Source: Thermococcus sp. JdFR-02 (GTDB lineage Archaea > Methanobacteriota_B > Thermococci > Thermococcales > Thermococcaceae). From it: a stretch of 61,472 bases of DNA. A program made the translations under genes and the position numbers. The notes beneath the pieces are model-generated. The model was not told the origin of the DNA. It did no database searches and saw only the letters and a list, made by a program, of their open reading frames with translations. The first letter of the stretch is position 1; each line of letters opens with the position of its first letter. Shown here one piece after another: positions 1 to 61,472 of this stretch. The stretch is from contig MTLP01000039.1 of the NCBI GenBank assembly GCA_002009975.1, positions 1-61,472 of the forward strand, written 5' to 3'.

Positions 1-101
1 GTTAAGATTGGAAAGTGGTGGCATAAAAGTGAGGAAATTGATTTGGTAGCGTTAAATGAAAAGGAGAAGAAGGCTCTTTTTGTAGAAGTTAAGTGGAAAG
101 A
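1..101 (+). repeat. Left copy of 101-bp terminal inverted repeat
   Basis: Bases 1-101 equal the reverse complement of 61372-61472 without a mismatch by hand comparison; position 102 is the first difference (T here, G in the inverted copy). The repeat lies inside DUF234 coding sequence in both places. It may be a collapsed assembly repeat marking contig ends or a genuine inverted duplication. Confidence 0.9.
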
Positions 102-282
102 TTTAAGCAAGAGAGAATCCAAAGGAATATTGAAGGATTTAGAGAGAAAAAGTGAGGTCATGAGATTAGATGGATGGGAAAAATATTACGGGCTAGTTGC
201 CAAGAATGTTAAGAACAAAGAAGGACTGAAGGAAAATTGGCTGATTTGGGACTTAAGAGATTTTGAAGAGCTGAGCTTTTAG
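1..282 (+). CDS. DUF234-type archaeal ATPase, C-terminal nuclease-like domain (5' partial)
   Basis: The open frame runs from the first base, so the gene is cut by the window edge; the internal TTG at 43 is not its start. The visible 93 residues match the C-terminal DUF234 region of the archaeal AAA ATPases (ATPase_2 plus DUF234) that are multicopy in Thermococcales. The diagnostic pieces are the GKWWHKSEEIDLVALN segment and the FVEVKWK segment: Asp of EID, then Glu and Lys of EVK, which resembles a PD-(D/E)XK nuclease core. The P-loop half lies outside. The first 101 bases are repeated exactly, inverted, at the other end of the window. The reading ends normally after an LIWDLRDFEEL-type tail. 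Family role is unknown; a link to mobile DNA or DNA processing is only inference. Confidence 0.75.
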   Translation, partial: VKIGKWWHKSEEIDLVALNEKEKKALFVEVKWKDLSKRESKGILKDLERKSEVMRLDGWEKYYGLVAKNVKNKEGLKENWLIWDLRDFEELSF

Positions 283-356
283 AACTCATAGAGGAGAAGG
301 TTGAAGTTCTCCCAAAGTTTGCTATTGAAAAAGGTGGCAGATAACTGACTTACTTT

Positions 357-1508
357 CTATGTAGGCTTCTTATCCTCCTTCGGCGGTTTCCAATTCTTTG
401 TTATCTCTGTAACTGCTTTGACTATCTGTCTTTCTTGTGGATTCTTCTCCACAAGTTTTTCCAAAAATGAAATCAGCTCATCATAAGTGCCCCTTTCAAT
501 TGGGAAAGGCACACCATCTTTTCCACCCACTGCATAGGTGAACTTAAAAGGATCTGGAGGATGAGTTACAGGGTCTTTCCATGAGGGATGGACGTCATAA
601 ACAAGCTCTAAGACTAAAGATAAGGCACGCAACGTGCTTGGACCCAGTCCTTTGAGAAGAAGCAGTTCTTCGTAGTTTGAAACACTCAACTCTCTTGCAA
701 GCTCTAAAGCTCTCTGGTTCAGCTCTATCTGTCCAAGACTTTTGTATCGTCTAATTGTATCAAAGAGGTTCAACTTTTCATAGGGCTTGTAAACAACCAA
801 CGGTTTATATCCTCTTGCAACTGCTGTAATTGTTTTTAGCTCTCTTTCAATCTTTCTGGGGTCCTCTTGAACCACATCAAGCAGAGTTTTTTGATATTCC
901 TTCGTGTTTTTATCAATAGTATTTAGAGCATATTCAAGCTTAATTCCGCTTATTCCTTTATGGGGTTCTAACGTAAAGTTCTCCGCATCAAACCAGTGAT
1001 ATCTTCTCGCCATCTTGACCTTTGGATTCATTCCCTGCTGGACAATTGCCCAATTTCCTCCTTCATCAACGAAAAAGACATGATGGTAAAGCTGGTAACC
1101 TGTTTGTAATGCTACGGTGTCAACTTTAGCGACTAATCGGGAAATCTTAACATATTCATTGCTGTCGAGTTCATATTTCTCACATATCTGTCTCAGCTGA
1201 GCTGGGGTTTCTCTGCTTTTTGCCCCCTTTCCTCCAGCTGCACTTAGCCCAAAGCTCTCCTTTGAAAGAACCTCTTTTAATATGCCCGTTGTTACGGTTG
1301 TGCTTCCAGAGGAATCCCAATCCATGCCTATCACATTATTTAATGCTTGAAACCACACTGGATCAGCTAGTCTTTCAAGCACTCCTTGGGTACCATACTC
1401 TTCAATTAAGAGTTTCAAGACTAACCGAGCTAATCTTTTCATTCTAACTGCTAACCATGGTGGTACATGCCCACCATGCAATGGTAGCTCTGCTATTCCT
1501 CTCTTCAT
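357..1508 (-). CDS. DUF763 family protein with a helix-hairpin-helix motif
   Basis: A 383-residue protein of the conserved archaeal/bacterial DUF763 family (COG1415), function not established. Conserved blocks visible are ELPLHGGHVPPWL at residues 7-19, MDWDSSGSTT at about 62-71 and YHHVFFVDEGGNWAIVQQGMN at about 140-160. Near residue 285 the segment LLLLKGLGPSTLRALSLV has the form of a helix-hairpin-helix (GxG then hydrophobics), which usually contacts the DNA backbone. This suggests a nucleic-acid function, possibly enzymatic given the invariant Asp/His-rich blocks, but that is inference. It stands alone, convergent with the DUF234 fragment. Length is full for the family and the ATG start sits at the expected LPLHGGHVPPWL-proximal position. 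Confidence 0.8.
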   Translation of the reverse strand: MKRGIAELPLHGGHVPPWLAVRMKRLARLVLKLLIEEYGTQGVLERLADPVWFQALNNVIGMDWDSSGSTTVTTGILKEVLSKESFGLSAAGGKGAKSRETPAQLRQICEKYELDSNEYVKISRLVAKVDTVALQTGYQLYHHVFFVDEGGNWAIVQQGMNPKVKMARRYHWFDAENFTLEPHKGISGIKLEYALNTIDKNTKEYQKTLLDVVQEDPRKIERELKTITAVARGYKPLVVYKPYEKLNLFDTIRRYKSLGQIELNQRALELARELSVSNYEELLLLKGLGPSTLRALSLVLELVYDVHPSWKDPVTHPPDPFKFTYAVGGKDGVPFPIERGTYDELISFLEKLVEKNPQERQIVKAVTEITKNWKPPKEDKKPT

Positions 1509-1610
1509 TTCCAGTTTATATTTTGTAAAAAAGGATTATAAAGCTTGCTTAGGTTAAAATAACATTTTGAAAAATGACAAATTAAGGTGAGAATAGAAAG
1601 AGGATAAAAT

Positions 1611-2321
1611 TCACTTGAATAATAAGCTTGCTGTGGTTATCTTTTGCAATAGCTTCGGTTCAAAGTCCTCTTTAATATCTTTGAGGATTACAATGTTCTC
1701 AATTAGCTTGTCCTCTTTCAGGATGCCCTCAGTTATTATGACCTGATCAGAGAGAGTAACAAGCCAAGAATGTAATTCCTTGGGAAGAGTGTCTCTATTC
1801 ACAATTCTAATCAGAGAAAAATTGTAACCTTCTAGTGTTAAGCTCTCCAAGGTCTTTAATCCTGAATCGACGTACTCTTTGAAGAACTTCTTACCAAATT
1901 TTTCATATATACCATCAAAGGTCACTGTAACGCCTATGGATCTTCTATCTTTTAAGGAATACCTCTTATCAATCTGCTTCATAATATTGCCGAACTTTGG
2001 GATTAATGTCGAAGAATCTGCTTCAATTGCATAGATAAAATCATGACCTAGCGTATTATCATCAAATAAATTGATAACTGCCATATTTCCACTTAATCCA
2101 TGCTTAATAATATCCAGTCCAGCACTCTTTGCCCTATTAATGAAGTTTGTCATTGGCAAGACACAGTTAACTAAAATTATGAAATCTCCTTTTTCAAGCC
2201 TCTTTTTAACATGAGTCACTGCAATCTTCCATCCAAGGCTATATTGATTATATGAGAGCAACAAAACACCATTCCTTGCCAGACCGCCCAAGTATTCACC
2301 AATTATGTCTATCTCACCCAA
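1611..2321 (-). CDS. Degenerate RecA/KaiC-like protein (DUF257-like)
   Basis: A 236-residue protein with alternating hydrophobic strands (GVLLLSYNQYS, FIILVNCVLP, MAVINLFDD) typical of the RecA/KaiC fold, but no Walker A motif where one is expected after the first strand. I match it loosely to the DUF257 family restricted to Thermococcales. A related architecture is seen at 37208-37948. The frame has no early ATG; the best start is the TTG at 2321, preceded by a GAAGGT Shine-Dalgarno-like stretch. Single gene, with a short AT-rich promoter region on the upstream side shared with divergent serK. Function unknown; signalling or scaffolding by an ATPase-dead fold is a guess. Confidence 0.55.
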   Translation of the reverse strand: MGEIDIIGEYLGGLARNGVLLLSYNQYSLGWKIAVTHVKKRLEKGDFIILVNCVLPMTNFINRAKSAGLDIIKHGLSGNMAVINLFDDNTLGHDFIYAIEADSSTLIPKFGNIMKQIDKRYSLKDRRSIGVTVTFDGIYEKFGKKFFKEYVDSGLKTLESLTLEGYNFSLIRIVNRDTLPKELHSWLVTLSDQVIITEGILKEDKLIENIVILKDIKEDFEPKLLQKITTASLLFK

Positions 2322-2473
2322 TTTACCTTCCCCATCTGAAAATTTTGAGAGGTTATATTATTTAACACTTTACATCACATGTATTAGCATATTTGAAGCA
2401 GAAGCACAATAAAAAAGCTTTTATTCCATTAAAATGTTTTACCTTATTGAAAATCCTTTGAGGAGGCATGATT

Positions 2474-3205
2474 ATGGGAGTGGAAAAGGTTCCAAAATAC
2501 AACATCCCAATTAAAAAGGTCGAATACGTTTATATTGAACTAGATAAGATGAAACCCCACGAACAATTAGTTCAAAAGGAACTTGAAGCCTTTATTGAGA
2601 GTGTAACTGGTTCCGGTGTTTTTTGGAAACCAATGCTTTTAGCCAAGGTCCCGGGAGAAGATATGTATCTAATTGTTGATGGACACCACAGATGGGCTGG
2701 ATTAATGAAATTGGGAGCTAAAAAAGCACCATCTGTAATTTTGGACTATTTCAGCGATGATGTTAAAGTCTACACATGGTATCCTGCTTTTAAAGGCGAT
2801 TTAGATAAGGTCCTAGAACGCTTAAAGAAGGAAGGTGTGGAGGTTATTGAAGACTCCAACGCTGAGGAATTAGCCGAAAAGGGAGAAATAGCCTTCGCAT
2901 TAGTTGGAAAAGACAAAGCATTTAAGATACCAGGAGCATTAAAAGAACAAAAGTTAGTTAGCAAAGTTCTTGATGAAATGAGCGTTAAAGGGGAAATAGA
3001 GCTTATCTATTATGGTCTCAAAGAAGATGCAAAAGCTGACATGGATGTTGGAGAAATTGATTATGTTTTCATAAGAAAGGCACCAAGCAAAGAGGAAGTC
3101 ATGGAACTTGTAAAGAGAGGGGATGTTTACTCACCAAAGACAACAAGACACGTATTGCCATTTATCCCAGATAAGATTGATGTTAAATTAGAGGATCTCT
3201 TCTGA
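2474..3205 (+). CDS. serK: ADP-dependent L-serine kinase SerK (ParB/sulfiredoxin fold)
   Basis: This 243-residue protein matches the Thermococcus kodakarensis SerK type, which phosphorylates free L-serine with ADP as donor to give O-phosphoserine for cysteine synthesis and serine metabolism. The ParB-like core is visible: PHEQLVQKELEAF at about residues 28-40 and the signature VDGHHRW at about 68-74. With the chosen start the glutamate of PHE is residue 30, the position I recall as essential in SerK. The start at 2474 is preferred over the ATG at 2468, because GAGGAGG at 2460-2466 leaves 7 nt to 2474 but only 1 nt to 2468. It is a single-gene unit followed by a T-rich stretch. Family members are often annotated as plasmid-partition ParB, which is misleading. 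Confidence 0.85.
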   Translation: MGVEKVPKYNIPIKKVEYVYIELDKMKPHEQLVQKELEAFIESVTGSGVFWKPMLLAKVPGEDMYLIVDGHHRWAGLMKLGAKKAPSVILDYFSDDVKVYTWYPAFKGDLDKVLERLKKEGVEVIEDSNAEELAEKGEIAFALVGKDKAFKIPGALKEQKLVSKVLDEMSVKGEIELIYYGLKEDAKADMDVGEIDYVFIRKAPSKEEVMELVKRGDVYSPKTTRHVLPFIPDKIDVKLEDLF

Positions 3206-3209
3206 CAAC

Positions 3210-3221
3210 TTTTTCATTTTT
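3210..3221 (+). terminator. T-rich terminator after serK
   Basis: Immediately after the serK stop codon the coding strand reads CTTTTTCATTTTTAA. Such T clusters end transcription of archaeal RNA polymerase. They would separate serK from the opposing tRNA gene. Confidence 0.45.
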
Positions 3222-3233
3222 AATACTCGGCAT

Positions 3234-3320
3234 TGGCGCCGGGGCGGGGATTTGAACCCCGGTGGGCGAATGCCCATGGGATCTCGAGTCCCACGCCTTC
3301 CCGGGCTAGGCTACCCCGGC
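3234..3320 (-). tRNA. tRNA-Ser (anticodon CGA)
   Basis: On the minus strand a complete 87-nt tRNA folds: acceptor GCCGGGG pairs with CCCCGGC, followed by discriminator G and an encoded CCA. The anticodon stem TGGGA/TCCCA closes the loop CTCGAGA, giving anticodon CGA. A long variable arm (TGGGC-ATTC-GCCCA type) marks the serine class II shape, and the T-loop GGTTCAAATCC is standard. No intron is seen. Its high GC against the AT-rich surroundings is usual for hyperthermophile RNA genes. Confidence 0.96.
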
Positions 3321-3344
3321 TTCACTTAAAGCTTGTACCATTAT

Positions 3345-3354
3345 TTTTATAAAA
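3345..3354 (-). promoter_or_regulatory. TATA box of tRNA-Ser
   Basis: The palindromic TTTTATAAAA is centred about 29 bp upstream of the tRNA 5' end, the normal TATA-to-start distance in archaea. Confidence 0.6.
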
Positions 3355-3476
3355 CTTGCCTAGACGCAAATTTTATTAACATTTGGTATATAAAATATAT
3401 TCGGGCTTTAAAAACGCAAAGCAACAAGTTTAAATGGAATGGAAGACATAGATAATATTGAAAGGAGGTGACAGCA

Positions 3477-4652
3477 ATGGTCGGCATTCTTGTGGAAGAA
3501 GTTATGACCGACAAGTTTGCAAAAATTGACATCAATGCCCCACTTTCTGAAGCCATTGGAATAATAGAAAAAGACAACCCGGATCTAATTTTGGTGTTTG
3601 ATGGAAAGACATACAAAGGTGTTGTTACCCAAGATCTGTTAATTAGATCCCACTTAAAATGGGACCCCACAAAAGCCAAGGTTAGGGATGTTTATAAGCA
3701 TGCCCCTGTTATTGCTCCAAAGGAGGATTTAAGCTTAGCTGCTAGGCTTATGATAGAAACGGACTTAAGATCATTGCCTGTTGGAGATAAAGCCAACATA
3801 AGTGGTGTAATAAGTGATATAGCCCTTCTTAAAAGATTAGTTGAAGGAGAATTTGGTAAAAAGCCAATTAAAGATCTCATGACGAGTGAAGTTATTACAC
3901 TGCTCCCAGACGATACTGTTGCAAAAGCATTGGCAACGATGAGAGATTTTTCAATCTCGAGGATACCTATAGTTAATGAGGAAGGAAAGTTGGAAGGACT
4001 GGTTACTCTACACGATCTAATAATCAGGTTCATAAAACCAAGGTTTAAAGCCCAGTTTGGAGAAGTTGCTGGAGAAAAGATACCACCTTTCTCAACCCAA
4101 TTAAGAGATGTCATGCTTAGAGGAATAATAACAATTTCACCAGAGGCTACTGTCAAAGAAGCCGTAGAAACCATGCTAGAAAAGAACATTGATGGACTAA
4201 TTGTTGTTGATAACGAAAATAAAGTTAAAGGCGTTTTGACAATTAAAGACTTACTGTTGCCCATTTCAAAGATGACTGAGAAAGAGACAAAGTTCTACCT
4301 GCAGCTGGCTGGAGATTCCTACTTACTAAGTGATTTTACAAGGGAGAGGATAATAAGCGATATTAAAAAATTCGTAGATGGCTACTCAGATCTCCTCGGA
4401 AATGAGGGAATAATTTACCTACATGTAAGAAGGTTTAACGAAAAGTTCAGAGGAGTTCACCTATACCAAGCGAGAATGAGGGTTGTAACAGATAAGGGGA
4501 CATTCTTTGCAACTGGGGAAACATGGGGAGCTATCCAAGCAGTCCATGATGCACTAAGGGCTATTGAAAGACAATTGCTCCAAAAATCAGAACTTGAAAG
4601 AGATTTAAGATATGCCAAGAGATTTATTGAAAAATTAGAGCTTTGGCGCTGA
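3477..4652 (+). CDS. Four-CBS-domain protein with HPF-like C-terminal domain
   Basis: A 391-residue protein. Four CBS units follow each other: about 5-60 (EEVMTDKFAKIDINAPLSEA), 68-125, 135-190 (IKDLMTSEVITLLPDDTV) and 212-270 (LRDVMLRGIITISPEATV). Residues about 285-390 look like a ribosome hibernation (HPF/RaiA, S30AE-like) domain: a strand IIYLHVRRF, then a strand with VRVVTDKGTFFATGETW and a long helix AIQAVHDALRAIERQL. CBS pairs usually sense adenine nucleotides. CBS-containing ribosome hibernation factors have been reported in archaea, so an energy-state-gated ribosome silencer is a reasonable inference. The ATG at 3477 is chosen because GGAGGTGA sits 5 nt before it; the GTG at 3468 lies within that site. 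Confidence 0.75.
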   Translation: MVGILVEEVMTDKFAKIDINAPLSEAIGIIEKDNPDLILVFDGKTYKGVVTQDLLIRSHLKWDPTKAKVRDVYKHAPVIAPKEDLSLAARLMIETDLRSLPVGDKANISGVISDIALLKRLVEGEFGKKPIKDLMTSEVITLLPDDTVAKALATMRDFSISRIPIVNEEGKLEGLVTLHDLIIRFIKPRFKAQFGEVAGEKIPPFSTQLRDVMLRGIITISPEATVKEAVETMLEKNIDGLIVVDNENKVKGVLTIKDLLLPISKMTEKETKFYLQLAGDSYLLSDFTRERIISDIKKFVDGYSDLLGNEGIIYLHVRRFNEKFRGVHLYQARMRVVTDKGTFFATGETWGAIQAVHDALRAIERQLLQKSELERDLRYAKRFIEKLELWR

Positions 4653-4754
4653 ATTCCCTTTTCTTTAATACTTTAACAATTTCTTAGGTTTTCAACATTT
4701 GGTTTTAAAAACATCTAAAAACCTCTCCTCATAAGCATAGTTTGGTGAGTAATG

Positions 4755-4982
4755 ATGTGTTTAGCGATTCCGGCTAAAGTTGTTGAAATTAGAGAAAGTG
4801 TTGCAATCGTGGATTTTGGAGGAGTTAGAAGGGAAGCTAGATTAGACTTCGTTAAAGACGTTAAGATTGGCGATTATGTTATAGTTCACACTGGATTTGC
4901 AATAGAAAAGCTTGATGAGAAGACAGCATTAGAAAGTTTGAAAGCATGGGAAGAGGTATTCAAAGTGCTGGAGGGTGAATGA
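4755..4982 (+). CDS. hypC: Hydrogenase assembly chaperone HypC
   Basis: HypC works with HypD in building the Fe(CN)2CO centre of [NiFe] hydrogenases. The 75-residue protein begins MCLAIPAKVVEI, the family signature; Cys2 must follow the initiator Met, so the second ATG (4755) is the right start rather than 4752. GGTGAG lies 5 nt upstream. The stop overlaps the hypD start, so the pair is translationally coupled. hypA, hypB, hypE and hypF are not in the window, but a hydrogenase maturation protease gene is at 60731-61189. Confidence 0.95.
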   Translation: MCLAIPAKVVEIRESVAIVDFGGVRREARLDFVKDVKIGDYVIVHTGFAIEKLDEKTALESLKAWEEVFKVLEGE

Positions 4983-6094
4983 TGGATATCTTAAAAATTT
5001 ACAGTGATAAAGAGTTGGCTCAAAAAATACTTCGTGCGATTTATCATGAAGCCGAGAAAATAGGTAGAGAAGTTAGATTTATGCACGTCTGTGGAACCCA
5101 TGAAGACACAGTAACAAGAAGTGGGATTCGTTCCCTATTGCCAAAGAATGTCAAAGTTTTAGCTGGTCCTGGATGTCCAGTTTGTATTACACCAGCAGAA
5201 GATATTGCTAGAATGATGGAAATAATGAAAAAAGCTAGGGAAGAGGGCGAGGAAATAATTTTAACAACTTTTGGAGATATGTATAAAATCCCCACAGCAG
5301 TTGGAAGCTTTGCCGATTTAAGAAGTGAAGGATTTGATGTTAGAGTGGTTTATTCAGTTTATGATTCCTATAAAATTGCAATAGAAAATCCTGACAAACT
5401 GGTTGTGCACTTCTCTCCGGGCTTTGAAACAACAACAGCCCCTGCAGCAGGAATTTTGAATGAAGTGATTGAAAAGAATATAAAGAACTTCAAAGTTTAT
5501 TCCGTTCACAGACTAACTCCCCCAGCAGTTGAAGCCCTAATAAAGCAAGGAACCACTTTTGATGGGCTAATTGACCCCGGACATGTCTCTACAATAATCG
5601 GAGTTAAAGGATGGGAGTATATAACGAAAGAATATGGGGTTCCTCAAGTAGTTGCTGGATTCGAGCCAATTGACTTCCTCATGGGCTTATTGATGCTCTT
5701 AAGAATTGTCAGAAAAGGAGAGGTCAAAATAGAAAATGAATATACCAGAGTTGTCAAGTATGAAGGCAATGTTGAAGCGCAAAAAACAATAAAGAAGCTC
5801 TTTGACATTGTTGACGCAAAATGGAGAGCTTTGGGAGTTATCCCCAACAGTGGATTGGAGCTTAAAGAGGAGTATAAAGACTGGGAAATAAGAACTTTTT
5901 ATGATGTTAACGTTCCAAAAATGCCTGATTTAGAGAAAGGTTGCTTATGTGGAGCAATATTGAGAGGCTTAGCATTGCCAACAGATTGTCCATTGTTTGG
6001 AAAAACATGTACACCAAGGAATCCAGTGGGACCATGTATGGTCTCCTATGAGGGCACATGTCAAATATTTTACAAGTACGGTGCTCTGTTTTAG
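4982..6094 (+). CDS. hypD: Hydrogenase formation protein HypD
   Basis: HypD is the [4Fe-4S] scaffold on which, with HypC and HypE, CN and CO ligands are added to the hydrogenase iron. In the 370-residue protein the family motifs are intact: VCGTHE with Cys37 and GPGCPVC with Cys65 and Cys68. The C-terminal cysteine cluster includes KGCLCGAILRG, DCPLFGKTCTP and GPCMVSYEGTC. Two ATGs (4979, 4982) are possible; GGTGA ending at 4978 slightly favours 4982. Coupled to hypC; convergent with, and overlapping by 4 bp, the DUF835 gene. Confidence 0.95.
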   Translation: MDILKIYSDKELAQKILRAIYHEAEKIGREVRFMHVCGTHEDTVTRSGIRSLLPKNVKVLAGPGCPVCITPAEDIARMMEIMKKAREEGEEIILTTFGDMYKIPTAVGSFADLRSEGFDVRVVYSVYDSYKIAIENPDKLVVHFSPGFETTTAPAAGILNEVIEKNIKNFKVYSVHRLTPPAVEALIKQGTTFDGLIDPGHVSTIIGVKGWEYITKEYGVPQVVAGFEPIDFLMGLLMLLRIVRKGEVKIENEYTRVVKYEGNVEAQKTIKKLFDIVDAKWRALGVIPNSGLELKEEYKDWEIRTFYDVNVPKMPDLEKGCLCGAILRGLALPTDCPLFGKTCTPRNPVGPCMVSYEGTCQIFYKYGALF

Positions 6095-7206
6095 CTTTCT
6101 TCTTTCCACCATTTAAATTCCCTTTCAATTAAAGCCAGCTGTTCTTTGGTGAGACTTCTTGGATCTAAGATTATGAAGAGAGATTTCTTTGCATAATTAA
6201 CTCTATCCTTTAAATCGAGCAAAAACTTCATAGCAGCGTTGAAGCCATTTTCTAAGGCTATGTATTCAAAAGCGTCAAACACCACCACATCGTAACCAGC
6301 CTCCAGTTCCCTCGTGATTAAGTCTATCAGTATATCAATTTTTGTTGGAGAGAAACCAAAGATGTTTAGCTCTTTGTCTATTCTCCCATCCTTAGCCCTT
6401 GTAATCCAGAACACTATGTTGTTTTTATTCATAAGCCGTTTAAGAGTTTGAGGACTAGTCCTTGTAACATAAATATCGTTTCTTCTTTTTATAGATGGGA
6501 ATGCTTTAAGCAAATCTTCGTAACTCTTAAAGAGATTAATCACGGGCTTGGCACTCTCTCTGGAAGCTGGCTTAGGAACGATTTTTGGAAAGAGCACAAA
6601 CTTTGTTAATCCAACAGCCATTAAAAATCTAAATACAGCCGCTGAACCGAATGCATAGGGTAAAAACCATTCAAGGTTTCTTGTAAATGGATAAGTCAAG
6701 TTGAGAACGCCTAAAAGAAACATTCCCGCTGGGAACAGGATGAAAATCAGATCATTTCTTAGACTAATCTTGTAAAAAACTATAGCTGCGTAGATTAACC
6801 CTAAGCTGTAAAACCAGAGGGGAAATAGGGTTTTTAATGTAAAGCTGGAAATCTTTTCACTACCAACCAATAGCAACCAAAAATAGGAGAAATAGATAAT
6901 CACGCTCCCCATGATTAACTCACTTAACCCTAAATAGTCCTTTCTCAGATGCAGAGCCCCCAAAAGTGTATTCCCTCCAACTAAGAAAGCTGAGATTATC
7001 ACCATCATGTCCGAAAGCTTTGGATCGAGAATTATGCCTAAGTGCCTAATGATATAGCTTTCTGGGGTTATTGCACTAATTCCAAAGGCTAAAACAAAGA
7101 AAACCCATGCTCTCTCCCTATCCCTATAAAGTTTCCATGTTGCAACTGCAAAAAGCACCCAACGAGAAATAAAGTTTAATTGTCCAATGGGAATACCAAC
7201 ATCCAT
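6091..7206 (-). CDS. Membrane protein with C-terminal DUF835 domain
   Basis: A 371-residue protein in two parts. Residues 1-210 hold about six or seven hydrophobic spans (WVLFAVATWKLY, FFVLAFGISAI, MMVIISAFLVGGNTLLGAL and others). Residues about 228-371 form a cytosolic DUF835 domain, recognised by YDVVVFDAFEYIALENGFNAAMKFLLDLKD and SLFIILDPRSL. DUF835 proteins are abundant in Thermococcales and look like RecA/KaiC relatives without a P-loop; their function is unknown. It starts 1 bp after the stop of the nucleotidyltransferase gene and is the last gene of the uppP operon. A sensor or regulator of envelope lipid or glycan synthesis is possible but speculative. Confidence 0.75.
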   Translation of the reverse strand: MDVGIPIGQLNFISRWVLFAVATWKLYRDRERAWVFFVLAFGISAITPESYIIRHLGIILDPKLSDMMVIISAFLVGGNTLLGALHLRKDYLGLSELIMGSVIIYFSYFWLLLVGSEKISSFTLKTLFPLWFYSLGLIYAAIVFYKISLRNDLIFILFPAGMFLLGVLNLTYPFTRNLEWFLPYAFGSAAVFRFLMAVGLTKFVLFPKIVPKPASRESAKPVINLFKSYEDLLKAFPSIKRRNDIYVTRTSPQTLKRLMNKNNIVFWITRAKDGRIDKELNIFGFSPTKIDILIDLITRELEAGYDVVVFDAFEYIALENGFNAAMKFLLDLKDRVNYAKKSLFIILDPRSLTKEQLALIEREFKWWKEES

Positions 7207-7207
7207 T

Positions 7208-8467
7208 TCAATCCCCTAAGCTTCTAACTTCCTTTTCCTGCTTTACTATCACCAGAGATTTTGGAGGAATATTTTTATCAATTATCGCACCGGGTCCAAT
7301 AAAAGAATAGCTTCCTATTTTCCTTCCTGGGTATATAGTCACATTAATCCCTGTTTTAACATTATGTCCTATAATTGCCCCAAGTTTCCTTCTTCCACTA
7401 TCTTCAAGTTTTCCTTTAATTTCAACTTTTATCGTCCTATTATCATGCCTCAAGTTAGCGGTTATCGTTCCAGCACCTAAGTTAGTATTTTCTCCAATAA
7501 TAGAATCCCCAACATAGTTTAAGTGCGGTGCATTGCTGTGGTCCATAATTATGGAATTCTTAATCTCAACGGCATTTCCTATATGGCAGTGACTACCTAT
7601 GCTCGTGTAAGGTCTAATAAAGCAGTTGGGACCTATTTTTGAGTTCTCACCAATTTTTACTGGTCCAACAATGTAAGAACCACTTCTGATTATGGTGCCT
7701 TCTCCAATTTCAACTGGTGGAATTATCGTTGCACCTTCTTCAACAACACCCTTGATTTCATGCTTTAATTTGGTCTTGAGGATATACTCATTTAGCTCTA
7801 ACAAAGACCAAGGTCTTCCAATATCATTCCAGTAACCATCATAGACCAAATATGCAACTCTCTTGCCAGACTTTATCATCAAATTTATCGTGTCTGTAAT
7901 CTCATATTCTCCCCTCTCGCTGATCTCTGTTCTCTCTATGAACCCAAAGACATTTGGCTTGAATAGATAAACGCCCAAATTAGCGTACCCCCCCACTTTT
8001 CCCGGCTTTTCTTTTATCTCTCTAACTAAATCTCCAGAGACTTCAATTTTTCCAAAGTTGCTTAGGTCCTCAAACTCCTTCACAAGAATAACTGCATCAT
8101 TATTCTTAGATGCTTGAAGTATTCCCTTCAAAGCTTCCCTCTCAAAATAAATGTCGCCATTGACAACTAAGAAAGGCTCGTCTTCAATATAATTCTTCGC
8201 AGAATAGATAGCCTTTGCAGTACCTTCCCCTTTTACCTGATCAACATAAGTTATGAGCTTTCCCTTATACTCATCGCCCAAGTATTCAATCAGTTTCTCC
8301 TTTTGATACTTTACTACAATTATGAATTCGTCGACAAATGGATAGAGATTATCGAGAACATACTCAATAATTGCTCTATTTGCAACTCTAAGCAAAACTT
8401 TAGGTCTATCATCTGTTAACGGTCTTAACCTTTCTCCTTTTCCAGCTGCCAATATTACACCTCTCAA
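7208..8467 (-). CDS. GlmU-like bifunctional sugar-1-phosphate nucleotidylyltransferase/acetyltransferase
   Basis: Residues 1-230 are a nucleotidyltransferase with MRGVILAAGKGERLRPLTDDRPK at the N-terminus (written here only as a pattern: LAAGKGERLRPLT then RPK). It also has VNGDIYF for the metal-binding Asp and EITDTINLMI. Residues about 240-419 are a left-handed beta-helix of hexapeptide repeats (IGEGTIIRSGSYIVGPVKIG and similar), as in archaeal GlmU-like enzymes that make UDP-GlcNAc or dTDP-sugars. The start is a TTG that overlaps the uppP stop (TTGA), with GGGGGTG 5 nt upstream. A UDP-GlcNAc route fits its pairing with a polyprenyl-diphosphate phosphatase, since both feed lipid-linked glycans. 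Exact sugar is not determined. Confidence 0.85.
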   Translation of the reverse strand: MRGVILAAGKGERLRPLTDDRPKVLLRVANRAIIEYVLDNLYPFVDEFIIVVKYQKEKLIEYLGDEYKGKLITYVDQVKGEGTAKAIYSAKNYIEDEPFLVVNGDIYFEREALKGILQASKNNDAVILVKEFEDLSNFGKIEVSGDLVREIKEKPGKVGGYANLGVYLFKPNVFGFIERTEISERGEYEITDTINLMIKSGKRVAYLVYDGYWNDIGRPWSLLELNEYILKTKLKHEIKGVVEEGATIIPPVEIGEGTIIRSGSYIVGPVKIGENSKIGPNCFIRPYTSIGSHCHIGNAVEIKNSIIMDHSNAPHLNYVGDSIIGENTNLGAGTITANLRHDNRTIKVEIKGKLEDSGRRKLGAIIGHNVKTGINVTIYPGRKIGSYSFIGPGAIIDKNIPPKSLVIVKQEKEVRSLGD

Positions 8468-9279
8468 ACTAACACCCCCAATAGTGAAGCAATTAAAGCT
8501 ATGCTACCAAATACTATACAGAACTTTGAGAAATTTAATCTTTCCGCTAATTTTAGCATTACTTCAAGAGTTAGCAAACTCACAATAAACGCGCTCACAA
8601 CGGCAACGGCAGATACTGAGACCGGTTCATCTATGGCAGTTAGCTCTAAAAATAAAGCACCTGAAATTGCTGGAATAGCCATTAAAAAGCTCAACCTTAC
8701 AGCCTTTTCTTGCTTAACGCCTAACAAAAGTAATGCTCCGATAGTTGCACCAGATCTAGAAATCCCTGGAAGAACTGCAACACCTTGAGCAACTCCAACT
8801 ATTATTGCATCAACTATGCTAACCTCTTCCTTGCTCGATTTTAATCCTTTATTTATCTCCATATGTCCAATCGGAGTCTCTTTGGCTTTTTTAATCATTA
8901 AACCAGTGATAATCAGGGCTACGCCAATAAACGCATTCACAACCTCGAGGTTTAAACTACTGACTATTTCTTTGAACGCTTTGTAGATGGGAAATCCTAC
9001 AAGTGCTGTAAAAAGTGTCGAGTAGAATAGAAAAGTTTCCTCTTCTTCCCATCTAAAAGTTAGCAATTTCATTAAAATCCTGCTAAACTCATACCTAAAT
9101 TTAAACAGTAAAGCCATTAAAGTTCCTAGATGCATTAAAAGGGCATAAGAATAAGCTTTTTCTGGAGGAATAGAGAATACGTTCATCAAAGCTAACATAA
9201 CCTGTCCAGAACTGCTTACTGGCAACCACTCGGTAATTCCCTGCAATATCCCCATTATAAGTGCTTGAATATAATCCAT
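8464..9279 (-). CDS. uppP: Polyprenyl (undecaprenyl/dolichyl)-diphosphate phosphatase UppP family
   Basis: An integral membrane phosphatase of the BacA/UppP family, about 271 residues, that recycles the polyprenyl-diphosphate carrier; in archaea the carrier is dolichol-like. Motifs are intact: ITEWLPVSSSG at residues 15-25 (Glu17) and PGISRSGAT at about 190. Around eight hydrophobic spans are visible. The open frame extends 49 codons upstream, but that stretch is polar and unlike the family. The ATG at 9279 begins MDYIQALIMG, the classic N-terminus, and follows GTGAT. First gene of a three-gene operon. Confidence 0.92.
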   Translation of the reverse strand: MDYIQALIMGILQGITEWLPVSSSGQVMLALMNVFSIPPEKAYSYALLMHLGTLMALLFKFRYEFSRILMKLLTFRWEEEETFLFYSTLFTALVGFPIYKAFKEIVSSLNLEVVNAFIGVALIITGLMIKKAKETPIGHMEINKGLKSSKEEVSIVDAIIVGVAQGVAVLPGISRSGATIGALLLLGVKQEKAVRLSFLMAIPAISGALFLELTAIDEPVSVSAVAVVSAFIVSLLTLEVMLKLAERLNFSKFCIVFGSIALIASLLGVLV

Positions 9280-9463
9280 GTCGATCACAAACTTAAGTAA
9301 AGATATATACATGATAAAGTTTTCGTGTGTGAAGATTTTGAGATTTTTTGAATCGATGAATGTTGAGATGTTCTCTGAACCAAAATGTTTTATCTTCGAA
9401 CCCGTGAATTTCATTAGGCTTACCAAACGTTTTTAAAGATACCTACATTAAAAATAATTAAAA

Positions 9464-9477
9464 TTAGGGAAACCTAA
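9464..9477 (+). promoter_or_regulatory. DtxR-like operator of the feo operon
   Basis: Perfect inverted repeat TTAGG-GAAA-CCTAA. It lies about 30 bp downstream of a likely TATA box (TTTTTAAAG at 9430-9438), so it covers the predicted transcription start, and 11 bp before the feoA ATG. The half-site equals that of the DtxR/IdeR consensus (TTAGG...CCTAA). The same element precedes the ABC metal transporter (30524-30539) and mptA (39712-39725). Confidence 0.7.
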
Positions 9478-9488
9478 CGGTGATGGTC

Positions 9489-9719
9489 ATGTATGTACGT
9501 TTAACTCAGATGAGGGAAGGAGAAAAAGGGGTTGTGGTAGATATTCGAGGTGGTCCTGGAATCAGACAAAGGCTTCTTGGAATTGGAATAACTCCCGGAA
9601 CAAAGATTTGGGTAATTAAGGCTGGTAGACCTGGACCTTACATTATAGCTATTGGAAATATGCGCTTAGCCATTGGTCATGGAGCTGCTGATAAAATAAT
9701 TATAAGGAGGGAAGCCTAA
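9489..9719 (+). CDS. feoA: Ferrous iron transport accessory protein FeoA
   Basis: A 76-residue SH3-like FeoA protein that assists FeoB in Fe(II) uptake. Family features are RGGPGIRQRLLGIGITPGTKI and AIGHGAADKIIIR-type strands. The third possible start (ATG 9489) is chosen because the upstream GTG (9480) and ATG (9483) fall in the GGTGATGG Shine-Dalgarno region. Its TAA overlaps the ATG of feoB by one base, so the two are coupled. Confidence 0.92.
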   Translation: MYVRLTQMREGEKGVVVDIRGGPGIRQRLLGIGITPGTKIWVIKAGRPGPYIIAIGNMRLAIGHGAADKIIIRREA

Positions 9720-11761
9720 TGGGTTGCTGTGATGTTAAAAACGATCCAAAAATATCTAATAAAAAAGGTCTCAAAATAGTCGCTCTTGCTGGAAACCCAA
9801 ACGTTGGTAAAACAACTATCTTCAATGCTTTGACTGGTTTAAGGCAACACGTTGGGAATTGGCCCGGTGTTACGGTGGAAAAGAAAGAGGGCATAATGAA
9901 ATACAAAGGAAGAGAATTTTTAGTCGTTGATTTGCCCGGTACATATAGTTTAACAGCTCATTCTATTGACGAACTCATAGCGAGAAATTTCATCCTTGAT
10001 GGAAATGCAGATGTGGTTGTAGATATCGCTGATTCATCATGCCTGATGAGAAATCTCTTTTTAACAATGGAAATCCTTGAGATGGGAGTTAAAAATGTTG
10101 TAATAGCTTTAAATAAAATTGATTTAGCCAAGAAGAAAGGCGTAAAGTTTGATATAAGAAAAATGGAGAAAGTTTTAGGAGTGCCAGTTATACCAACAAA
10201 TGCAAAGAGCGGTGAAGGTTTGGATGAACTTAAAAAAGCAATTGTGGCTATGATAGATGGCAAAATAACAACAAATCCCGTGATTCCAGTTTATGAAGAA
10301 CCAATTGAAAGAGAAATCGAGCATATAAGCAAACTTTTGACTGGAACTGTGTTAATTGAACGCTATAATCTCAGATGGCTTGCCATAAAGCTTTTGGAAA
10401 GGGATGAAGAAGTTATAAAGCTTGTTTTAAATCATCTTGGTCATGGCAAGATGGACGAAATTTTACAGCATATAAGTGAGCTTGAGCAGTATTACAAGCG
10501 CTCGCTCGATATAGTTATAGCAAACCAGAAGTATGAGTTCATTGACAATCTAATACATCAATTTGTTATCCACCAAGGAGAATTTAAAGAGACTCTGAAT
10601 GATCAGGTAGATAGAATACTAACTCACCCAGTTTATGGATTTCTAAGCTTAGCAGCTGTCTTTTATGCATTGTTTAAGTTTGTCTTTACATTTGGAACAC
10701 CAATGCAAGAACACTTAGATGCTCTGTTCAGCAATCTTGGAGAGGCTATAGCACCTTATATAGCAAATGAGATGGTTAGAGGCTTAGTCGTTGATGGCAT
10801 CATTGGTGGAGTAGGGGCTGTGCTGAGCTTTTTCCCATTAGTGTTTTTACTCTTTATAGGGATGGCAATATTAGAAGATACTGGGTATATGGCAAGAGCA
10901 GCGGTAGTTATGGAAAGAGTAATGAGGAAATTCGGCTTACCAGGGAAGAGTTTTATTCCAATGGTTTTAGCATTTGGATGTAATGTCCCAGCAGTCATGG
11001 CTACTCGAGCTTTAGATGATGAGAGAGATAGGATAATAACCATGCTCATTAATCCATTAGTTCCATGCAGTGCGAGGATGGTTGTAATAACATTTTTGGC
11101 AGGGGCATTTTTCCAAGAGCACAAAGCTTTGATTGCAGTGGGTATATACATGATTTCAATACTCTTGGCTCTGCTCTCTGCATTGCTAATTGGAAAGTTT
11201 ATAATAAAAGGTGAGGAGAGTCCCTTTGTAATAGAACTTCCCGATTATTTGATTCCCTCATGGAAGACAGTGATAATACACTCTTGGGAAAGAAGCAAGG
11301 AATTTTTAAGGAAAGCTGGAACTGTGATACTTTTTGGCGCTATACTAATATGGTATCTGAGTAATTATCCAGTTCCTGTAGGTAGTGGTTTAAGCTATGC
11401 AGAAAAGCTTGGAAAAGCGTTAGAACCTTTCTCAATGTTGATGGGTTTAGATTGGAAAGCCGCGGTAAGTTTAATATTTGGCATAATTGCAAAAGAAAAC
11501 GTTATCGCAACTTATGGCATTCTATATGGTGTTGAAGAGGGTGAACAGGCTTTAGCTATACTTATGAGGAATGCAATGACGCCTCTGCAAGCCTTTACTC
11601 TAGCTTTAGTGACAACGCTTTACTTGCCATGTATAGCCACAATTGGTGCAATAAGAGCAGAGGGGGGAAATAAGTGGGCTTTAGTTGCGGTTGTTTACAA
11701 TTTAGCATTAGCAAGCATAATTGGGATTTTGGTCTACCATTTGGGTTTCTTTTTACTTTAA
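9719..11761 (+). CDS. feoB: Ferrous iron transporter FeoB
   Basis: Fe(II) permease of 680 residues with an N-terminal G domain. G1 is GNPNVGKT at residues 25-32, G3 is DLPGTYSL near 72 and G4 is NKID near 120. A helical GDI-like domain and two Gate-type membrane halves follow, including the conserved LAFGCNVPAVMATR and NPLVPCSARM stretches. A Cys pair near the N-terminus (MGCCDV) is a small curiosity. Full length for the family and intact. It sits between feoA and a FeoC-like regulator under the palindromic operator, so iron-dependent repression is expected. Confidence 0.96.
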   Translation: MGCCDVKNDPKISNKKGLKIVALAGNPNVGKTTIFNALTGLRQHVGNWPGVTVEKKEGIMKYKGREFLVVDLPGTYSLTAHSIDELIARNFILDGNADVVVDIADSSCLMRNLFLTMEILEMGVKNVVIALNKIDLAKKKGVKFDIRKMEKVLGVPVIPTNAKSGEGLDELKKAIVAMIDGKITTNPVIPVYEEPIEREIEHISKLLTGTVLIERYNLRWLAIKLLERDEEVIKLVLNHLGHGKMDEILQHISELEQYYKRSLDIVIANQKYEFIDNLIHQFVIHQGEFKETLNDQVDRILTHPVYGFLSLAAVFYALFKFVFTFGTPMQEHLDALFSNLGEAIAPYIANEMVRGLVVDGIIGGVGAVLSFFPLVFLLFIGMAILEDTGYMARAAVVMERVMRKFGLPGKSFIPMVLAFGCNVPAVMATRALDDERDRIITMLINPLVPCSARMVVITFLAGAFFQEHKALIAVGIYMISILLALLSALLIGKFIIKGEESPFVIELPDYLIPSWKTVIIHSWERSKEFLRKAGTVILFGAILIWYLSNYPVPVGSGLSYAEKLGKALEPFSMLMGLDWKAAVSLIFGIIAKENVIATYGILYGVEEGEQALAILMRNAMTPLQAFTLALVTTLYLPCIATIGAIRAEGGNKWALVAVVYNLALASIIGILVYHLGFFLL

Positions 11762-11783
11762 TTAATTATTTGGAGGTTTATGA

Positions 11784-12047
11784 ATGGCAAAACTTGATAA
11801 TCTTTTAGAGTTAATAAGAAGTGGAATTACAAATCCAAAAGAGCTTGCTGAGAAGCTTGGGGTTAGTTATGAAGAAGTTGAAGGTATGATAAAAATTTTA
11901 GAGAGTATGGGTTATGTGGAGGAGATTAAGTTTGGAGAAAATGCCTGTAATAAGTGTCCTTTGAAGAGTATTTGCCCTGGAAGCTGTATAATGTTTAAAG
12001 GGAAAATTTATCAGCTCAAAAAGAAAGATTTTGCATTAAAAAGATAA
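11784..12047 (+). CDS. feoC: FeoC-like winged-helix protein with Fe-S type cysteines
   Basis: An 87-residue protein. Residues 1-48 form a winged helix (NPKELAEKLGVSYEEVEGMIKILESMG pattern; wing at YVEEIKF). Cys55, Cys58, Cys64 and Cys68 form C-x2-C-x5-C-x3-C, as in FeoC proteins thought to hold an iron-sulfur cluster and to control FeoB stability or feo expression. GGAGGTTT precedes the ATG. It closes the feo operon 22 bp after feoB. Confidence 0.85.
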   Translation: MAKLDNLLELIRSGITNPKELAEKLGVSYEEVEGMIKILESMGYVEEIKFGENACNKCPLKSICPGSCIMFKGKIYQLKKKDFALKR

Positions 12048-12139
12048 CAACTCGCCTCAGTTTTAAAACTTCAAGTGATATATTTTATAACCGTAAAATA
12101 TATAAGTGCTTCATTTTTAAATTATTATCGGTGGTATTA

Positions 12140-13381
12140 ATGAAAGCGGTTATTCTCGCAGGAGGATTTGGAACAAGATTGAGACCCATTTCGTCAACAA
12201 GGCCAAAACCCATGGTTCCTGTTCTTGGAAAGCCTAATCTACAGTATATTTTGGAGAACTTGGAAAAAATTAAGGAAATCGATGAGGTAATATTATCGGT
12301 TCACTATATGAGAGGAGAAATTAGGGAGTTCATTGAGGAAAAAATGAGCGATTATCCAAAAGACATAAGATTCATCAACGATCCCATGCCCTTAGAAACA
12401 GGAGGCGCGATTAAAAACGTTGAGGAATACGTAAGCGATCAATTCTTGGTGATTTATGGAGATGTCTTTACAAACTTCAACTTCGAGGAGCTAATTGAAG
12501 CACACAAGAAAAATGGCGGAGCAGTAACAGTTGCAATAACAAAGGTCTATGATCCAGAAAAATATGGTGTTGTACAGCTAGATGAAGAAGGAAAGATAGT
12601 TGAATTCGAAGAAAAACCCAGAAGACCAAAAGCAAATACAGTTGACGCTGGAATTTATATGGTAGATAAGGAGATTCTAAATGAGATACCAAAGGGGAAA
12701 GAAGTTTATTTTGAGAGGGAGATAATACCTAAACTTGTGAATGAAGGGAAAGTTTATGGTTACATGATGCCAAGGGAAATTTATTGGGTTGATCTGGGAA
12801 GTCCAGATGATTTATTCTATGCCCATCAAATAGCCTTAGATGAAATAACCAAAGCAAACGGGTACTACACAATTGCAGAAGGAGCAGAGGTTCCAGAAGA
12901 TGTGGAGATTCAAGGACCAGTCTACATAGATGAAGGAGCAAAGATAGGACATGGAGTGAAAATCAAAGCTTACACATACATCGGACCAAACAGCGTTGTT
13001 AAGGATAAAGCCTATCTAAAGAGATCAATATTAATCGGAAGTGACATAATTAGGGAAAAATCAGAGATTAAAGACTCAATCCTTGGAGAGGGAGTTGTAA
13101 TTGGAAGCAACGTCATTATAAAAGAAAACGCAGTTATAGGAGATTATGCAAAGATCTACGACAACTTAGTGATCTATGGTGCAAAAGTCCTTCCTTGGAA
13201 GAAAGTCGAGGAATATGAAGCGTGGATAAAGCTTAAGTTAGATCCAACAAAGGTCAGACCAGAGCTTACACCCGACAGGTGTCCACTTGGCTTGCCTGAG
13301 TGTATTTACAAGAAGTTTAGGGCAATTGCAGCTGAGAAGCCACCTTGTGACGAATGTATTGAGAACCAATGGTTATTCTGA
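12140..13381 (+). CDS. Sugar-phosphate nucleotidyltransferase (mannose-1-phosphate guanylyltransferase-like)
   Basis: About 413 residues. The N-terminal domain (1-235) carries LAGGFGTRLRPISSTRPKPM, the activation signature, plus VIYGDVFT for the metal Asp, FEEKPRRP and WVDLGSPDD. This is the pattern of GDP-mannose pyrophosphorylase-like enzymes. Residues about 245-350 are hexapeptide beta-helix repeats. The last 45 residues are unusual: four cysteines in RCPLGLPEC and PPCDEC, possibly a metal-binding tail. The start is ATG 12140, since the GTG at 12131 lies in the GGTGG site. Single gene; product likely a nucleotide sugar for glycans or compatible solutes. Substrate cannot be read from sequence. 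Confidence 0.82.
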   Translation: MKAVILAGGFGTRLRPISSTRPKPMVPVLGKPNLQYILENLEKIKEIDEVILSVHYMRGEIREFIEEKMSDYPKDIRFINDPMPLETGGAIKNVEEYVSDQFLVIYGDVFTNFNFEELIEAHKKNGGAVTVAITKVYDPEKYGVVQLDEEGKIVEFEEKPRRPKANTVDAGIYMVDKEILNEIPKGKEVYFEREIIPKLVNEGKVYGYMMPREIYWVDLGSPDDLFYAHQIALDEITKANGYYTIAEGAEVPEDVEIQGPVYIDEGAKIGHGVKIKAYTYIGPNSVVKDKAYLKRSILIGSDIIREKSEIKDSILGEGVVIGSNVIIKENAVIGDYAKIYDNLVIYGAKVLPWKKVEEYEAWIKLKLDPTKVRPELTPDRCPLGLPECIYKKFRAIAAEKPPCDECIENQWLF

Positions 13382-13395
13382 GAGAAGATTTCTTA

Positions 13396-13412
13396 CTTTT
13401 TACATATTTTTC
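13396..13412 (+). terminator. T-rich terminator after the nucleotidyltransferase
   Basis: Two T clusters (CTTTTT and ATTTTTC) occur 16-30 bp beyond the stop codon, between this gene and the convergent dacZ. They fit archaeal poly-T termination. Confidence 0.4.
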
Positions 13413-13426
13413 TTGAAAAAACAAAA

Positions 13427-14233
13427 TTAGTATTTCATCCTTGGATTGTATTCTAAGATTATTTCACCTTTTTTGAACATTCTTATGACACCGCTTTCAG
13501 AAAGGGTTATTGCAATTGCTTTTGTTATCTTGGTAATCCCAGCGGCAGCTATGTGCCTACTCCCTAATCCTGGAGGAATTTTAACGTCAATTTTCTTTGG
13601 ATCAACATCTATGTATCTTCCAGCAGCCACCAATCTTCCAGTGTTGCTGACTATAAAGGCACCATCTAAAAGAGAATACTCCTTTATAACCTCTTTAACC
13701 TTCTTGTCCAAAACGTTTAACTTATGCCCTTTAAAGGGATTTGGTATCATCTGATGAGAATGCTTTAAAACATTTTTCGTATCTCCTACAACAAACATCG
13801 TTCCCGTTGGATAGCCTTCTCTCCATTCAAGACTTAACTCTAAAGTTATTTCCAAAAGCCTCTGTAAGACTGTTTGAGCTGTGGAAAAAAACGCTTTTGT
13901 AAAAATTCCACCTTTTTTTGCTGTTCTAATACCAATGCTTGCAGGAGTTACATAAACAAAAGAATCTCCCTCTGCTATAAGCTCATGCTCTAAAAGAAAA
14001 GCAGATACAAGGTTTAATATATTTTTCAATCCTAAGCTTAATGGAACAGGAATTCGCTTAATTTTCTCATTAGACACATCAAAGCCTTTACCTACAACCA
14101 CAACTGGGATATCAGTTTTGGGCAAATATTCTTCAAGTGAAGGAGTTACAATAACCAAAGCTTTAGCTCCAAGCTCTTTTGAAAGTTCAACTGCTTTATC
14201 AATGAACTTTTTAAATTGCTCTACATTTTCCAT
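13427..14233 (-). CDS. dacZ: Diadenylate cyclase DacZ (DisA_N domain)
   Basis: Makes cyclic di-AMP from two ATP; DacZ is the euryarchaeal type and the nucleotide is linked to osmotic control. In the 268-residue protein the catalytic blocks are LLDGAFIV (Asp190-Ala192) and GLGSRH (222-227) in the C-terminal DisA_N domain. The N-terminal 140 residues form the pyruvate-kinase-like accessory domain seen in DacZ. The ATG at 14233 follows GGGTGTAAGG; an upstream TTG at 14245 would put the start in front of that ribosome site and is less likely. Transcribed alone, convergent with the nucleotidyltransferase. Confidence 0.9.
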   Translation of the reverse strand: MENVEQFKKFIDKAVELSKELGAKALVIVTPSLEEYLPKTDIPVVVVGKGFDVSNEKIKRIPVPLSLGLKNILNLVSAFLLEHELIAEGDSFVYVTPASIGIRTAKKGGIFTKAFFSTAQTVLQRLLEITLELSLEWREGYPTGTMFVVGDTKNVLKHSHQMIPNPFKGHKLNVLDKKVKEVIKEYSLLDGAFIVSNTGRLVAAGRYIDVDPKKIDVKIPPGLGSRHIAAAGITKITKAIAITLSESGVIRMFKKGEIILEYNPRMKY

Positions 14234-14445
14234 CCTTACACCCAATTATAGTATTTTTGTCAATTGTTTATAAAACTTTAGGAAATCGTTAATAAACGGA
14301 TGAGAAAGCTTTATTAGAAAAATCTGATTTACAAGGATAAACGCAAAAACTGAAACATTACTTCATGAAAAAATTTTAATACATTGGATGATATACAAAG
14401 TAACAAAAAGTTGGGGAAAGTAGCACTTAATAAAGGTGAATGAAA

Positions 14446-14985
14446 ATGAAAATTGTAGTTGCCATAACTGGAGCCAGTGGAGTAATATACGGTATCAAAT
14501 TAGTTGAAGTTTTGAAAGAATTAAAGCAAGAAGTTATAACAGTAGCTTCAAAAACTGGGCTTGCAATAATTAAGCATGAGTTGGGAATGACGTTTAAGCC
14601 TGACTATACGGAGGATAATCTATTTGCGCCAATAGCATCTGGTTCTTATCCCTTCGACGCAATGGTCATAGCACCATGTTCTATGAAAACTTTAAGTTCG
14701 ATAGCAAATGGCTACGCTGACAATCTAATCACTAGAGCTGCCGATGTTGCGCTTAAAGAGCATAGAAAACTGATACTTCTCGTTAGAGAGACGCCTTTAA
14801 ACTTAATTCATATTAGAAATATGTTAAAAGTTTCCCAAGCAGGTGGAGTAATAATGCCAGCATCTCCAGCATTTTATCACAATCCCCAAAATCTTGATGA
14901 TATGATAAACTTTATATTGGGAAAAATCTTAGATATTTTGCATATTGACCATAAATTATACAAAAAATGGGGTTACGAGGTGTAA
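14446..14985 (+). CDS. ubiX: Flavin prenyltransferase UbiX
   Basis: Prenylates FMN to make the cofactor prFMN used by UbiD-type decarboxylases. The 179-residue protein starts [16 protein letters not shown], the flavin-binding loop. It also has [23 protein letters not shown]-type residues (PCSMKTL) and LVRETPLN. The ATG at 14446 is 6 nt after GGTGA; the ATG at 14440 is too close. It leads an operon with an Lrp-type regulator 3 bp downstream. No ubiD gene is in the window. Confidence 0.92.
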
Positions 14986-14988
14986 ACA

Positions 14989-15471
14989 ATGTTGCAACTT
15001 GATGATTTAGATAGAGCTATAATAAGGCTCCTTAAGGAAGATGCTCGCTTAACTATTGCAGAGATCAGCGACCGGCTAAATAAGCCCGAATCAACTATAC
15101 ACTTTAGAATAAAGAAGTTACAAGAAAAAGGAGCTATAGAAAGATATACAATAATTCTCGGAAGCAGTCTAAAGCCTAAACATATAGCGTTTCTAGTATT
15201 GAAAGTTGAAAAGCCGGTCATAGAGGACTTTCTCGAGCGCTATTTAGAATACATAACCAAAACCCTCTCAATGTTACCAAACGTTCTAATGGTTGCAAAG
15301 AGCGGTGATGATAAGATAGTTGCTATAGTTGGGGAAGATACTCAAGAAAGACTCGATAGATTCATAGAAGAGAACATAAAGAGCATTCCAACATTGAAGG
15401 AAGTGTTAGTATTTCCGATTAGAGAGTTTAAGAAGGGAGAGGAACTTGTTGGATTTTTAGCGGGGATTTGA
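14989..15471 (+). CDS. Lrp/AsnC family transcriptional regulator
   Basis: 160 residues. The N-terminal helix-turn-helix covers LDRAIIRLLKEDARLTIAEISDRLNKPESTIHFRIKKL (residues 7-44). The rest is a RAM-like alpha/beta domain with IAFLVLKVEK and MVAKSGDDKIVAIVGED. Such proteins sense amino acids and act as local or global regulators. It lies between ubiX and a CYTH gene, abutting both, so it may regulate its own operon. Ligand not predictable. Confidence 0.88.
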   Translation: MLQLDDLDRAIIRLLKEDARLTIAEISDRLNKPESTIHFRIKKLQEKGAIERYTIILGSSLKPKHIAFLVLKVEKPVIEDFLERYLEYITKTLSMLPNVLMVAKSGDDKIVAIVGEDTQERLDRFIEENIKSIPTLKEVLVFPIREFKKGEELVGFLAGI

Positions 15472-15975
15472 ATGGAGGTTGAGATTAAGTTCAGGGTGGA
15501 GTTTGACAGAATTAGGGAGAAAATAGAGTCCATTGGAGCTAAGTTCATTGGAGAGGAGATTCAAGAAGATTTATATTTCTCCCTTCCTCCTAAGCATCTC
15601 TTGAGAATTAGGAGAATTGCAAACTTAGGAGAGAGTATTTTGGGTTATAAAGAAATTAAGGATGAGAGAAATGAAGAATTTGATGAGATAGAGGTTAGAG
15701 TGGAGGATTTTGATAAAACGAGAGAGATTTTAAAACGTCTGGGGTTTAAGGAAGAAGTTTGGGTTAAAAAACATCGCTATATCTACAAACTCGATAATGT
15801 AACCTTCGAGCTTAACAAAGTTGAAGGATTGGGGGATTTTCTTGATATTGAAGTTATGAGTGATAACATTAAAAAAGCTAAGGAAAAAATTTGGGAGATT
15901 GCAAAACTTTTAGGATTAAAGGAGGAGGATGTAGAGCCGAGGCTCTATCAAGAGTTGTTAAAAGAAAAAATTTGA
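15472..15975 (+). CDS. CYTH-domain protein (CyaB/triphosphatase type)
   Basis: 167 residues of the CYTH superfamily, which hydrolyses triphosphates (thiamine triphosphate, inorganic triphosphate) or cyclises ATP. The N-terminal ExExK motif is MEVEIKFRV (Glu2, Glu4, Lys6). Other tunnel residues are visible in LLRIRRI, ILGYKEIKDE and FLDIEVM. Start codon directly follows the stop of the Lrp gene, so they are coupled. Archaeal members are usually annotated as class IV adenylate cyclase, but triphosphatase activity is at least as likely. Confidence 0.85.
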   Translation: MEVEIKFRVEFDRIREKIESIGAKFIGEEIQEDLYFSLPPKHLLRIRRIANLGESILGYKEIKDERNEEFDEIEVRVEDFDKTREILKRLGFKEEVWVKKHRYIYKLDNVTFELNKVEGLGDFLDIEVMSDNIKKAKEKIWEIAKLLGLKEEDVEPRLYQELLKEKI

Positions 15976-17169
15976 TCATTTAGCTGTAGCTACAATTTTA
16001 ATTATATCATTGAACTGCAATTCATGATCTTCTCCAATTCTTCTGTGAGTCTTTGCATTTATCGCATAGAGAAATGTGTCTCCTAAATCGGTGTGTACTT
16101 TGTAAGCCAAATCCCTTGGAGTTGACCCCTTTGGCATCAGGTAAACATGAGGCAAAACGTTTCCAAAGCTATCACTTAGCTTATGCTCATCCTCAACTGG
16201 ATAAACTGGTACTAAGTTCAAAAGTTCAAAAACTGCTTTATTTATAACTTCCTGAACTCCCGTAGACCCAAATCTTTGAAGGACTTTTTCTCTAATCAAT
16301 TCAAGAGCTTTTTCTTGCTTATGGGTCAAAGGCTTCAAGACCTTAAAATCGCTCTGCCCAGGTAAATAATCAATGTAACCTGCTTTTGCGGCTTTTCTTA
16401 ATGTTAGCTCAGCCACAGCTGAAGTGGGAATGACTATGTAGCCTCTCTTTTCACCTTCTTCAATTAATCTTTTAATTTGTTCATCGCTTACCATGTCAGC
16501 CTTGTTAGCAGCTATAATTATTGGCTTGTTAATCTTCCTAAGCTCACTTACAAACCCAAATAAGTCCTCATCACTCCATTTTGTTGGGTCTTCGCTAAGG
16601 TTGGCTTTATGCATCGCTTCAAGTACATCCCCTTCATTAACCCCAATTCCAGTTAACTGTTCCGCTATCGCTCTTGCAAGCCTTAAATGTTGCAGTTTAA
16701 CTCTCTTGGCAAACTTTTCCCAGTTTTTGCTTAAAATACCATAAACCCAATAATCAATCTCCTTTTCCAGAAACTCAATGTCATTTATTGGGTCATAGTT
16801 ATCGGTTGGTCTTCCCTCTTCATCTGTTTTTCCACTTGCATCTACGATGTGAATTAAAGCACTCGCCATTCTTAAGTCATCTAAAAACTTGTTTCCCAAA
16901 CCTCTACCTTCATGGGCTCCAGGCACTAAACCCGCAACATCAATCATCTTTATCGGTATTAGGGCCAAACCATCCTTATACTCATAATTCTGAGGATTTG
17001 GGGCACATCCAAGTTCTTTACAAGGATGTTCAGTTATTGCATAGCTAACACCGATGTTGGCATCAATAGTTGTGAATGGATAATTAGCAATATGCACATC
17101 TACAAGAGTTGCAGCGGCAAAAAATGTGGACTTTCCGACGTTTGGCTTTCCAACGACTCCAATTTCCAT
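15976..17169 (-). CDS. ychF: YchF/OLA1-type GTPase-like ATPase
   Basis: A 397-residue translation-associated P-loop protein of the archaeal YchF group. G1 is GKPNVGKST at residues 6-14, followed by a YPFTTIDAN switch segment and DVAGLVPGAHEGRGLG. The specificity motif is ANKADM. A C-terminal TGS domain (about 310-397) contains LMPKGSTPRDLAYKVHTDLG. Known relatives bind ribosomes and hydrolyse ATP. Convergent with, and directly abutting, the CYTH gene. A typical housekeeping gene with no oddities. Confidence 0.93.
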   Translation of the reverse strand: MEIGVVGKPNVGKSTFFAAATLVDVHIANYPFTTIDANIGVSYAITEHPCKELGCAPNPQNYEYKDGLALIPIKMIDVAGLVPGAHEGRGLGNKFLDDLRMASALIHIVDASGKTDEEGRPTDNYDPINDIEFLEKEIDYWVYGILSKNWEKFAKRVKLQHLRLARAIAEQLTGIGVNEGDVLEAMHKANLSEDPTKWSDEDLFGFVSELRKINKPIIIAANKADMVSDEQIKRLIEEGEKRGYIVIPTSAVAELTLRKAAKAGYIDYLPGQSDFKVLKPLTHKQEKALELIREKVLQRFGSTGVQEVINKAVFELLNLVPVYPVEDEHKLSDSFGNVLPHVYLMPKGSTPRDLAYKVHTDLGDTFLYAINAKTHRRIGEDHELQFNDIIKIVATAK

Positions 17170-17185
17170 TTTATCACCTCTTTAG

Positions 17186-17557
17186 TTATTTTTCAATACC
17201 CTCTCTTTCCGGTAGGAAGGATATCCTAAGCTTATCTTCAAACACTATCACCAATCTCCCATAAAACTTAATTTCCTTTGATAAAACATTTTTCAGCACT
17301 CGAGTTATATATTCCACATTCTTGGGAGGAAACCTAAGTAGAACTAACCCCGAAACACTTAATCCCTCAACAAATAGAATTTTTCCAAAATCCTTATCAA
17401 ATGTAATTAGAATTCTGTTTTCTAAAAGAGCAATTTTTGAAACTTCTTCATCGGTAATGCCCGGTTTTATTTCTGTGATTGATGTGATGTCAAAATTTTC
17501 CTCTCGCAAAGCTTTAACAGCTTTCAGTGGGACATTCTCATCAGCTGAGAACTTCAA
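17186..17557 (-). CDS. DUF5615 PIN-like toxin
   Basis: 123 residues of the DUF5615/COG4634 PIN-like family, predicted RNases. Acidic residues are placed as in PIN domains: FSADENVP near the N-terminus, GITDEEV, and ITFDKDFG at about 53-60. It follows and overlaps by 17 bp the DUF433 gene, the usual antitoxin partner, so the two form a toxin-antitoxin module. Confidence 0.85.
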   Translation of the reverse strand: MKFSADENVPLKAVKALREENFDITSITEIKPGITDEEVSKIALLENRILITFDKDFGKILFVEGLSVSGLVLLRFPPKNVEYITRVLKNVLSKEIKFYGRLVIVFEDKLRISFLPEREGIEK

Positions 17558-17765
17558 CGTACTCTTCCTCCTTTAGTATCATTGAAGCATACTTTATTGC
17601 CTCTAACACATCTTCTCTCTTTAATTGAGGATAATTGTCTAAAATTTCTTCAATAGTCCACCCATTAGCGAGTAAATCTAATATTAGATACACAGGAATT
17701 CTTGTTCCCTTTATAACCGGCTTCCCACCAAGTTTCTTAGGGTTAATTTCAATTCTGCTCAGCAT
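17541..17765 (-). CDS. DUF433 antitoxin
   Basis: 74 residues with the DUF433 signature: RIEINPKKLGGKPVIKGTRIPV, then LILDLLANGWTIEEIL and YPQLKREDVLEAIKYA (a helix-turn-helix region). Such proteins pair with DUF5615 toxins, neutralise them and probably repress the shared promoter. Encoded first, overlapping the toxin gene. Confidence 0.9.
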   Translation of the reverse strand: MLSRIEINPKKLGGKPVIKGTRIPVYLILDLLANGWTIEEILDNYPQLKREDVLEAIKYASMILKEEEYVEVLS

Positions 17766-17811
17766 TCTCTCACCACATTATAAATCCCTCAGCAAGTATA
17801 AAAAGTTAAAG

Positions 17812-18864
17812 CTAAAAAATCAAAAACTTCCCTTTCTCCATTATCTTTTCCCCATCTACCTCAACTGTTGGGTTCATAACCAAGCAATCAAAATGATTCA
17901 ACGCTGGTGCATCATTATCATAATTTGATCCAATAGCTATGTGAATTGTATTCCTAAGCTTTTCATCTTCTAAAAGCTTTCCACTCATTATTGCCCTTGG
18001 ATTTAATCCTATCCCCAATTCTCCAAGATGCCATGAATTCTTTGCTAGTTCTTCTTTCCCCATATCTAAAGCCTTCTTTTCTGCTTTTCTTATAGCTTCT
18101 TCGAGCTTTTTAGCCTCCTCCCCACCTTCGATTTTCTTTACGAAACCCTCTTCAACATAGACTTTTACTGGTTCTTTTGGAACTATGCTAATCCCACCCA
18201 AGCTTATAGTCCCATCAAAAACTATTATTCCCTCACTTTTTCCAATTGCGGGAGAAATAAAAACTTCACCTGCTGGCAAATTTCCACCTTTTCCAGGCTT
18301 TCTAAAGTCACCATCATCCTTCAGAGCTTTCCTTCCATCTATGTTGATCGTTAGGTCCATCCCCTTCTCGCTCGTTATGTGAACTTCTTTTCCTTTATCA
18401 AGAATTTCTTTCAAAACTTGGGCTTCTTCTCTAAGCCTTGCATAATCTATCGGAACTGCCCTCAAATACATATACATGTCAATTCCAGGGCTCCAGAAGG
18501 AGCGTATCCTTTTATCTCCCCGAAGAAGTTTTTCAAATATGTGGGTATATTTCTGGTTGTTTCTGCCAATGTACCCAATATTTAAACCATAAGCATCTTT
18601 ACCAAGCTTCTTTTCACTTATTGAGATAACTATGTCAGGTTCGCTTTTTATAGCCTCAATAACAACTCTCTCCGCATAATCGAGGCTTTCCTTTGGCTCT
18701 TGAACAACTATCGTGGGTTTTGCTTTGAGCTCTTTAGCTGCTTCAAATAGGCTTAATGAAATTCCAAGAACTTCACCTGGATTGGTTATGATTAAAACTT
18801 CCTCACCTTCTTGAACATCCAAAACTTCCCTCATGACAATCCTCGAAACCTCTATTGGCTGCAT
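17812..18864 (-). CDS. M29-type aminopeptidase (AmpS/COG2309)
   Basis: 350 residues. Candidate dinuclear metal ligands are Glu of PAGEVF, Glu of WHLGELGIG, His of THIAIG, the Asp residues of NYDNDAP and His of NHFDCL. These are placed as in thermophilic M29 aminopeptidases. It would release N-terminal residues in the cytosol during peptide use, matching the peptide-fermenting lifestyle. Starts at MQPIEVSRIV with GGTGATGACATG upstream. Single gene, divergent from the metallo-beta-lactamase-fold gene. Confidence 0.85.
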   Translation of the reverse strand: MQPIEVSRIVMREVLDVQEGEEVLIITNPGEVLGISLSLFEAAKELKAKPTIVVQEPKESLDYAERVVIEAIKSEPDIVISISEKKLGKDAYGLNIGYIGRNNQKYTHIFEKLLRGDKRIRSFWSPGIDMYMYLRAVPIDYARLREEAQVLKEILDKGKEVHITSEKGMDLTINIDGRKALKDDGDFRKPGKGGNLPAGEVFISPAIGKSEGIIVFDGTISLGGISIVPKEPVKVYVEEGFVKKIEGGEEAKKLEEAIRKAEKKALDMGKEELAKNSWHLGELGIGLNPRAIMSGKLLEDEKLRNTIHIAIGSNYDNDAPALNHFDCLVMNPTVEVDGEKIMEKGKFLIF

Positions 18865-18956
18865 GTCATCACCTAAAATAAGATTAGCTCTTTAAATTTA
18901 ATACTCTTATGGAAAAGTATAATTATCTAAAACTCTAATTTTCGTTGGTGTTTACC

Positions 18957-19790
18957 ATGACAAAAATCTATGCATTGGTTGAAGACTATTCCGGCTATGA
19001 GAGTCCTTTCTATGCCCAACATGGTGTTAGTTTTCTAATTGAGCACAAGGGGAAGAAAATCCTCTTTGATGTAGGACAAGAGGCGAAGCCAATACTTCAC
19101 AATATGAAGCTTCTTGATCTAAAGCCAAGCGATATAGATTACATATTTTTATCACATTGTCACTATGATCATACGGGCGGATTATTGGAGATGCTTAAGG
19201 CTATTGGCAAGAGAATCCAAGTAATTGCTCATCCAACGATTTTCAGGAGGCATTTCATAACAAAACCCTACTTGAGAGACGTTGGAGTTCCTTTCAAGAG
19301 AGAAGAGATTACGCAATATGCAGAGCTTTTCTTGACAGGTGAGCCGATCCAAATAATTGAAGGAGCTTACTCAACAGGCGAAATTGAAAAGAGAGAAGAG
19401 TTTGAAAAAACTAATCTGGAAGTATATACTCTAAAAGAGGGCAAGTTAGTTAAAGATGAGCTTTTAGACGATATGAGCTTAGCGATAAAAACTCAAGAGG
19501 GATTGGTTATTGTTAGCGGTTGTTCTCATGCTGGAATTGTGAGCATAGTAAAGCACGCGATAAAGATTACAGGAGAAGACAAGATTAGAGCTATTATTGG
19601 AGGATTTCACCTCATAGAAGCCAACAAAGAGAGAATAACTAAAACAGTTGAAGAACTAAAAAAACTTGGAGTTGAAGAAGTTTACACAGGGCATTGCACA
19701 GGCTTACAAGCGGAAGCAGAGTTTTTAAGAGCCTATGATGAAAAGTTCCACAAACTCCATGCAGGTATAGTCCTCACCTTTGGAGAGTAG
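18957..19790 (+). CDS. Metallo-beta-lactamase-fold protein (DHPRP synthase-like subfamily)
   Basis: About 277 residues with the binuclear metal signature SHCHYDHTGG near residue 65. Later ligands are in SGCSHAGIV, GGFHLIEA and TGHCTGLQAE. This layout is shared with archaeal enzymes annotated as 7,8-dihydropterin-6-methyl-4-aminobenzene phosphate synthase (methanopterin biosynthesis). Thermococcales make modified pterins and mptA is elsewhere in the window, so a pterin role is plausible but unproven. The ATG at 18957 is used; the frame upstream covers the ribosome site. corA begins 9 bp after the stop. Confidence 0.78.
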   Translation: MTKIYALVEDYSGYESPFYAQHGVSFLIEHKGKKILFDVGQEAKPILHNMKLLDLKPSDIDYIFLSHCHYDHTGGLLEMLKAIGKRIQVIAHPTIFRRHFITKPYLRDVGVPFKREEITQYAELFLTGEPIQIIEGAYSTGEIEKREEFEKTNLEVYTLKEGKLVKDELLDDMSLAIKTQEGLVIVSGCSHAGIVSIVKHAIKITGEDKIRAIIGGFHLIEANKERITKTVEELKKLGVEEVYTGHCTGLQAEAEFLRAYDEKFHKLHAGIVLTFGE

Positions 19791-19799
19791 GTGTCTAGA

Positions 19800-20789
19800 A
19801 TGGAGGAAAAACCTAAGATTACCCTATTTGCATACTCAAAAGAGGATTTTAAGGAAAGACGGGTTGAGAGCTTGGAAGAAGCTTTAGAATTTAAAGACTA
19901 TAATGTGGTCTGGATTAACATTGATGGCATTGCATATCTAGAAGAACTAAAAGAAATTTTTGGCTTTCATGATTCATCAATTAAGGCAATTTTAAGGGCG
20001 AAGAGCAGGGCAAGAGTGAATCTTTTGGAGGACTACATCTTCCTTCTCCTTCATCAGGTTTACGAGATAAAAGGGGGACTCAAAAAGGAGAGGGTTGCCC
20101 TGTTTCTCAAGGAGAACTTTGTGATAACCCTTCAAGAGCGTCCGGGAGATGTTTTCAATCCCATAAGGGAGAGCATAAGACGTGGTGAGGGACCCTTCAG
20201 AGAAAAAGGTGCCGATTATTTGGTTTTTGCCATCTTGGATGCCATCATAGAGAACTACATTCCTATCCTTGAGAAAATCAGCACACAGATGGAGGATGTA
20301 GAGAGCAGGATTCTAAGAAACGGAGACAAAGAAATACTCCACAAAGTTCATGGGATAAGGAGAAGGATCCTCTTCATAAGACGCACAATCTTTCCGCTTT
20401 TGGAGGTCTTTAGAAAACTTCAGCTTGATGGAAGCAATTACTTCAATAAGGATATCATGAGATATTTGGAAGAGCTCTATAGTCACGTTACGGAGGTTTT
20501 GGACATAATCGAGAGCCAGAGGGACATGGCAAATGGGCTAGTGGAAATTTATTACTCCACGCTTTCAATGAGAATAAATGAGATAATGCGAATTTTAACG
20601 GTAGTCTCAACGATATTCATACCCCTTACATTCATCACAGGGATATATGGCATGAACTTTAACCCAAAAGCCTCTCCCTACAACATGCCCGAACTCAACT
20701 GGTACTATGGCTACCCAGCAACCCTCTTCGTAATGCTCCTAATCGCCTTTGGAATGATTTACTACTTCAAAAGAAAAGGGTGGTTATAA
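19800..20789 (+). CDS. corA: CorA-like Mg2+/divalent cation channel
   Basis: About 329 residues: a large acidic/helical cytosolic domain followed by two C-terminal membrane spans. The gating-loop motif YGMNF follows the first span ([16 protein letters not shown]). The tail ends in basic FKRKGWL. Start at ATG 19800, 6-7 nt after AGGTG; the GTG at 19791 is an alternative. Several lines of this gene reach about 43-48% GC by hand count (for example 29 of 60 bases at 20041-20100), clearly above its neighbours, which suggests a different recent history. Confidence 0.93.
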
Positions 20790-21476
20790 ACCGAGAGCCA
20801 ACTTTACAGCTTTTTCTGCTATAACATCCATTGGATCGATTAGAGGTACTTTCAGATCTCTTTCGCTTAAAGCTACACTAACCTCAGTGCATCCTGCAAT
20901 AATACCTTCACTCCTCTTTTCAAGCTTTTTTGCTACTTTCAGCAAAAGTTTCTTCCCAAGCTCTAAGTTTCCAGCCTTAACTCCTTCATAAATCCCCTTC
21001 ATAACTTCTTCTTGCTCTTTCTTATCAGGTAATGCTATCTCAATTCCCCTCTTAAGCAAAGCTTTGTGATAAACCATTCCTTTTATAGTCCCATCTGTAG
21101 CTAAAAGACCAACTTTCTTAAGTCCAAGCTTTCGTATATGTTCAGCCGTCTCTTCAACCATGTTAATTAGTGGAATTTCAACCGCTTTTTGAATTTCTTC
21201 GGCGAAAAAATGTGCAGTATTGCAGGGCATTATTATAAAGCTCGCACCCCATTTCTCAAGCTTTTTAGCACTATCAATAAGCTCTGGGAGAGGATTCTCA
21301 CCTTTTCCCAAAATATAGGCAGTCCTATCTGGAACCTTTGAGTTGTTGTAAATTATAATCCTTGGATGCTCTTGATCTTTTTTAGCAGGAGTTTTTAGAA
21401 CGATTCTCTTAAATAGTTCGACAGTTGCTAACGGACCCATTCCTCCTAAGATTCCAATAATCTTCTCACCTTTCAT
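20784..21476 (-). CDS. Aspartate racemase (Asp/Glu racemase family)
   Basis: 230 residues, cofactor-independent racemase. The two catalytic cysteines are Cys85 in MPCNTAH and Cys196 in [18 protein letters not shown] is at the N-terminus. D-aspartate is found in hyperthermophilic archaea. Downstream of the adenosyltransferase gene by 9 bp, so probably co-transcribed; 3' end overlaps corA by 6 bp. Confidence 0.9.
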
Positions 21477-21485
21477 TTTTAATCA

Positions 21486-22001
21486 CTACTCAACATACTT
21501 AATTTTTCCCTCTTTCCATTCAATATAGCGTGCCATTATAAAAAGTAAATCGCTTAAGCGATTTAAATACACCAACGCATTCTCTCCAAAGCCCATGTCA
21601 TGAACAACTCGTGCAACTCTACGCTCTGCCCTTCTTGCAATGGCTCTACAAACATCTAATTTAGCACTTGCGATCACTGACCCAGGGAGAACAAATCTTT
21701 CAAGTTTAACTCCCTCCTCAAACTTATGGATTATCTCCTCCATCCATCTGATCTCCTTCTCTCCAACTTTCTTGTATTTCCCCTTACTCGCTATTTCAGC
21801 CATCAAAGAATATAATTCAATTTGGATTCTCTCCAAAATCTCCCTAAGTTCTTCATCAACATAATGCTTTGCTTCTCCCATAAATGAACTAAGCTCATCA
21901 ATTGATCCATTTGCCTCTATAATAGGAGAATCCTTAGCAATCCTTTCTCCAGTGAATATTCCAGTTGTTCCTTTATCACCGGTCTTTGTTGTGATACTCA
22001 T
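21486..22001 (-). CDS. PduO-type cob(I)alamin adenosyltransferase
   Basis: 171 residues. Transfers the adenosyl group of ATP to cob(I)alamin to make coenzyme B12. Family signatures are TKTGDKGTTGIFTGERI at residues 5-21, NGSIDELSSFMG, and VCRAIARRAERRV plus YLNRLSDLLFIMAR in the C-terminal helices. ATG preceded by GGTGATTT. First of a two-gene unit with the racemase. Confidence 0.93.
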   Translation of the reverse strand: MSITTKTGDKGTTGIFTGERIAKDSPIIEANGSIDELSSFMGEAKHYVDEELREILERIQIELYSLMAEIASKGKYKKVGEKEIRWMEEIIHKFEEGVKLERFVLPGSVIASAKLDVCRAIARRAERRVARVVHDMGFGENALVYLNRLSDLLFIMARYIEWKEGKIKYVE

Positions 22002-22154
22002 AAAATCACCATAGGTACTTTATCGCCTGAATTTAACTAATTTTTGGAGAATATTGAGAGACACTAACGGTGATATCAAAACACCAATGAACATGGATGT
22101 ATTTGAGCGAAAAGTTATTAACATTCAAGTAGATTTTAATTTTTGGTGGTATTT

Positions 22155-24779
22155 ATGAAACGTTGGAGTTTGTTTTTGATAGTGTTACTACTTCTAAGTC
22201 TCCTACCACAACTAAACACAATAAATCTTGCAAAGGCACAAGCACCTTATGTTTCAATCTACGATATTCAATATACAACTGATCCAAGTGGGGATTCTCC
22301 CTATAAAGGACAAACGGTTCTCACAAGAGGTGTTGTTACTGCTGTTGCATCCAAGGGGTTCTTCATTCAAAATGGCACTGGAGCATGGAGTGGAATATAT
22401 GTATATGTAGGCTCAGCCCCAAATGTCAACATCGGAGACCTAGTTGAAGTCGAGGGGACTGTAGATGAATATTATGGAATGACAGAAATAACCAACAATC
22501 CAACGGTAAATGTAATCGGTACTGCTGATGTTCCAGATCCTGTTGTTCTTCAAACAGGAGAAGTTGCCCAAGAGAAATGGGAATCTGTTCTAATAGAAGT
22601 TAGAAATGTTATCGTCACAGACCCAGACTTAGGTTATGGGGAATGGGAGATTGATGATAGTAGTGGCCCAGTAAGAGTTGATGATTTAATGTATAGCTAC
22701 ACTCCACAAGCCAATCAAGAATTAGACTACGTTAGAGGTATTGTCTATTATTCCTATGGGAATTTTAAGATTGAACCCAGAGGTGTTGAGGATATTGGCA
22801 TTCCACCAAATATACCAAAAGTCTCAATCCAAGAAATACAAGGTCAGCAAAGCAGCTCTCCATATGCAGGACAAGTTGTTAGAACATATGGTGTTGTAAC
22901 GTTCGCTACTAGTTATGGTTTCTTTATTCAAAATGGAACTGGTCCTTGGAGTGGCATTTGGGTTTATACTGGATCAGGGATTAGTGTTAATGAAGGAGAC
23001 TATGTGAGAGTACAGGCACTAGTCCAAGAATATTACGGACTAACAGAGTTAAATTACAAAGACTCTCCAACGGACATAAGAGAAGTTGTAGTGTTAGGAA
23101 CTGCATCCGTTCCAGACCCAGTTGTTCTACCTACTGGAAATGTTTCTCAAGAACAATGGGAAAGTGTTTTGGTTGAAGTAAGATACGCGAAAGTTGTTGA
23201 GCTTGCAAACAAATACGGTGAGTGGAAAGTTGATGACGGAAGCGGAGAACTAATTATAGATGATAAGTTCTACGATTATGAACCAACATACATAGGCAAG
23301 CGTTATGAATATATAAGAGGTGTGCTCTATTATTCTTATGGAGCCTTTAAATTAGAACCAAGATACGAAGAGGATATTAAGCTCTATGTTCCTCAAATTG
23401 GAGTTCAAGAATTAAATGTTTCAGGAACTCCAGTAAGGAGAACTACAACAGATATCAAACTTAAAGTGTTTAACAATGGAACATTAGCAGAAAACATTAC
23501 TATTTTGCTGTATATTGATGATACAGTGCTGTATAATCAAACAACTGAGATTTCACCCAACGGCACTTTAGAGTTAACAATTCAATGGATGCCGCTCGTG
23601 GTTGGAAAAGTTACAATAACTGCTAAGATTTTAAGTGAAATTGAAGAAGTTTACGATGAGAGGTCTTTACAAATAGAAGTGTTTGAGCATCCAGAAACTA
23701 TTGCATATGGAGTAGTTACATATTACCAAGCCCGCTATGAGTATTATAGCCCACAGCTAACAATTCTTTACAATCAATTTAAATCATTACTCGAAGAACT
23801 TCAAAGCTACAATGTTGATTTGAGTGCAATACAGGAAAATATTGAAGAAATAGAAAGCAAAATGGGATTAATTAATGAGAGATACAGCAAATATCAACTT
23901 CTAAAAGAGCGCACAAAAGGAGCATACTACTCAGTTTTGATGGTTCCAATAATGAAAGCTACCATTCTAACAAAAGAAACGATTGAAGAGCTTGAGGATC
24001 TCATACCCCTATTAAACTCAACCCTTGAACAAGCTAAGGCTGCAGCAGAACAGAATGTAACAATTGTGGTTCCAACGGTACACAAAGTCCTAATAGACTC
24101 ATCCCACAACCAATACTACAACCATGAAAGGATGAGCAGCTTAATTTCAAGAATACGAAATGACCTAGGATGGGAAGTTGAAGTTAACACTGGTACAATA
24201 ACCTTGGAGAAGCTCCAAGAATATGACATCCTAATACTCACCAACCCACGTAGAGACATAACCGATGAAGAAGCAAATGCAATTAAAGAATTTGTAAAGC
24301 AAGGAGGAGGACTCTTCATACTTGGCGACTGGTATAAGTATATTTACGAACGCAGCTTAAACAAAGTTATTGAAGAGTTTGGAATCAAGTTCAATGACGA
24401 CGAGCTTATGGATGATGAAGTAAATACTGGAGCACCATACTTCCCACTTGTGGGTGAATTTAACTTTGAACACCCAGCAACCAAATTCCTAGACGAGACT
24501 TCACAACTCTACTACAATGGAGATACATTAGATATTAGCGGTAATGCTGTATGGCTGATTAGGGGCTATGAAACATCATATGCAGTTGATGAAACTGAGA
24601 AAGTTGTAAAGGAAACAGGCTCAAAGCCAATAGTTGCAGCGGCTGTAGAGGTTGGAGAAGGAAGAATAGTCGCCTATGGCTCAAGCAAAGCAATTAGCGA
24701 CAGCTATTATGGAAAGTACATTGAAAGCAACTGGGCATTTGTTAAGGGAGTACTGCTCTGGTTAGCAAAAGAAACCTGA
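22155..24779 (+). CDS. Secreted protein with two OB-fold repeats, CARDB-like domain and DUF4350-like domain
   Basis: 874 residues. Residues 1-30 are a signal peptide (basic start, LFLIVLLLLSLLP, then LAKAQA). Two tandem repeats, about 31-215 and 220-415, share GFFIQNGTG, WSGI and EYYG segments and resemble OB-folds of secreted nucleases (YhcR/COG2374 type). Residues about 420-510 look like a CARDB/Ig fold. A helical stalk (about 515-640) leads to a C-terminal DUF4350/GATase1-like domain with VLIDSSHNQYYN, DILILTNPRRDIT and GGGLFILGDWY. Many N-x-S/T sites suit an extracellular glycoprotein. No transmembrane anchor is seen at the C-terminus. The ATG at 22155 follows GGTGG. Probably in one unit with the next secreted gene. 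Confidence 0.75.
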   Translation: MKRWSLFLIVLLLLSLLPQLNTINLAKAQAPYVSIYDIQYTTDPSGDSPYKGQTVLTRGVVTAVASKGFFIQNGTGAWSGIYVYVGSAPNVNIGDLVEVEGTVDEYYGMTEITNNPTVNVIGTADVPDPVVLQTGEVAQEKWESVLIEVRNVIVTDPDLGYGEWEIDDSSGPVRVDDLMYSYTPQANQELDYVRGIVYYSYGNFKIEPRGVEDIGIPPNIPKVSIQEIQGQQSSSPYAGQVVRTYGVVTFATSYGFFIQNGTGPWSGIWVYTGSGISVNEGDYVRVQALVQEYYGLTELNYKDSPTDIREVVVLGTASVPDPVVLPTGNVSQEQWESVLVEVRYAKVVELANKYGEWKVDDGSGELIIDDKFYDYEPTYIGKRYEYIRGVLYYSYGAFKLEPRYEEDIKLYVPQIGVQELNVSGTPVRRTTTDIKLKVFNNGTLAENITILLYIDDTVLYNQTTEISPNGTLELTIQWMPLVVGKVTITAKILSEIEEVYDERSLQIEVFEHPETIAYGVVTYYQARYEYYSPQLTILYNQFKSLLEELQSYNVDLSAIQENIEEIESKMGLINERYSKYQLLKERTKGAYYSVLMVPIMKATILTKETIEELEDLIPLLNSTLEQAKAAAEQNVTIVVPTVHKVLIDSSHNQYYNHERMSSLISRIRNDLGWEVEVNTGTITLEKLQEYDILILTNPRRDITDEEANAIKEFVKQGGGLFILGDWYKYIYERSLNKVIEEFGIKFNDDELMDDEVNTGAPYFPLVGEFNFEHPATKFLDETSQLYYNGDTLDISGNAVWLIRGYETSYAVDETEKVVKETGSKPIVAAAVEVGEGRIVAYGSSKAISDSYYGKYIESNWAFVKGVLLWLAKET

Positions 24780-24837
24780 GGACTCTCTCTTTCCAAAATT
24801 TTTTTAATTTTGAAATCAAGGGTATTTTGGTGATGAA

Positions 24838-26619
24838 ATGGACAAGAAATTTTTGGCATTTTTGTTAATTTTAACTGTATTCACATCTTCTCAAGCCTTT
24901 GCATATGAATACAATCTAAACAAGGTCACAGTAAGAATACATCCAAATGAAGAGCTTCTGTCAGTTGTCTATTATCTCGCCTTTGGATGGGATGAGTTTG
25001 TAATTAACAGAGGAGATTACCTCAGGGAAGTTGATTCCTATTTTGGTAAATTAAAAGACCATGAAGCTGTGACTATGATGAGGGATTATTTTAAAGATGC
25101 AAAAACGATTCCAGAGAGAGATTTCAAATTATTTACACTTGACGCCTATCTCCTTCAATTCTCAGAGCCTCCAGAGATGGTAAGAATTTATGATGATTGG
25201 AAAGATGAGAGCTTAGATAAGATGGTTGATGTTTTGAGGGATTTTGCTATAGAAAGCAACTTTATGAAATTCTTCAAAGCTCACGAAAGCTATTATGAAG
25301 AAGATTTGGAAATTTACAAGAGAGCTTTGGAGCTCAGAAATCCAGAAGAATTTCTCGAGAGTTACTTTAACATAGATGAAATCAGATTTGAGTTTAATTT
25401 TCCCTACTTAGTCTGTATTCATGGTCACAGCTTTAGGGTAGATAAAAACAATACAAAAATCCTTGGCTCTGGTGGTTTAATTCCACTGGTGAGAAGAACG
25501 CCCCCAAGAACATTGTGGAGTTTAAAGATAGCTAAGGATACAATGTTTGGCTTACCCTTAAATCCAGTTTATGTTGAAAATGAAGAATTCAATAAGTTAT
25601 GGTTCTTAGATTTTATATATCATGAATTAGGGCACGATTTTACAATAGATAAGCTTGACGAATACTATTTCAGACTTCAAGAGATGAAGTATTTCGAAAG
25701 CATAATTGAAGAGGATATGCCATACTTAGCAACTTATGACATACATTTTTGGGGTTATTGGGGTATGATCTATGAAGGTTTTGCAGACGGCTTTTCCTAT
25801 TTTGCCCTTAGAGACATTAACCCAGCGTTTGCTGAATGGAACAAAGAGATGCAAAAGGCATGGGGTGAATTTTGGCAGGATGATATGGTGGAGCTTTATG
25901 AAAAATACGCAGATATGAGCTTCAAAGAGAACAGAACCTTAGACGAATATGTTCCCCAAATGATGAAAGAACTCATTACCAGAATTCCCGAAGATAAGGC
26001 AGAAGAATATTATCAAGAAAAAGTCCCAATAACGCCAATAAGGGCTTTAGACAAGGTAGTTAAAGAGGGAGAAGTCCTGATTATTTATGGAACTCAAAAT
26101 TCAGATGAGAAAGGAGTGGAATATGATAAAGCAACTGCTGAGCTTGTAAAAGATTATTTAACCCAATTTTATTCCCAATGGCCAGGGGAAATCAAGATTG
26201 AAGTTAAAATGGATATAAATGTTACAGATGAAGAGCTAAAAAAGAATTTAATTTTAGTTGGCGGTCCCGTGAGCAATAAAATTGTTCAGAAGATTCAAGA
26301 TGAGTTTCCATTTAAGTTCACATATTTAAACGGAACTTGGGTCTTAGAAAGAAATCAAGGATTTAACACAACAGTTAAGGCATTCTTATTCACAAATAGC
26401 TCTATTGAGGAGATAGATTTCTCAAAGTATAGAATCTATTCTTCTCCGAAGACTTCTATACTCGTTACAATAAGGAATCCTTTCATGGAAGATAACTACA
26501 TAATATGGATTGCAGGGGTTAACAGATATTCAACAAGGATTTATAGAAATCCAACCTACTACTTCACAAGCTACGAAGTTTATGATGGAGAAAAAATAGA
26601 GGATGGGTTTTATTCCTGA
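24838..26619 (+). CDS. Secreted HExxH metallopeptidase-like protein (DUF4932-like)
   Basis: 593 residues with a signal peptide (MDKKFLAFLLILTVFTSSQAFA). The zinc site YHELGHDF has His262, Glu263 and His266; 40-50 residues later MIYEGFADGFSYFA could give the third ligand, as in gluzincins. The region matches what I know of DUF4932. The C-terminal part has NLILVGGPVSNKIVQKI, a segment also found in archaeal cell-surface proteins. It lies 58 bp behind the OB-fold secreted protein with its own GGTGATG ribosome site. An extracellular protease role is inferred from the motif only. Confidence 0.75.
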   Translation: MDKKFLAFLLILTVFTSSQAFAYEYNLNKVTVRIHPNEELLSVVYYLAFGWDEFVINRGDYLREVDSYFGKLKDHEAVTMMRDYFKDAKTIPERDFKLFTLDAYLLQFSEPPEMVRIYDDWKDESLDKMVDVLRDFAIESNFMKFFKAHESYYEEDLEIYKRALELRNPEEFLESYFNIDEIRFEFNFPYLVCIHGHSFRVDKNNTKILGSGGLIPLVRRTPPRTLWSLKIAKDTMFGLPLNPVYVENEEFNKLWFLDFIYHELGHDFTIDKLDEYYFRLQEMKYFESIIEEDMPYLATYDIHFWGYWGMIYEGFADGFSYFALRDINPAFAEWNKEMQKAWGEFWQDDMVELYEKYADMSFKENRTLDEYVPQMMKELITRIPEDKAEEYYQEKVPITPIRALDKVVKEGEVLIIYGTQNSDEKGVEYDKATAELVKDYLTQFYSQWPGEIKIEVKMDINVTDEELKKNLILVGGPVSNKIVQKIQDEFPFKFTYLNGTWVLERNQGFNTTVKAFLFTNSSIEEIDFSKYRIYSSPKTSILVTIRNPFMEDNYIIWIAGVNRYSTRIYRNPTYYFTSYEVYDGEKIEDGFYS

Positions 26620-26897
26620 TCTTTCATTTCACTTTTTATGTAAGGTTTCCCAATCGCTATGCTGAAGCCTTTAAAAGAATCATCCTTCCGATTAAACTCT
26701 ATTGCTAAAGGCAAATCGTTGTCCTCATTTATTACAATTCTAACGATTCTAGCCCTTGAATGTTCATTTAAATAATCTTCCTTTAGCTGGTCATAGTTGT
26801 CTAAGGCGTTATTTATACTTTCTTCGTGCATATCATAAATTTCCCTTGAGTAGTTGCTGTGTTCCTTAATGCTTTTTATCATCTCTTCCCGGTCCAA
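26610..26897 (-). CDS. Small conserved-looking hypothetical protein
   Basis: 95 residues if it starts at TTG 26897 (GTGGTAG lies just upstream), or 90 from ATG 26882. N-terminal half is helical and acidic (NYSREIYDMHEESINNALDNYDQLK). The C-terminal half has strands (RIVRIVINEDNDLPLAIEF, GFSIAIGKPYI). I recognise no family. It lies 12 bp after the phosphoribosyltransferase gene on the same strand, so likely co-transcribed; its 3' end overlaps the metallopeptidase gene. Confidence 0.6.
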   Translation of the reverse strand: MDREEMIKSIKEHSNYSREIYDMHEESINNALDNYDQLKEDYLNEHSRARIVRIVINEDNDLPLAIEFNRKDDSFKGFSIAIGKPYIKSEMKDQE

Positions 26898-26909
26898 ACT
26901 ACCACAACC

Positions 26910-27557
26910 TTAAGCTTTAATCCAAATTTCCCCTTCCTTTTTAAATATTTTCCTTTTTTCGGCAATTATTAAAGCTTCTTCAATTTTCTCTTTTGGAACC
27001 CTAAGGTTGTGAAGCTCCTCAAATAACGCTTTAATTTCATCAACAGTTAGCTTCTCTTTCTCCTCAAAGAGGTTTCCTGTTAGATTGATCATATCCTCAA
27101 TAAAGTTCCATGGAAACACAATCCAAGCCCAATCAATTTCCTCTCCAAAATAATCTGGTCTGAATTTCGAGGTTTTGATTGTCAAAAGGGTAGCAGTTTT
27201 TACTTCCTTTGGATTTTTGCTCTCAATATAGTTTTTAGCTAAGGTTAGGCTTTCCCCTGTGTCGGCTATATCATCAACTATCAAAACCTTTTTGCCATCC
27301 AAATCATAATCAAAACCATATTTTATCCTTGCTTTTCCATCTGGAGTTGCTGTAATTCCCCAATGCTCAACTTTAAGGCTCAGCAAGTCTTTAACTCCCA
27401 AGAAGTCACAGTATAGTCGAGCAGGTATCCAGCCACCTCTTGCAAGACCCACAACAACATCTGGCTTCCATTTTTCCTCAAGAATCTTAAAAGCTCCTTC
27501 TCTTGCCCACCTCTCAATGTCCTCCCAAGAGGCTAAATAAGCAGGAAACTTCTTCAT
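26910..27557 (-). CDS. Purine phosphoribosyltransferase (xanthine/guanine type)
   Basis: 215 residues of the type I PRTase family. The PRPP loop is KVLIVDDIADTGESL at about residues 90-104. The substrate-binding VGLARGGWIPARL lies at about 36-48. The hood residues PWNFIEDM are typical of archaeal hypoxanthine/xanthine/guanine enzymes for purine salvage. A C-terminal winged-helix-like tail (about 160-215) is an addition seen in Thermococcales members. Starts at ATG 27557, alone upstream of the small hypothetical gene. Confidence 0.85.
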   Translation of the reverse strand: MKKFPAYLASWEDIERWAREGAFKILEEKWKPDVVVGLARGGWIPARLYCDFLGVKDLLSLKVEHWGITATPDGKARIKYGFDYDLDGKKVLIVDDIADTGESLTLAKNYIESKNPKEVKTATLLTIKTSKFRPDYFGEEIDWAWIVFPWNFIEDMINLTGNLFEEKEKLTVDEIKALFEELHNLRVPKEKIEEALIIAEKRKIFKKEGEIWIKA

Positions 27558-27612
27558 TTAAATCCCTTAATAAGGCAAAGATGAAGAAATATTTAAAGGT
27601 TTCTTTGAAGTG

Positions 27613-28929
27613 CTAAGCCTTCAAGAGCCTTAATGCAACATCTTCATAAATCTTGGGTAACAGTTCCAAGGAAGAAATCTCCGCGTATTCGTTGGGTCCG
27701 TGAACGTTTCCTCCTCTTGGTCCAAAGTCTATGGCTTCAACACCATAGGAAGTGAAATATCTTGAATCAGAAGCACCAGCACCCTCAACAAGTTTAATTC
27801 TTTCCCCAAAACTCTTCAATGTTCCAGTTATTGCTTTGATGATTGCTGAATTTGGTGAGGTAAAGAGATAACCAGCCTTTTCATTATGCCTAATTGTCAG
27901 CTTTGCATTTGGAAGATTGAACTTCAGGATTTCTCTAAATTTCTCCTCTAGTTCCTTTGGAGAATGACTCATAGCTCTTATGTCAACTACAAGCTTGTGA
28001 ATGCCATTTTCAAAATTATATATATTGGGTGTTATTGAGACGCCAAAATCACTGTATTTCTCAGTGCCTATTGGAGCTCTAACCAAAGGCACTATTGTTT
28101 TCAAAAGATTCGTTAAACTTAAATCCGCTTCAAATTCCTTTCCATTTTCACTAAGCCTCAAATAGCTTAACTCAACTTTGCTCGGTAGAACGTTTGACTT
28201 CAAAAATTTCCCCTCAACTCTGACTGCAAGAATATCCTCGTTCCTTAGGAAATGGGACAGAGCAATCATTGGATGAGTATCAACACCGGGCATGAAGTAA
28301 GCGGCATGTCTGGTCTCAAATATAGGAGTGCTTATAATAAATGCTCTCTTCTTCAGTTCACCCTTAACCTTAATCTTTTGTTCTGGAACTTCAATTATTG
28401 CTCCAAATCCTTTCCTACGCCTTATTATTGGGCTCATACCGACTCCATCAGCGTTGATTAAATATTTAGGCAATCGGTTCTCTTCCTTAAGCTTCTCTGC
28501 TATATGCATAGCCAATTTGCCACCAATTTCTTCATCTCCAGTAAATGCAAACAGAATCTTTCCATCGAGTTTTTTCTTTGAAAGCTCTTTTAAAGCAAGC
28601 ATAACTCCAGCAACGTTGCCTTTGTCATCAGCACTTCCTCTTCCAAAAACCTTGTCCCCAACTTTAGTGAGCTTAAAGGGGTCAAACTTCCACTCTTCAA
28701 TATTCACTGGAACAACATCGAAGTGAGCCATGAACATTACCTTTGGCTTTCCTTCTCCAATTTCCCCAAAAACTGCATAGTAATTATCTCTTTCAATTAT
28801 TTCGCTCTCTATTCCCCAATCTGCTAATCTATCTCTGATAAAGCTTGGACATTCCTTGCTTGGCTTCTTTCCCTCAGAGGGATTATTTATGGTCTCAATT
28901 TCCACGAGCTGAGAAAGTAACTCAAGCAT
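27613..28929 (-). CDS. M20-family zinc peptidase/deacylase
   Basis: 438 residues. Metal ligands and catalytic residues follow the M20 plan: MAHFDVVP (His, Asp), GSADDKGN (bridging Asp), GDEEIGG (catalytic Glu plus ligand), INADGVG (Asp) and VHGPNEY (His). The central lid domain has THPMIAL. Homologues are annotated DapE/ArgE or carboxypeptidase; the actual substrate cannot be told. The ATG at 28929 sits 6-7 nt after GGTG; the upstream start at 28953 is less likely. Confidence 0.88.
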   Translation of the reverse strand: MLELLSQLVEIETINNPSEGKKPSKECPSFIRDRLADWGIESEIIERDNYYAVFGEIGEGKPKVMFMAHFDVVPVNIEEWKFDPFKLTKVGDKVFGRGSADDKGNVAGVMLALKELSKKKLDGKILFAFTGDEEIGGKLAMHIAEKLKEENRLPKYLINADGVGMSPIIRRRKGFGAIIEVPEQKIKVKGELKKRAFIISTPIFETRHAAYFMPGVDTHPMIALSHFLRNEDILAVRVEGKFLKSNVLPSKVELSYLRLSENGKEFEADLSLTNLLKTIVPLVRAPIGTEKYSDFGVSITPNIYNFENGIHKLVVDIRAMSHSPKELEEKFREILKFNLPNAKLTIRHNEKAGYLFTSPNSAIIKAITGTLKSFGERIKLVEGAGASDSRYFTSYGVEAIDFGPRGGNVHGPNEYAEISSLELLPKIYEDVALRLLKA

Positions 28930-29001
28930 TTTCAACACCATTAAGATTTCCATCGAAATGATATTTAACTTTTAGCTTAAAGAAGAGTAAAACAAAAGAA
29001 G

Positions 29002-30429
29002 CTAAACCTTTATCCTTTTCCAGATTGTCCCTTGTGGTGTATCCTCCAATTGAATTCCCATTTCTCTAAGCTTCGCCCTTATCTCATCGGCTAAAGCATA
29101 GTTCTTCTGCTTTCTTAATTCTGCCCTAATCTGGATTAGAAGCTCTATCAATTCTTTCTCCTTGCTCTCCTCTTTGCTTTCCTTGAAGTATTCTTCAAAT
29201 AATCCAAAGATCTCCCCAACCATCTGGAAGAATTCCAAAGCTTTTCTTAAAACACTTTCTTTTGGCTTTTCAACCTCTGCTAAGTACTTATTCACAGCGT
29301 TTGCCACTTCAAATATTGGCTTCATGGCTTCAGCCATGTTGAAGTCATCATCCATAGCCTCATAAAACTTTTCCTTTGCTTTCCTTATCGCCTCATAAAG
29401 CTCAAACTCCTCTTTGTTCCATTTAAATGGTATTTCAGCTTTTTCTAAGGCTATTCTAATATTCTCAATTGTGTTGTAAAGCCTTTCAAGATTATTCTTC
29501 GCATGCTGAATCCCTTCTTCAGTATAGTCAAGAGGTGAGCGGTAATGTCTCTGTAAGACAAAGAACCTGATGACCTCTGGAGAGTACCTTTCCAAAAGCT
29601 CCCTAATCGTTACAAAGTTTCCAAGACTTTTGCTCATCTTCTCCCCTTTAACCATTACAAATCCGGTGTGGAGCCAATATTTAACCCATTCCTTTCCTGT
29701 GCATGCTTCGGTTTGTGCTATCTCATTCTCGTGATGTGGAAATATCAAATCATTTCCTCCGCCGTGGATATCGAATTGTTCTCCCAAATACTTAGTACTC
29801 ATGGTTGAACATTCGATGTGCCATCCGGGTCTTCCTTCTCCCCAAGGACTTTCCCATTTAGGTTCTCCAGGTTTAGCTTTCTTCCAAAGGGCAAAGTCTT
29901 CTGGATTCTTCTTTCCTTCCCCTGGCTCAACTCTTGCACCAGCTACGATTTCTTCCAAATTTACTTTGCTTAACTTCCCATAATCCTTGAATTTTCTGAC
30001 CTCAAAATAGACACCATCTAAAGCCTCGTAAGCATAACCCTTTTCTTCAAGCTTTTTCACGAACTCAATGATGTCTTTTATATGTTCGGTTACCCTAGGA
30101 TAAACATCAGCAGGCTTAACCTTTAATGCTTCCATGTCTTCTAAGAAAAAGTGCATAAATTTTTCAGCCAGCTCATTTGGATCTTCTCCAGTTTCATTTG
30201 CTCTCCTTATTATCTTGTCGTCTATATCCGTAAAGTTCATTACCATCAGCACGGTATAGCCCTTATGCTCTAAATAACGCCTAATCACGTCAAAGGCAAT
30301 GTAAGTTCTTGCATGTCCAAGATGAGTGTAATCGTAAACCGTTGGACCACATACATACATTCTAACTTCTCCGTCTCTCAAAGGAACAAACTCCTCTTTT
30401 TGCTTTGTTAGAGTGTTATACACTTTCAC
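29002..30429 (-). CDS. cysS: Cysteinyl-tRNA synthetase
   Basis: 475 residues, class I synthetase charging tRNA-Cys. The HIGH box is THLGHAR after CGPTVYDY; the KMSKS box is KMSKSLGN near residue 263. Zinc ligands are the Cys of CGPTVY and those in HIECSTM and HHENEIAQTE. A DALR-type anticodon domain follows. The GTG at 30429 is 5-7 nt from GGTGG; the ORF start at 30438 lies inside that site. Divergent from the metal transporter; a short inverted repeat (30444-30456) lies just upstream. Confidence 0.95.
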   Translation of the reverse strand: MKVYNTLTKQKEEFVPLRDGEVRMYVCGPTVYDYTHLGHARTYIAFDVIRRYLEHKGYTVLMVMNFTDIDDKIIRRANETGEDPNELAEKFMHFFLEDMEALKVKPADVYPRVTEHIKDIIEFVKKLEEKGYAYEALDGVYFEVRKFKDYGKLSKVNLEEIVAGARVEPGEGKKNPEDFALWKKAKPGEPKWESPWGEGRPGWHIECSTMSTKYLGEQFDIHGGGNDLIFPHHENEIAQTEACTGKEWVKYWLHTGFVMVKGEKMSKSLGNFVTIRELLERYSPEVIRFFVLQRHYRSPLDYTEEGIQHAKNNLERLYNTIENIRIALEKAEIPFKWNKEEFELYEAIRKAKEKFYEAMDDDFNMAEAMKPIFEVANAVNKYLAEVEKPKESVLRKALEFFQMVGEIFGLFEEYFKESKEESKEKELIELLIQIRAELRKQKNYALADEIRAKLREMGIQLEDTPQGTIWKRIKV

Positions 30430-30443
30430 ATTTACCACCTAGA

Positions 30444-30456
30444 AGGCAATCTGCCT
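30444..30456. promoter_or_regulatory. Small inverted repeat between cysS and the metal transporter
   Basis: AGGCA-ATC-TGCCT, 15 bp upstream of the cysS start and about where cysS transcription would begin if AATAAAAC near 30466 is its TATA box. Could be an operator or chance; it differs from the DtxR-like boxes. Confidence 0.3.
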
Positions 30457-30523
30457 AAAGGGTTTTATTAGAATATCGATTGAGGTAAGGATAACTTTTA
30501 TAAAAATTTTAACTTGAAGTAAA

Positions 30524-30539
30524 TTTAGGGTGACCTAAA
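30524..30539 (+). promoter_or_regulatory. DtxR-like operator of the metal ABC transporter
   Basis: Perfect 6+4+6 inverted repeat TTTAGG-GTGA-CCTAAA, 2 bp before the ATG. It holds the Shine-Dalgarno GGTGA in its centre. A TATA box TTTATAAAA at 30497-30505 puts the predicted transcription start at about 30526-30530, inside the palindrome, so binding would block initiation. Confidence 0.75.
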
Positions 30540-30541
30540 AT

Positions 30542-31525
30542 ATGATCAAAAAGATAATTATGCTAATCCTAATCCTCACACTGCTAATTCCTCAAGCGAG
30601 AGCTGAAAAGCCTTTGATAGTTGTGAGTATTCCTCCTTTAGCTGAAATAGTTAGAGAAGCCTTTGGTGAAAGCATTGAAGTTGTTTATTTAATACCTCTT
30701 GGAGCTGATCCTCATCAGGCACAATTAACGACTCAGCAAATAGAGCAAATAAAGAAAGCAACGATAATAGTGACAAGCGGTGGTCATTTGCCTATTGAAC
30801 AAAATATAATGGAATTAAAAAAAGCTGGAGACATTAGAGCAAGGGTTTTATGGATAGATGATTATCAAAGAGAAGGCTTTTCTTATTTAGAAAAGAGGTG
30901 GATGGAAGGCAAAAACGAGCACGGAATTTGGCTTGATCCAAGAAATGGGCTTGCAATAGCAAGAGCTGTTAAGAAAGCACTAATTGAAAAAGACCCTTTA
31001 AATGCTGGAGTTTATGAGAAAAAATTTCAGATTTTTGAAGAGAGAATTATCACAATAATGAACTCCTATCAAGTTCTTATAGGGAAATTAAACAAAAATG
31101 TTACCGCAATAATAGAAATGCCCTCTATGCAGTATGCTGTGGAATGGTTAGGAGTAAGATCAATTGAAGCTATAAAGCCAGAGGAAGAATATCCAGCAAA
31201 GAGTATTGATGAGTTATTGACCTCAAGTGAAAGTTTTGACCTAATAGTGTACTCAACAAACTCACCAGAGCAATTAAAAATAGCTGCAGAAGATTTAGCA
31301 AAAAGAAGTGGGAAGCCTTTAGCAAATATCCAAGTGTTCTGGACGAACAAAGAGTATAGTAAGGTTTTAATTGAAAATTCAGCAGAAATTTTGAAAGCTT
31401 TGGAAGTAAAAGAAGCTCAAAAGGTAGTTGTTGAAGAAAAAAGCAACTCCATATATGCTATTTTAGCATTGCTACTTGGTATTGCTATAGGTCTTACGGG
31501 AGGAATGTTGCTATGGAGGCAGTGA
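30542..31525 (+). CDS. Metal ABC transporter, substrate-binding protein (ZnuA/MntA cluster A-I)
   Basis: 327 residues. Signal peptide MIKKIIMLILILTLLIPQARA, then a cluster A-I fold. Expected metal ligands are His of GADPHQAQ, His of NEHGIWLD, Glu of IIEMPS and a C-terminal Asp or Glu. The end carries a hydrophobic span (IYAILALLLGIAIGLTGGMLLW), so the protein is membrane-anchored, as often in Thermococcales. It overlaps the ATPase gene by 13 bp. Zinc, manganese or iron are all possible; the DtxR-like operator favours Mn/Fe, while the family fold alone does not decide. Confidence 0.85.
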   Translation: MIKKIIMLILILTLLIPQARAEKPLIVVSIPPLAEIVREAFGESIEVVYLIPLGADPHQAQLTTQQIEQIKKATIIVTSGGHLPIEQNIMELKKAGDIRARVLWIDDYQREGFSYLEKRWMEGKNEHGIWLDPRNGLAIARAVKKALIEKDPLNAGVYEKKFQIFEERIITIMNSYQVLIGKLNKNVTAIIEMPSMQYAVEWLGVRSIEAIKPEEEYPAKSIDELLTSSESFDLIVYSTNSPEQLKIAAEDLAKRSGKPLANIQVFWTNKEYSKVLIENSAEILKALEVKEAQKVVVEEKSNSIYAILALLLGIAIGLTGGMLLWRQ

Positions 31526-32304
31526 TTGCTGAAGGTGTAAACATTTATTACAATGACTATAAAGCAGTTGAAGGGCTAAACTTTAAACTTAAGGAAGAGG
31601 AAACTTTGCTTTTGCTCGGTCCAAACGGAGCAGGGAAAACTACATTATTAAGAACGCTTGCGGGATTTCATAAAAACTATGATGGGAAGCTTTTGATTTT
31701 TGGAAGAAAGCCATCAGATGGGAGAGAACTTATATCTTATGTCCCCCAGACGCACTCATTGAATGAAAGAGTCCCATTAACAGCTGTAGAGATAGTTGCA
31801 ATGGGAGGGCTTTATAAAAAGGGCTTTATTCATAACAACATACCAAAAGAGCTCATAAAAAAAGCTGAAGAGACTTTGAAATTCGTTGGACTAAGTAAAA
31901 TAAAAAACAAGCCCTTTAAAGAGCTTAGCGGAGGGCAAAAGCAAAGAGTTCTGCTTGCAAGAGCCTTGGTTTCAGATCCAAAGATTTTGCTCTTAGATGA
32001 ACCTCTGTCGGCTTTAGATCCAAACGCGAGAGTTGAGGTTACAAGTGTTCTAGGAAAAATAAAAAGAGAGAAGAGAATTTCGATGATAATCGCGACCCAT
32101 GATATTAATCCACTAACTGAAATTGGAGACAAAGTAATGCTTTTGAATAAGCGCTTAGTTGCCTTTGGAACTCCAGATGAAGTTCTTAGAGATGAAATAA
32201 TAAGTGAAGTTTACGGTCCTCTCTCTAAAGCAGTCAAAGTTGGAGGGAAGCTTTACTGTATAATCGGGGATGTGCACTTACAGGGCAGAGGTGGGAAGAG
32301 ATGA
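31513..32304 (+). CDS. Metal ABC transporter, ATP-binding protein
   Basis: 263 residues. Walker A GPNGAGKT near residues 37-44, Q-loop in SYVPQTHS, signature LSGGQKQR, Walker B ILLLDEPLSALDP and switch ATHDINPL are all intact. Powers the permease encoded next; the reading frames overlap by 4 bp (32301-32304). Family is the ZnuC/MntB group. Confidence 0.92.
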   Translation: MEAVIAEGVNIYYNDYKAVEGLNFKLKEEETLLLLGPNGAGKTTLLRTLAGFHKNYDGKLLIFGRKPSDGRELISYVPQTHSLNERVPLTAVEIVAMGGLYKKGFIHNNIPKELIKKAEETLKFVGLSKIKNKPFKELSGGQKQRVLLARALVSDPKILLLDEPLSALDPNARVEVTSVLGKIKREKRISMIIATHDINPLTEIGDKVMLLNKRLVAFGTPDEVLRDEIISEVYGPLSKAVKVGGKLYCIIGDVHLQGRGGKR

Positions 32305-33122
32305 TTCCAGAGTACTTAATTAGAGCTTTAATGGCGAGTGTCATGATAAGCCTGTTGCTTGGCTTGTTAAGTCCTTTAATAAACATGAAGGGATTAGCCT
32401 TTTTAACCCATGCAACTTTCCACTCTCTACTCTTTGGTGCAGTTTTGGGCATGATAATTGGATTGCTGATAGGTGAGATGGGAATTATGATTTGGATCGC
32501 TTTGATAGTTACCGTTTTTGCCGTAATATTGATAGCACACTTAGAAGATAAAGGATTAAGTAGCGATACAGCTGTAGGAATAGTTTCAAGCATTGTCGCT
32601 GGACTAACAGTTCTAAGCTTTGGAGTTCTTTATAAAGTAATGGCTTCAAGACCTTACATTGCTGTCTCTCAAAGTATAGTGGCTTATCTAACAGGAGAAG
32701 TGTTCTTGTTATCAATAAATGACTTACTTGGCTTAATGTTTGGAGGATTGTTGATTTTATTTTTGCTGCTTATTCTGTATAGAGATTTTCTCTACGTAAG
32801 CTTTGATCCTGAAGGTGTAGAAAGCTATGGTGGGAACGTTAGAGCCTATTTAATACTCCTTTATATAATAGTTGGGAGCATAGGTGCGTTAGTTGTTAAA
32901 ACAGTTGGACTAATAACTCTACAAGTGATTGCAGTGCTTCCGGGAGCGATAGCACTAATGAGAAGTGAGAATTTGAAAAGCATAATAGCCCTAAGCTTGG
33001 GAATAACGATGGGCGTTGAAATGGTTTCGATAATTCTGGCATATTTTATTGATATACCTCCAAGCGGAATTGCAACAATAATTTTGGGCACAATCTATGG
33101 AGTGTTCACGTTCAAAAAATGA
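32301..33122 (+). CDS. Metal ABC transporter, permease (ABC-3 family)
   Basis: 273 residues with about eight membrane spans. The ABC-3 hallmarks are present: LTHATFHSLLFGAVLG near the N-terminus, DTAVGIVSSIVAG, and GLITLQVIAVLPGAIALM. The ATG overlaps the ATPase stop. It completes a ZnuABC/MntABC-type importer of a divalent metal. Confidence 0.92.
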   Translation: MIPEYLIRALMASVMISLLLGLLSPLINMKGLAFLTHATFHSLLFGAVLGMIIGLLIGEMGIMIWIALIVTVFAVILIAHLEDKGLSSDTAVGIVSSIVAGLTVLSFGVLYKVMASRPYIAVSQSIVAYLTGEVFLLSINDLLGLMFGGLLILFLLLILYRDFLYVSFDPEGVESYGGNVRAYLILLYIIVGSIGALVVKTVGLITLQVIAVLPGAIALMRSENLKSIIALSLGITMGVEMVSIILAYFIDIPPSGIATIILGTIYGVFTFKK

Positions 33123-33166
33123 CTACATTTTTAAGCTTTCCCTATCTCTTAATTTTTGGTGAGAGA

Positions 33167-33838
33167 ATGAAGCTTGGTGGGATAGACGAAGCAGGAAGAG
33201 GTCCTGTTATTGGACCTTTAGTTATTGCAGCAGTTGTTATTGATGAGTCAAATCTTGAAAAGCTGAAATCTTTGGGCGTTAAAGATTCAAAAAAGCTCAC
33301 TCCAACGAAAAGAGAAGAGTTATTTAATTCAATAATTGCATTATTAGATGATTATGTAATTATCGAATTATTGCCTGAGCAAATCGACAACAGAGACGTA
33401 AGCCTAAATGAATTTGAAATCAAAAACTTTGTTAAAGCGTTGAATTCTCTAAAAATTAAACCCGATATACTTTACATTGATGCAGCGGATGTTAAAGAAG
33501 AAAGATTCGGGGAAATAATTGGTAAAAGCCTTAACTTTTCTCCAAAGATAATAGCCGAGCATAAAGCAGATGCAAAGTATCCACCAGTTTCAGCAGCTTC
33601 AATTTTGGCAAAAGTTACAAGAGATAGAGCAATTGAAAAGCTGAAAGAAAAATATGGTGAGATTGGGAGTGGCTATCCAAGCGATCCAAGGACAAGGAAA
33701 TTTTTGGAAGAATACTATAAAAAACATGGCGAATTTCCCCCAATTGTGAGAAAGAGCTGGGACACCCTGAGAAAAATTGAAGAGAAGGTGAAAGAGAAGA
33801 AAAAGCAATTTACTCTTCTTGACTTCTTGAAGGAGTAG
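33167..33838 (+). CDS. rnhB: Ribonuclease HII
   Basis: 223 residues. Removes RNA (and single ribonucleotides) from RNA-DNA hybrids. Acidic active-site residues are in GGIDEAGRGPVIGPL (Asp7, Glu8), YIDAADV and AEHKADAKYPPVSAASI. A C-terminal helix-rich tail ends in [13 protein letters not shown], a PIP-box-like sequence (QFTLLDFL) that would bind the sliding clamp PCNA. The ATG at 33167 is used, since family proteins start with MKLGGIDEAGRG; the ORF opens 48 bp earlier. Convergent with the glycosyltransferase gene and overlapping it by 29 bp. Confidence 0.95.
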   Translation: MKLGGIDEAGRGPVIGPLVIAAVVIDESNLEKLKSLGVKDSKKLTPTKREELFNSIIALLDDYVIIELLPEQIDNRDVSLNEFEIKNFVKALNSLKIKPDILYIDAADVKEERFGEIIGKSLNFSPKIIAEHKADAKYPPVSAASILAKVTRDRAIEKLKEKYGEIGSGYPSDPRTRKFLEEYYKKHGEFPPIVRKSWDTLRKIEEKVKEKKKQFTLLDFLKE

Positions 33839-35228
33839 CTTTTCTTTTTGGAATTTTCCCCTTTAGCCAACTAAATGCAGATACAATAAACTCCCAATAC
33901 ATTCTGAGAGAGTTTTCAAAGTACTCCCACTTTATAATCTCATAAGCCATAACGCCCAAAACCACGGCTCCGGGGGGAACCAAAGGAGTTGCATAAAAGC
34001 TGAATTGGGTCTTCCCACCTAAAATCCACTGCAAAGCATAGAAAACTATTGTGCTCCAGAAGATTCCAAACGGAACCAAAATCTTTCCTCTTTTCTTAGC
34101 GGCATAGGGTATTGCAAACACAAAAACCACCATCGAGAGCATTAAAATTGGATCAGTAGCAGCAAATACGTCTGGATTATAATGGAAGGGAAATGGTTTC
34201 AGGCTTATAAACCACTCCCAAAAGGGAGAGTTTGCTGGATGTTCACCTTTGTAGCTCAAATGCCACTTAAAGCTTGATGCAAAATCATAAGCCCAGCCTC
34301 TAAAGCCTAAGAGAATAATTAAAGGCAAATTCGATAGAAGAAATGCTAAAGCCGGCAAGACAATCCCAGTGAAGAAGACCATTTTTTTGCTAATTTTACT
34401 TCTCAATAGCTTGATGAAAAGCACTGGATAAGCAAAAGCCCCATTTAGTTTTGTTGCAGCAGCTAAGCCTATTGAAACACCACTTGCAGGGAAATCATCG
34501 ATTATCATTGCATACATGAAGATCGCGGTGAAAAGAGCGACATGAATGTCAAGCATTGCAGCCAAGGAAGTTGCATACAAAAGAGGATCAAATGCAACAA
34601 AAATCAGGGCAATGAAAGATGCTAAATAGCTTTTACTGATTTTAAGTGTTGCCAGAAACACAAGGAGATTAATGATTAAATGCCCTATTAATCCAGGCAA
34701 GCGCCAGTTAATCGGCTTATCTTCAATCAACATTCCCAAGGATATCAACCCTTTAGCCAAATAAGGATGTTCAGTGTTTAAGTATTCATTTATGTCATTC
34801 TTATCTGGATACATAAATCCGGGAATTATTTCAACACCTTCAATTGAGCTAACATCTTCCAAAAATTCATCGAAACTCTCCCTTGGGATCTCATAATAAA
34901 CAGCGGGGAGATTTACGTAGGGAATGTATCGAGTGTAGTTGTATTCTTGGGCAATTCTCCAAATTTTCAGCTTTACTATCGTCTCATTCTCTTTGGGGAC
35001 TATTATGTTAACTCCCTCACTACCTGCTGTTTCGTTTACATAATGGACATTAATGCCCAATTTATGGAGAACGTTCCTTGAAGAGCTTACATACCAGACC
35101 TCATCGCCGATGTAATCAAACAACCTCTCGCTTGAAGCTTGCTTATAGGAATAGTAAAAAGTCCCAAGAATTATAAAAGCAACGAGTGAGAAGTAAAGCT
35201 TCTTTTTTAAGCTCTTGCTCACCTTCAT
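33810..35228 (-). CDS. PMT-like (GT39-type) membrane glycosyltransferase
   Basis: About 472 residues with a cytosolic basic start and roughly ten membrane spans. After the first span the loop [19 protein letters not shown] holds the Asp-Glu pair expected for dolichyl-phosphate-mannose-dependent transferases. [25 protein letters not shown] and [11 protein letters not shown] are also typical of this clan. It would use lipid-linked sugar to glycosylate surface proteins or glycans. The ATG at 35228 is preferred since GGGGGC lies 3-4 nt before it; starts at 35282 and 35276 have no good ribosome site. Confidence 0.8.
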
Positions 35229-35343
35229 TTTGCCCCCTAATTTACTTGCATTTTTCAGTTTAAACTTTTTTGCCATTAACATTTATAAACCAGCTCAGAA
35301 ACTATTTTATAAGTTCAATGAAAATTCTAAGGCGGTGGTAAAA

Positions 35344-37218
35344 GTGAGAATGTTGCTTATCCACAGCGACTATCTTGAGTATGAGGTCAAAGATAAAGCC
35401 CTTTCAAAGCCAGAAGAAATTGGTGAAGAACTGAGAAAAGGTAAAATGGAGGAAGTTTTGGCTGTTTTCACAAGCGTTGAAAAAGTTGATGAGCAAAATC
35501 CAGATGAAATAGTTGAAAAAGCTGTTAAAGAAATAAAAAATGTTGCATCTCAAGTAAAGGCTCAAAACGTATTCGTGTATCCATTTGCCCATCTAAGTAG
35601 CGAGTTAGCCTCTCCAGATGCTGCTTTAAGCATTCTTAAGAAACTTGAAGAGAAGCTCAAGGAGGAAGGATTTAACGTTAAAAGAGCACCATTTGGTTAT
35701 TACAAGGCTTTTAAACTTTCATGTAAAGGACATCCTTTAGCCGAGCTTTCAAGAACAATAATCCCCGAGGAGGCAAAGAAAGAAGAAGTTCCAGAGGCTT
35801 TGAAGAAAGAGGAAGAGCTCGTCAGCTATTGGTACATTCTAACACCAGAAGGTGAACTAATTGAAGTTGATAAGTTTGACTTCACTGGTCATGAGAATCT
35901 CAAGAAGTTTGCAAACTATGAAATTGCAAAAAGCAGAATTGTAACGGAAGAGCCTCCTCATGTCAAAATCATGCTTGATCAAGAACTCGTAGATTATGAA
36001 GAGGGAAGTGACCCTGGTAACTTGAGATATTATCCAAAGGGAAGGTTAATTAAGTCACTTTTGGAGCAATACGTCACAGAAAAGGTTATCGAATATGGAG
36101 CAATGGAAGTTGAAACACCAATTATGTATGACTTTGAGCATCCGGCTTTGAAGAAGTACTTAAATAGATTCCCTGCAAGACAATACATCGTTTATAGTGG
36201 TGATAAAAAGTTCTTCTTGAGATTTGCCGCTTGCTTTGGTCAGTTCCTAATAAAAAAGGACTCTACAATTAGCTATAGGCACTTACCATTGAGGATGTAT
36301 GAGCTTACGAGATATTCATTTAGAAGAGAGAAGAGAGGAGAGCTCAGCGGTTTAAGAAGACTTAGAGCATTTACAATGCCAGATATGCACACAGTTGCAA
36401 AGGATATAGAACAAGCCAAGGAAGAGTTTAAGAAGCAGTATAAATTGAGCATGGAAGTTCTCAAAGGCGTTGGATTAAGTCCAGAAGATTATGAAGTTGC
36501 AATAAGATTTACAGAGGACTTTTGGAACGAGAATAAAGATTTCATAGTCGAGTTGGCAAAAATAATTGGAAAGCCAGTATTAATTGAGATGTGGAAGCAA
36601 CGCTTTTTCTACTTCATATTGAAGTTTGAGTTCAACTTCGTTGACAACTTGGACAAAGCAGCAGCACTAAGTACTGTTCAAATTGACGTTGAAAATGCCC
36701 AAAGATTTGGAATAACATACTATGATGAAGATGGTTTGGAAAAGCATCCACTACTCCTTCACTGCTCTCCAAGTGGTGCAATTGAAAGAGTAATGTATGC
36801 CATGCTTGAAAAACAGGCAAAATTGACCAAGAAAGGCAAAAAAGCTATGTATCCACTTTGGCTTTCCCCAATACAAGTTAGAGTTATTCCAATCAGTGGG
36901 CAATACTTAGATTATGCACTCTATGTAGCGGGCAAACTTGAAGGTGCAAAGATCAGAGTAGACGTTGATGACAGAAATGAAAGATTAAACAAGAAGATTA
37001 GAGAAGCTGAGAAGGAATGGATTCCCTACATAATAGTTGTTGGTGAAAGCGAGAAGAGGCAAAACATAGTATCAGTAAGAAAGAGAGAAGATGGAAAGCA
37101 ATATGAAATGCAGCTTGAGGACTTGATAAAGGAGATTAAGCAAAGGACAGAAGGCTTTCCATACAAGCCAAGACCACTACCATTGCTACTCTCAAAGAGA
37201 CCAAAGTTTAGAGGTTGA
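35344..37218 (+). CDS. thrS: Threonyl-tRNA synthetase, archaeal type
   Basis: 624 residues. Residues 1-145 are the archaea-specific editing domain, related to D-aminoacyl-tRNA deacylase, opening [16 protein letters not shown]. The class II catalytic core follows: motif 2 around [11 protein letters not shown], motif 3 around [15 protein letters not shown]. The anticodon domain covers the last 110 residues ([17 protein letters not shown]). The GTG at 35344 is the likely start because GGTGG is 5 nt upstream; the open frame itself begins further up. Overlaps the next minus-strand gene by 11 bp. Confidence 0.95.
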
Positions 37219-37948
37219 GCTTTTTCACTTTTAATCTTTCTACACTTCTACCTTTTGTCGTCCAGAATCTATATGTACAAGGCTCAAAATCTTCAACTGG
37301 GGATTTTATGAAGTGCAACCTCTCAGAGAGTCCTTCTTCCTCAATTTTTGATGACCCGATGATGATGTAGTCGCTTATGCTTGTTATCCATGCAACGAAT
37401 CTCTGAGATACGATGTCTCTATTAAGAGGCAATATAAGTATTGAATTTGGAGCATCCTTCTCTCTGCTTGCAATTGTTTGGTTTAAAAGCTTCAAAGTTG
37501 CATTTTCACCAAACATCAATGATACACCGTCTAATGTATAAACTAATCTTATAATTTCTCTATTGGTGAAATAAGGCTTTAACTCGGAATATATTAGCTC
37601 AATCTTGGGATTTATAGTTTCTGGGTCTACAATGTCCAAGTAGAATATGTTTTTCATGTCAAAACGAGAACCGTATCTTGATCCAAAGACATCAATTATT
37701 GCAACATTCCCTTTCTTGACCTCTTCTTTCAAATTAAGACCTACAAACTCTGCCAATCTAAAGAGCTTTTTAATGGGCATGTTATAGTTTGAGATTATGC
37801 CAAAAGCTCCTTCTTTAAGTTTGTTTGCTAATATTGCAAAACTTATAGCCCATGCTGATGAAAATGCATCATAAATTATTGTAATTGAAGAATTAGGTAA
37901 AAATCTCTCCTTAAATAAATTATCAATTAATGTAATACCTGAGGGCAT
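37208..37948 (-). CDS. Degenerate KaiC/RecA-like protein (DUF257-like)
   Basis: 246 residues with a KaiC-like strand order ([62 protein letters not shown]). There is no Walker A (the loop reads YDAFSSAW) or clear Walker B carboxylate. It parallels the protein at 1611-2321, and both belong to the P-loop-less RecA-like expansion of Thermococcales. GGTGAG precedes the ATG at 37948. Single gene, function unknown. Confidence 0.55.
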
Positions 37949-38096
37949 TATACTCACCCCCAAGAATCAGATATGTACTAAAAGTAGTCATCATTATTCA
38001 ATTTTTAAATTATCCTTCAAAAGTATTTCGGCATTAAATCTGACAAAAAGTGATGTTGAGAAGAAAATAAAATGCAAAAATGACAAGGAATTATAT

Positions 38097-38798
38097 TTAC
38101 TCTTCAAACTCTTCCTCACTCACAGGCGTTACATTTTTAAACATCTCTTTTATGAACTCCTTAGCCTCTCTGCTAAATTGCTCCTCTTTAACCTCTTTGC
38201 CAAACTTGTTGAAGATTTTTCCCTTCACAAAGTTAAGCTCAAAGACTTCATAAATCTCCTCGCTCCTATTGGCAACATCAATTCCATGCTCCCTTTTCAT
38301 GTGTCTTGCAACACTGTCAATGTCGACGTATTTTCCGCACTCCTCACACTTGTAGAACTGCCATAGCAAATAATCTTGACCATTTAGCATGCTGTTCCGT
38401 AAATGATTTATCAAAAGTCCGCCCAGATATTCGTAAAAGTCTTCCTGGATCAATTTTCCCTTATCTTCAATAACCTTAAATCCATGCCAGATTATATGGT
38501 CATTTATATCAATCAAAGTTGAGCGTAAGAATTTGGAACTTAAAATAAAGGCTCCGTTATAAAGATAGAACGTGTTTTTCTCTGGAACAACTATTATATC
38601 AATTCCCTCTCCCTCTTTATTCTTGCTAATCTTTTCCGCTTCTTCTCTATTTGCTGCAAACTTTATCCTTACATTTAGCTCACTCTTTTTATGTATCCCA
38701 ATTATTCTACCATCTTCCAAATTCCAGTAATAATCATCCAGATTTCTGACCCTTACATAGGCTTTTTTAACCCTCTCATTTAACTCATCATACTTCAT
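38097..38798 (-). CDS. Hypothetical protein with a C2H2 zinc finger
   Basis: 233 residues. A single finger YKCEECGKYVDIDSVARHMKREHG at about 150-175 has spacing C-x2-C-x11-H-x4-H, so it is a plausible zinc site. The N-terminal 140 residues are alpha/beta (GIDIIVVPEKNTFYLYNGAF) and unrecognised. The ATG at 38798 follows GGTGGTGGG. Single gene between mptA and the DUF257-like gene. DNA- or RNA-binding is suggested by the finger alone. Confidence 0.65.
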   Translation of the reverse strand: MKYDELNERVKKAYVRVRNLDDYYWNLEDGRIIGIHKKSELNVRIKFAANREEAEKISKNKEGEGIDIIVVPEKNTFYLYNGAFILSSKFLRSTLIDINDHIIWHGFKVIEDKGKLIQEDFYEYLGGLLINHLRNSMLNGQDYLLWQFYKCEECGKYVDIDSVARHMKREHGIDVANRSEEIYEVFELNFVKGKIFNKFGKEVKEEQFSREAKEFIKEMFKNVTPVSEEEFEE

Positions 38799-38891
38799 TC
38801 CCACCACCAAAGAAAAGTTGCCCTTAAGGTTAATAAGTCTTAGCGAAAAAATTTAAAAAGCAATTTCCTTCCAAGGGACAGACAGAATTAT

Positions 38892-39698
38892 TTAATAATT
38901 CCAAGTTTCGGCTATGACATCATGCTTGTGAATGCTTTCGTTACTTATGACTTTAACATGGATCTTTCCCCTAAAGCGCTTCTTTGCCTTATGGAGAATT
39001 TCTCTCGCAACATCTTCTACAAACTTTGGATTTTTGTACATCCCCTGTACAACAGCGTTCTCATCCACTGTTTTTAACAGAGTATATGTTGGAAAACTAA
39101 ATGAACCCTCTACAACATCAATCATATCCTCCAAGGCTATTTCTTCATCATAATCAGTTCTAATCTCTAACATAGCTACAGCCCTCTGGATGTGGGTTTT
39201 TCCTTTGTTATTTGCCATTGCATGCGGACAGGCAGTATTTCCAATTACAGTTACTTTAAGAACCTTTTCCAATCTTTCTGGCTCTTTTATGACTCCAACC
39301 TCAACATCATAAGGCTCTAAACTAATTCTTTTACTTGCCGGTGTTTCTCTCTCAAGAATCAATTGAGTCCTAATCCACACTTCAGCTCTCGTGTGTCTAT
39401 GCTTTCCTTCAAGCCTTTCAATTATGCTGAGCTCAAGCTCTTCTAAAGATGTATGGACTTTACTCACTTCTTCCTCCACAGCCTCTCCCATGCTCTCGGT
39501 AATGCTCTCAACTAATCTGCTCATGTGTATTCCTTTCTTTTCTTCTGGAACATCTATAGTTATCTCAAACGTCGGAATAAACGTGTAAAGTTTACCTTTC
39601 CAATTGATCTTCGCTATTGTCTTCAAATTTGTTATCCCAACCCTATGCAAGCGTTCCCTTATGAGAGGAACCTCTTCCTGAGTCTCAAATATCTGCAT
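38892..39698 (-). CDS. mptA: GTP cyclohydrolase IV MptA (GCYH-IB/FolE2 family)
   Basis: 268 residues. MptA is an Fe(II)-dependent enzyme converting GTP to 7,8-dihydroneopterin 2',3'-cyclic phosphate, the first step of archaeal pterin (methanopterin-type) synthesis. Family segments are [45 protein letters not shown] and [12 protein letters not shown]. The ATG at 39698 follows GGGGTGA. A palindromic operator like that of feo lies 14 bp upstream, so transcription may follow iron or another metal. Confidence 0.92.
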
Positions 39699-39711
39699 TT
39701 TTCTCACCCCG

Positions 39712-39725
39712 TTAGGATAGCCTAA
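39712..39725 (-). promoter_or_regulatory. DtxR-like operator of mptA
   Basis: Inverted repeat TTAGG-ATAG-CCTAA (plus strand). On the minus strand a TATA box CTTAAAAG at about 39736-39742 lies upstream, so the palindrome spans the TATA-to-start interval and the predicted start. It sits in the short gap behind the DUF4129 gene, giving mptA its own promoter. Confidence 0.68.
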
Positions 39726-39743
39726 ACCTCAGGGCTTTTAAGG

Positions 39744-40505
39744 TTATTTCTTTAGAATCTCCATCAAGTTGCTGTAACTTTCTTTTGCAATCTTTAAATC
39801 ATCCTCTTTTAATTCCTTTCCATATTTAGCCTTTTCAAAAATCTTTGTTAAAGCATCAAGATCTGCTAGATCCTCAAAAATGTCCCTAAGCTTTTCTTCA
39901 TGCTCTAAATGAGTCCAGCTTTTCTGATAGGGATAACCTTTCCTTATCAAACCAGCCACAACATTTTTATACATCTTTATAATTCTCTCCCTTTGAGTTC
40001 CCTCTATCTTATCAAATTCCAGTTCTGGATTGAAAGTTGGGATATCAAAAGAAACCCTTCTAGCACGTTTTATTTTTGCCGTAGCCAAGATTGCAAAGAA
40101 GAGTAATATAGGTATCAAATAGAAATACCATGGTAGAGGTTTGTAAGTTAGCTGTGCTATGGTCTTATTGAAGTGAAACTTTGGATACTTAATTATGGGT
40201 GGTTCAGAGGGAGGGTAAATCCTGACCTTTCTTGAAAACAGCTGTCTCAGAGCAATTACAAGGGCTAAGATAACTATTAGCATTCTGGTAAATTCCCATC
40301 TTGATCTTTTTCTCGCAGCAAGACCAAAATCAAATCCTTTTTCAAAGAGAAACTTCAGAGCTAATGCTAATGCAACAAAGAATGCTGCACCTATAGTGAG
40401 ATAAATCCATTCAATGTTTAGATAACTCATACCATAGTACCGAGTAGATGAATGAAGGAGGGAAAACAACAGGAGCAAAAGCACAAAGGAGATTAGCTTT
40501 TTCAA
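39744..40505 (-). CDS. DUF4129-type membrane protein
   Basis: 253 residues: signal/first span LISFVLLLLLFSLL, a second span near 36-52, a third after FTRMLIVILALVIALR, and a fourth in PWYFYLIPILLFFAILA. The C-terminal cytosolic region has ERIIKMYKNVVAGLIRKGYPYQKSWTHLEHEEKL and LTKIFEKAKYGKEL, the DUF4129 pattern. DUF4129 proteins often sit with MoxR/DUF58/transglutaminase systems, but none is here. Start is a TTG behind GAGGTGAC. Twelve bp after the DUF1699 gene, so the end of the top6 operon. Confidence 0.7.
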   Translation of the reverse strand: MKKLISFVLLLLLFSLLHSSTRYYGMSYLNIEWIYLTIGAAFFVALALALKFLFEKGFDFGLAARKRSRWEFTRMLIVILALVIALRQLFSRKVRIYPPSEPPIIKYPKFHFNKTIAQLTYKPLPWYFYLIPILLFFAILATAKIKRARRVSFDIPTFNPELEFDKIEGTQRERIIKMYKNVVAGLIRKGYPYQKSWTHLEHEEKLRDIFEDLADLDALTKIFEKAKYGKELKEDDLKIAKESYSNLMEILKK

Positions 40506-40517
40506 ATTTTTGTCACC

Positions 40518-40907
40518 TCATTTTCCATTCAGCATATAATAAAGTGTTCTTAGCGGGATATTTAGCTCTTTACTGATTTCCTTCAAACTCTTGCCACTCT
40601 TAAGCCTCTGTCTGATTTGTCTCACAACATTTCCATCATACTTCCTCGGTCTCCCCCTTGAGTGCGAGATTGGAACAACTTCGACACCAAGCTGCTTCAA
40701 GGCAGAGATTACTTTTTTAGAAACCTTGGGATAAAGACTTGGTGGACAGCCAATAACCTTTACATTTGGAGCATTTTCAAGGATCCTTACAATTATCTCC
40801 TTAGTAGGGCGAAGATTGACGTAAACTTCTGTTGTCTCATCATTAAGCAATGCATCAATCTTCTTCAGCAGTTCCTCATTATTTCTCGCCTTAATCTCAA
40901 CCCTCAT
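40518..40907 (-). CDS. DUF1699 protein with helix-turn-helix C-terminus
   Basis: 129 residues. DUF1699 region (1-85) holds KEIIVRILENAPNVKVIGCPPSLYPKVS. The C-terminus GRPRKYDGNVVRQIRQRLKSGKSLKEISKELNIPLRTLYYML is a resolvase-like helix-turn-helix, with an AT-hook-like GRPRK. Probably a DNA-binding regulator. Start at 40907, where GGTGATG precedes the ATG; 5 bp behind the DUF530 stop. Confidence 0.78.
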   Translation of the reverse strand: MRVEIKARNNEELLKKIDALLNDETTEVYVNLRPTKEIIVRILENAPNVKVIGCPPSLYPKVSKKVISALKQLGVEVVPISHSRGRPRKYDGNVVRQIRQRLKSGKSLKEISKELNIPLRTLYYMLNGK

Positions 40908-40912
40908 AAACA

Positions 40913-42169
40913 TCACCTTTGCAAAAGCTCCAAAAATTTCTTCGCTTTATCACTCTTAGGCATAAATTTCTCAAACTTAGAGGTCTCACTAAACAGTGAA
41001 GTGTGGAATCCAGAAATCACAAGCTTTCTAATTGCGTCTATTAATTCTTCCTCAGATATTCCCAAAATCTTCGCTATCCTTTTTTCATCAAAGGGGCTTA
41101 TGCCATAGAGAATTGCTCCTCCTAGGAGGTAGTTTGGAATGTTGGATATTTCACTTCTCTTCCCTATCAATATGCTTTCAATCTCACACTTCCTAATCAC
41201 AAGCATGCTCCCAAATCCAATTCTGAACTCTGGTTCTTTAATAAAAGGAACATCGAAAATTGAGTAATGACAATCAATGCAAAGCTTGATATCCGGATAT
41301 AGACCAATACTGCTCCTTTCTTTCTCTGATGTTAAAAAGTAGTACTTAAATAAATCCAATCCCAGATATTCAAGTCCCCTCTCCGGGTCTAATGAAGAAT
41401 ATGCAAGAGCTAAGTTATCTACGGTGTAATGGTTGTTTATTAGGACACCTTTTGTTTTCACATAGCTTAAAACTCTCCACCTTAGCTTTCTTCCGTACCT
41501 CTTCCTTAATTCCTCATCAACGTTAACATCCGTTGGAAGGTCAAGTCTAGCCTTTTTTAACCTTCCTTTGCTCCAATACTCAACCTCAATTCTAAAGCTC
41601 TTCTTTTTTATCACTCCTTTCTCCCTCAGCCTTGCCTTAATTTCTTTGAACGTGTCTCTAACATCAACGCTCTCCTGGCTTAACAGCTTTAGCACATCTC
41701 CAGAATACGCCAAATAGGGCAAAATATCAATTCTGCCAATGGAGAATGGCTTTTTAACAACCCTAACTCTGTTTGCAACTTTCCTATCATTTAATGCTTT
41801 AATGTTCACTTCTGTGTCTCCGTCATAGAATGAGTAATTAGCGCTAATTAAAGCGAGAGCCATCTTATGTGCAGTTATTGCACTCCTAAGCCTTTCCAAA
41901 GCTAACAAACGGTTGTGTCTCTTTTTATACAACCAGTATATATGTGGATCCCTGTTCTTTCTTTCCCTTGCTTTTGGGATTCCTAGGGATTCGCCTACCC
42001 TTCTTGAAAGCTCATCTTCAAATTCTCTTAGCAGAGAAAGATTTTTCTCCAAATTAAAAACAATTAAAGGAAGGGAATTTTCGATATCCTCAAATAACCC
42101 ATCCATATCAATTCCTATGTCATCTAAGATTTTGTTAACTTGGGCAACCAACTCTTCGGTGGTTGTCAT
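40913..42169 (-). CDS. DUF530 family protein
   Basis: 418 residues of the archaeal DUF530 family (PF04409), which in Thermococci sits next to topoisomerase VI genes. Visible blocks: [50 protein letters not shown], and [19 protein letters not shown], the latter with a C-x2-C pair. Overlaps the top6A stop by 4 bp (ATGA), so translationally coupled to it. Function unknown; the coupling hints at a part in topoisomerase VI biology or chromosome maintenance. Confidence 0.82.
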
Positions 42170-43314
42170 GGCAATAGTTCCTCTTTAGCAATTTTTTCAG
42201 GGAGATATTTCTTAGCAACAAACTCCAAACTCTTATTTGCTAAAGCTTGCTGTTCTATCCTAACACCCCACTTTAATGCCAATTTTAATTGCCTCTGCCA
42301 CTCTTTGGTCTTAAACCAAGGATAGTTCATCTCTTCAATTATTCTCTTGTAGTCTCCTGAAGGACCTCCCCTCTTGTTGGGAGGAATTCCCTTAAGTTTC
42401 TCCGTAACATTACGTAAATCGTATTTTTCAACATCATCCATTGTCATTCCTACGAACTTAGCCTCTGGAGTTGCTAGTTTTTCGCTCAAATAGGCTAAGT
42501 TAATCGAACCTTGCTTAATTGTTGAGTAGATATACCAACCGTATGGGTCTCCATCTGTGAAGACGATTATGGGCAATCCTTCTTCATAGTGAAGTCTGTG
42601 AATTAATCTTCTCACACCTCTTGAAGCCTGTCCTTGAGTCGCTATAATTATCGCCTTTTCCTTCTTTGGATACTTTTCTTCAATTAAACGATCAGCCATA
42701 GCGGCTGTTTCGACTACCAAAACATAATCGGCATTTATGTTAACGAACTCTAAGTGTTCAACAGTTCCTGGAACTGCCCATCCACCCATACCAAGCTTTG
42801 AACAATTAAATTCATCTTCTCCATCTCTTATTGTAAGATCTCCATAAACGTAACCTCTTCTGTCAGCTGTAAGGTGCATTTCTTCTCTTAAAACACCTAA
42901 CGTTCTCTCTAAGTCCTCAATGATTGGATCACTTTCGCTTTGGCTCTCAAAGGTATTCTCTTTGCTCCCAGCCAAGCTGTGCTTGTTTGCATAATATGCT
43001 TCTCTCAAGCTCGCGTGCTTTCCTTCACTAACCAATCTTTTCACGTAAGCGGCTATTAACAAAGTTTGCATGAACTTTCTTGCATGAGCAACGTTAAGGA
43101 AATAACGTCTTGAGAGCTTGTTTCCCATCTTGATTAACCTTGAGCGCTCATCAAAGTAAACATTGCTCAGTCCTCTTGTTGGAATGTCTATAAATGGATT
43201 CCTTCCTTCCCTTACCAGCTCAAGTATCTCTTTGCCCAAATCTTCTAACTTTTTTATGACTTTTTTGGGATCATAACTAAATCTTTCCTTGGGCTTCTCT
43301 CTTTTTATCGGCAT
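42166..43314 (-). CDS. top6A: DNA topoisomerase VI subunit A
   Basis: 382 residues, Spo11-type cleaving subunit of the heterotetrameric topoisomerase VI. The winged-helix/CAP region has the catalytic tyrosine within [10 protein letters not shown] (residues about 103-112). The Toprim domain shows [11 protein letters not shown] (Glu) and [12 protein letters not shown] (Asp-x-Asp). ATG 43314 is used after GAGAGTGAG; a GTG at 43323 is possible. It starts 1 bp beyond the top6B stop. Confidence 0.96.
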
Positions 43315-43315
43315 T

Positions 43316-45052
43316 TCACTCACTCTCCTCGTTTACCTCTTCAACGCCGGGAGAAGTCATTACAACTTCTTCAACTTTTTCAGTCTCCACTTCCTCAAAT
43401 TTTCTCGTTATCAGCTCTACAAAGTAATTCCTAACTTCTTCCTCTGGCTCATTGACTAAGACGCTTAATGCTTTCGCTATTTCATCAACGTATTTTTCTA
43501 GTGTTTTTCTGCGCTTTACAACATACAGTTTCCTGTGCTTTCCGCTAAGATAGCGCTTTAATCTTCTTCCAACTTCCATTAATGCAAGCCTAATCTCTTC
43601 GTATATCTCCTCTTCACTTGCTATGCTTTGCTTACCTGTTGACGTATAGGGAACGTGGACACTGAGAACGTTAATCATTATTATCAAAGGAGCACTCTCT
43701 AAGTCATCAACCTTATAACGCTTCCAGTCTACGCTTTTAGTGGCTAGTGTAGTCACACAAGAACCAGCATCAAACAACAGTGGAACTCTGTTTGCATACC
43801 TTAGCAAATTAAAGCCATTCTCAATGTTACCACCAAATGCCAAGCCAACTTCAACTTGGAATGGAACACCTCCGCGATAAACCTTTGGTGATCTTGTTAA
43901 AGCCGTAACAAACTCCGGCTTTAGAATCGAGACAAGTCCTCTTTCTATGTTTATCTCCCCAATTGGTCTCAATCCATGGGTTGGTGGAGCTAAGAACTTC
44001 ATGTATTTAAAGGCTTCAACTATCTCTTCAGTTTCATGCCATGTAAGCTTAGCAGGCTCTTTTTCTATTAGCTTTCTAGCTGCTCTCAAAGCTTGCTTTC
44101 CTTTTTTCCCATAGCTCCTTAAGATTATGTCAATTTCTCCATTAGCCAATCTTTCCAGCAATTGTTTTCTCCTGTTCTTATCCTCTTTCTTTATCAAGCG
44201 GAGGGCTGCAATATATCTAACCAGTTCTTCTACCCTTTGATCACTAATTCTTGAAAATTCTCCAATTAAAAACCTCTTCACAGTTTCTCTTCTTGTTTTT
44301 TTAGCCATTCTGAAAACATCATCAGTAATAACTCCCTTTGGATGGGGCTTCATTTCTACAGGTGGCTCTGGAATCTCCTTGCTACTTCTTGGGAAAACTA
44401 TTAATCTTCCATCAGGTTCAATAAGCTCAATATGAGCGTGTGGATTTGCAATGGCTGTTAATTTAAGGTACCAATAAGGACCTTGCTTTGAGCGGATATA
44501 CCTAACATCCTTTACTTCAAGCTCTATTCTTGTTCCTCTCCATCCTGTTGGGTTTTCATGTTTTGTCTTCTTCACGATTTTTCCTTCATTCTTTTCAACA
44601 TCAATCATAACCCAAGCTTCTATAATGTCTCCTCCTGTTGAAGTTATTACCCTCGTAGCTTTACCACTAGTCATTTGAGCAAACATTACCGCACCACTTA
44701 TACCAATACCTTGCTGACCTCTGCTTTGTATATTTCTATGGGCTTTAGTTCCAGCAAGCATTTTACCAAAAACGTGGGCAATGTAGTTCTCTGGTATACC
44801 CGGACCATTATCCTCAACTATTATTTTGTAGTGCTCTGATCCAAGTTCTTCAATTTCAACCCTAACATAGGGCAAAATTCCTGCTTCTTCACAAGCATCT
44901 AGAGCATTCGTAACTGCTTCGTGGATGAGGGTTGTCATAGACCTAATTTTTCCAGTATAACCCAACATTGCAGCATTTCTTCTAAAAAATTCGCTCACAC
45001 TTTGGATTTTAAACTCTTTGAAGAGCTCTTTGGAATCCTTAGAATCTTTCAT
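43316..45052 (-). CDS. top6B: DNA topoisomerase VI subunit B
   Basis: 578 residues. GHKL ATPase domain with [12 protein letters not shown] (Asn for Mg), VEDNGPGIP and [13 protein letters not shown]. The H2TH insertion lies around residue 245-300, and the transducer has a conserved Lys in [13 protein letters not shown]. An acidic C-terminal tail follows. The ATG at 45052 follows GGAGGT. Binds and hydrolyses ATP to drive strand passage. Overlaps the KH-protein gene by 14 bp. Confidence 0.96.
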
Positions 45053-45722
45053 AATACATACCTCCTTCAAGCTCTAAATCCTTCTTTCTCCTTTCTAGAT
45101 ACTTGTAGACTGTTCCATGGGGAGAACCCCTTGCAAGCTTTTCAATAGCAGTTTTTGCTATCTCAACTTGGAGCGGGTTTCCAATTATAGAAACAGTTTT
45201 TCCATAAACGCTGATGTCGGTACCACTTAACTCTTCAATTAACTCTCTTGTCTTCCCCTTTCTTCCGATTATCCTTCCTCTAATTCTCTCTAAAGCTCTC
45301 TTCTCATTTCCAACGATTATATCTGTTAAGTCTATAACCTCCAATACCTCGCCTTCTTCAAGCAACCTAAATGCTCTCTCCGGGCTAAATCCTCTTCCAA
45401 TTGCTCTCACTACATCCCTCGCTTTCCAAACGGCTAACGGATCAGTTGTATCTTTTGTGGAAGTTATCCAAACCTCCCCACTTTCACTATCAACCTCAAT
45501 CCTAGTTTTTGTCCTCTCTTCAATCTGCTTTTTTGTCTCACCTTTCTTACCAATTAAAACTCCAATTCTTTCCTTTGGAATTCTAACAAACTCCTCTTGC
45601 TCTTCAAAAATTTCCTCAAACTCCATACCACCTTCAACTTCTCCACTCCTAAAGCTCTCTTCAGCTTTTTTATCGATATACTCATACTTCCTAAGCTTTC
45701 TCTCAAACTCATCCTCTCTCAT
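45039..45722 (-). CDS. KH-domain ribosome-assembly protein (Dim2/Pno1 homologue)
   Basis: 227 residues with two KH domains: about 46-105 with GKKG loop (VLIGKKGETKKQIEE) and about 140-200 with GRKG loop (IIGRKGKTRELIEEL). This is the archaeal Dim2/Pno1 layout, a partner of Nob1 and Rio kinases in 3' maturation of 16S rRNA. It overlaps the rio1 stop by 4 bp, and this neighbour supports the assignment. Confidence 0.88.
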   Translation of the reverse strand: MREDEFERKLRKYEYIDKKAEESFRSGEVEGGMEFEEIFEEQEEFVRIPKERIGVLIGKKGETKKQIEERTKTRIEVDSESGEVWITSTKDTTDPLAVWKARDVVRAIGRGFSPERAFRLLEEGEVLEVIDLTDIIVGNEKRALERIRGRIIGRKGKTRELIEELSGTDISVYGKTVSIIGNPLQVEIAKTAIEKLARGSPHGTVYKYLERRKKDLELEGGMYYERF

Positions 45723-46501
45723 AATCCCTCACCTACAAGCTCTTTGAACTTCTCATCGATGTTATCAACGCTAACACCTTTTTTACCAAAGTAATTGATG
45801 ATGTTCCTCAAATCCCTATAGAGGAGAGTTTTAGCCATCCTATTCCTGCTTACAGTTGCTTGAGACCAATCGATTATAACGGGAGAGTCCCAAATTAAGA
45901 TGTTGTATTCACTCAAATCACCGTGAACCATGTCCCCTCTTTTCCATAAACGCTCTATAGCTCTCATTGAGAACTCATAAAGCTCCTCAAAGTCCTTCTT
46001 TTCTAACAATTTTTCAACATCTTTTAATCTTGGAGCAGGTTCTTCATTTCCAATAAACTCCATTATCAAGATGTTATTTCTAAAGGCAATAGCCTCGGGA
46101 GCTCTAACAGCATATTTAATAGCCCTTTGCAAGTTTTTGAACTCTCTTCTTGTCCAAATAAACACGAGCTTTCTAATATCTTTTGGAAGGTAACCAACTC
46201 TTGGATCTGCGGCTAAATATTCCCAAATCCTTCTAAATTCGGTTGTATAAGTGCGATATATTTTAACCGCTATTAGATTTCCATCGCTGTCAATACCTTT
46301 GAAGACGTTTGCTTCTTTTCCTGTTGATATTATTCCCAAGAGTCTTTCTATTTTTCCTCTACGCTTGAAATAGCTCAAAGTTTCAATTGTTGTCTTGTCA
46401 AATACCTCACTGAACACTTTATAGAGCTCGCTATTCTTTTGCCTATGCTCATCTAAGCCAAGAATCTCAAAAAGTTGTCTATCAAGCTTGTCTATAATCA
46501 T
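45719..46501 (-). CDS. rio1: Serine protein kinase Rio1
   Basis: 260 residues. Atypical kinase in small-subunit maturation. ISTGKEANVF (P-loop, 58-67), Lys80 in VKIY, catalytic HGDLSEYN (Asp195, Asn200) and metal-binding Asp211 in DWSQ are all intact. N-terminal winged helix is short, as expected for Rio1. Follows eIF1A by 10 bp. Confidence 0.94.
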   Translation of the reverse strand: MIIDKLDRQLFEILGLDEHRQKNSELYKVFSEVFDKTTIETLSYFKRRGKIERLLGIISTGKEANVFKGIDSDGNLIAVKIYRTYTTEFRRIWEYLAADPRVGYLPKDIRKLVFIWTRREFKNLQRAIKYAVRAPEAIAFRNNILIMEFIGNEEPAPRLKDVEKLLEKKDFEELYEFSMRAIERLWKRGDMVHGDLSEYNILIWDSPVIIDWSQATVSRNRMAKTLLYRDLRNIINYFGKKGVSVDNIDEKFKELVGEGL

Positions 46502-46511
46502 TTTCCCTCAC

Positions 46512-46856
46512 TTACAGTGTAAGACCGCCACTTAGAAACTCCTGAGTTATCTTTCTTTTTCTCAGCAGCCAATCAACTTGAGTCCTTGTATATCTATAGA
46601 CGATATCTCCTCTCTCATTCGTTTGAACGGGCCAAGGTTGAATAATAACAACGTCTCCAACTTTAACCCACATTCTTCTCCTTAGCCTTCCCGGAATTCT
46701 GCATCTCCTTACGTATCCATCTGCACATCTAACGTCCATCCATCCAGCACCTAATGCTTGTTCCACTATCCCAAAGACTTGATTTCCTTGAGGAAGGGGA
46801 ACCCTAATAACCTCTTCATTTTCAAACGTTCTATTATTTCTTTTATTCCTTGCCAT
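46512..46856 (-). CDS. eif1A: Translation initiation factor aIF1A
   Basis: 114 residues with OB-fold of IF1/eIF1[40 protein letters not shown] (given as landmarks [11 protein letters not shown] and RRMWVKVGD). N-terminal basic tail and C-terminal helix [10 protein letters not shown]. Promotes 43S-like assembly and start-codon scanning. ATG 46856 follows AGGTGATG. First gene of a long conserved operon. Confidence 0.94.
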
Positions 46857-46895
46857 GAGCATCACCTCCAGTGATACAACTTATTAAAACATGTT

Positions 46896-46918
46896 AAGGC
46901 TTATAAATGTAAAGCCTT
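46896..46918 (-). promoter_or_regulatory. Promoter of the eIF1A operon with inverted repeat around the TATA box
   Basis: Minus-strand TATA box TTTATAAG at 46900-46907, about 50 bp before the ATG. It is enclosed in a 7-bp perfect inverted repeat, AAGGCTT (46896-46902) and AAGCCTT (46912-46918). Binding there could compete with TBP; the regulator is unknown. Confidence 0.5.
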
Positions 46919-47568
46919 TGCAAAAATTTTCCACAAATAGTATCTGTTGAGAGTTTAAAAATTTTTGCATTAAATAGCGGGGTGGAGAAAATCTCAGCTT
47001 CTTTGCAACTTTTATCACCTTTTTACCCTTCAACAAAAACAGGATTTCATGAAATTGCTCAATAACCCTAATTCTCTTCTATCTTTTACGCAATTAGTTG
47101 AAGATTTTTCGATTCTTGACAGAGAGTCTTATCTTTAGATTTTAATGAAGTTTGGCAATCTATTCTTCAATCAGACTTATATAAAGGATTTTGAACTCTT
47201 TAGTAACTTAGTTTTATTAAAAACTTGATTTTTAAGCTCTTGATGAATTTAGAATTGGGTTTTGTTAAATGCTGGAATTTTTGACTTTCTTTTTAAGCTT
47301 TCCCGATAAGAAAGTTAAGATCGCAAAATTCTGACTTTTTAAGAAAAGAAATTTAGGTTTGGAGCTTTTTCATGAACGTGGAAAAGTGATGTCTGGTTTT
47401 GTTCATTGTGCCAAAACTCTGGGTTTAAGAGTTTTATCGGTAAATAGCCTTTAATTTGGGCTTTAAGTGAGCCTCTATCCTCGCTCTTTTATTGTACCTT
47501 TATGGAAAAGTATTTATATTTTGAGTTCTTTTAGAGTCTTATTGGGGAAATGGGGGAAATTCGCCCCT
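46919..47568 (+). promoter_or_regulatory. Non-coding AT-rich CRISPR leader region
   Basis: About 650 bp with no credible gene. It has T-rich runs (CTTTTT, GTTTTATT) and no ribosome site followed by a real frame. BRE GGAAAAG (47504-47510) and TATA TATTTATAT (from 47511) lie about 57 bp upstream of the first repeat, giving a transcription start near 47540. At 47535-47545 lies AGTCTTATTGG, an inverted copy of part of the CRISPR repeat. Long leaders are usual for Thermococcales arrays. Confidence 0.6.
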
Positions 47569-47867
47569 GTTCCAATAAGACTTTAGAAGAATTGAAAGAG
47601 CCGCAAAAGTCGTTTTCCCCGACTGAGTTTTCCCAGTTCCAATAAGACTTTAGAAGAATTGAAAGTGAATTGTAGCTTTAAACGAACCTTGATTAGCTGT
47701 ATTGTTCCAATAAGACTTTAGAAGAATTGAAAGTGTGCTCTTCATCATCGCAGCGTTCATAATCTTGGCTGTTCCAATAAGACTTTAGAAGAATTGAAAG
47801 GCGTAGAAAGTCGCTCTATCTCTTGTCAAGTCTATCAGTTCCAATAAGACTTATAAAAAATAAGAAA
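47569..47867 (+). CRISPR. Short CRISPR array, 4 full repeats plus 1 degenerate terminal repeat
   Basis: Four identical 30-nt repeats at 47569-47598, 47636-47665, 47704-47733 and 47771-47800. They begin GTTCCAATAAGAC and end GAATTGAAAG, as Pyrococcus/Thermococcus repeats do. Spacers are 37, 38, 37 and 37 nt. The fifth unit (47838-47867) keeps only the first 15 bases (GTTCCAATAAGACTT) and then degenerates to an A-rich stretch, so it is the trailer end. The leader is therefore on the left and transcription is plus. No cas gene is in the window, so Cas proteins must act in trans. The array ends 13 bp from ftsY. Confidence 0.95.
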
Positions 47868-47880
47868 AATCAGAACTTTT

Positions 47881-48783
47881 CTATCCTTCAAAGATTTTTT
47901 CCATCATCCATTTCTCATCAAAGGGCATCAAGTCGTCGTAACTCTGCCCAACACCAACAAAAAGTATCGGGGCACCAATTGCATGGCTTATACTTAAAGC
48001 CGCGCCCCCTCTTGCGTCTGCATCGAGTTTTGTTAAAATAACACCATCAACTTTTACCGATTCATTAAATTGTCTCGCTTGTTCAATTATTGCATTCCCT
48101 GCTAAAGCATCCCCAACGAAAATAACTAAATCTGGCTTTGCTACCCTTACAATCTTTTTCATCTCGTCCATCAAGTTTCTGTTAAGCTCATTCCTTCCAG
48201 CTGTATCAACCAAAACCACATCAATACCTCTCGCTTTAGCGTGTTCTATTGCATCATAGGCAACTGCTGCAGGATCGGCACCATATTTGTGCTTTATTAA
48301 CCTAACACCAACTCTTTTTGCATGTTCTTCAACTTGCTCAATTGCACCAGCTCTAAAGGTGTCGCTCGCCGCTATAACTGCGCTTAAACCATTTTTCCTT
48401 AGCCAGTTTGCGAGTTTAGCTATTGTTGTTGTTTTTCCAGAGCCATTAAAGCCAACAAACACAATAACAAAAGGCTTTTCTTTCTTTGATTCAATCATCT
48501 CTAACAAGTTTATTTTTCTTTCTGGAGTCAAAACCTCAAGAACCGCACTTTCTACTGCCTCTTTAACAAGTTTTTTCTTATCGGTTCCAATTTTAACCTT
48601 TTGTCCAACCAGCCGTTGCTTAATTCTCTCTTTAAGTTCTTCAACCACCTCTAAAGCTACATCAGCTTCGAGAAGAGCCAACTCCAAGTCCCACAAAGCT
48701 TCTTCAACTTCTTTCTCTTTTATCTCGGTTTGAGCAACTTTATCGATGAATGATGAGAACTTTTCCTTCAGCTTTCCAAACAT
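47881..48783 (-). CDS. ftsY: Signal recognition particle receptor FtsY
   Basis: 300 residues, GTPase receptor for SRP-bound ribosomes at the membrane. N-domain helices occupy 1-95 (short, without the long acidic extension of E. coli FtsY). G1 is GFNGSGKT at 111-118, then DTFRAGA, DTAGR and TKLD. ATG 48783 follows GGTGATT. Its stop faces the CRISPR trailer. Divergent from the FKBP gene. Confidence 0.96.
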
Positions 48784-48875
48784 TTTAATCACCTTCCTTA
48801 ATACCCGCAAAAATCTTTATAAGTCCTCCCCTTTAATTGACCATAGGCCTTGAAAACTTAAAGGAGGTTATGATC

Positions 48876-49721
48876 ATGAAAGTAGCAAAAAAGGATGTAA
48901 TAAGGCTTCATTACACAGGAAAGATTAAAGAGACTGGAGAAATTTTCGACACAACTTATGAAGAAGTCGCAAAGGAGGCTGGCATATATAGAGAGGGGGC
49001 AATTTATGGTCCTGTCCCAATAGCCGTTGGGGCTGGTCACGTTCTTAAAGGATTGGATGAGAAGTTGGAAGGATTAAAGGTCGGAGAAAAATACACGATT
49101 GAGCTTCCTCCAGAGAAAGCTTTTGGAAAGAGAGATCCAAGATTAATAAAAACTTTAACTTTGGGACAATTTAAGAGGCACGGTGTTTATCCATTCCCAG
49201 GGTTAGAGGTCGAGATTGATGGAAGAAGGGCAAGAGTTTTGAGTGTTTCAAGCGGTAGAGTTAGAGTTGATTTTAATCATCCTTATGCTGGAAAAACCGT
49301 TATTTATGAGGTAGAAGTGGTTGAAAAAATTGAAGATCCAATTGAAAAAGTTAAAGGATTAATAGAGCTCAGACTGCCAAAGATAGACCTAAGCAAAGTT
49401 CAAATTGAAGTTGGTGAAAAAGACGTAAAGATTGACTTTGGAGAGCAGACAATTGAAGACAGAATGCTAATCCTTGGAGAAATACTTTTAGAGAGTGATT
49501 TGAAGTTCCTCGGATACGAGGAGATAGAGTTCACTCCAAGTGTCGATGATATAATCAAGAAGACACAGCCACAAATAGAAGTTGAGGAAAAGGAAGAAAC
49601 CAAAGAAGAAGGCAAGGAAGAAGTAGAAGCTCAACCAGAAGAAACAGAGGAAACAGTAGAAGAAAAAGTTGAAGAATCTAAAGAGGAAGCTGAAGAAGAA
49701 GGAGAAGAGGAGAAGGAATGA
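48876..49721 (+). CDS. Long FKBP-type peptidyl-prolyl isomerase with acidic tail
   Basis: 281 residues. FKBP core (1-150) with RLHYTGKIKETGEIFDTT, VGAGHVLKGLDEKLEGL and LPPEKAFGKRDP. The flap insertion holds chaperone activity in family members. A C-terminal domain (about 155-235) and then about 45 residues almost entirely Glu/Lys (EEKEETKEEGKEEVEAQ type) follow. Such 29-kDa archaeal FKBPs act as folding helpers. The ATG at 48876 is 8 nt after AGGAGG; the ATG at 48870 is too close. Its stop overlaps the CPBP gene start. Confidence 0.9.
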   Translation: MKVAKKDVIRLHYTGKIKETGEIFDTTYEEVAKEAGIYREGAIYGPVPIAVGAGHVLKGLDEKLEGLKVGEKYTIELPPEKAFGKRDPRLIKTLTLGQFKRHGVYPFPGLEVEIDGRRARVLSVSSGRVRVDFNHPYAGKTVIYEVEVVEKIEDPIEKVKGLIELRLPKIDLSKVQIEVGEKDVKIDFGEQTIEDRMLILGEILLESDLKFLGYEEIEFTPSVDDIIKKTQPQIEVEEKEETKEEGKEEVEAQPEETEETVEEKVEESKEEAEEEGEEEKE

Positions 49722-50305
49722 AAACATTTCTCCTTTATTTACTCTCCCTCTTATTTATTGTAGCGAATTGGAATTTAGGACACAATATCTACGAATGGTC
49801 TTTCTATAATGTGGTTTTTTATATTGTTCTGCCCTTTTTAACGGCATATATTCTCGGATTTAAACCAAAAGAGCTTGGCTTTAAAATTGGAAAAAAAGAT
49901 GGCTACATTTGGGCTTTAATTCTGCTTTTAATCAGCATGCCCATAACAATCTACGCATCACGTTTAGAACAATTTAGGGAGTTTTATCCACTTTTTAGCT
50001 TTAACTCATGGAGCGAGTTCCTCTTTAAGGAGCTTTTAATTGGTGTGATAATGTTAGCTCATGAAGCATTTTATAGGGGAATTTTACTTTTCCCATTAGC
50101 CAAGAAACACAAATGGCTCGGCATACTAGCTCAAAACATCCCCTACACCTTAATACATATTGGAAAACCAGGTTTAGAAGTTCCTTACTCTTTCCTTGCT
50201 GGAATCTTCTTCGCTGAAATTGACCTGAAAAGTGAGAGCTTTTTGCCAAGTTTTTTCTTACATTGGACTGGAGCAGTCATTTTTGATCTTCTCTGCATAC
50301 TTTAG
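49718..50305 (+). CDS. CPBP-family intramembrane protease, variant active site
   Basis: 195 residues, about six membrane spans. The CPBP (Rce1-like) motif 1 appears as AHEAFYRGILL, with His-Glu instead of the usual Glu-Glu before xxxR. Motif 2 is PYTLIHIGKP (His) and motif 3 FFLHWTG. It overlaps the FKBP stop by 4 bp (ATGA), so it is co-translated. Might process membrane peptides; whether the His variant is active is unknown. Confidence 0.75.
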   Translation: MKTFLLYLLSLLFIVANWNLGHNIYEWSFYNVVFYIVLPFLTAYILGFKPKELGFKIGKKDGYIWALILLLISMPITIYASRLEQFREFYPLFSFNSWSEFLFKELLIGVIMLAHEAFYRGILLFPLAKKHKWLGILAQNIPYTLIHIGKPGLEVPYSFLAGIFFAEIDLKSESFLPSFFLHWTGAVIFDLLCIL

Positions 50306-50353
50306 AGAAACTCTTTTAAAAGTAGCTCTTTAGTACTAAGGTGGGGAATAAAA

Positions 50354-51523
50354 ATGAAGAAAATATTAATGCTAGCATTTGCTTTACTCCTTTTAATATC
50401 TTTAAGTGAGCATGTTAGGGCTAATGATGTTCATTTCTACCTTTATGGTTCTTGCCGTTGCCCTCATTGTGCTGCTATGGAAAGGATGATACCTGAAGAG
50501 TTTGGAGAGGGGAGCTTAACAGTATATGAAGTTGATCCAAACTGTGAAAATTATAACGAGAAAAATTTGGAAAGATTCTTGAAGATTTCAAATATACTTG
50601 GAACCGGTGGAGGAGTTCCTCTGATCGGAGTTACAATTGATGGAGAACTTAAACTTGTAATTTACGGTGAGGTTTCAAAAGACGTTCTTCACGCACTTCT
50701 CAACTCAACAGCGCCAAAAAAACTCCTCTTTTTTAACGGACAGCTCTATGAAACCACAGATGAAGAAATTATCAAAAATTTACAAAATCTCTTTGTTGGA
50801 GAAAAAACTCCAACAACTTCTACAAAACCAATAGAAACACCCAATACCAGCGTTGCCTCCCTTATTATCCCGATAATCTTAGCCTCTATAGCAGATGCCA
50901 TTAATCCATGCGCATTTGCCCTCTTGATAATGTTTCTTTCGATGGTGATGGTTATTGATGATAGGAGAGTCTTGAAAACAGGCTTAGCATTCACTTCAGC
51001 TGTCTTCATGACGTATTTTGGAATTGGTGTTGGTCTAGTGAAAATTCAAACACAATTCTTATGGATCAGAAACATTGTCTTGGCTTTAGGTTTAGCAATT
51101 GGGATTTACAAAGTAGTTTCTTACTTTAAAACGATTGAAATAAAGGTTATACCTAATAAATTTAAGCAAACGAGCAACAAAGTTATGGAAAAAATGCTGT
51201 CGCCACTCGGAGGATTTTTAGGGGGCATAATAATTTCCCTGACGTTGCTTCCTTGTACTTCTGGACCTTACTTCGTTGCAACAGCGCTGATCTCAAAGGG
51301 GGCAAACGTTTTGGGTGGAACGTTCTTGTTAATGCTCTACAATGCAATTTTTGTGTCTCCATTCCTTTTGATAACCTTAGCTTTCCACTATGGACAGAAA
51401 AGCGATAGATGGGCAAAGGTAATTGGGGGATTTGAGCAGGTTCAAAGGAAAGGAAAGCTTTTGGACTTACTTGTCGGTTTACTGTTGATTGCCATTGTCC
51501 TTTATGCCTACATTACAATGTAG
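50354..51523 (+). CDS. CcdA/DsbD-like thiol-redox membrane protein with N-terminal thioredoxin-like domain
   Basis: 389 residues. Signal span (residues 1-22), then an extracytoplasmic thioredoxin-like domain with CRCPHC (about residues 34-39) and a cis-Pro segment GGGVPLIG. Residues 165-389 are a six-helix CcdA core with the exchange cysteines in INPCAFAL and LLPCTSGPY. It would carry electrons across the membrane to extracellular disulfides. Thr/Pro-rich linker at about 152-165. Single gene, convergent with the DUF4097 gene. Confidence 0.88.
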   Translation: MKKILMLAFALLLLISLSEHVRANDVHFYLYGSCRCPHCAAMERMIPEEFGEGSLTVYEVDPNCENYNEKNLERFLKISNILGTGGGVPLIGVTIDGELKLVIYGEVSKDVLHALLNSTAPKKLLFFNGQLYETTDEEIIKNLQNLFVGEKTPTTSTKPIETPNTSVASLIIPIILASIADAINPCAFALLIMFLSMVMVIDDRRVLKTGLAFTSAVFMTYFGIGVGLVKIQTQFLWIRNIVLALGLAIGIYKVVSYFKTIEIKVIPNKFKQTSNKVMEKMLSPLGGFLGGIIISLTLLPCTSGPYFVATALISKGANVLGGTFLLMLYNAIFVSPFLLITLAFHYGQKSDRWAKVIGGFEQVQRKGKLLDLLVGLLLIAIVLYAYITM

Positions 51524-52187
51524 AGACTGAGATGCTCCCATTTACTGTGGAGACCTTAATTTTATATTTTCCATCTCCAAGAACACCCACTGCACTCTTT
51601 GGTCCAAATCTGATTTTTGTACCTTCTATTTTCATTCCTGGAATGTCAAATCTTATGGAGCCATTTGTTGTTGATGCAAAAATCTCAACATCGGCTTTAG
51701 GGGAAATATAAACCTTTATACTCCCATTAACGGTAGAAATCTTTGAGTCATCTTTAATTTTCCTCAAAATTGCAACTATGCTCCCGTTTACACTTGACAG
51801 CTTTTTAACTTCAGTATTCTCAACTTTTATTGAACCATTAACGTTTGAGACCTTTAAAATTCCGCTAATATCGGAGATTTGAATCTGCCCGTTTACACTT
51901 GAAACCTTTTCAACTTCAACACTCTTAGGAACTAAGATGTCAAAGTTCACGCTCCTACTTCCAAAGCTTATAACGGATTTTTCAAAGTGAGCAGATATCT
52001 TAAGCGTGTTACCTTCCTTTTTCACCTTAATCTTTGGTTCTGAGCTTAAAAGCCCCCATTTCTTCTCAGCTTTAAGCTTTAATGTATCTCCATCATAGCC
52101 CTTAATTTTGATCTGCCCATTAACATTGCTCACTACCACTTTCAGTCCCCTTTCAACTTCATATTCTCTTTCAACAACCTCAATCAT
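51513..52187 (-). CDS. DUF4097-type beta-repeat protein
   Basis: 224 residues without signal peptide or membrane span. A motif V-N-G-(S/Q)-I (with one TNGSI) recurs about seven times: VNGQIKI, VNGQIQI, VNGSIKV, VNGSIVA, VNGSIKV, TNGSIRF, VNGSISV. This pattern makes a beta-solenoid. Family DUF4097 is often near membrane-stress or anti-sigma-like systems; here it has no such partner. ATG 52187 follows GGTGGTG. Function unknown. Confidence 0.82.
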   Translation of the reverse strand: MIEVVEREYEVERGLKVVVSNVNGQIKIKGYDGDTLKLKAEKKWGLLSSEPKIKVKKEGNTLKISAHFEKSVISFGSRSVNFDILVPKSVEVEKVSSVNGQIQISDISGILKVSNVNGSIKVENTEVKKLSSVNGSIVAILRKIKDDSKISTVNGSIKVYISPKADVEIFASTTNGSIRFDIPGMKIEGTKIRFGPKSAVGVLGDGKYKIKVSTVNGSISVSTL

Positions 52188-52284
52188 AGACACCACCAAT
52201 ATTAATTTGCATGCTCAATGGAAAAGTAAAATGTGATCAAAAGTGAGCACAGTATTTTTCAAACTTCTTAACCCAAAGACATTC

Positions 52285-54183
52285 TTAAGCCTTTTCCTCA
52301 ACTTTTGCAGTTCCATAGCCAACGAAAATCACTTTATCCGGGTCCAAGGCTTTAACGACCTCTGGACGGTGAGTTATAATCACCGCTGTAATTCCCGCCT
52401 CTCTCATTATCTCACTAGCCTTCTTAGCCACGCGCATAGCTGTTAATGTGTCTAGATGTGCTGCAAACTCATCAATTAGAATTAAATTTGGCTTCTCTGC
52501 TAAAAGCGATGCTATCTTTGCCCTCTCTTTTTGTCCAGTAGAAAGCTCATTAAACTTTGCCCTATAGAGCACAGCATCACTTAGTCCTGAACGGTTTAAA
52601 ATTTCAACCGCTGCATTTAAATCTTTGATTTTCCTATAAACATGCTCCAAAATGCTTTCACTTCCAAAGCTTGGCTCAAATTCACCGGGAATTAAAACTG
52701 AAACTTTGACATTCTCTGGAAGTTCAATCTCTCCACTCGTTGCTCTAAATTTTTCTTCCCAAAAACCCTTTGCAGCACCTAAAATAAGCCTAATTAATGT
52801 TGTTTTTCCAGACCCGCTTGCACCGACCACAACTACAAGTTCTTTTGGCTTAATCTCAAAGTTCAGATTCCTTAAAACCTGCCTCTGGATCACTCTATGT
52901 CTAACCCCAAATGCTTCTAAAAGCTGTTGTATTTCTGAAGGAAGTCCTTTAACATCCAAAGAACTCTCAAAAACTTTGCTAACATCTTTAAAGACTATTG
53001 AGCCCTTTAAGGGTTCAACTTTTCCGTAGCTTGGCTTCCAAAGTTTCCCTTCCTTAGGTGCATATGTATCTTCCTTTAAAAATCTCTCAATGTATTCCTT
53101 AGCTTCTTCTGTTAGTGGATAATATAAGACAGGTCTTCCACTTGCAGTTTCCCAAAGGAACTTGAAGCCAACTTTTTCAAAGAAAGGATTGTAACGTGCC
53201 ATTTGGGCTATTGTTTCAACTAAATGCTTTCTTTTTCTCATCTCGGGGATTCTTCTTTCACTGATCCATTCAAGGGCAGCTTTAACACTTAATTGTCCTA
53301 AACCATCGCTCCTATAATCAGGATGCACAACAACCCTCGCAATTCTCGAAGCCGCTGTGTTGCTTGTCCTTAAGGCTTCCCACTTGGCTTTTTCCCAAAG
53401 CATTTGACGGGCAATTTTTCTTGGATATTCCTTCTTAAGCTCTTCATAAAGCTCTCTCATTATACGCTCGGGCCAAAATGCTGGATGAAACCAATCCTCC
53501 GGGAAGATCTTTTCCCTGATATTTCTCTCAACTTCTCCGTTAGGCAATCTTCTATGCATCAAAGGAATTGGAGAATCAACCCTAACATAAGCTAAAATCC
53601 TTGGCTCATATTCTTCTCTATTCTCAAGCTCAAGGAGCAAAAAGCGTGATGCAGGGGTTGAACCTTTAATTTCTAAAATATGAACCTCTTCACTTTTGCA
53701 TTTGGGACAAATACGCTTTGTATTTGCTTCGATAATTGTTCCACATTTCTCACATCTCCATAAAGCCACCTTCTCTTTCTGAGATGCATAGTGATACTGC
53801 TCAAGTTCTGCTATTGCCTCAAAATCGCTCTCATAAGTTGCCTCTCTTGCCCTGATCCTATAAGTGTATAAAAGCTCACCTGTTAATGGAGAAAAACGCT
53901 TTGCATCATATTCTTTCTCCCACAAAGGCCAAACTTTAATCTTTTCTCCGTTATAGAACTTATAGAGCTCATAATCATCAAAATCGAGAATTTTCTCTTT
54001 ATCTTTTACTTTTGGTTTTTGTTTGAGAATTATTTCAACTTCATCACCTGTTACAAACCATTGTGCAACTCCGCTCATGTATAATTTGTAAACCTCTTTT
54101 CCTACTTCGACTTCAAGAATCCCAAACCAGCGGTGCTTGAAGCGAGGGATCTCACTACCAATAACTTTCCCTCTCAGAATCAT
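52285..54183 (-). CDS. ABC-type ATPase fused to zinc ribbon and GNAT acetyltransferase (COG2401 type)
   Basis: 632 residues in four parts. Residues 1-130 are an OB/beta-rich N-terminus. A zinc ribbon (about 145-175) has WRCEKCG and RICPKCK. A GNAT-like domain (about 180-370) has ARVVVHPDYRSDGLGQLSVKAALEWI. A soluble ABC ATPase (about 390-632) has Walker A GASGSGKT, signature LSTGQKERAKI and Walker B LILIDEFAAHL. Known as an archaeal family of unknown substrate. No membrane spans, so it is not a transporter; nucleic acid or ribosome work is possible. The ATG at 54183 follows GGTGG. Confidence 0.82.
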   Translation of the reverse strand: MILRGKVIGSEIPRFKHRWFGILEVEVGKEVYKLYMSGVAQWFVTGDEVEIILKQKPKVKDKEKILDFDDYELYKFYNGEKIKVWPLWEKEYDAKRFSPLTGELLYTYRIRAREATYESDFEAIAELEQYHYASQKEKVALWRCEKCGTIIEANTKRICPKCKSEEVHILEIKGSTPASRFLLLELENREEYEPRILAYVRVDSPIPLMHRRLPNGEVERNIREKIFPEDWFHPAFWPERIMRELYEELKKEYPRKIARQMLWEKAKWEALRTSNTAASRIARVVVHPDYRSDGLGQLSVKAALEWISERRIPEMRKRKHLVETIAQMARYNPFFEKVGFKFLWETASGRPVLYYPLTEEAKEYIERFLKEDTYAPKEGKLWKPSYGKVEPLKGSIVFKDVSKVFESSLDVKGLPSEIQQLLEAFGVRHRVIQRQVLRNLNFEIKPKELVVVVGASGSGKTTLIRLILGAAKGFWEEKFRATSGEIELPENVKVSVLIPGEFEPSFGSESILEHVYRKIKDLNAAVEILNRSGLSDAVLYRAKFNELSTGQKERAKIASLLAEKPNLILIDEFAAHLDTLTAMRVAKKASEIMREAGITAVIITHRPEVVKALDPDKVIFVGYGTAKVEEKA

Positions 54184-54245
54184 GAAACCACCAAAAAGAA
54201 AATAGGGTAAAGAAGTATTTAAGCTTAAGCGGAAAATAAAAAGCA

Positions 54246-55689
54246 TCAAACTAATGCCCTTTCAAGCTCTTCGTCAAAGGGTTCTGCACTTGTTACCAAG
54301 CTCACAAGAATCATGACAATTGCTGAAACAAAGGCTCCACTTACGTAAATGTACTCCCAGTAGCTAAAGCTCACTATCCCACTTATTCCTAGAATACTAA
54401 CTAATGAACCCGCTACTATTCCAGCTAGAGCTCCTTCTTTTGTTGCTCTCTTCCAGTATAGACCGAGTATTAGTGGAACAAAAACTCCAGAGGTGTAGAT
54501 ATCATAGGAGTATATTAGCAGTTCTATGATTCCTTCAACCGTTAATGCCGCAATTAATGCCAGTAGTCCAACCATTACTGTGGTTGCAATTGAAAGCCGT
54601 AAAAGCTTCCTATCCTCTGCTTCTGGATTTATTGTGCTTTGATAGAAATCTCTAACAATGTGAGAGGTAGCAGCAGATAAAAGGGAATCTGCAGTGCTCA
54701 TCACCGCCGCCAAAATTGCTGCAACAAATATTGCGCCAACCCCACTTCCAAAGATCGTAATAACCAATCGTGGAACTGCTGTCTTTGGCGAATCAATTAT
54801 AGCCTGTGGATCACTTGAAAGGGCTAGAGCAAGCATTCCAGCCAATGTGGGTAGGAGAGATAGACCCATTAACAAGAGCCCACTGTATATTGCTCCTTTT
54901 CTTGCTATTTTTTCATCTTTGGCAGCAAAAAGCCTTTGATAAAAGTCCTGACCTATTAAAGTGTACATGATGGTGGCTATTAAGGTTAGGGCAAAAAGTG
55001 AGACCCCTAAGGAGAGAAAGTCAAAATACCCACTTGGTGCCTGTGGAAGACCGGGAATTGTTGAAAGCTTTAATTTTAATCCCTCAAATCCTCCAACTTT
55101 TGCAAGGGCTAAGATTGTGGCGATAAAAACACCAATACTTCCGAGCGTTATTTGAATAAAGTCGGTTAAAGCAACTGCCCAGAGTCCCGAGAACGCTGTA
55201 TATGCTATGAAAATTAATGTAGCCATGATTGCTCCCCAAGTTCCCGGCAGTCCAATAGCTTCGAAAACAGCCGAAGCTGCCCAAACTTGAGCACCTAAAA
55301 TACCTATCAAAGCTAACAAAGAGAGTGTCGCTGCTAAAAGTCTAATTATCTTACTTTTATAACGCATCTCTAGGACATCTGGTACTGTATATAGTGCCAA
55401 AGCCCTCATTGGCTTTGCTAGAGTTAAACCTAACAAGAGAAGCCCCAAGCCACAGGCAAAACCGTACCAAATACCACCTAATCCATATCTTGCGCCCCAA
55501 CTAGCGCCTCCCAAGATGAAAGCCACCACCATAGTGAGTGGCTGCCAGAGTAGCTGTTGTTAATGCTAATCCCAATCTTCTACCGGCTATGAGAAAGTCT
55601 GCTGAAGTTTTAATGAATCTCTTTGCGTAGATACTAATCCCCAGCATTACTCCCATGTACATGAGTAGAGTCGCCCAAACCACGTTCAT
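54246..55689 (-). pseudogene. Sodium:solute symporter (SSS family), one-base frameshift
   Basis: Two frames together make one SSS protein of about 480 residues with 13 or so spans. The N-terminal part (55689 down) begins MNVVWATLLMYMGVMLG and reaches AATHYGGGF. The rest (GGASWGARYGLGGIWYG onward) is in the next frame. At 55519-55521 an AAA on the plus strand (TTT in the gene) would have to be AA for a continuous ...GGGFILGGASWG. So one extra T shifts the frame; TAG follows after 5 codons. Either a recent knockout, a sequencing or assembly error in a homopolymer, or slippage. The rest of the gene has no other lesion. Substrate (amino acid, proline or other) unknown. Confidence 0.8.
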
Positions 55690-55881
55690 TTTCTACACCT
55701 TTAAGATTGTCAAGTTCAAAGATGAAAGCCTGGAATATAACATTTTCTCAAAAAATCTTGGTAGTTTGGCAAATTTTGTGAAAATTTGAAAAGAAAAATT
55801 GTTTAAATGACAAATAATAATGGATAGTTGTGTGCACAATATTCTTAATAACGCTAAAGTTTGAATCTTAATGGTGGTCAT

Positions 55882-57726
55882 ATGGAAGATGAATTTGCAT
55901 GGATGGAGAACCTTCATGATAAGAGAGTTTTAAAATTTATAGATGAAGAAAACAAAAGAACAAGAGAATTTCTCGGAGAGCTACCTTCGAAGATTTTTGA
56001 AGACATTAAGCGCTATTATTACTTACCCACTCTGAAAATGGCAAAAATAACGGAAAGAGGATACTTTTTCCTTTTAAGTGAAGCGGGTCGACAGGTCATA
56101 AAGTTCAATAAGAAAATAATCGTCGATTCTAAAAAACTTGGTGAAGATGTTTTGTTGCAGGGATTTAATGTAAATAAAGACGGAACAAGGTTAGCCTACT
56201 CCTTCTCCATTGGTGGAAGCGATGAAGGAATAACGAGAATTATCGACGTAGATTCTGGAGAAATTATTGAGGAGCTTAAGCCATCAGTTTGGGATATTGT
56301 CTGGCTTGATAAAGACAAGTATTATTACGCCAAATTTTTTAGAAAAGAAAGAACTCCAGATGGAGTTGAGCCACCGGCAGAGAGAATTTTCTTAAGAGAA
56401 AAAGGAAAAGATAGAATGGTGTTTGGGGAAGGATTGCCTCAGTCTCACTTTGTTCATTTAAGAAAAAGTTTAGATGGAAAATACGCTTTAATAACAGTTT
56501 CTTATGGTTGGACAAAGAGTGATGTTTATTTTGGACCCTTAGAGAAGCCAGAAGAGTGGAAAAAAGTCTATGGAGGAGAATTCATAACTTATCCAATTGA
56601 TTATATCAATGGAAGACTCTACATTGTTTCCTACGATAAAGATGGAATGGGAAGAGTTATTGCATTAAAAGATGGCAAAGTTGAAGAGATTATTTCCGAA
56701 CAAAGCTTTCCTCTTGAGTGGGCTGTAGTAGTCAATGACAAGCTTTTGGTAAGTTATCTCATTGATGCTTCCTCCAAGTTGAAGATTTTCAACTTAAGGG
56801 GAGAGCTCTTAGATGAGATAAACTTTGACTTGCCCGGAAGCTTAAGCGTCTTAGATGCAAAGAAAGATGAGATTCTGGTCAAGTATGAGAGCTTTACAAT
56901 TCCTTACCGCTTATATTCATTTAAAGAAAAACTTGAGCTTATTGACTCCATTGAAATCAAAGGAGATTATGCGATAAGCGAAGACTGGGCAACTTCGAGA
57001 GATGGCACGAAGATTCACATGTTTAAAGTGAAGAAAAGAGGCATTAAAAGCGACAAAGCACTTGTATTTGGCTATGGCGGTTTTGGAATAGCTTTAACTC
57101 CAAGATTCTTCCCTTATGTAATTCCATTCATCGAAAAAGGAGGAACTTTTGTAATGACGAATCTAAGGGGAGGAAGTGAATACGGTGAAAAATGGCACCG
57201 TGCAGGGATGAGAGAAAACAAACAAAATGTTTTTGATGATTATATAGCATGCTTAGAGAAACTAAAAAGTGAAGGTTATAAAGTTACAGCATGGGGAAGG
57301 AGCAACGGTGGATTGTTGGTCTCAGCAACACTAACTCAAAGACCAGAAATTATGGACTCTGCTCTAATAGGTTATCCCGTCATAGACATGCTTCGTTTCC
57401 ATAAGCTCTACATAGGCAAGGCGTGGGTTCCAGAGTATGGAGATCCAGATAACCCAAAAGATAGAGAGTTTTTACTCAAATACTCACCCTATCACAACCT
57501 TGATAAAAACAAAAGGTATCCTCCAACGCTAATTTATACTGGATTATATGATGACAGAGTTCATCCAGCCCATGCTTTAAAATTTGCAGCAAAACTTAGG
57601 GAGATAGGTGCTCCTGTTTATTTAAGGGTAGAAACAAAAAGCGGACACATGGGGGCTTCTCCAGAGACGAGGATAAGAGAACTTTCAGATTTGATGGCTT
57701 TTGTGTTTAAGACGCTTGATGTTTGA
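55882..57726 (+). CDS. Prolyl oligopeptidase (S9 family)
   Basis: 614 residues, cytosolic. Seven-bladed beta-propeller (about 60-360) followed by an alpha/beta hydrolase. The catalytic Ser474 lies in WGRSNGG, Asp in LYDDRVHPAHA and His in KSGHMGA. It matches the Pyrococcus furiosus enzyme of 616 residues. Cleaves proline-containing peptides below about 30 residues. The ATG at 55882 follows GGTGG. Divergent from the SSS gene. Confidence 0.95.
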   Translation: MEDEFAWMENLHDKRVLKFIDEENKRTREFLGELPSKIFEDIKRYYYLPTLKMAKITERGYFFLLSEAGRQVIKFNKKIIVDSKKLGEDVLLQGFNVNKDGTRLAYSFSIGGSDEGITRIIDVDSGEIIEELKPSVWDIVWLDKDKYYYAKFFRKERTPDGVEPPAERIFLREKGKDRMVFGEGLPQSHFVHLRKSLDGKYALITVSYGWTKSDVYFGPLEKPEEWKKVYGGEFITYPIDYINGRLYIVSYDKDGMGRVIALKDGKVEEIISEQSFPLEWAVVVNDKLLVSYLIDASSKLKIFNLRGELLDEINFDLPGSLSVLDAKKDEILVKYESFTIPYRLYSFKEKLELIDSIEIKGDYAISEDWATSRDGTKIHMFKVKKRGIKSDKALVFGYGGFGIALTPRFFPYVIPFIEKGGTFVMTNLRGGSEYGEKWHRAGMRENKQNVFDDYIACLEKLKSEGYKVTAWGRSNGGLLVSATLTQRPEIMDSALIGYPVIDMLRFHKLYIGKAWVPEYGDPDNPKDREFLLKYSPYHNLDKNKRYPPTLIYTGLYDDRVHPAHALKFAAKLREIGAPVYLRVETKSGHMGASPETRIRELSDLMAFVFKTLDV

Positions 57727-57733
57727 TCCTATT

Positions 57734-57753
57734 CTTTTTATTGATTTATTTTT
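57734..57753 (+). terminator. T-rich terminator after prolyl oligopeptidase
   Basis: Clusters CTTTTTATTG and ATTTATTTTTG occur in the 57-bp gap before the opposing Lhr stop, as expected for archaeal termination. Confidence 0.4.
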
Positions 57754-57783
57754 GAGTACAAGTGTTCCAGCACCGTTGAGATA

Positions 57784-60372
57784 CTAATTTGAAGTCTCAA
57801 TCAACGCTATTATCTTTTTATGTAATTGTTTAATTAATTCTCTCCTGTCTTCCATTAAAACAACATCACTTGAACCGATAACTTCTAGGTTGAAAGCGAA
57901 TGGACTTGGCAAAGTATTTTGCTCAAAAGCAAGTTTAACTTTCCCTTCCCTAACCCATCTCAGGAAAAGCTCAGCATTTTCAATATCCATCTTATCTTCC
58001 ATGATTTCGCGATAAACCTCTTTGAGGAGTGGAAAGTTCGGATAGTTCTTCTTTAAAAGCCTAAGAAGGGTTTGAGCATTAAGCTGCTGTCTGCTTAGAC
58101 TTTTTTTCCTTCCCATGTAGCGTCTCAAAATTAAAAGCCCCCTGTTAGCAACATGCCTAAAGCGCCTCTTCAAAAGTTCCGTATTGTTTAAAGCTCTCTT
58201 TAAAGTTTCTCTTAAGTCTTCAATCTTAAAAAGAGTTTCAATATCTTCCTCACTTAGCTTTTTATCAATTGGCAGAATCAACATAAAGCCGTTGTCACCG
58301 ATAGCCATCCCCACATTAGTCCTCTTCTTTTTGCTAATCAAATAAGCAAAAGCCCTGCTTAAAGCATCGTTTGCTCTTCTCCCAACTAGAGTGTGGAAGA
58401 AATATTTTGCTTTATTTTCCTCTAAAACTTCTTCAACCAAGAGAGTTCTGTCATCTGGAATAATTGAGTACCTCCCTTGCTCTTTAAAGTAGCTTAAAAT
58501 CGCTTTAGCCGCTTTCTCATCAATTTGATACTTCTTCATTAAAATTTCCTCGCCTTTTGGATTATCCAAAAGCTCCTTAACTTCGCTCCTAAATTTCTGA
58601 ACATCTAAAGCTAAGTCAAAGCTTAAAGGCAACATCTCGGAGAACCAAGCAGGGATAGTTGGCTTTGCACCTTCTTTAGGCTCGACATAGATCCTATTGC
58701 CCCTCGATTTTTTAAACTCATACGTTCTCCCCGCTAAAACGAAAATATCTCCGCGCATTAAGCGCTCGGCAAACTCTTCTTCAACCGTTCCAATAAAGCG
58801 CTTATCCAATGTGTAAACCTCAATCTTTGCCTCATCTGGAATTGTGCCAATATTCATATAGTAAATTGCCCTTGTCATCTTGCCTCTTCTTCCAAATTTC
58901 CCTTCATCAAGCCAAATCTTAGCATAAACCCTCTTTTCTTCCAGACCAGCATATTCCCCTGCCAGATATCTTAAAACACTCATAAAATCCTCAAAGCCTA
59001 AGTTATGGAACGGGTAAGCTCTCTTGACAACTTTATAAGCCTCTTCAACATCCCAAACTTTCTCCAATGCCATGCCCAATAAATGCTGAACCAAAACATC
59101 AAGCGGATTCTGTGGAATTTTAATCCTATCTAAGCGTCTATTCCTTGCGTTGTGAGCTAAAACAGTGCACTCAACTAAATCATCCCTATCCAGTACTAAA
59201 ATTACGCCTTTGCTAATGTCATGTAAGCGATGTCCTGCTCTCCCTATCCTTTGCAGAGCCCTGTTAACACTTTTTGGTGAACCAATTAGAACAACAAGGT
59301 CAATGCTTCCAATGTCAATCCCTAACTCAAGCGATGTAGAGCTGACAACACAACGAAGTTCTCCTTTCTTCAATTTCTCCTCAACCTCTAATCTAACATC
59401 TCTTGAAAGGCTTGAGTGGTGAGCCTCTATAAGCTCCGCATATTTTGGAAACTTCTTTTTGAGGTGATAGGCTACTCTCTCTGCTCCACTCCTTGTGTTT
59501 GTAAAAATTAATGTCGTTCTATGTTGCTCGATTAACTCATCCAAGCGATTGTAGAGATTTTGACTGAGAGTACCAGCATCTGCATAAACCAAATCCTCTA
59601 CAACGCTCTCGACTTGTATTTGTGTTTTCTTTGCAAAGCTGACATCAACTATTAAGCCACTTCTTGGTTTTCCATTATCATTAAAGCCAAAAACAAACTT
59701 GGCAACTTCTTCAAGAGGATGAATTGTTGCACTAAGACCAACTCTAACAAAATTTCCCGCTAAATTCTGAAGTCTCTCCAAACTCAAAGCTAAATGAGAA
59801 CCTCTTTTATTCTCGGCTAAAGCATGAACTTCATCAACAATAACGTACTTTATGCTTTTTAGCCTCTGTCCAAATTTTGGAGCGTTTAATGCAATAGCCA
59901 GACTCTCTGGAGTTGTAATTAAGATATGTGGCGGTTTTTTGACCATTTTCTGCTTTTCATAACTTGAGGTATCACTCGTCCTTACTGCTACTCTAATATC
60001 GGGCAATTCATAACCAAGCTCCTTTGCAACCTCTCTAATCTCTCTTAGAGGCTCTTCCAAGTTACGCCTAATATCGTTATTTAAAGCTCTGAGGGGTGAA
60101 ACATATAACACGTAAATTTTATCTTCAAGCTTCCCTTCCTTTCCAAGAATGATCAACTCATTTATAGCAGCTAAAAAAGCGGATAATGTCTTTCCACTAC
60201 CTGTTGGTGAAGAAATAAGAACATTTTCTCCCTTGTGGATTTCAATGACAGCATATCTTTGAGGTGGCGTGAAAGTGCCAAATTTTCTCTTAAACCACTC
60301 TCTAACAGGATCAACTAAAATTTGGTAAATCTCTTCATCTGTGTACTCTCGCTTGGCATATCTAATTGCCAT
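57784..60372 (-). CDS. Lhr-type large DNA/RNA helicase
   Basis: 862 residues, superfamily 2. Q/Walker A SPTGSGKTLS near residue 45, DEVHALAE (motif II), SATIHP (III), then helicase domain 2 with SLELGIDIGSID and QRIGRAGHR (VI). The Lhr-specific winged helix and C-terminal region follow (motifs such as VGRRANDALSRAFAYL). It unwinds branched DNA and is tied to replication-coupled repair. The ATG at 60372 follows GGGAGTGAGG; the open frame runs 19 codons further. No adjacent nuclease gene is present. Confidence 0.92.
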   Translation of the reverse strand: MAIRYAKREYTDEEIYQILVDPVREWFKRKFGTFTPPQRYAVIEIHKGENVLISSPTGSGKTLSAFLAAINELIILGKEGKLEDKIYVLYVSPLRALNNDIRRNLEEPLREIREVAKELGYELPDIRVAVRTSDTSSYEKQKMVKKPPHILITTPESLAIALNAPKFGQRLKSIKYVIVDEVHALAENKRGSHLALSLERLQNLAGNFVRVGLSATIHPLEEVAKFVFGFNDNGKPRSGLIVDVSFAKKTQIQVESVVEDLVYADAGTLSQNLYNRLDELIEQHRTTLIFTNTRSGAERVAYHLKKKFPKYAELIEAHHSSLSRDVRLEVEEKLKKGELRCVVSSTSLELGIDIGSIDLVVLIGSPKSVNRALQRIGRAGHRLHDISKGVILVLDRDDLVECTVLAHNARNRRLDRIKIPQNPLDVLVQHLLGMALEKVWDVEEAYKVVKRAYPFHNLGFEDFMSVLRYLAGEYAGLEEKRVYAKIWLDEGKFGRRGKMTRAIYYMNIGTIPDEAKIEVYTLDKRFIGTVEEEFAERLMRGDIFVLAGRTYEFKKSRGNRIYVEPKEGAKPTIPAWFSEMLPLSFDLALDVQKFRSEVKELLDNPKGEEILMKKYQIDEKAAKAILSYFKEQGRYSIIPDDRTLLVEEVLEENKAKYFFHTLVGRRANDALSRAFAYLISKKKRTNVGMAIGDNGFMLILPIDKKLSEEDIETLFKIEDLRETLKRALNNTELLKRRFRHVANRGLLILRRYMGRKKSLSRQQLNAQTLLRLLKKNYPNFPLLKEVYREIMEDKMDIENAELFLRWVREGKVKLAFEQNTLPSPFAFNLEVIGSSDVVLMEDRRELIKQLHKKIIALIETSN

Positions 60373-60474
60373 CCTCACTCCCAAGTTTGAATAAGGTTTT
60401 GAGTTTTTATGTTTTTGGTCTGATATCAAACAAAATTATTTAAATTTTCAAACTTAAGTTCCATTGGTGAGAGC

Positions 60475-60744
60475 ATGGAAAAACTTGAAAATGCGATTAG
60501 AGAGTTTAACAGATATCATGGAAGCGAGGCTCAAGCTAAGATAGTGAAGATTGAGGGAGATGTGGTTATAGTAGAGTTCAGCGGAACTTTTTGTAAAACT
60601 TGCGGGTTTTATGATTACTTCGATGACCTGAAATGGGGGGCAATGAATTTTGGGCTTAACTTAAAATTTTTGGAAGTTTTGGAAGGTAAAGAAGACTTTG
60701 AGAAAGGAAGGTACCTTGTGAAATATAAGCTCAAAAAGAGCTAA
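60475..60744 (+). CDS. Small conserved-looking protein with CxxC
   Basis: 89 residues: amphipathic N-terminal helix (LENAIREFNRYHG), strands AKIVKIEGDVVIVEFSG, and a C-x2-C pair in GTFCKTCGFYDYFDD. ATG after GGTGAGAGC. I do not recognise a family. Convergent with the hydrogenase protease gene, overlapping 14 bp. A metal or redox role is suggested only by the cysteines. Confidence 0.7.
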   Translation: MEKLENAIREFNRYHGSEAQAKIVKIEGDVVIVEFSGTFCKTCGFYDYFDDLKWGAMNFGLNLKFLEVLEGKEDFEKGRYLVKYKLKKS

Positions 60745-61189
60745 ACTTAGCAATTTTCTCAACAATCTCAATCACTTTTGGAATAGCTTTTTTTACATCT
60801 TCACTAAGCTCCATTCCTAAATCAATTTCCTTAGCAACAATCCCTATAAAGTGGAGCTCTACTTTAGCCAAGCGTTCATCTAAGGTTATTAAAAGCCTTA
60901 GTCCATCAACCGCTCCCATAAAATGGGCACTCCTAATCTCGGCTTTAAGTTTTTCAAAAACCTCTTCATCCTTTAGATAAATCACTTCCCCAGGCTTGAA
61001 CTTTTCACTCAAGATAGCATCAATTATAATTATCTTTTCCTCACCATTGTAATAAGTTTGAAGCCTAAAGATGTCAGTTCCAAGCTCTAAGACGTTGTAA
61101 CCTTTCTCTTTTAACAGTCTCCCTATCTTAAGCCCAACACCGTCATCTTTCATGAGTTCGTTGCCTAACGCTAGGATTAGGGTTTTCAT
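60731..61189 (-). CDS. Hydrogenase maturation protease
   Basis: 152 residues of the HycI/HyaD/FrhD family that trims the C-terminus of the hydrogenase large subunit after nickel insertion. Signature ALGNELMKDDGVGLKIG at residues 7-23 (nickel-sensing Asp near 16) and IIIDAILSEKFKPGEV with the second Asp; the His of SAHFMGA is present. ATG after GAGGGAT. Its first 47 bp overlap the end of the preceding DUF234 frame. Works with HypCDEF; hypCD are at the other end. Confidence 0.88.
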   Translation of the reverse strand: MKTLILALGNELMKDDGVGLKIGRLLKEKGYNVLELGTDIFRLQTYYNGEEKIIIIDAILSEKFKPGEVIYLKDEEVFEKLKAEIRSAHFMGAVDGLRLLITLDERLAKVELHFIGIVAKEIDLGMELSEDVKKAIPKVIEIVEKIAKFSSF

Positions 61190-61472
61190 TGATTATCCCT
61201 CTCTTCAAATCTTCTAAATCAAAAAGCTGATACTTTTCTCTTTTAATTTCTTCTTTTTCTTTAATTTCTTTTGCTATGATACCAAAATATTTTTTGTAAT
61301 TTTCTAATCCTACGAACTCGCTCTTCCTTTCCAAATTCTTCAAAATCCTTTTTGCCTCTCTGAGAGTTAACTCTTTCCACTTAACTTCTACAAAAAGAGC
61401 CTTCTTCTCCTTTTCATTTAACGCTACCAAATCAATTTCCTCACTTTTATGCCACCACTTTCCAATCTTAAC
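61143..61472 (-). CDS. DUF234-type ATPase C-terminal fragment (5' partial)
   Basis: The frame is open to the last base of the window on the minus strand and shows the same EEIDLVALN and FVEVKWKEL landmarks as the gene at 1-282. The first 101 bases are identical, then the proteins differ (about half of residues). Its tail (LFDLEDLKRGIINENPNPSVRQRTHER-type, 27 residues) reads into the hydrogenase protease gene, longer than the usual end. This may mean that the native stop was lost by recombination near 61195. The P-loop half is outside. Confidence 0.75.
   Translation of the reverse strand, partial: VKIGKWWHKSEEIDLVALNEKEKKALFVEVKWKELTLREAKRILKNLERKSEFVGLENYKKYFGIIAKEIKEKEEIKREKYQLFDLEDLKRGIINENPNPSVRQRTHER
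61372..61472 (-). repeat. Right copy of 101-bp terminal inverted repeat
   Basis: Reverse complement equals bases 1-101 exactly, and the match ends at the last base of the window. Either a collapsed repeat where an assembler stopped, or an inverted duplication able to recombine. Confidence 0.9.

Follow-up and report, generated by a model that had tools for sequence, protein, structure and literature searches.

The gene at positions 3477–4652 (+) of the window, the whole 61,472-nt stretch of DNA analysed here, is almost certainly hibA of a Thermococcaceae archaeon, and its product a 70S ribosome hibernation factor. The coding sequence, stop codon included, specifies a protein of 391 amino acids, and phmmer aligned this protein end to end with HibA of Pyrococcus abyssi (PDB 9SR9 chain H) at an E-value of 1.1e-204. 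We take it for an ordinary member of the family and a clean orthologue.

Orthology to P. abyssi HibA

The protein encoded at locus L024 is identical to 9SR9 chain H letter for letter over 392 residues. The window protein, which aligns to it with a gap near residue 104, is shorter by one residue, and the two are identical at 307 of 391 positions overall and at 104 of 123 in the C-terminal domain. Homology to HibA extends over the full length, archaeal-specific insertions being judged by the absence of gaps alone. The P. abyssi protein (PAB0961, UniProt Q9UYR4, PDB 9SR9-9SRF and 9T7H) shares its domain order, the loop that reaches the peptidyl-transferase centre (PTC), the adenylate motif and the HPF/RaiA fold with the window protein. 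HibA of Thermococcus barophilus (F0LKU5) is named as a known system as well, and the direct comparison was made with the P. abyssi protein only. In PDB sequence records chain H of 9SR9 is labelled 'Dehydrogenase'; PMC13324472 gives this entry as HibA-ATP, and Pab0961 was once misannotated as an IMP dehydrogenase (PMC3820547).

The study describing HibA appeared in Nature Communications in April 2026 and comprises cryo-EM structures of ribosomes, a translation assay in vitro and the phenotype of a T. barophilus deletion (PMC13324472). According to that work, HibA plugs idle ribosomes and protects them in stress. Three ribosome-bound conformations were described, the P. abyssi protein is present in classes that make up 75.5% of hibernating-like 70S particles, and 6 μM of it inhibits translation in P. 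abyssi extract. Deletion of hibA in T. barophilus led to about 60% fewer 70S ribosomes and to a lag of 4 h versus 2 h, the effect on viability being small. The factor was reported in 47% of archaeal genomes (PMC13324472).

For the window protein, we established the gene, its domain order, its predicted fold, its orthology, a conserved loop and an adenylate motif, and from these we infer the same role. It would bind ribosomes, inhibit translation and preserve ribosomes as the P. abyssi and T. barophilus proteins do, with its four-CBS module probably filling empty tRNA sites of the large subunit. The first-pass annotation had proposed a one-chain ribosome silencer. Orthology to a protein with published ribosome structures and translation inhibition, whose T. 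barophilus counterpart gives a phenotype when deleted, argues for this proposal, which was largely right and is no longer new.

A primary role as a regulator of DNA replication or recombination, with the CBS module acting on the GINS-MCM-GAN complex, was also considered. GINS23 pulled down the P. abyssi orthologue with a moderate score, TK1186 was found with GINS23 in another study, and older pull-downs recovered the P. abyssi protein with RadB and the GAN nuclease as well (PMC3820547). However, the passages of that paper give the protein no further domain, yet its C-terminal domain has a predicted HPF fold, and the share of hibernating-like 70S particles in the HibA classes also speaks against replication as its main business. 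We regard such a primary role as very unlikely; HibA may have a further role beyond ribosomes.

Gene start and domain layout

We placed the start of hibA at the ATG at 3477, as a strong Shine-Dalgarno sequence, AGGAGGTGA (3463–3471, +), ends 5 nucleotides before it. The start given by the mechanical ORF call, a GTG at 3468, falls inside this Shine-Dalgarno sequence. In relatives, a Shine-Dalgarno sequence of at least GGAGGTG lies directly before the aligned start codon (ATG or GTG) in 34 of 34 listed loci. When 54 ORFs of the window were checked, the Shine-Dalgarno sequence of hibA ranked within the longest three. We set it aside as an unusual feature, since near-perfect ones are also found elsewhere, and nothing was built on its length.

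Residues 1–268 (3477–4280, +) constitute the four-CBS module, which is the large-subunit-binding part in P. abyssi HibA (PMC13324472). Four CBS stretches had been claimed for this ORF, and Pfam PF00571 matched four (E 7e-44). A CBS module of this kind might also suggest a transcription regulator like HhpR, and the NCBIfam HhpR model (NF053603) does match HibA via the CBS repeats. The match amounts to 63.3 bits where the cut-off is 520, however, and the same genome encodes a separate HhpR-like four-CBS protein scoring 513.9 bits against that cut-off. As HibA carries an extra HPF domain and its orthology disfavours HhpR, we give this reading practically no credence and retain the hibernation factor. 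Dri of Pyrobaculum calidifontis (PDB 9e6q, 9e7f) resembles HibA in that its CBS modules block ribosomes. In the available description Dri consists of two fused CBS modules without an additional HPF-type domain, whereas the four CBS stretches of HibA make up one module.

Predicted fold of the C-terminal domain

The C-terminal 123 residues (269–391; 4281–4649, +) are an HPF/RaiA-type domain, as judged from a predicted fold together with profile matches. An HPF/RaiA-like domain had been proposed for the last 105 residues; its nature is borne out by the predicted fold, and its length is 123 residues rather than 105. When the predicted domain alone was used as a query, the Foldseek matches at E<=0.001 numbered 26 PDB chains, each belonging to an entry on HPF, RaiA, protein Y/YfiA, or hibernating or chloroplast ribosomes. 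The entry title names the factor for 21 of these 26, 'ribosomal subunit interface protein' being counted as such a name; for the remaining five (5mmj, 5x8r, 6h4n, 5ngm and 5zep) the title names the ribosome only, and the chain is the factor by interpretation. With VIA-align 2 the domain model superimposed on Listeria HPF with a Z score of 12.4 and an rmsd of 1.7 over 98 aligned residues. The first 33 rows of this search were HPF-type or hibernating-ribosome entries, with Z scores from 12.4 to 8.2, and the next was a Helicobacter adhesin with a Z score of 7.5. The comparison of a structure prediction with HPF that the first-pass annotation had suggested thus gave a predicted fold matching bacterial HPF/RaiA.

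The domain was folded and searched alone because the fold search with the whole HibA model was dominated by CBS-protein or AMPK-type entries, which filled all of the best 50 rows listed. Given a mean pLDDT of 82.4 and a pTM of 0.59, we did not use the full-length model to judge how the CBS half and the C-terminal half are positioned to each other. Neither 9SR9 nor 9L96 appeared among the listed fold-search matches of the whole model or of the C-terminal domain alone, the structure library reaching up to 2026-04-08.

By sequence alone, the signal for an HPF domain is too weak to decide. The Pfam model of bacterial HPF/RaiA (PF02482) gave no match to the whole HibA protein at E<=1. Against the C-terminal domain alone it scored 14.4 bits, under the curated cut-off of 23.7, and it did not match L037, one of two other relatives given. 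A PF02482 search of the whole genome returned no match with E<=10; as a control, this search was positive in 12 of 14 other genomes. A profile search had been suggested for this domain. Besides the sub-threshold PF02482 score, a search with the domain gave a significant match to 9SR9 chain H (E 3.7e-67), in which the 123 residues align gap-free to residues 270–392. Five PDB sequences were matched by the domain at E<=10, two of them significantly, and RaiA chains were weak in the profile search of the PDB (E 0.69–1.2). Beside chain H, a 406-residue CBS protein of 9L96 was matched at E 4.7e-10, and profile A2 matched it (chain a) at E 3.3e-11. Chain a, possibly a haloarchaeal protein, is like HibA in having CBS repeats and a matching C-terminal domain, and is distant from it in sequence. 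HVO_2384 of Haloferax volcanii has a similar architecture (PMC12607858). Bacterial HPF/RaiA differs from HibA in being described without a CBS module (PMC13324472).

PTC loop and adenylate motifs

Conservation was assessed in 20 aligned Thermococcales proteins, taken from 31 loci with a match, two of which are the window's own and were represented by it. Invariant positions number 79 of 121 in the C-terminal domain versus 136 of 268 in the CBS part. The motif G-x-x-T-x-x-D is complete in CBS3 and CBS4 of the window protein and incomplete in CBS1 and CBS2; we presume these stretches to be the ribose-type motif for adenylate binding. In CBS3 it reads G-L-V-T-L-H-D (T177, D180; 3996–4016, +), each of the seven residues being invariant across the 20 proteins, and in CBS4 G-V-L-T-I-K-D (T255, D258; 4230–4250, +), with T255 and D258 invariant in all 20. 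We predict an adenylate site at the CBS3/CBS4 interface. Restriction of the motif to these two domains agrees with the single adenylate, AMP or ATP, that PMC13324472 places between CBS3 and CBS4, where an adenylate (AMP is preferred in P. abyssi) would also sit in the window protein.

Residues 189–206 (4041–4094, +) correspond to residues 190–207 of P. abyssi HibA, the PTC loop whose role was described in PMC13324472. Twelve of the 18 positions are invariant in all 20 proteins, and we predict that this loop of the CBS module reaches the peptidyl-transferase centre in the window protein as well.

The first-pass annotation had further supposed silencing to be energy-dependent, which would make the adenylate at CBS3/CBS4 a switch deciding ribosome engagement. 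The presence of T-x-x-D in CBS3 and CBS4 and in no other CBS domain fits such a switch, as do the Kd values of 12, 65 and 113 μM reported for AMP, ADP and ATP, respectively, on the CBS module of P. abyssi HibA (PMC13324472). However, AMP left the ribosome-bound classes unchanged and ATP added only one weakly populated state. The authors report a bound conformational landscape largely unchanged with either nucleotide and no clear nucleotide effect on ribosome binding (PMC13324472). Energy-gated engagement thus appears unlikely, and this part of the earlier proposal was not upheld; the reading as a hibernation factor is kept with adenylate binding as a predicted property.

Distribution and neighbouring genes

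Of the 81 genomes of the family, 79 have the HibA C-terminal domain, including all 72 of good quality. In the phylum sample it occurs in 90 of 115 genomes, or in 75 of the 84 whose quality is good. Family f2 has a distant HibA version, with 27–28% identity over most of the chain, in three of four listed genomes; in one of these three, three CBS stretches pass at E<=0.001. At this sensitivity the domain gave no match in 10 of 10 listed genomes of family f3 or in the two listed genomes of family f4, and the phylum sample holds five further genomes without a match beyond those listed. The window genome has one HibA C-terminal domain and one SBDS gene in addition to its one HhpR-like protein. Genome G077 has hibA on each of two contigs (L043 and L044) of one draft, possibly a strain mixture or contamination.

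A tRNA gene had been noted next to hibA. It is tRNA-Ser(CGA) at 3234–3320 (−), divergent from hibA, and it carries little signal: of 41 distinct relatives whose upstream sequence spans 400 nt or more, 21 show the same arrangement (54 loci given, from which nine duplicates, L065, whose start lies outside the locus, and three with short upstreams were dropped). All eight genus-g2 loci among the 41 (L010, L016, L017 and L020-L024) lack this neighbour; g2 includes the P. abyssi-type genome, whose locus L024 differs from the window in this respect. With the neighbour in 21 of 41 relatives, a functional link of hibA to tRNA-Ser was dropped.

Just beyond the tRNA gene lies a gene for SerK, an ADP-dependent L-serine kinase (2468–3205, +; NF053625, 392 bits against 380). 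Overlapping genes for HypC and HypD (4752–6094, +) are directly downstream of hibA, and among the compared loci both occur elsewhere in L025 only. A short CRISPR array at 47565–47867 has four full repeats and one degenerate repeat with a spacing of 67–68; no cas families were found in ten ORFs scanned around it, from 38.9 to 49.7 kb.

A putative Phr operator and two promoter-like elements upstream of hibA

Comparison of 44 distinct upstreams (L065 was dropped as faulty), with search expressions of our own for both boxes, revealed two promoter-like elements. A putative proximal BRE/TATA element, AACAAG-TTTAAAT, lies at 3423–3435 (+), and TTTA[AT]AT is found at −41 to −49 in all 44 upstreams. 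A possible distal BRE/TATA, GCAAATTTTATTAA, lies at 3366–3379 (+), with TTTATTAAC at −87 to −107 in 33 of the 44. This distal element resembles the Phr operator and is overlapped by a candidate operator of the Phr type, TTTATTAACATTTGGTATATAAAA, at 3372–3395 (+).

Phr, a heat-shock repressor, recognizes boxes TTTA, TGGTAA and AAAA (PMC6316755). Our search pattern, TTTA-N8-TGGTA-N3-AAAA, has 13 letters and asks for TGGTA, and its spacing was fixed after the window sequence had been inspected. Two exact matches were obtained in the 2.36-Mb genome: the one before hibA, and one in the promoter of an HSP20-family gene, after which comes a gene for a CDC48-type AAA ATPase. About 0.4 exact matches would be expected per genome, as estimated from a single match across 5.5 Mb of simulated sequence. 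Allowing up to one mismatch gave 22 matches versus 20 for a reversed control, a near-equality that leaves the exact matches alone informative. HSP20 and VAT1 of P. furiosus are Phr-regulated (PMC10746257), and in Thermococcales hibA is under Phr control according to PMC13324472. An attempt to identify PF0321 as hibA failed, the passages of the one paper with that name giving no annotation.

A near-identical operator was found at 30 of 30 hsp20 loci examined. A matrix built from these 30 operators, which themselves score 36.9–41.8, gave at best 17.3 for hibA sites and 7.6 for the window, far below hsp20, with many hibA sites near or below 0. The best matrix score fell on the conserved distal element in 38 of 44 hibA upstreams and elsewhere in six; the relatives behind the shuffle p-values of these scores are not independent of each other. 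The arrangement also differs: in hsp20 promoters the operator follows the TATA box, whereas before hibA it overlaps a TATA-like stretch. Cumulatively, a weak Phr site before hibA has moderate support from sequence comparison, and there are hints that hibA may be switched on with heat-shock genes. Such a site would raise hibA expression under stress.

A putative promoter mutation in an evolved T. kodakarensis strain

The laboratory-evolved T. kodakarensis strain ALE22 carries twelve mutations, one of which is a T to C change at 1042430, 'upstream of tk1186 (CBS domain-containing protein)' (PMC12628685). TK1186 is HibA (PMC13324472). We checked nine of the twelve positions, 1042430 included, in genome G029, and nine of nine carry the published reference base. 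The hibA start in this genome is at 1042471, and the mutated base is the final T of GCAAAGG-TTTATAT, its proximal TATA-like box, 41 nt before the ATG (position 631 of L078, 1042430 of T. kodakarensis KOD1). In the main text of PMC12628685, tk1186 is mentioned once, in a table. As EF-2 R715G and ten further changes are present in ALE22 as well (PMC12628685), no effect is assignable to the hibA TATA mutation.

Implications

The window hibA adds a species, not a mechanism. The useful part is upstream of it, where the data give the published statement on Phr control of hibA a concrete candidate operator that can be tested. The operator position and the ALE22 mapping are the only points that we did not find stated in the open-licence literature searched. 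Both serve as leads on hibA regulation. A speculative and rather unlikely scheme would give Thermococcales hibA two promoters: a distal one overlapped by a weak Phr operator and released by heat shock, and a proximal one, with its TATA box in all 44 upstreams, for basal expression. The HibA level would then trade growth against survival, and the TATA-box change of ALE22 would be an adaptive down-mutation. As a strain that already exists and carries a hibA promoter mutation, ALE22 could reveal whether less hibernation factor helps growth.
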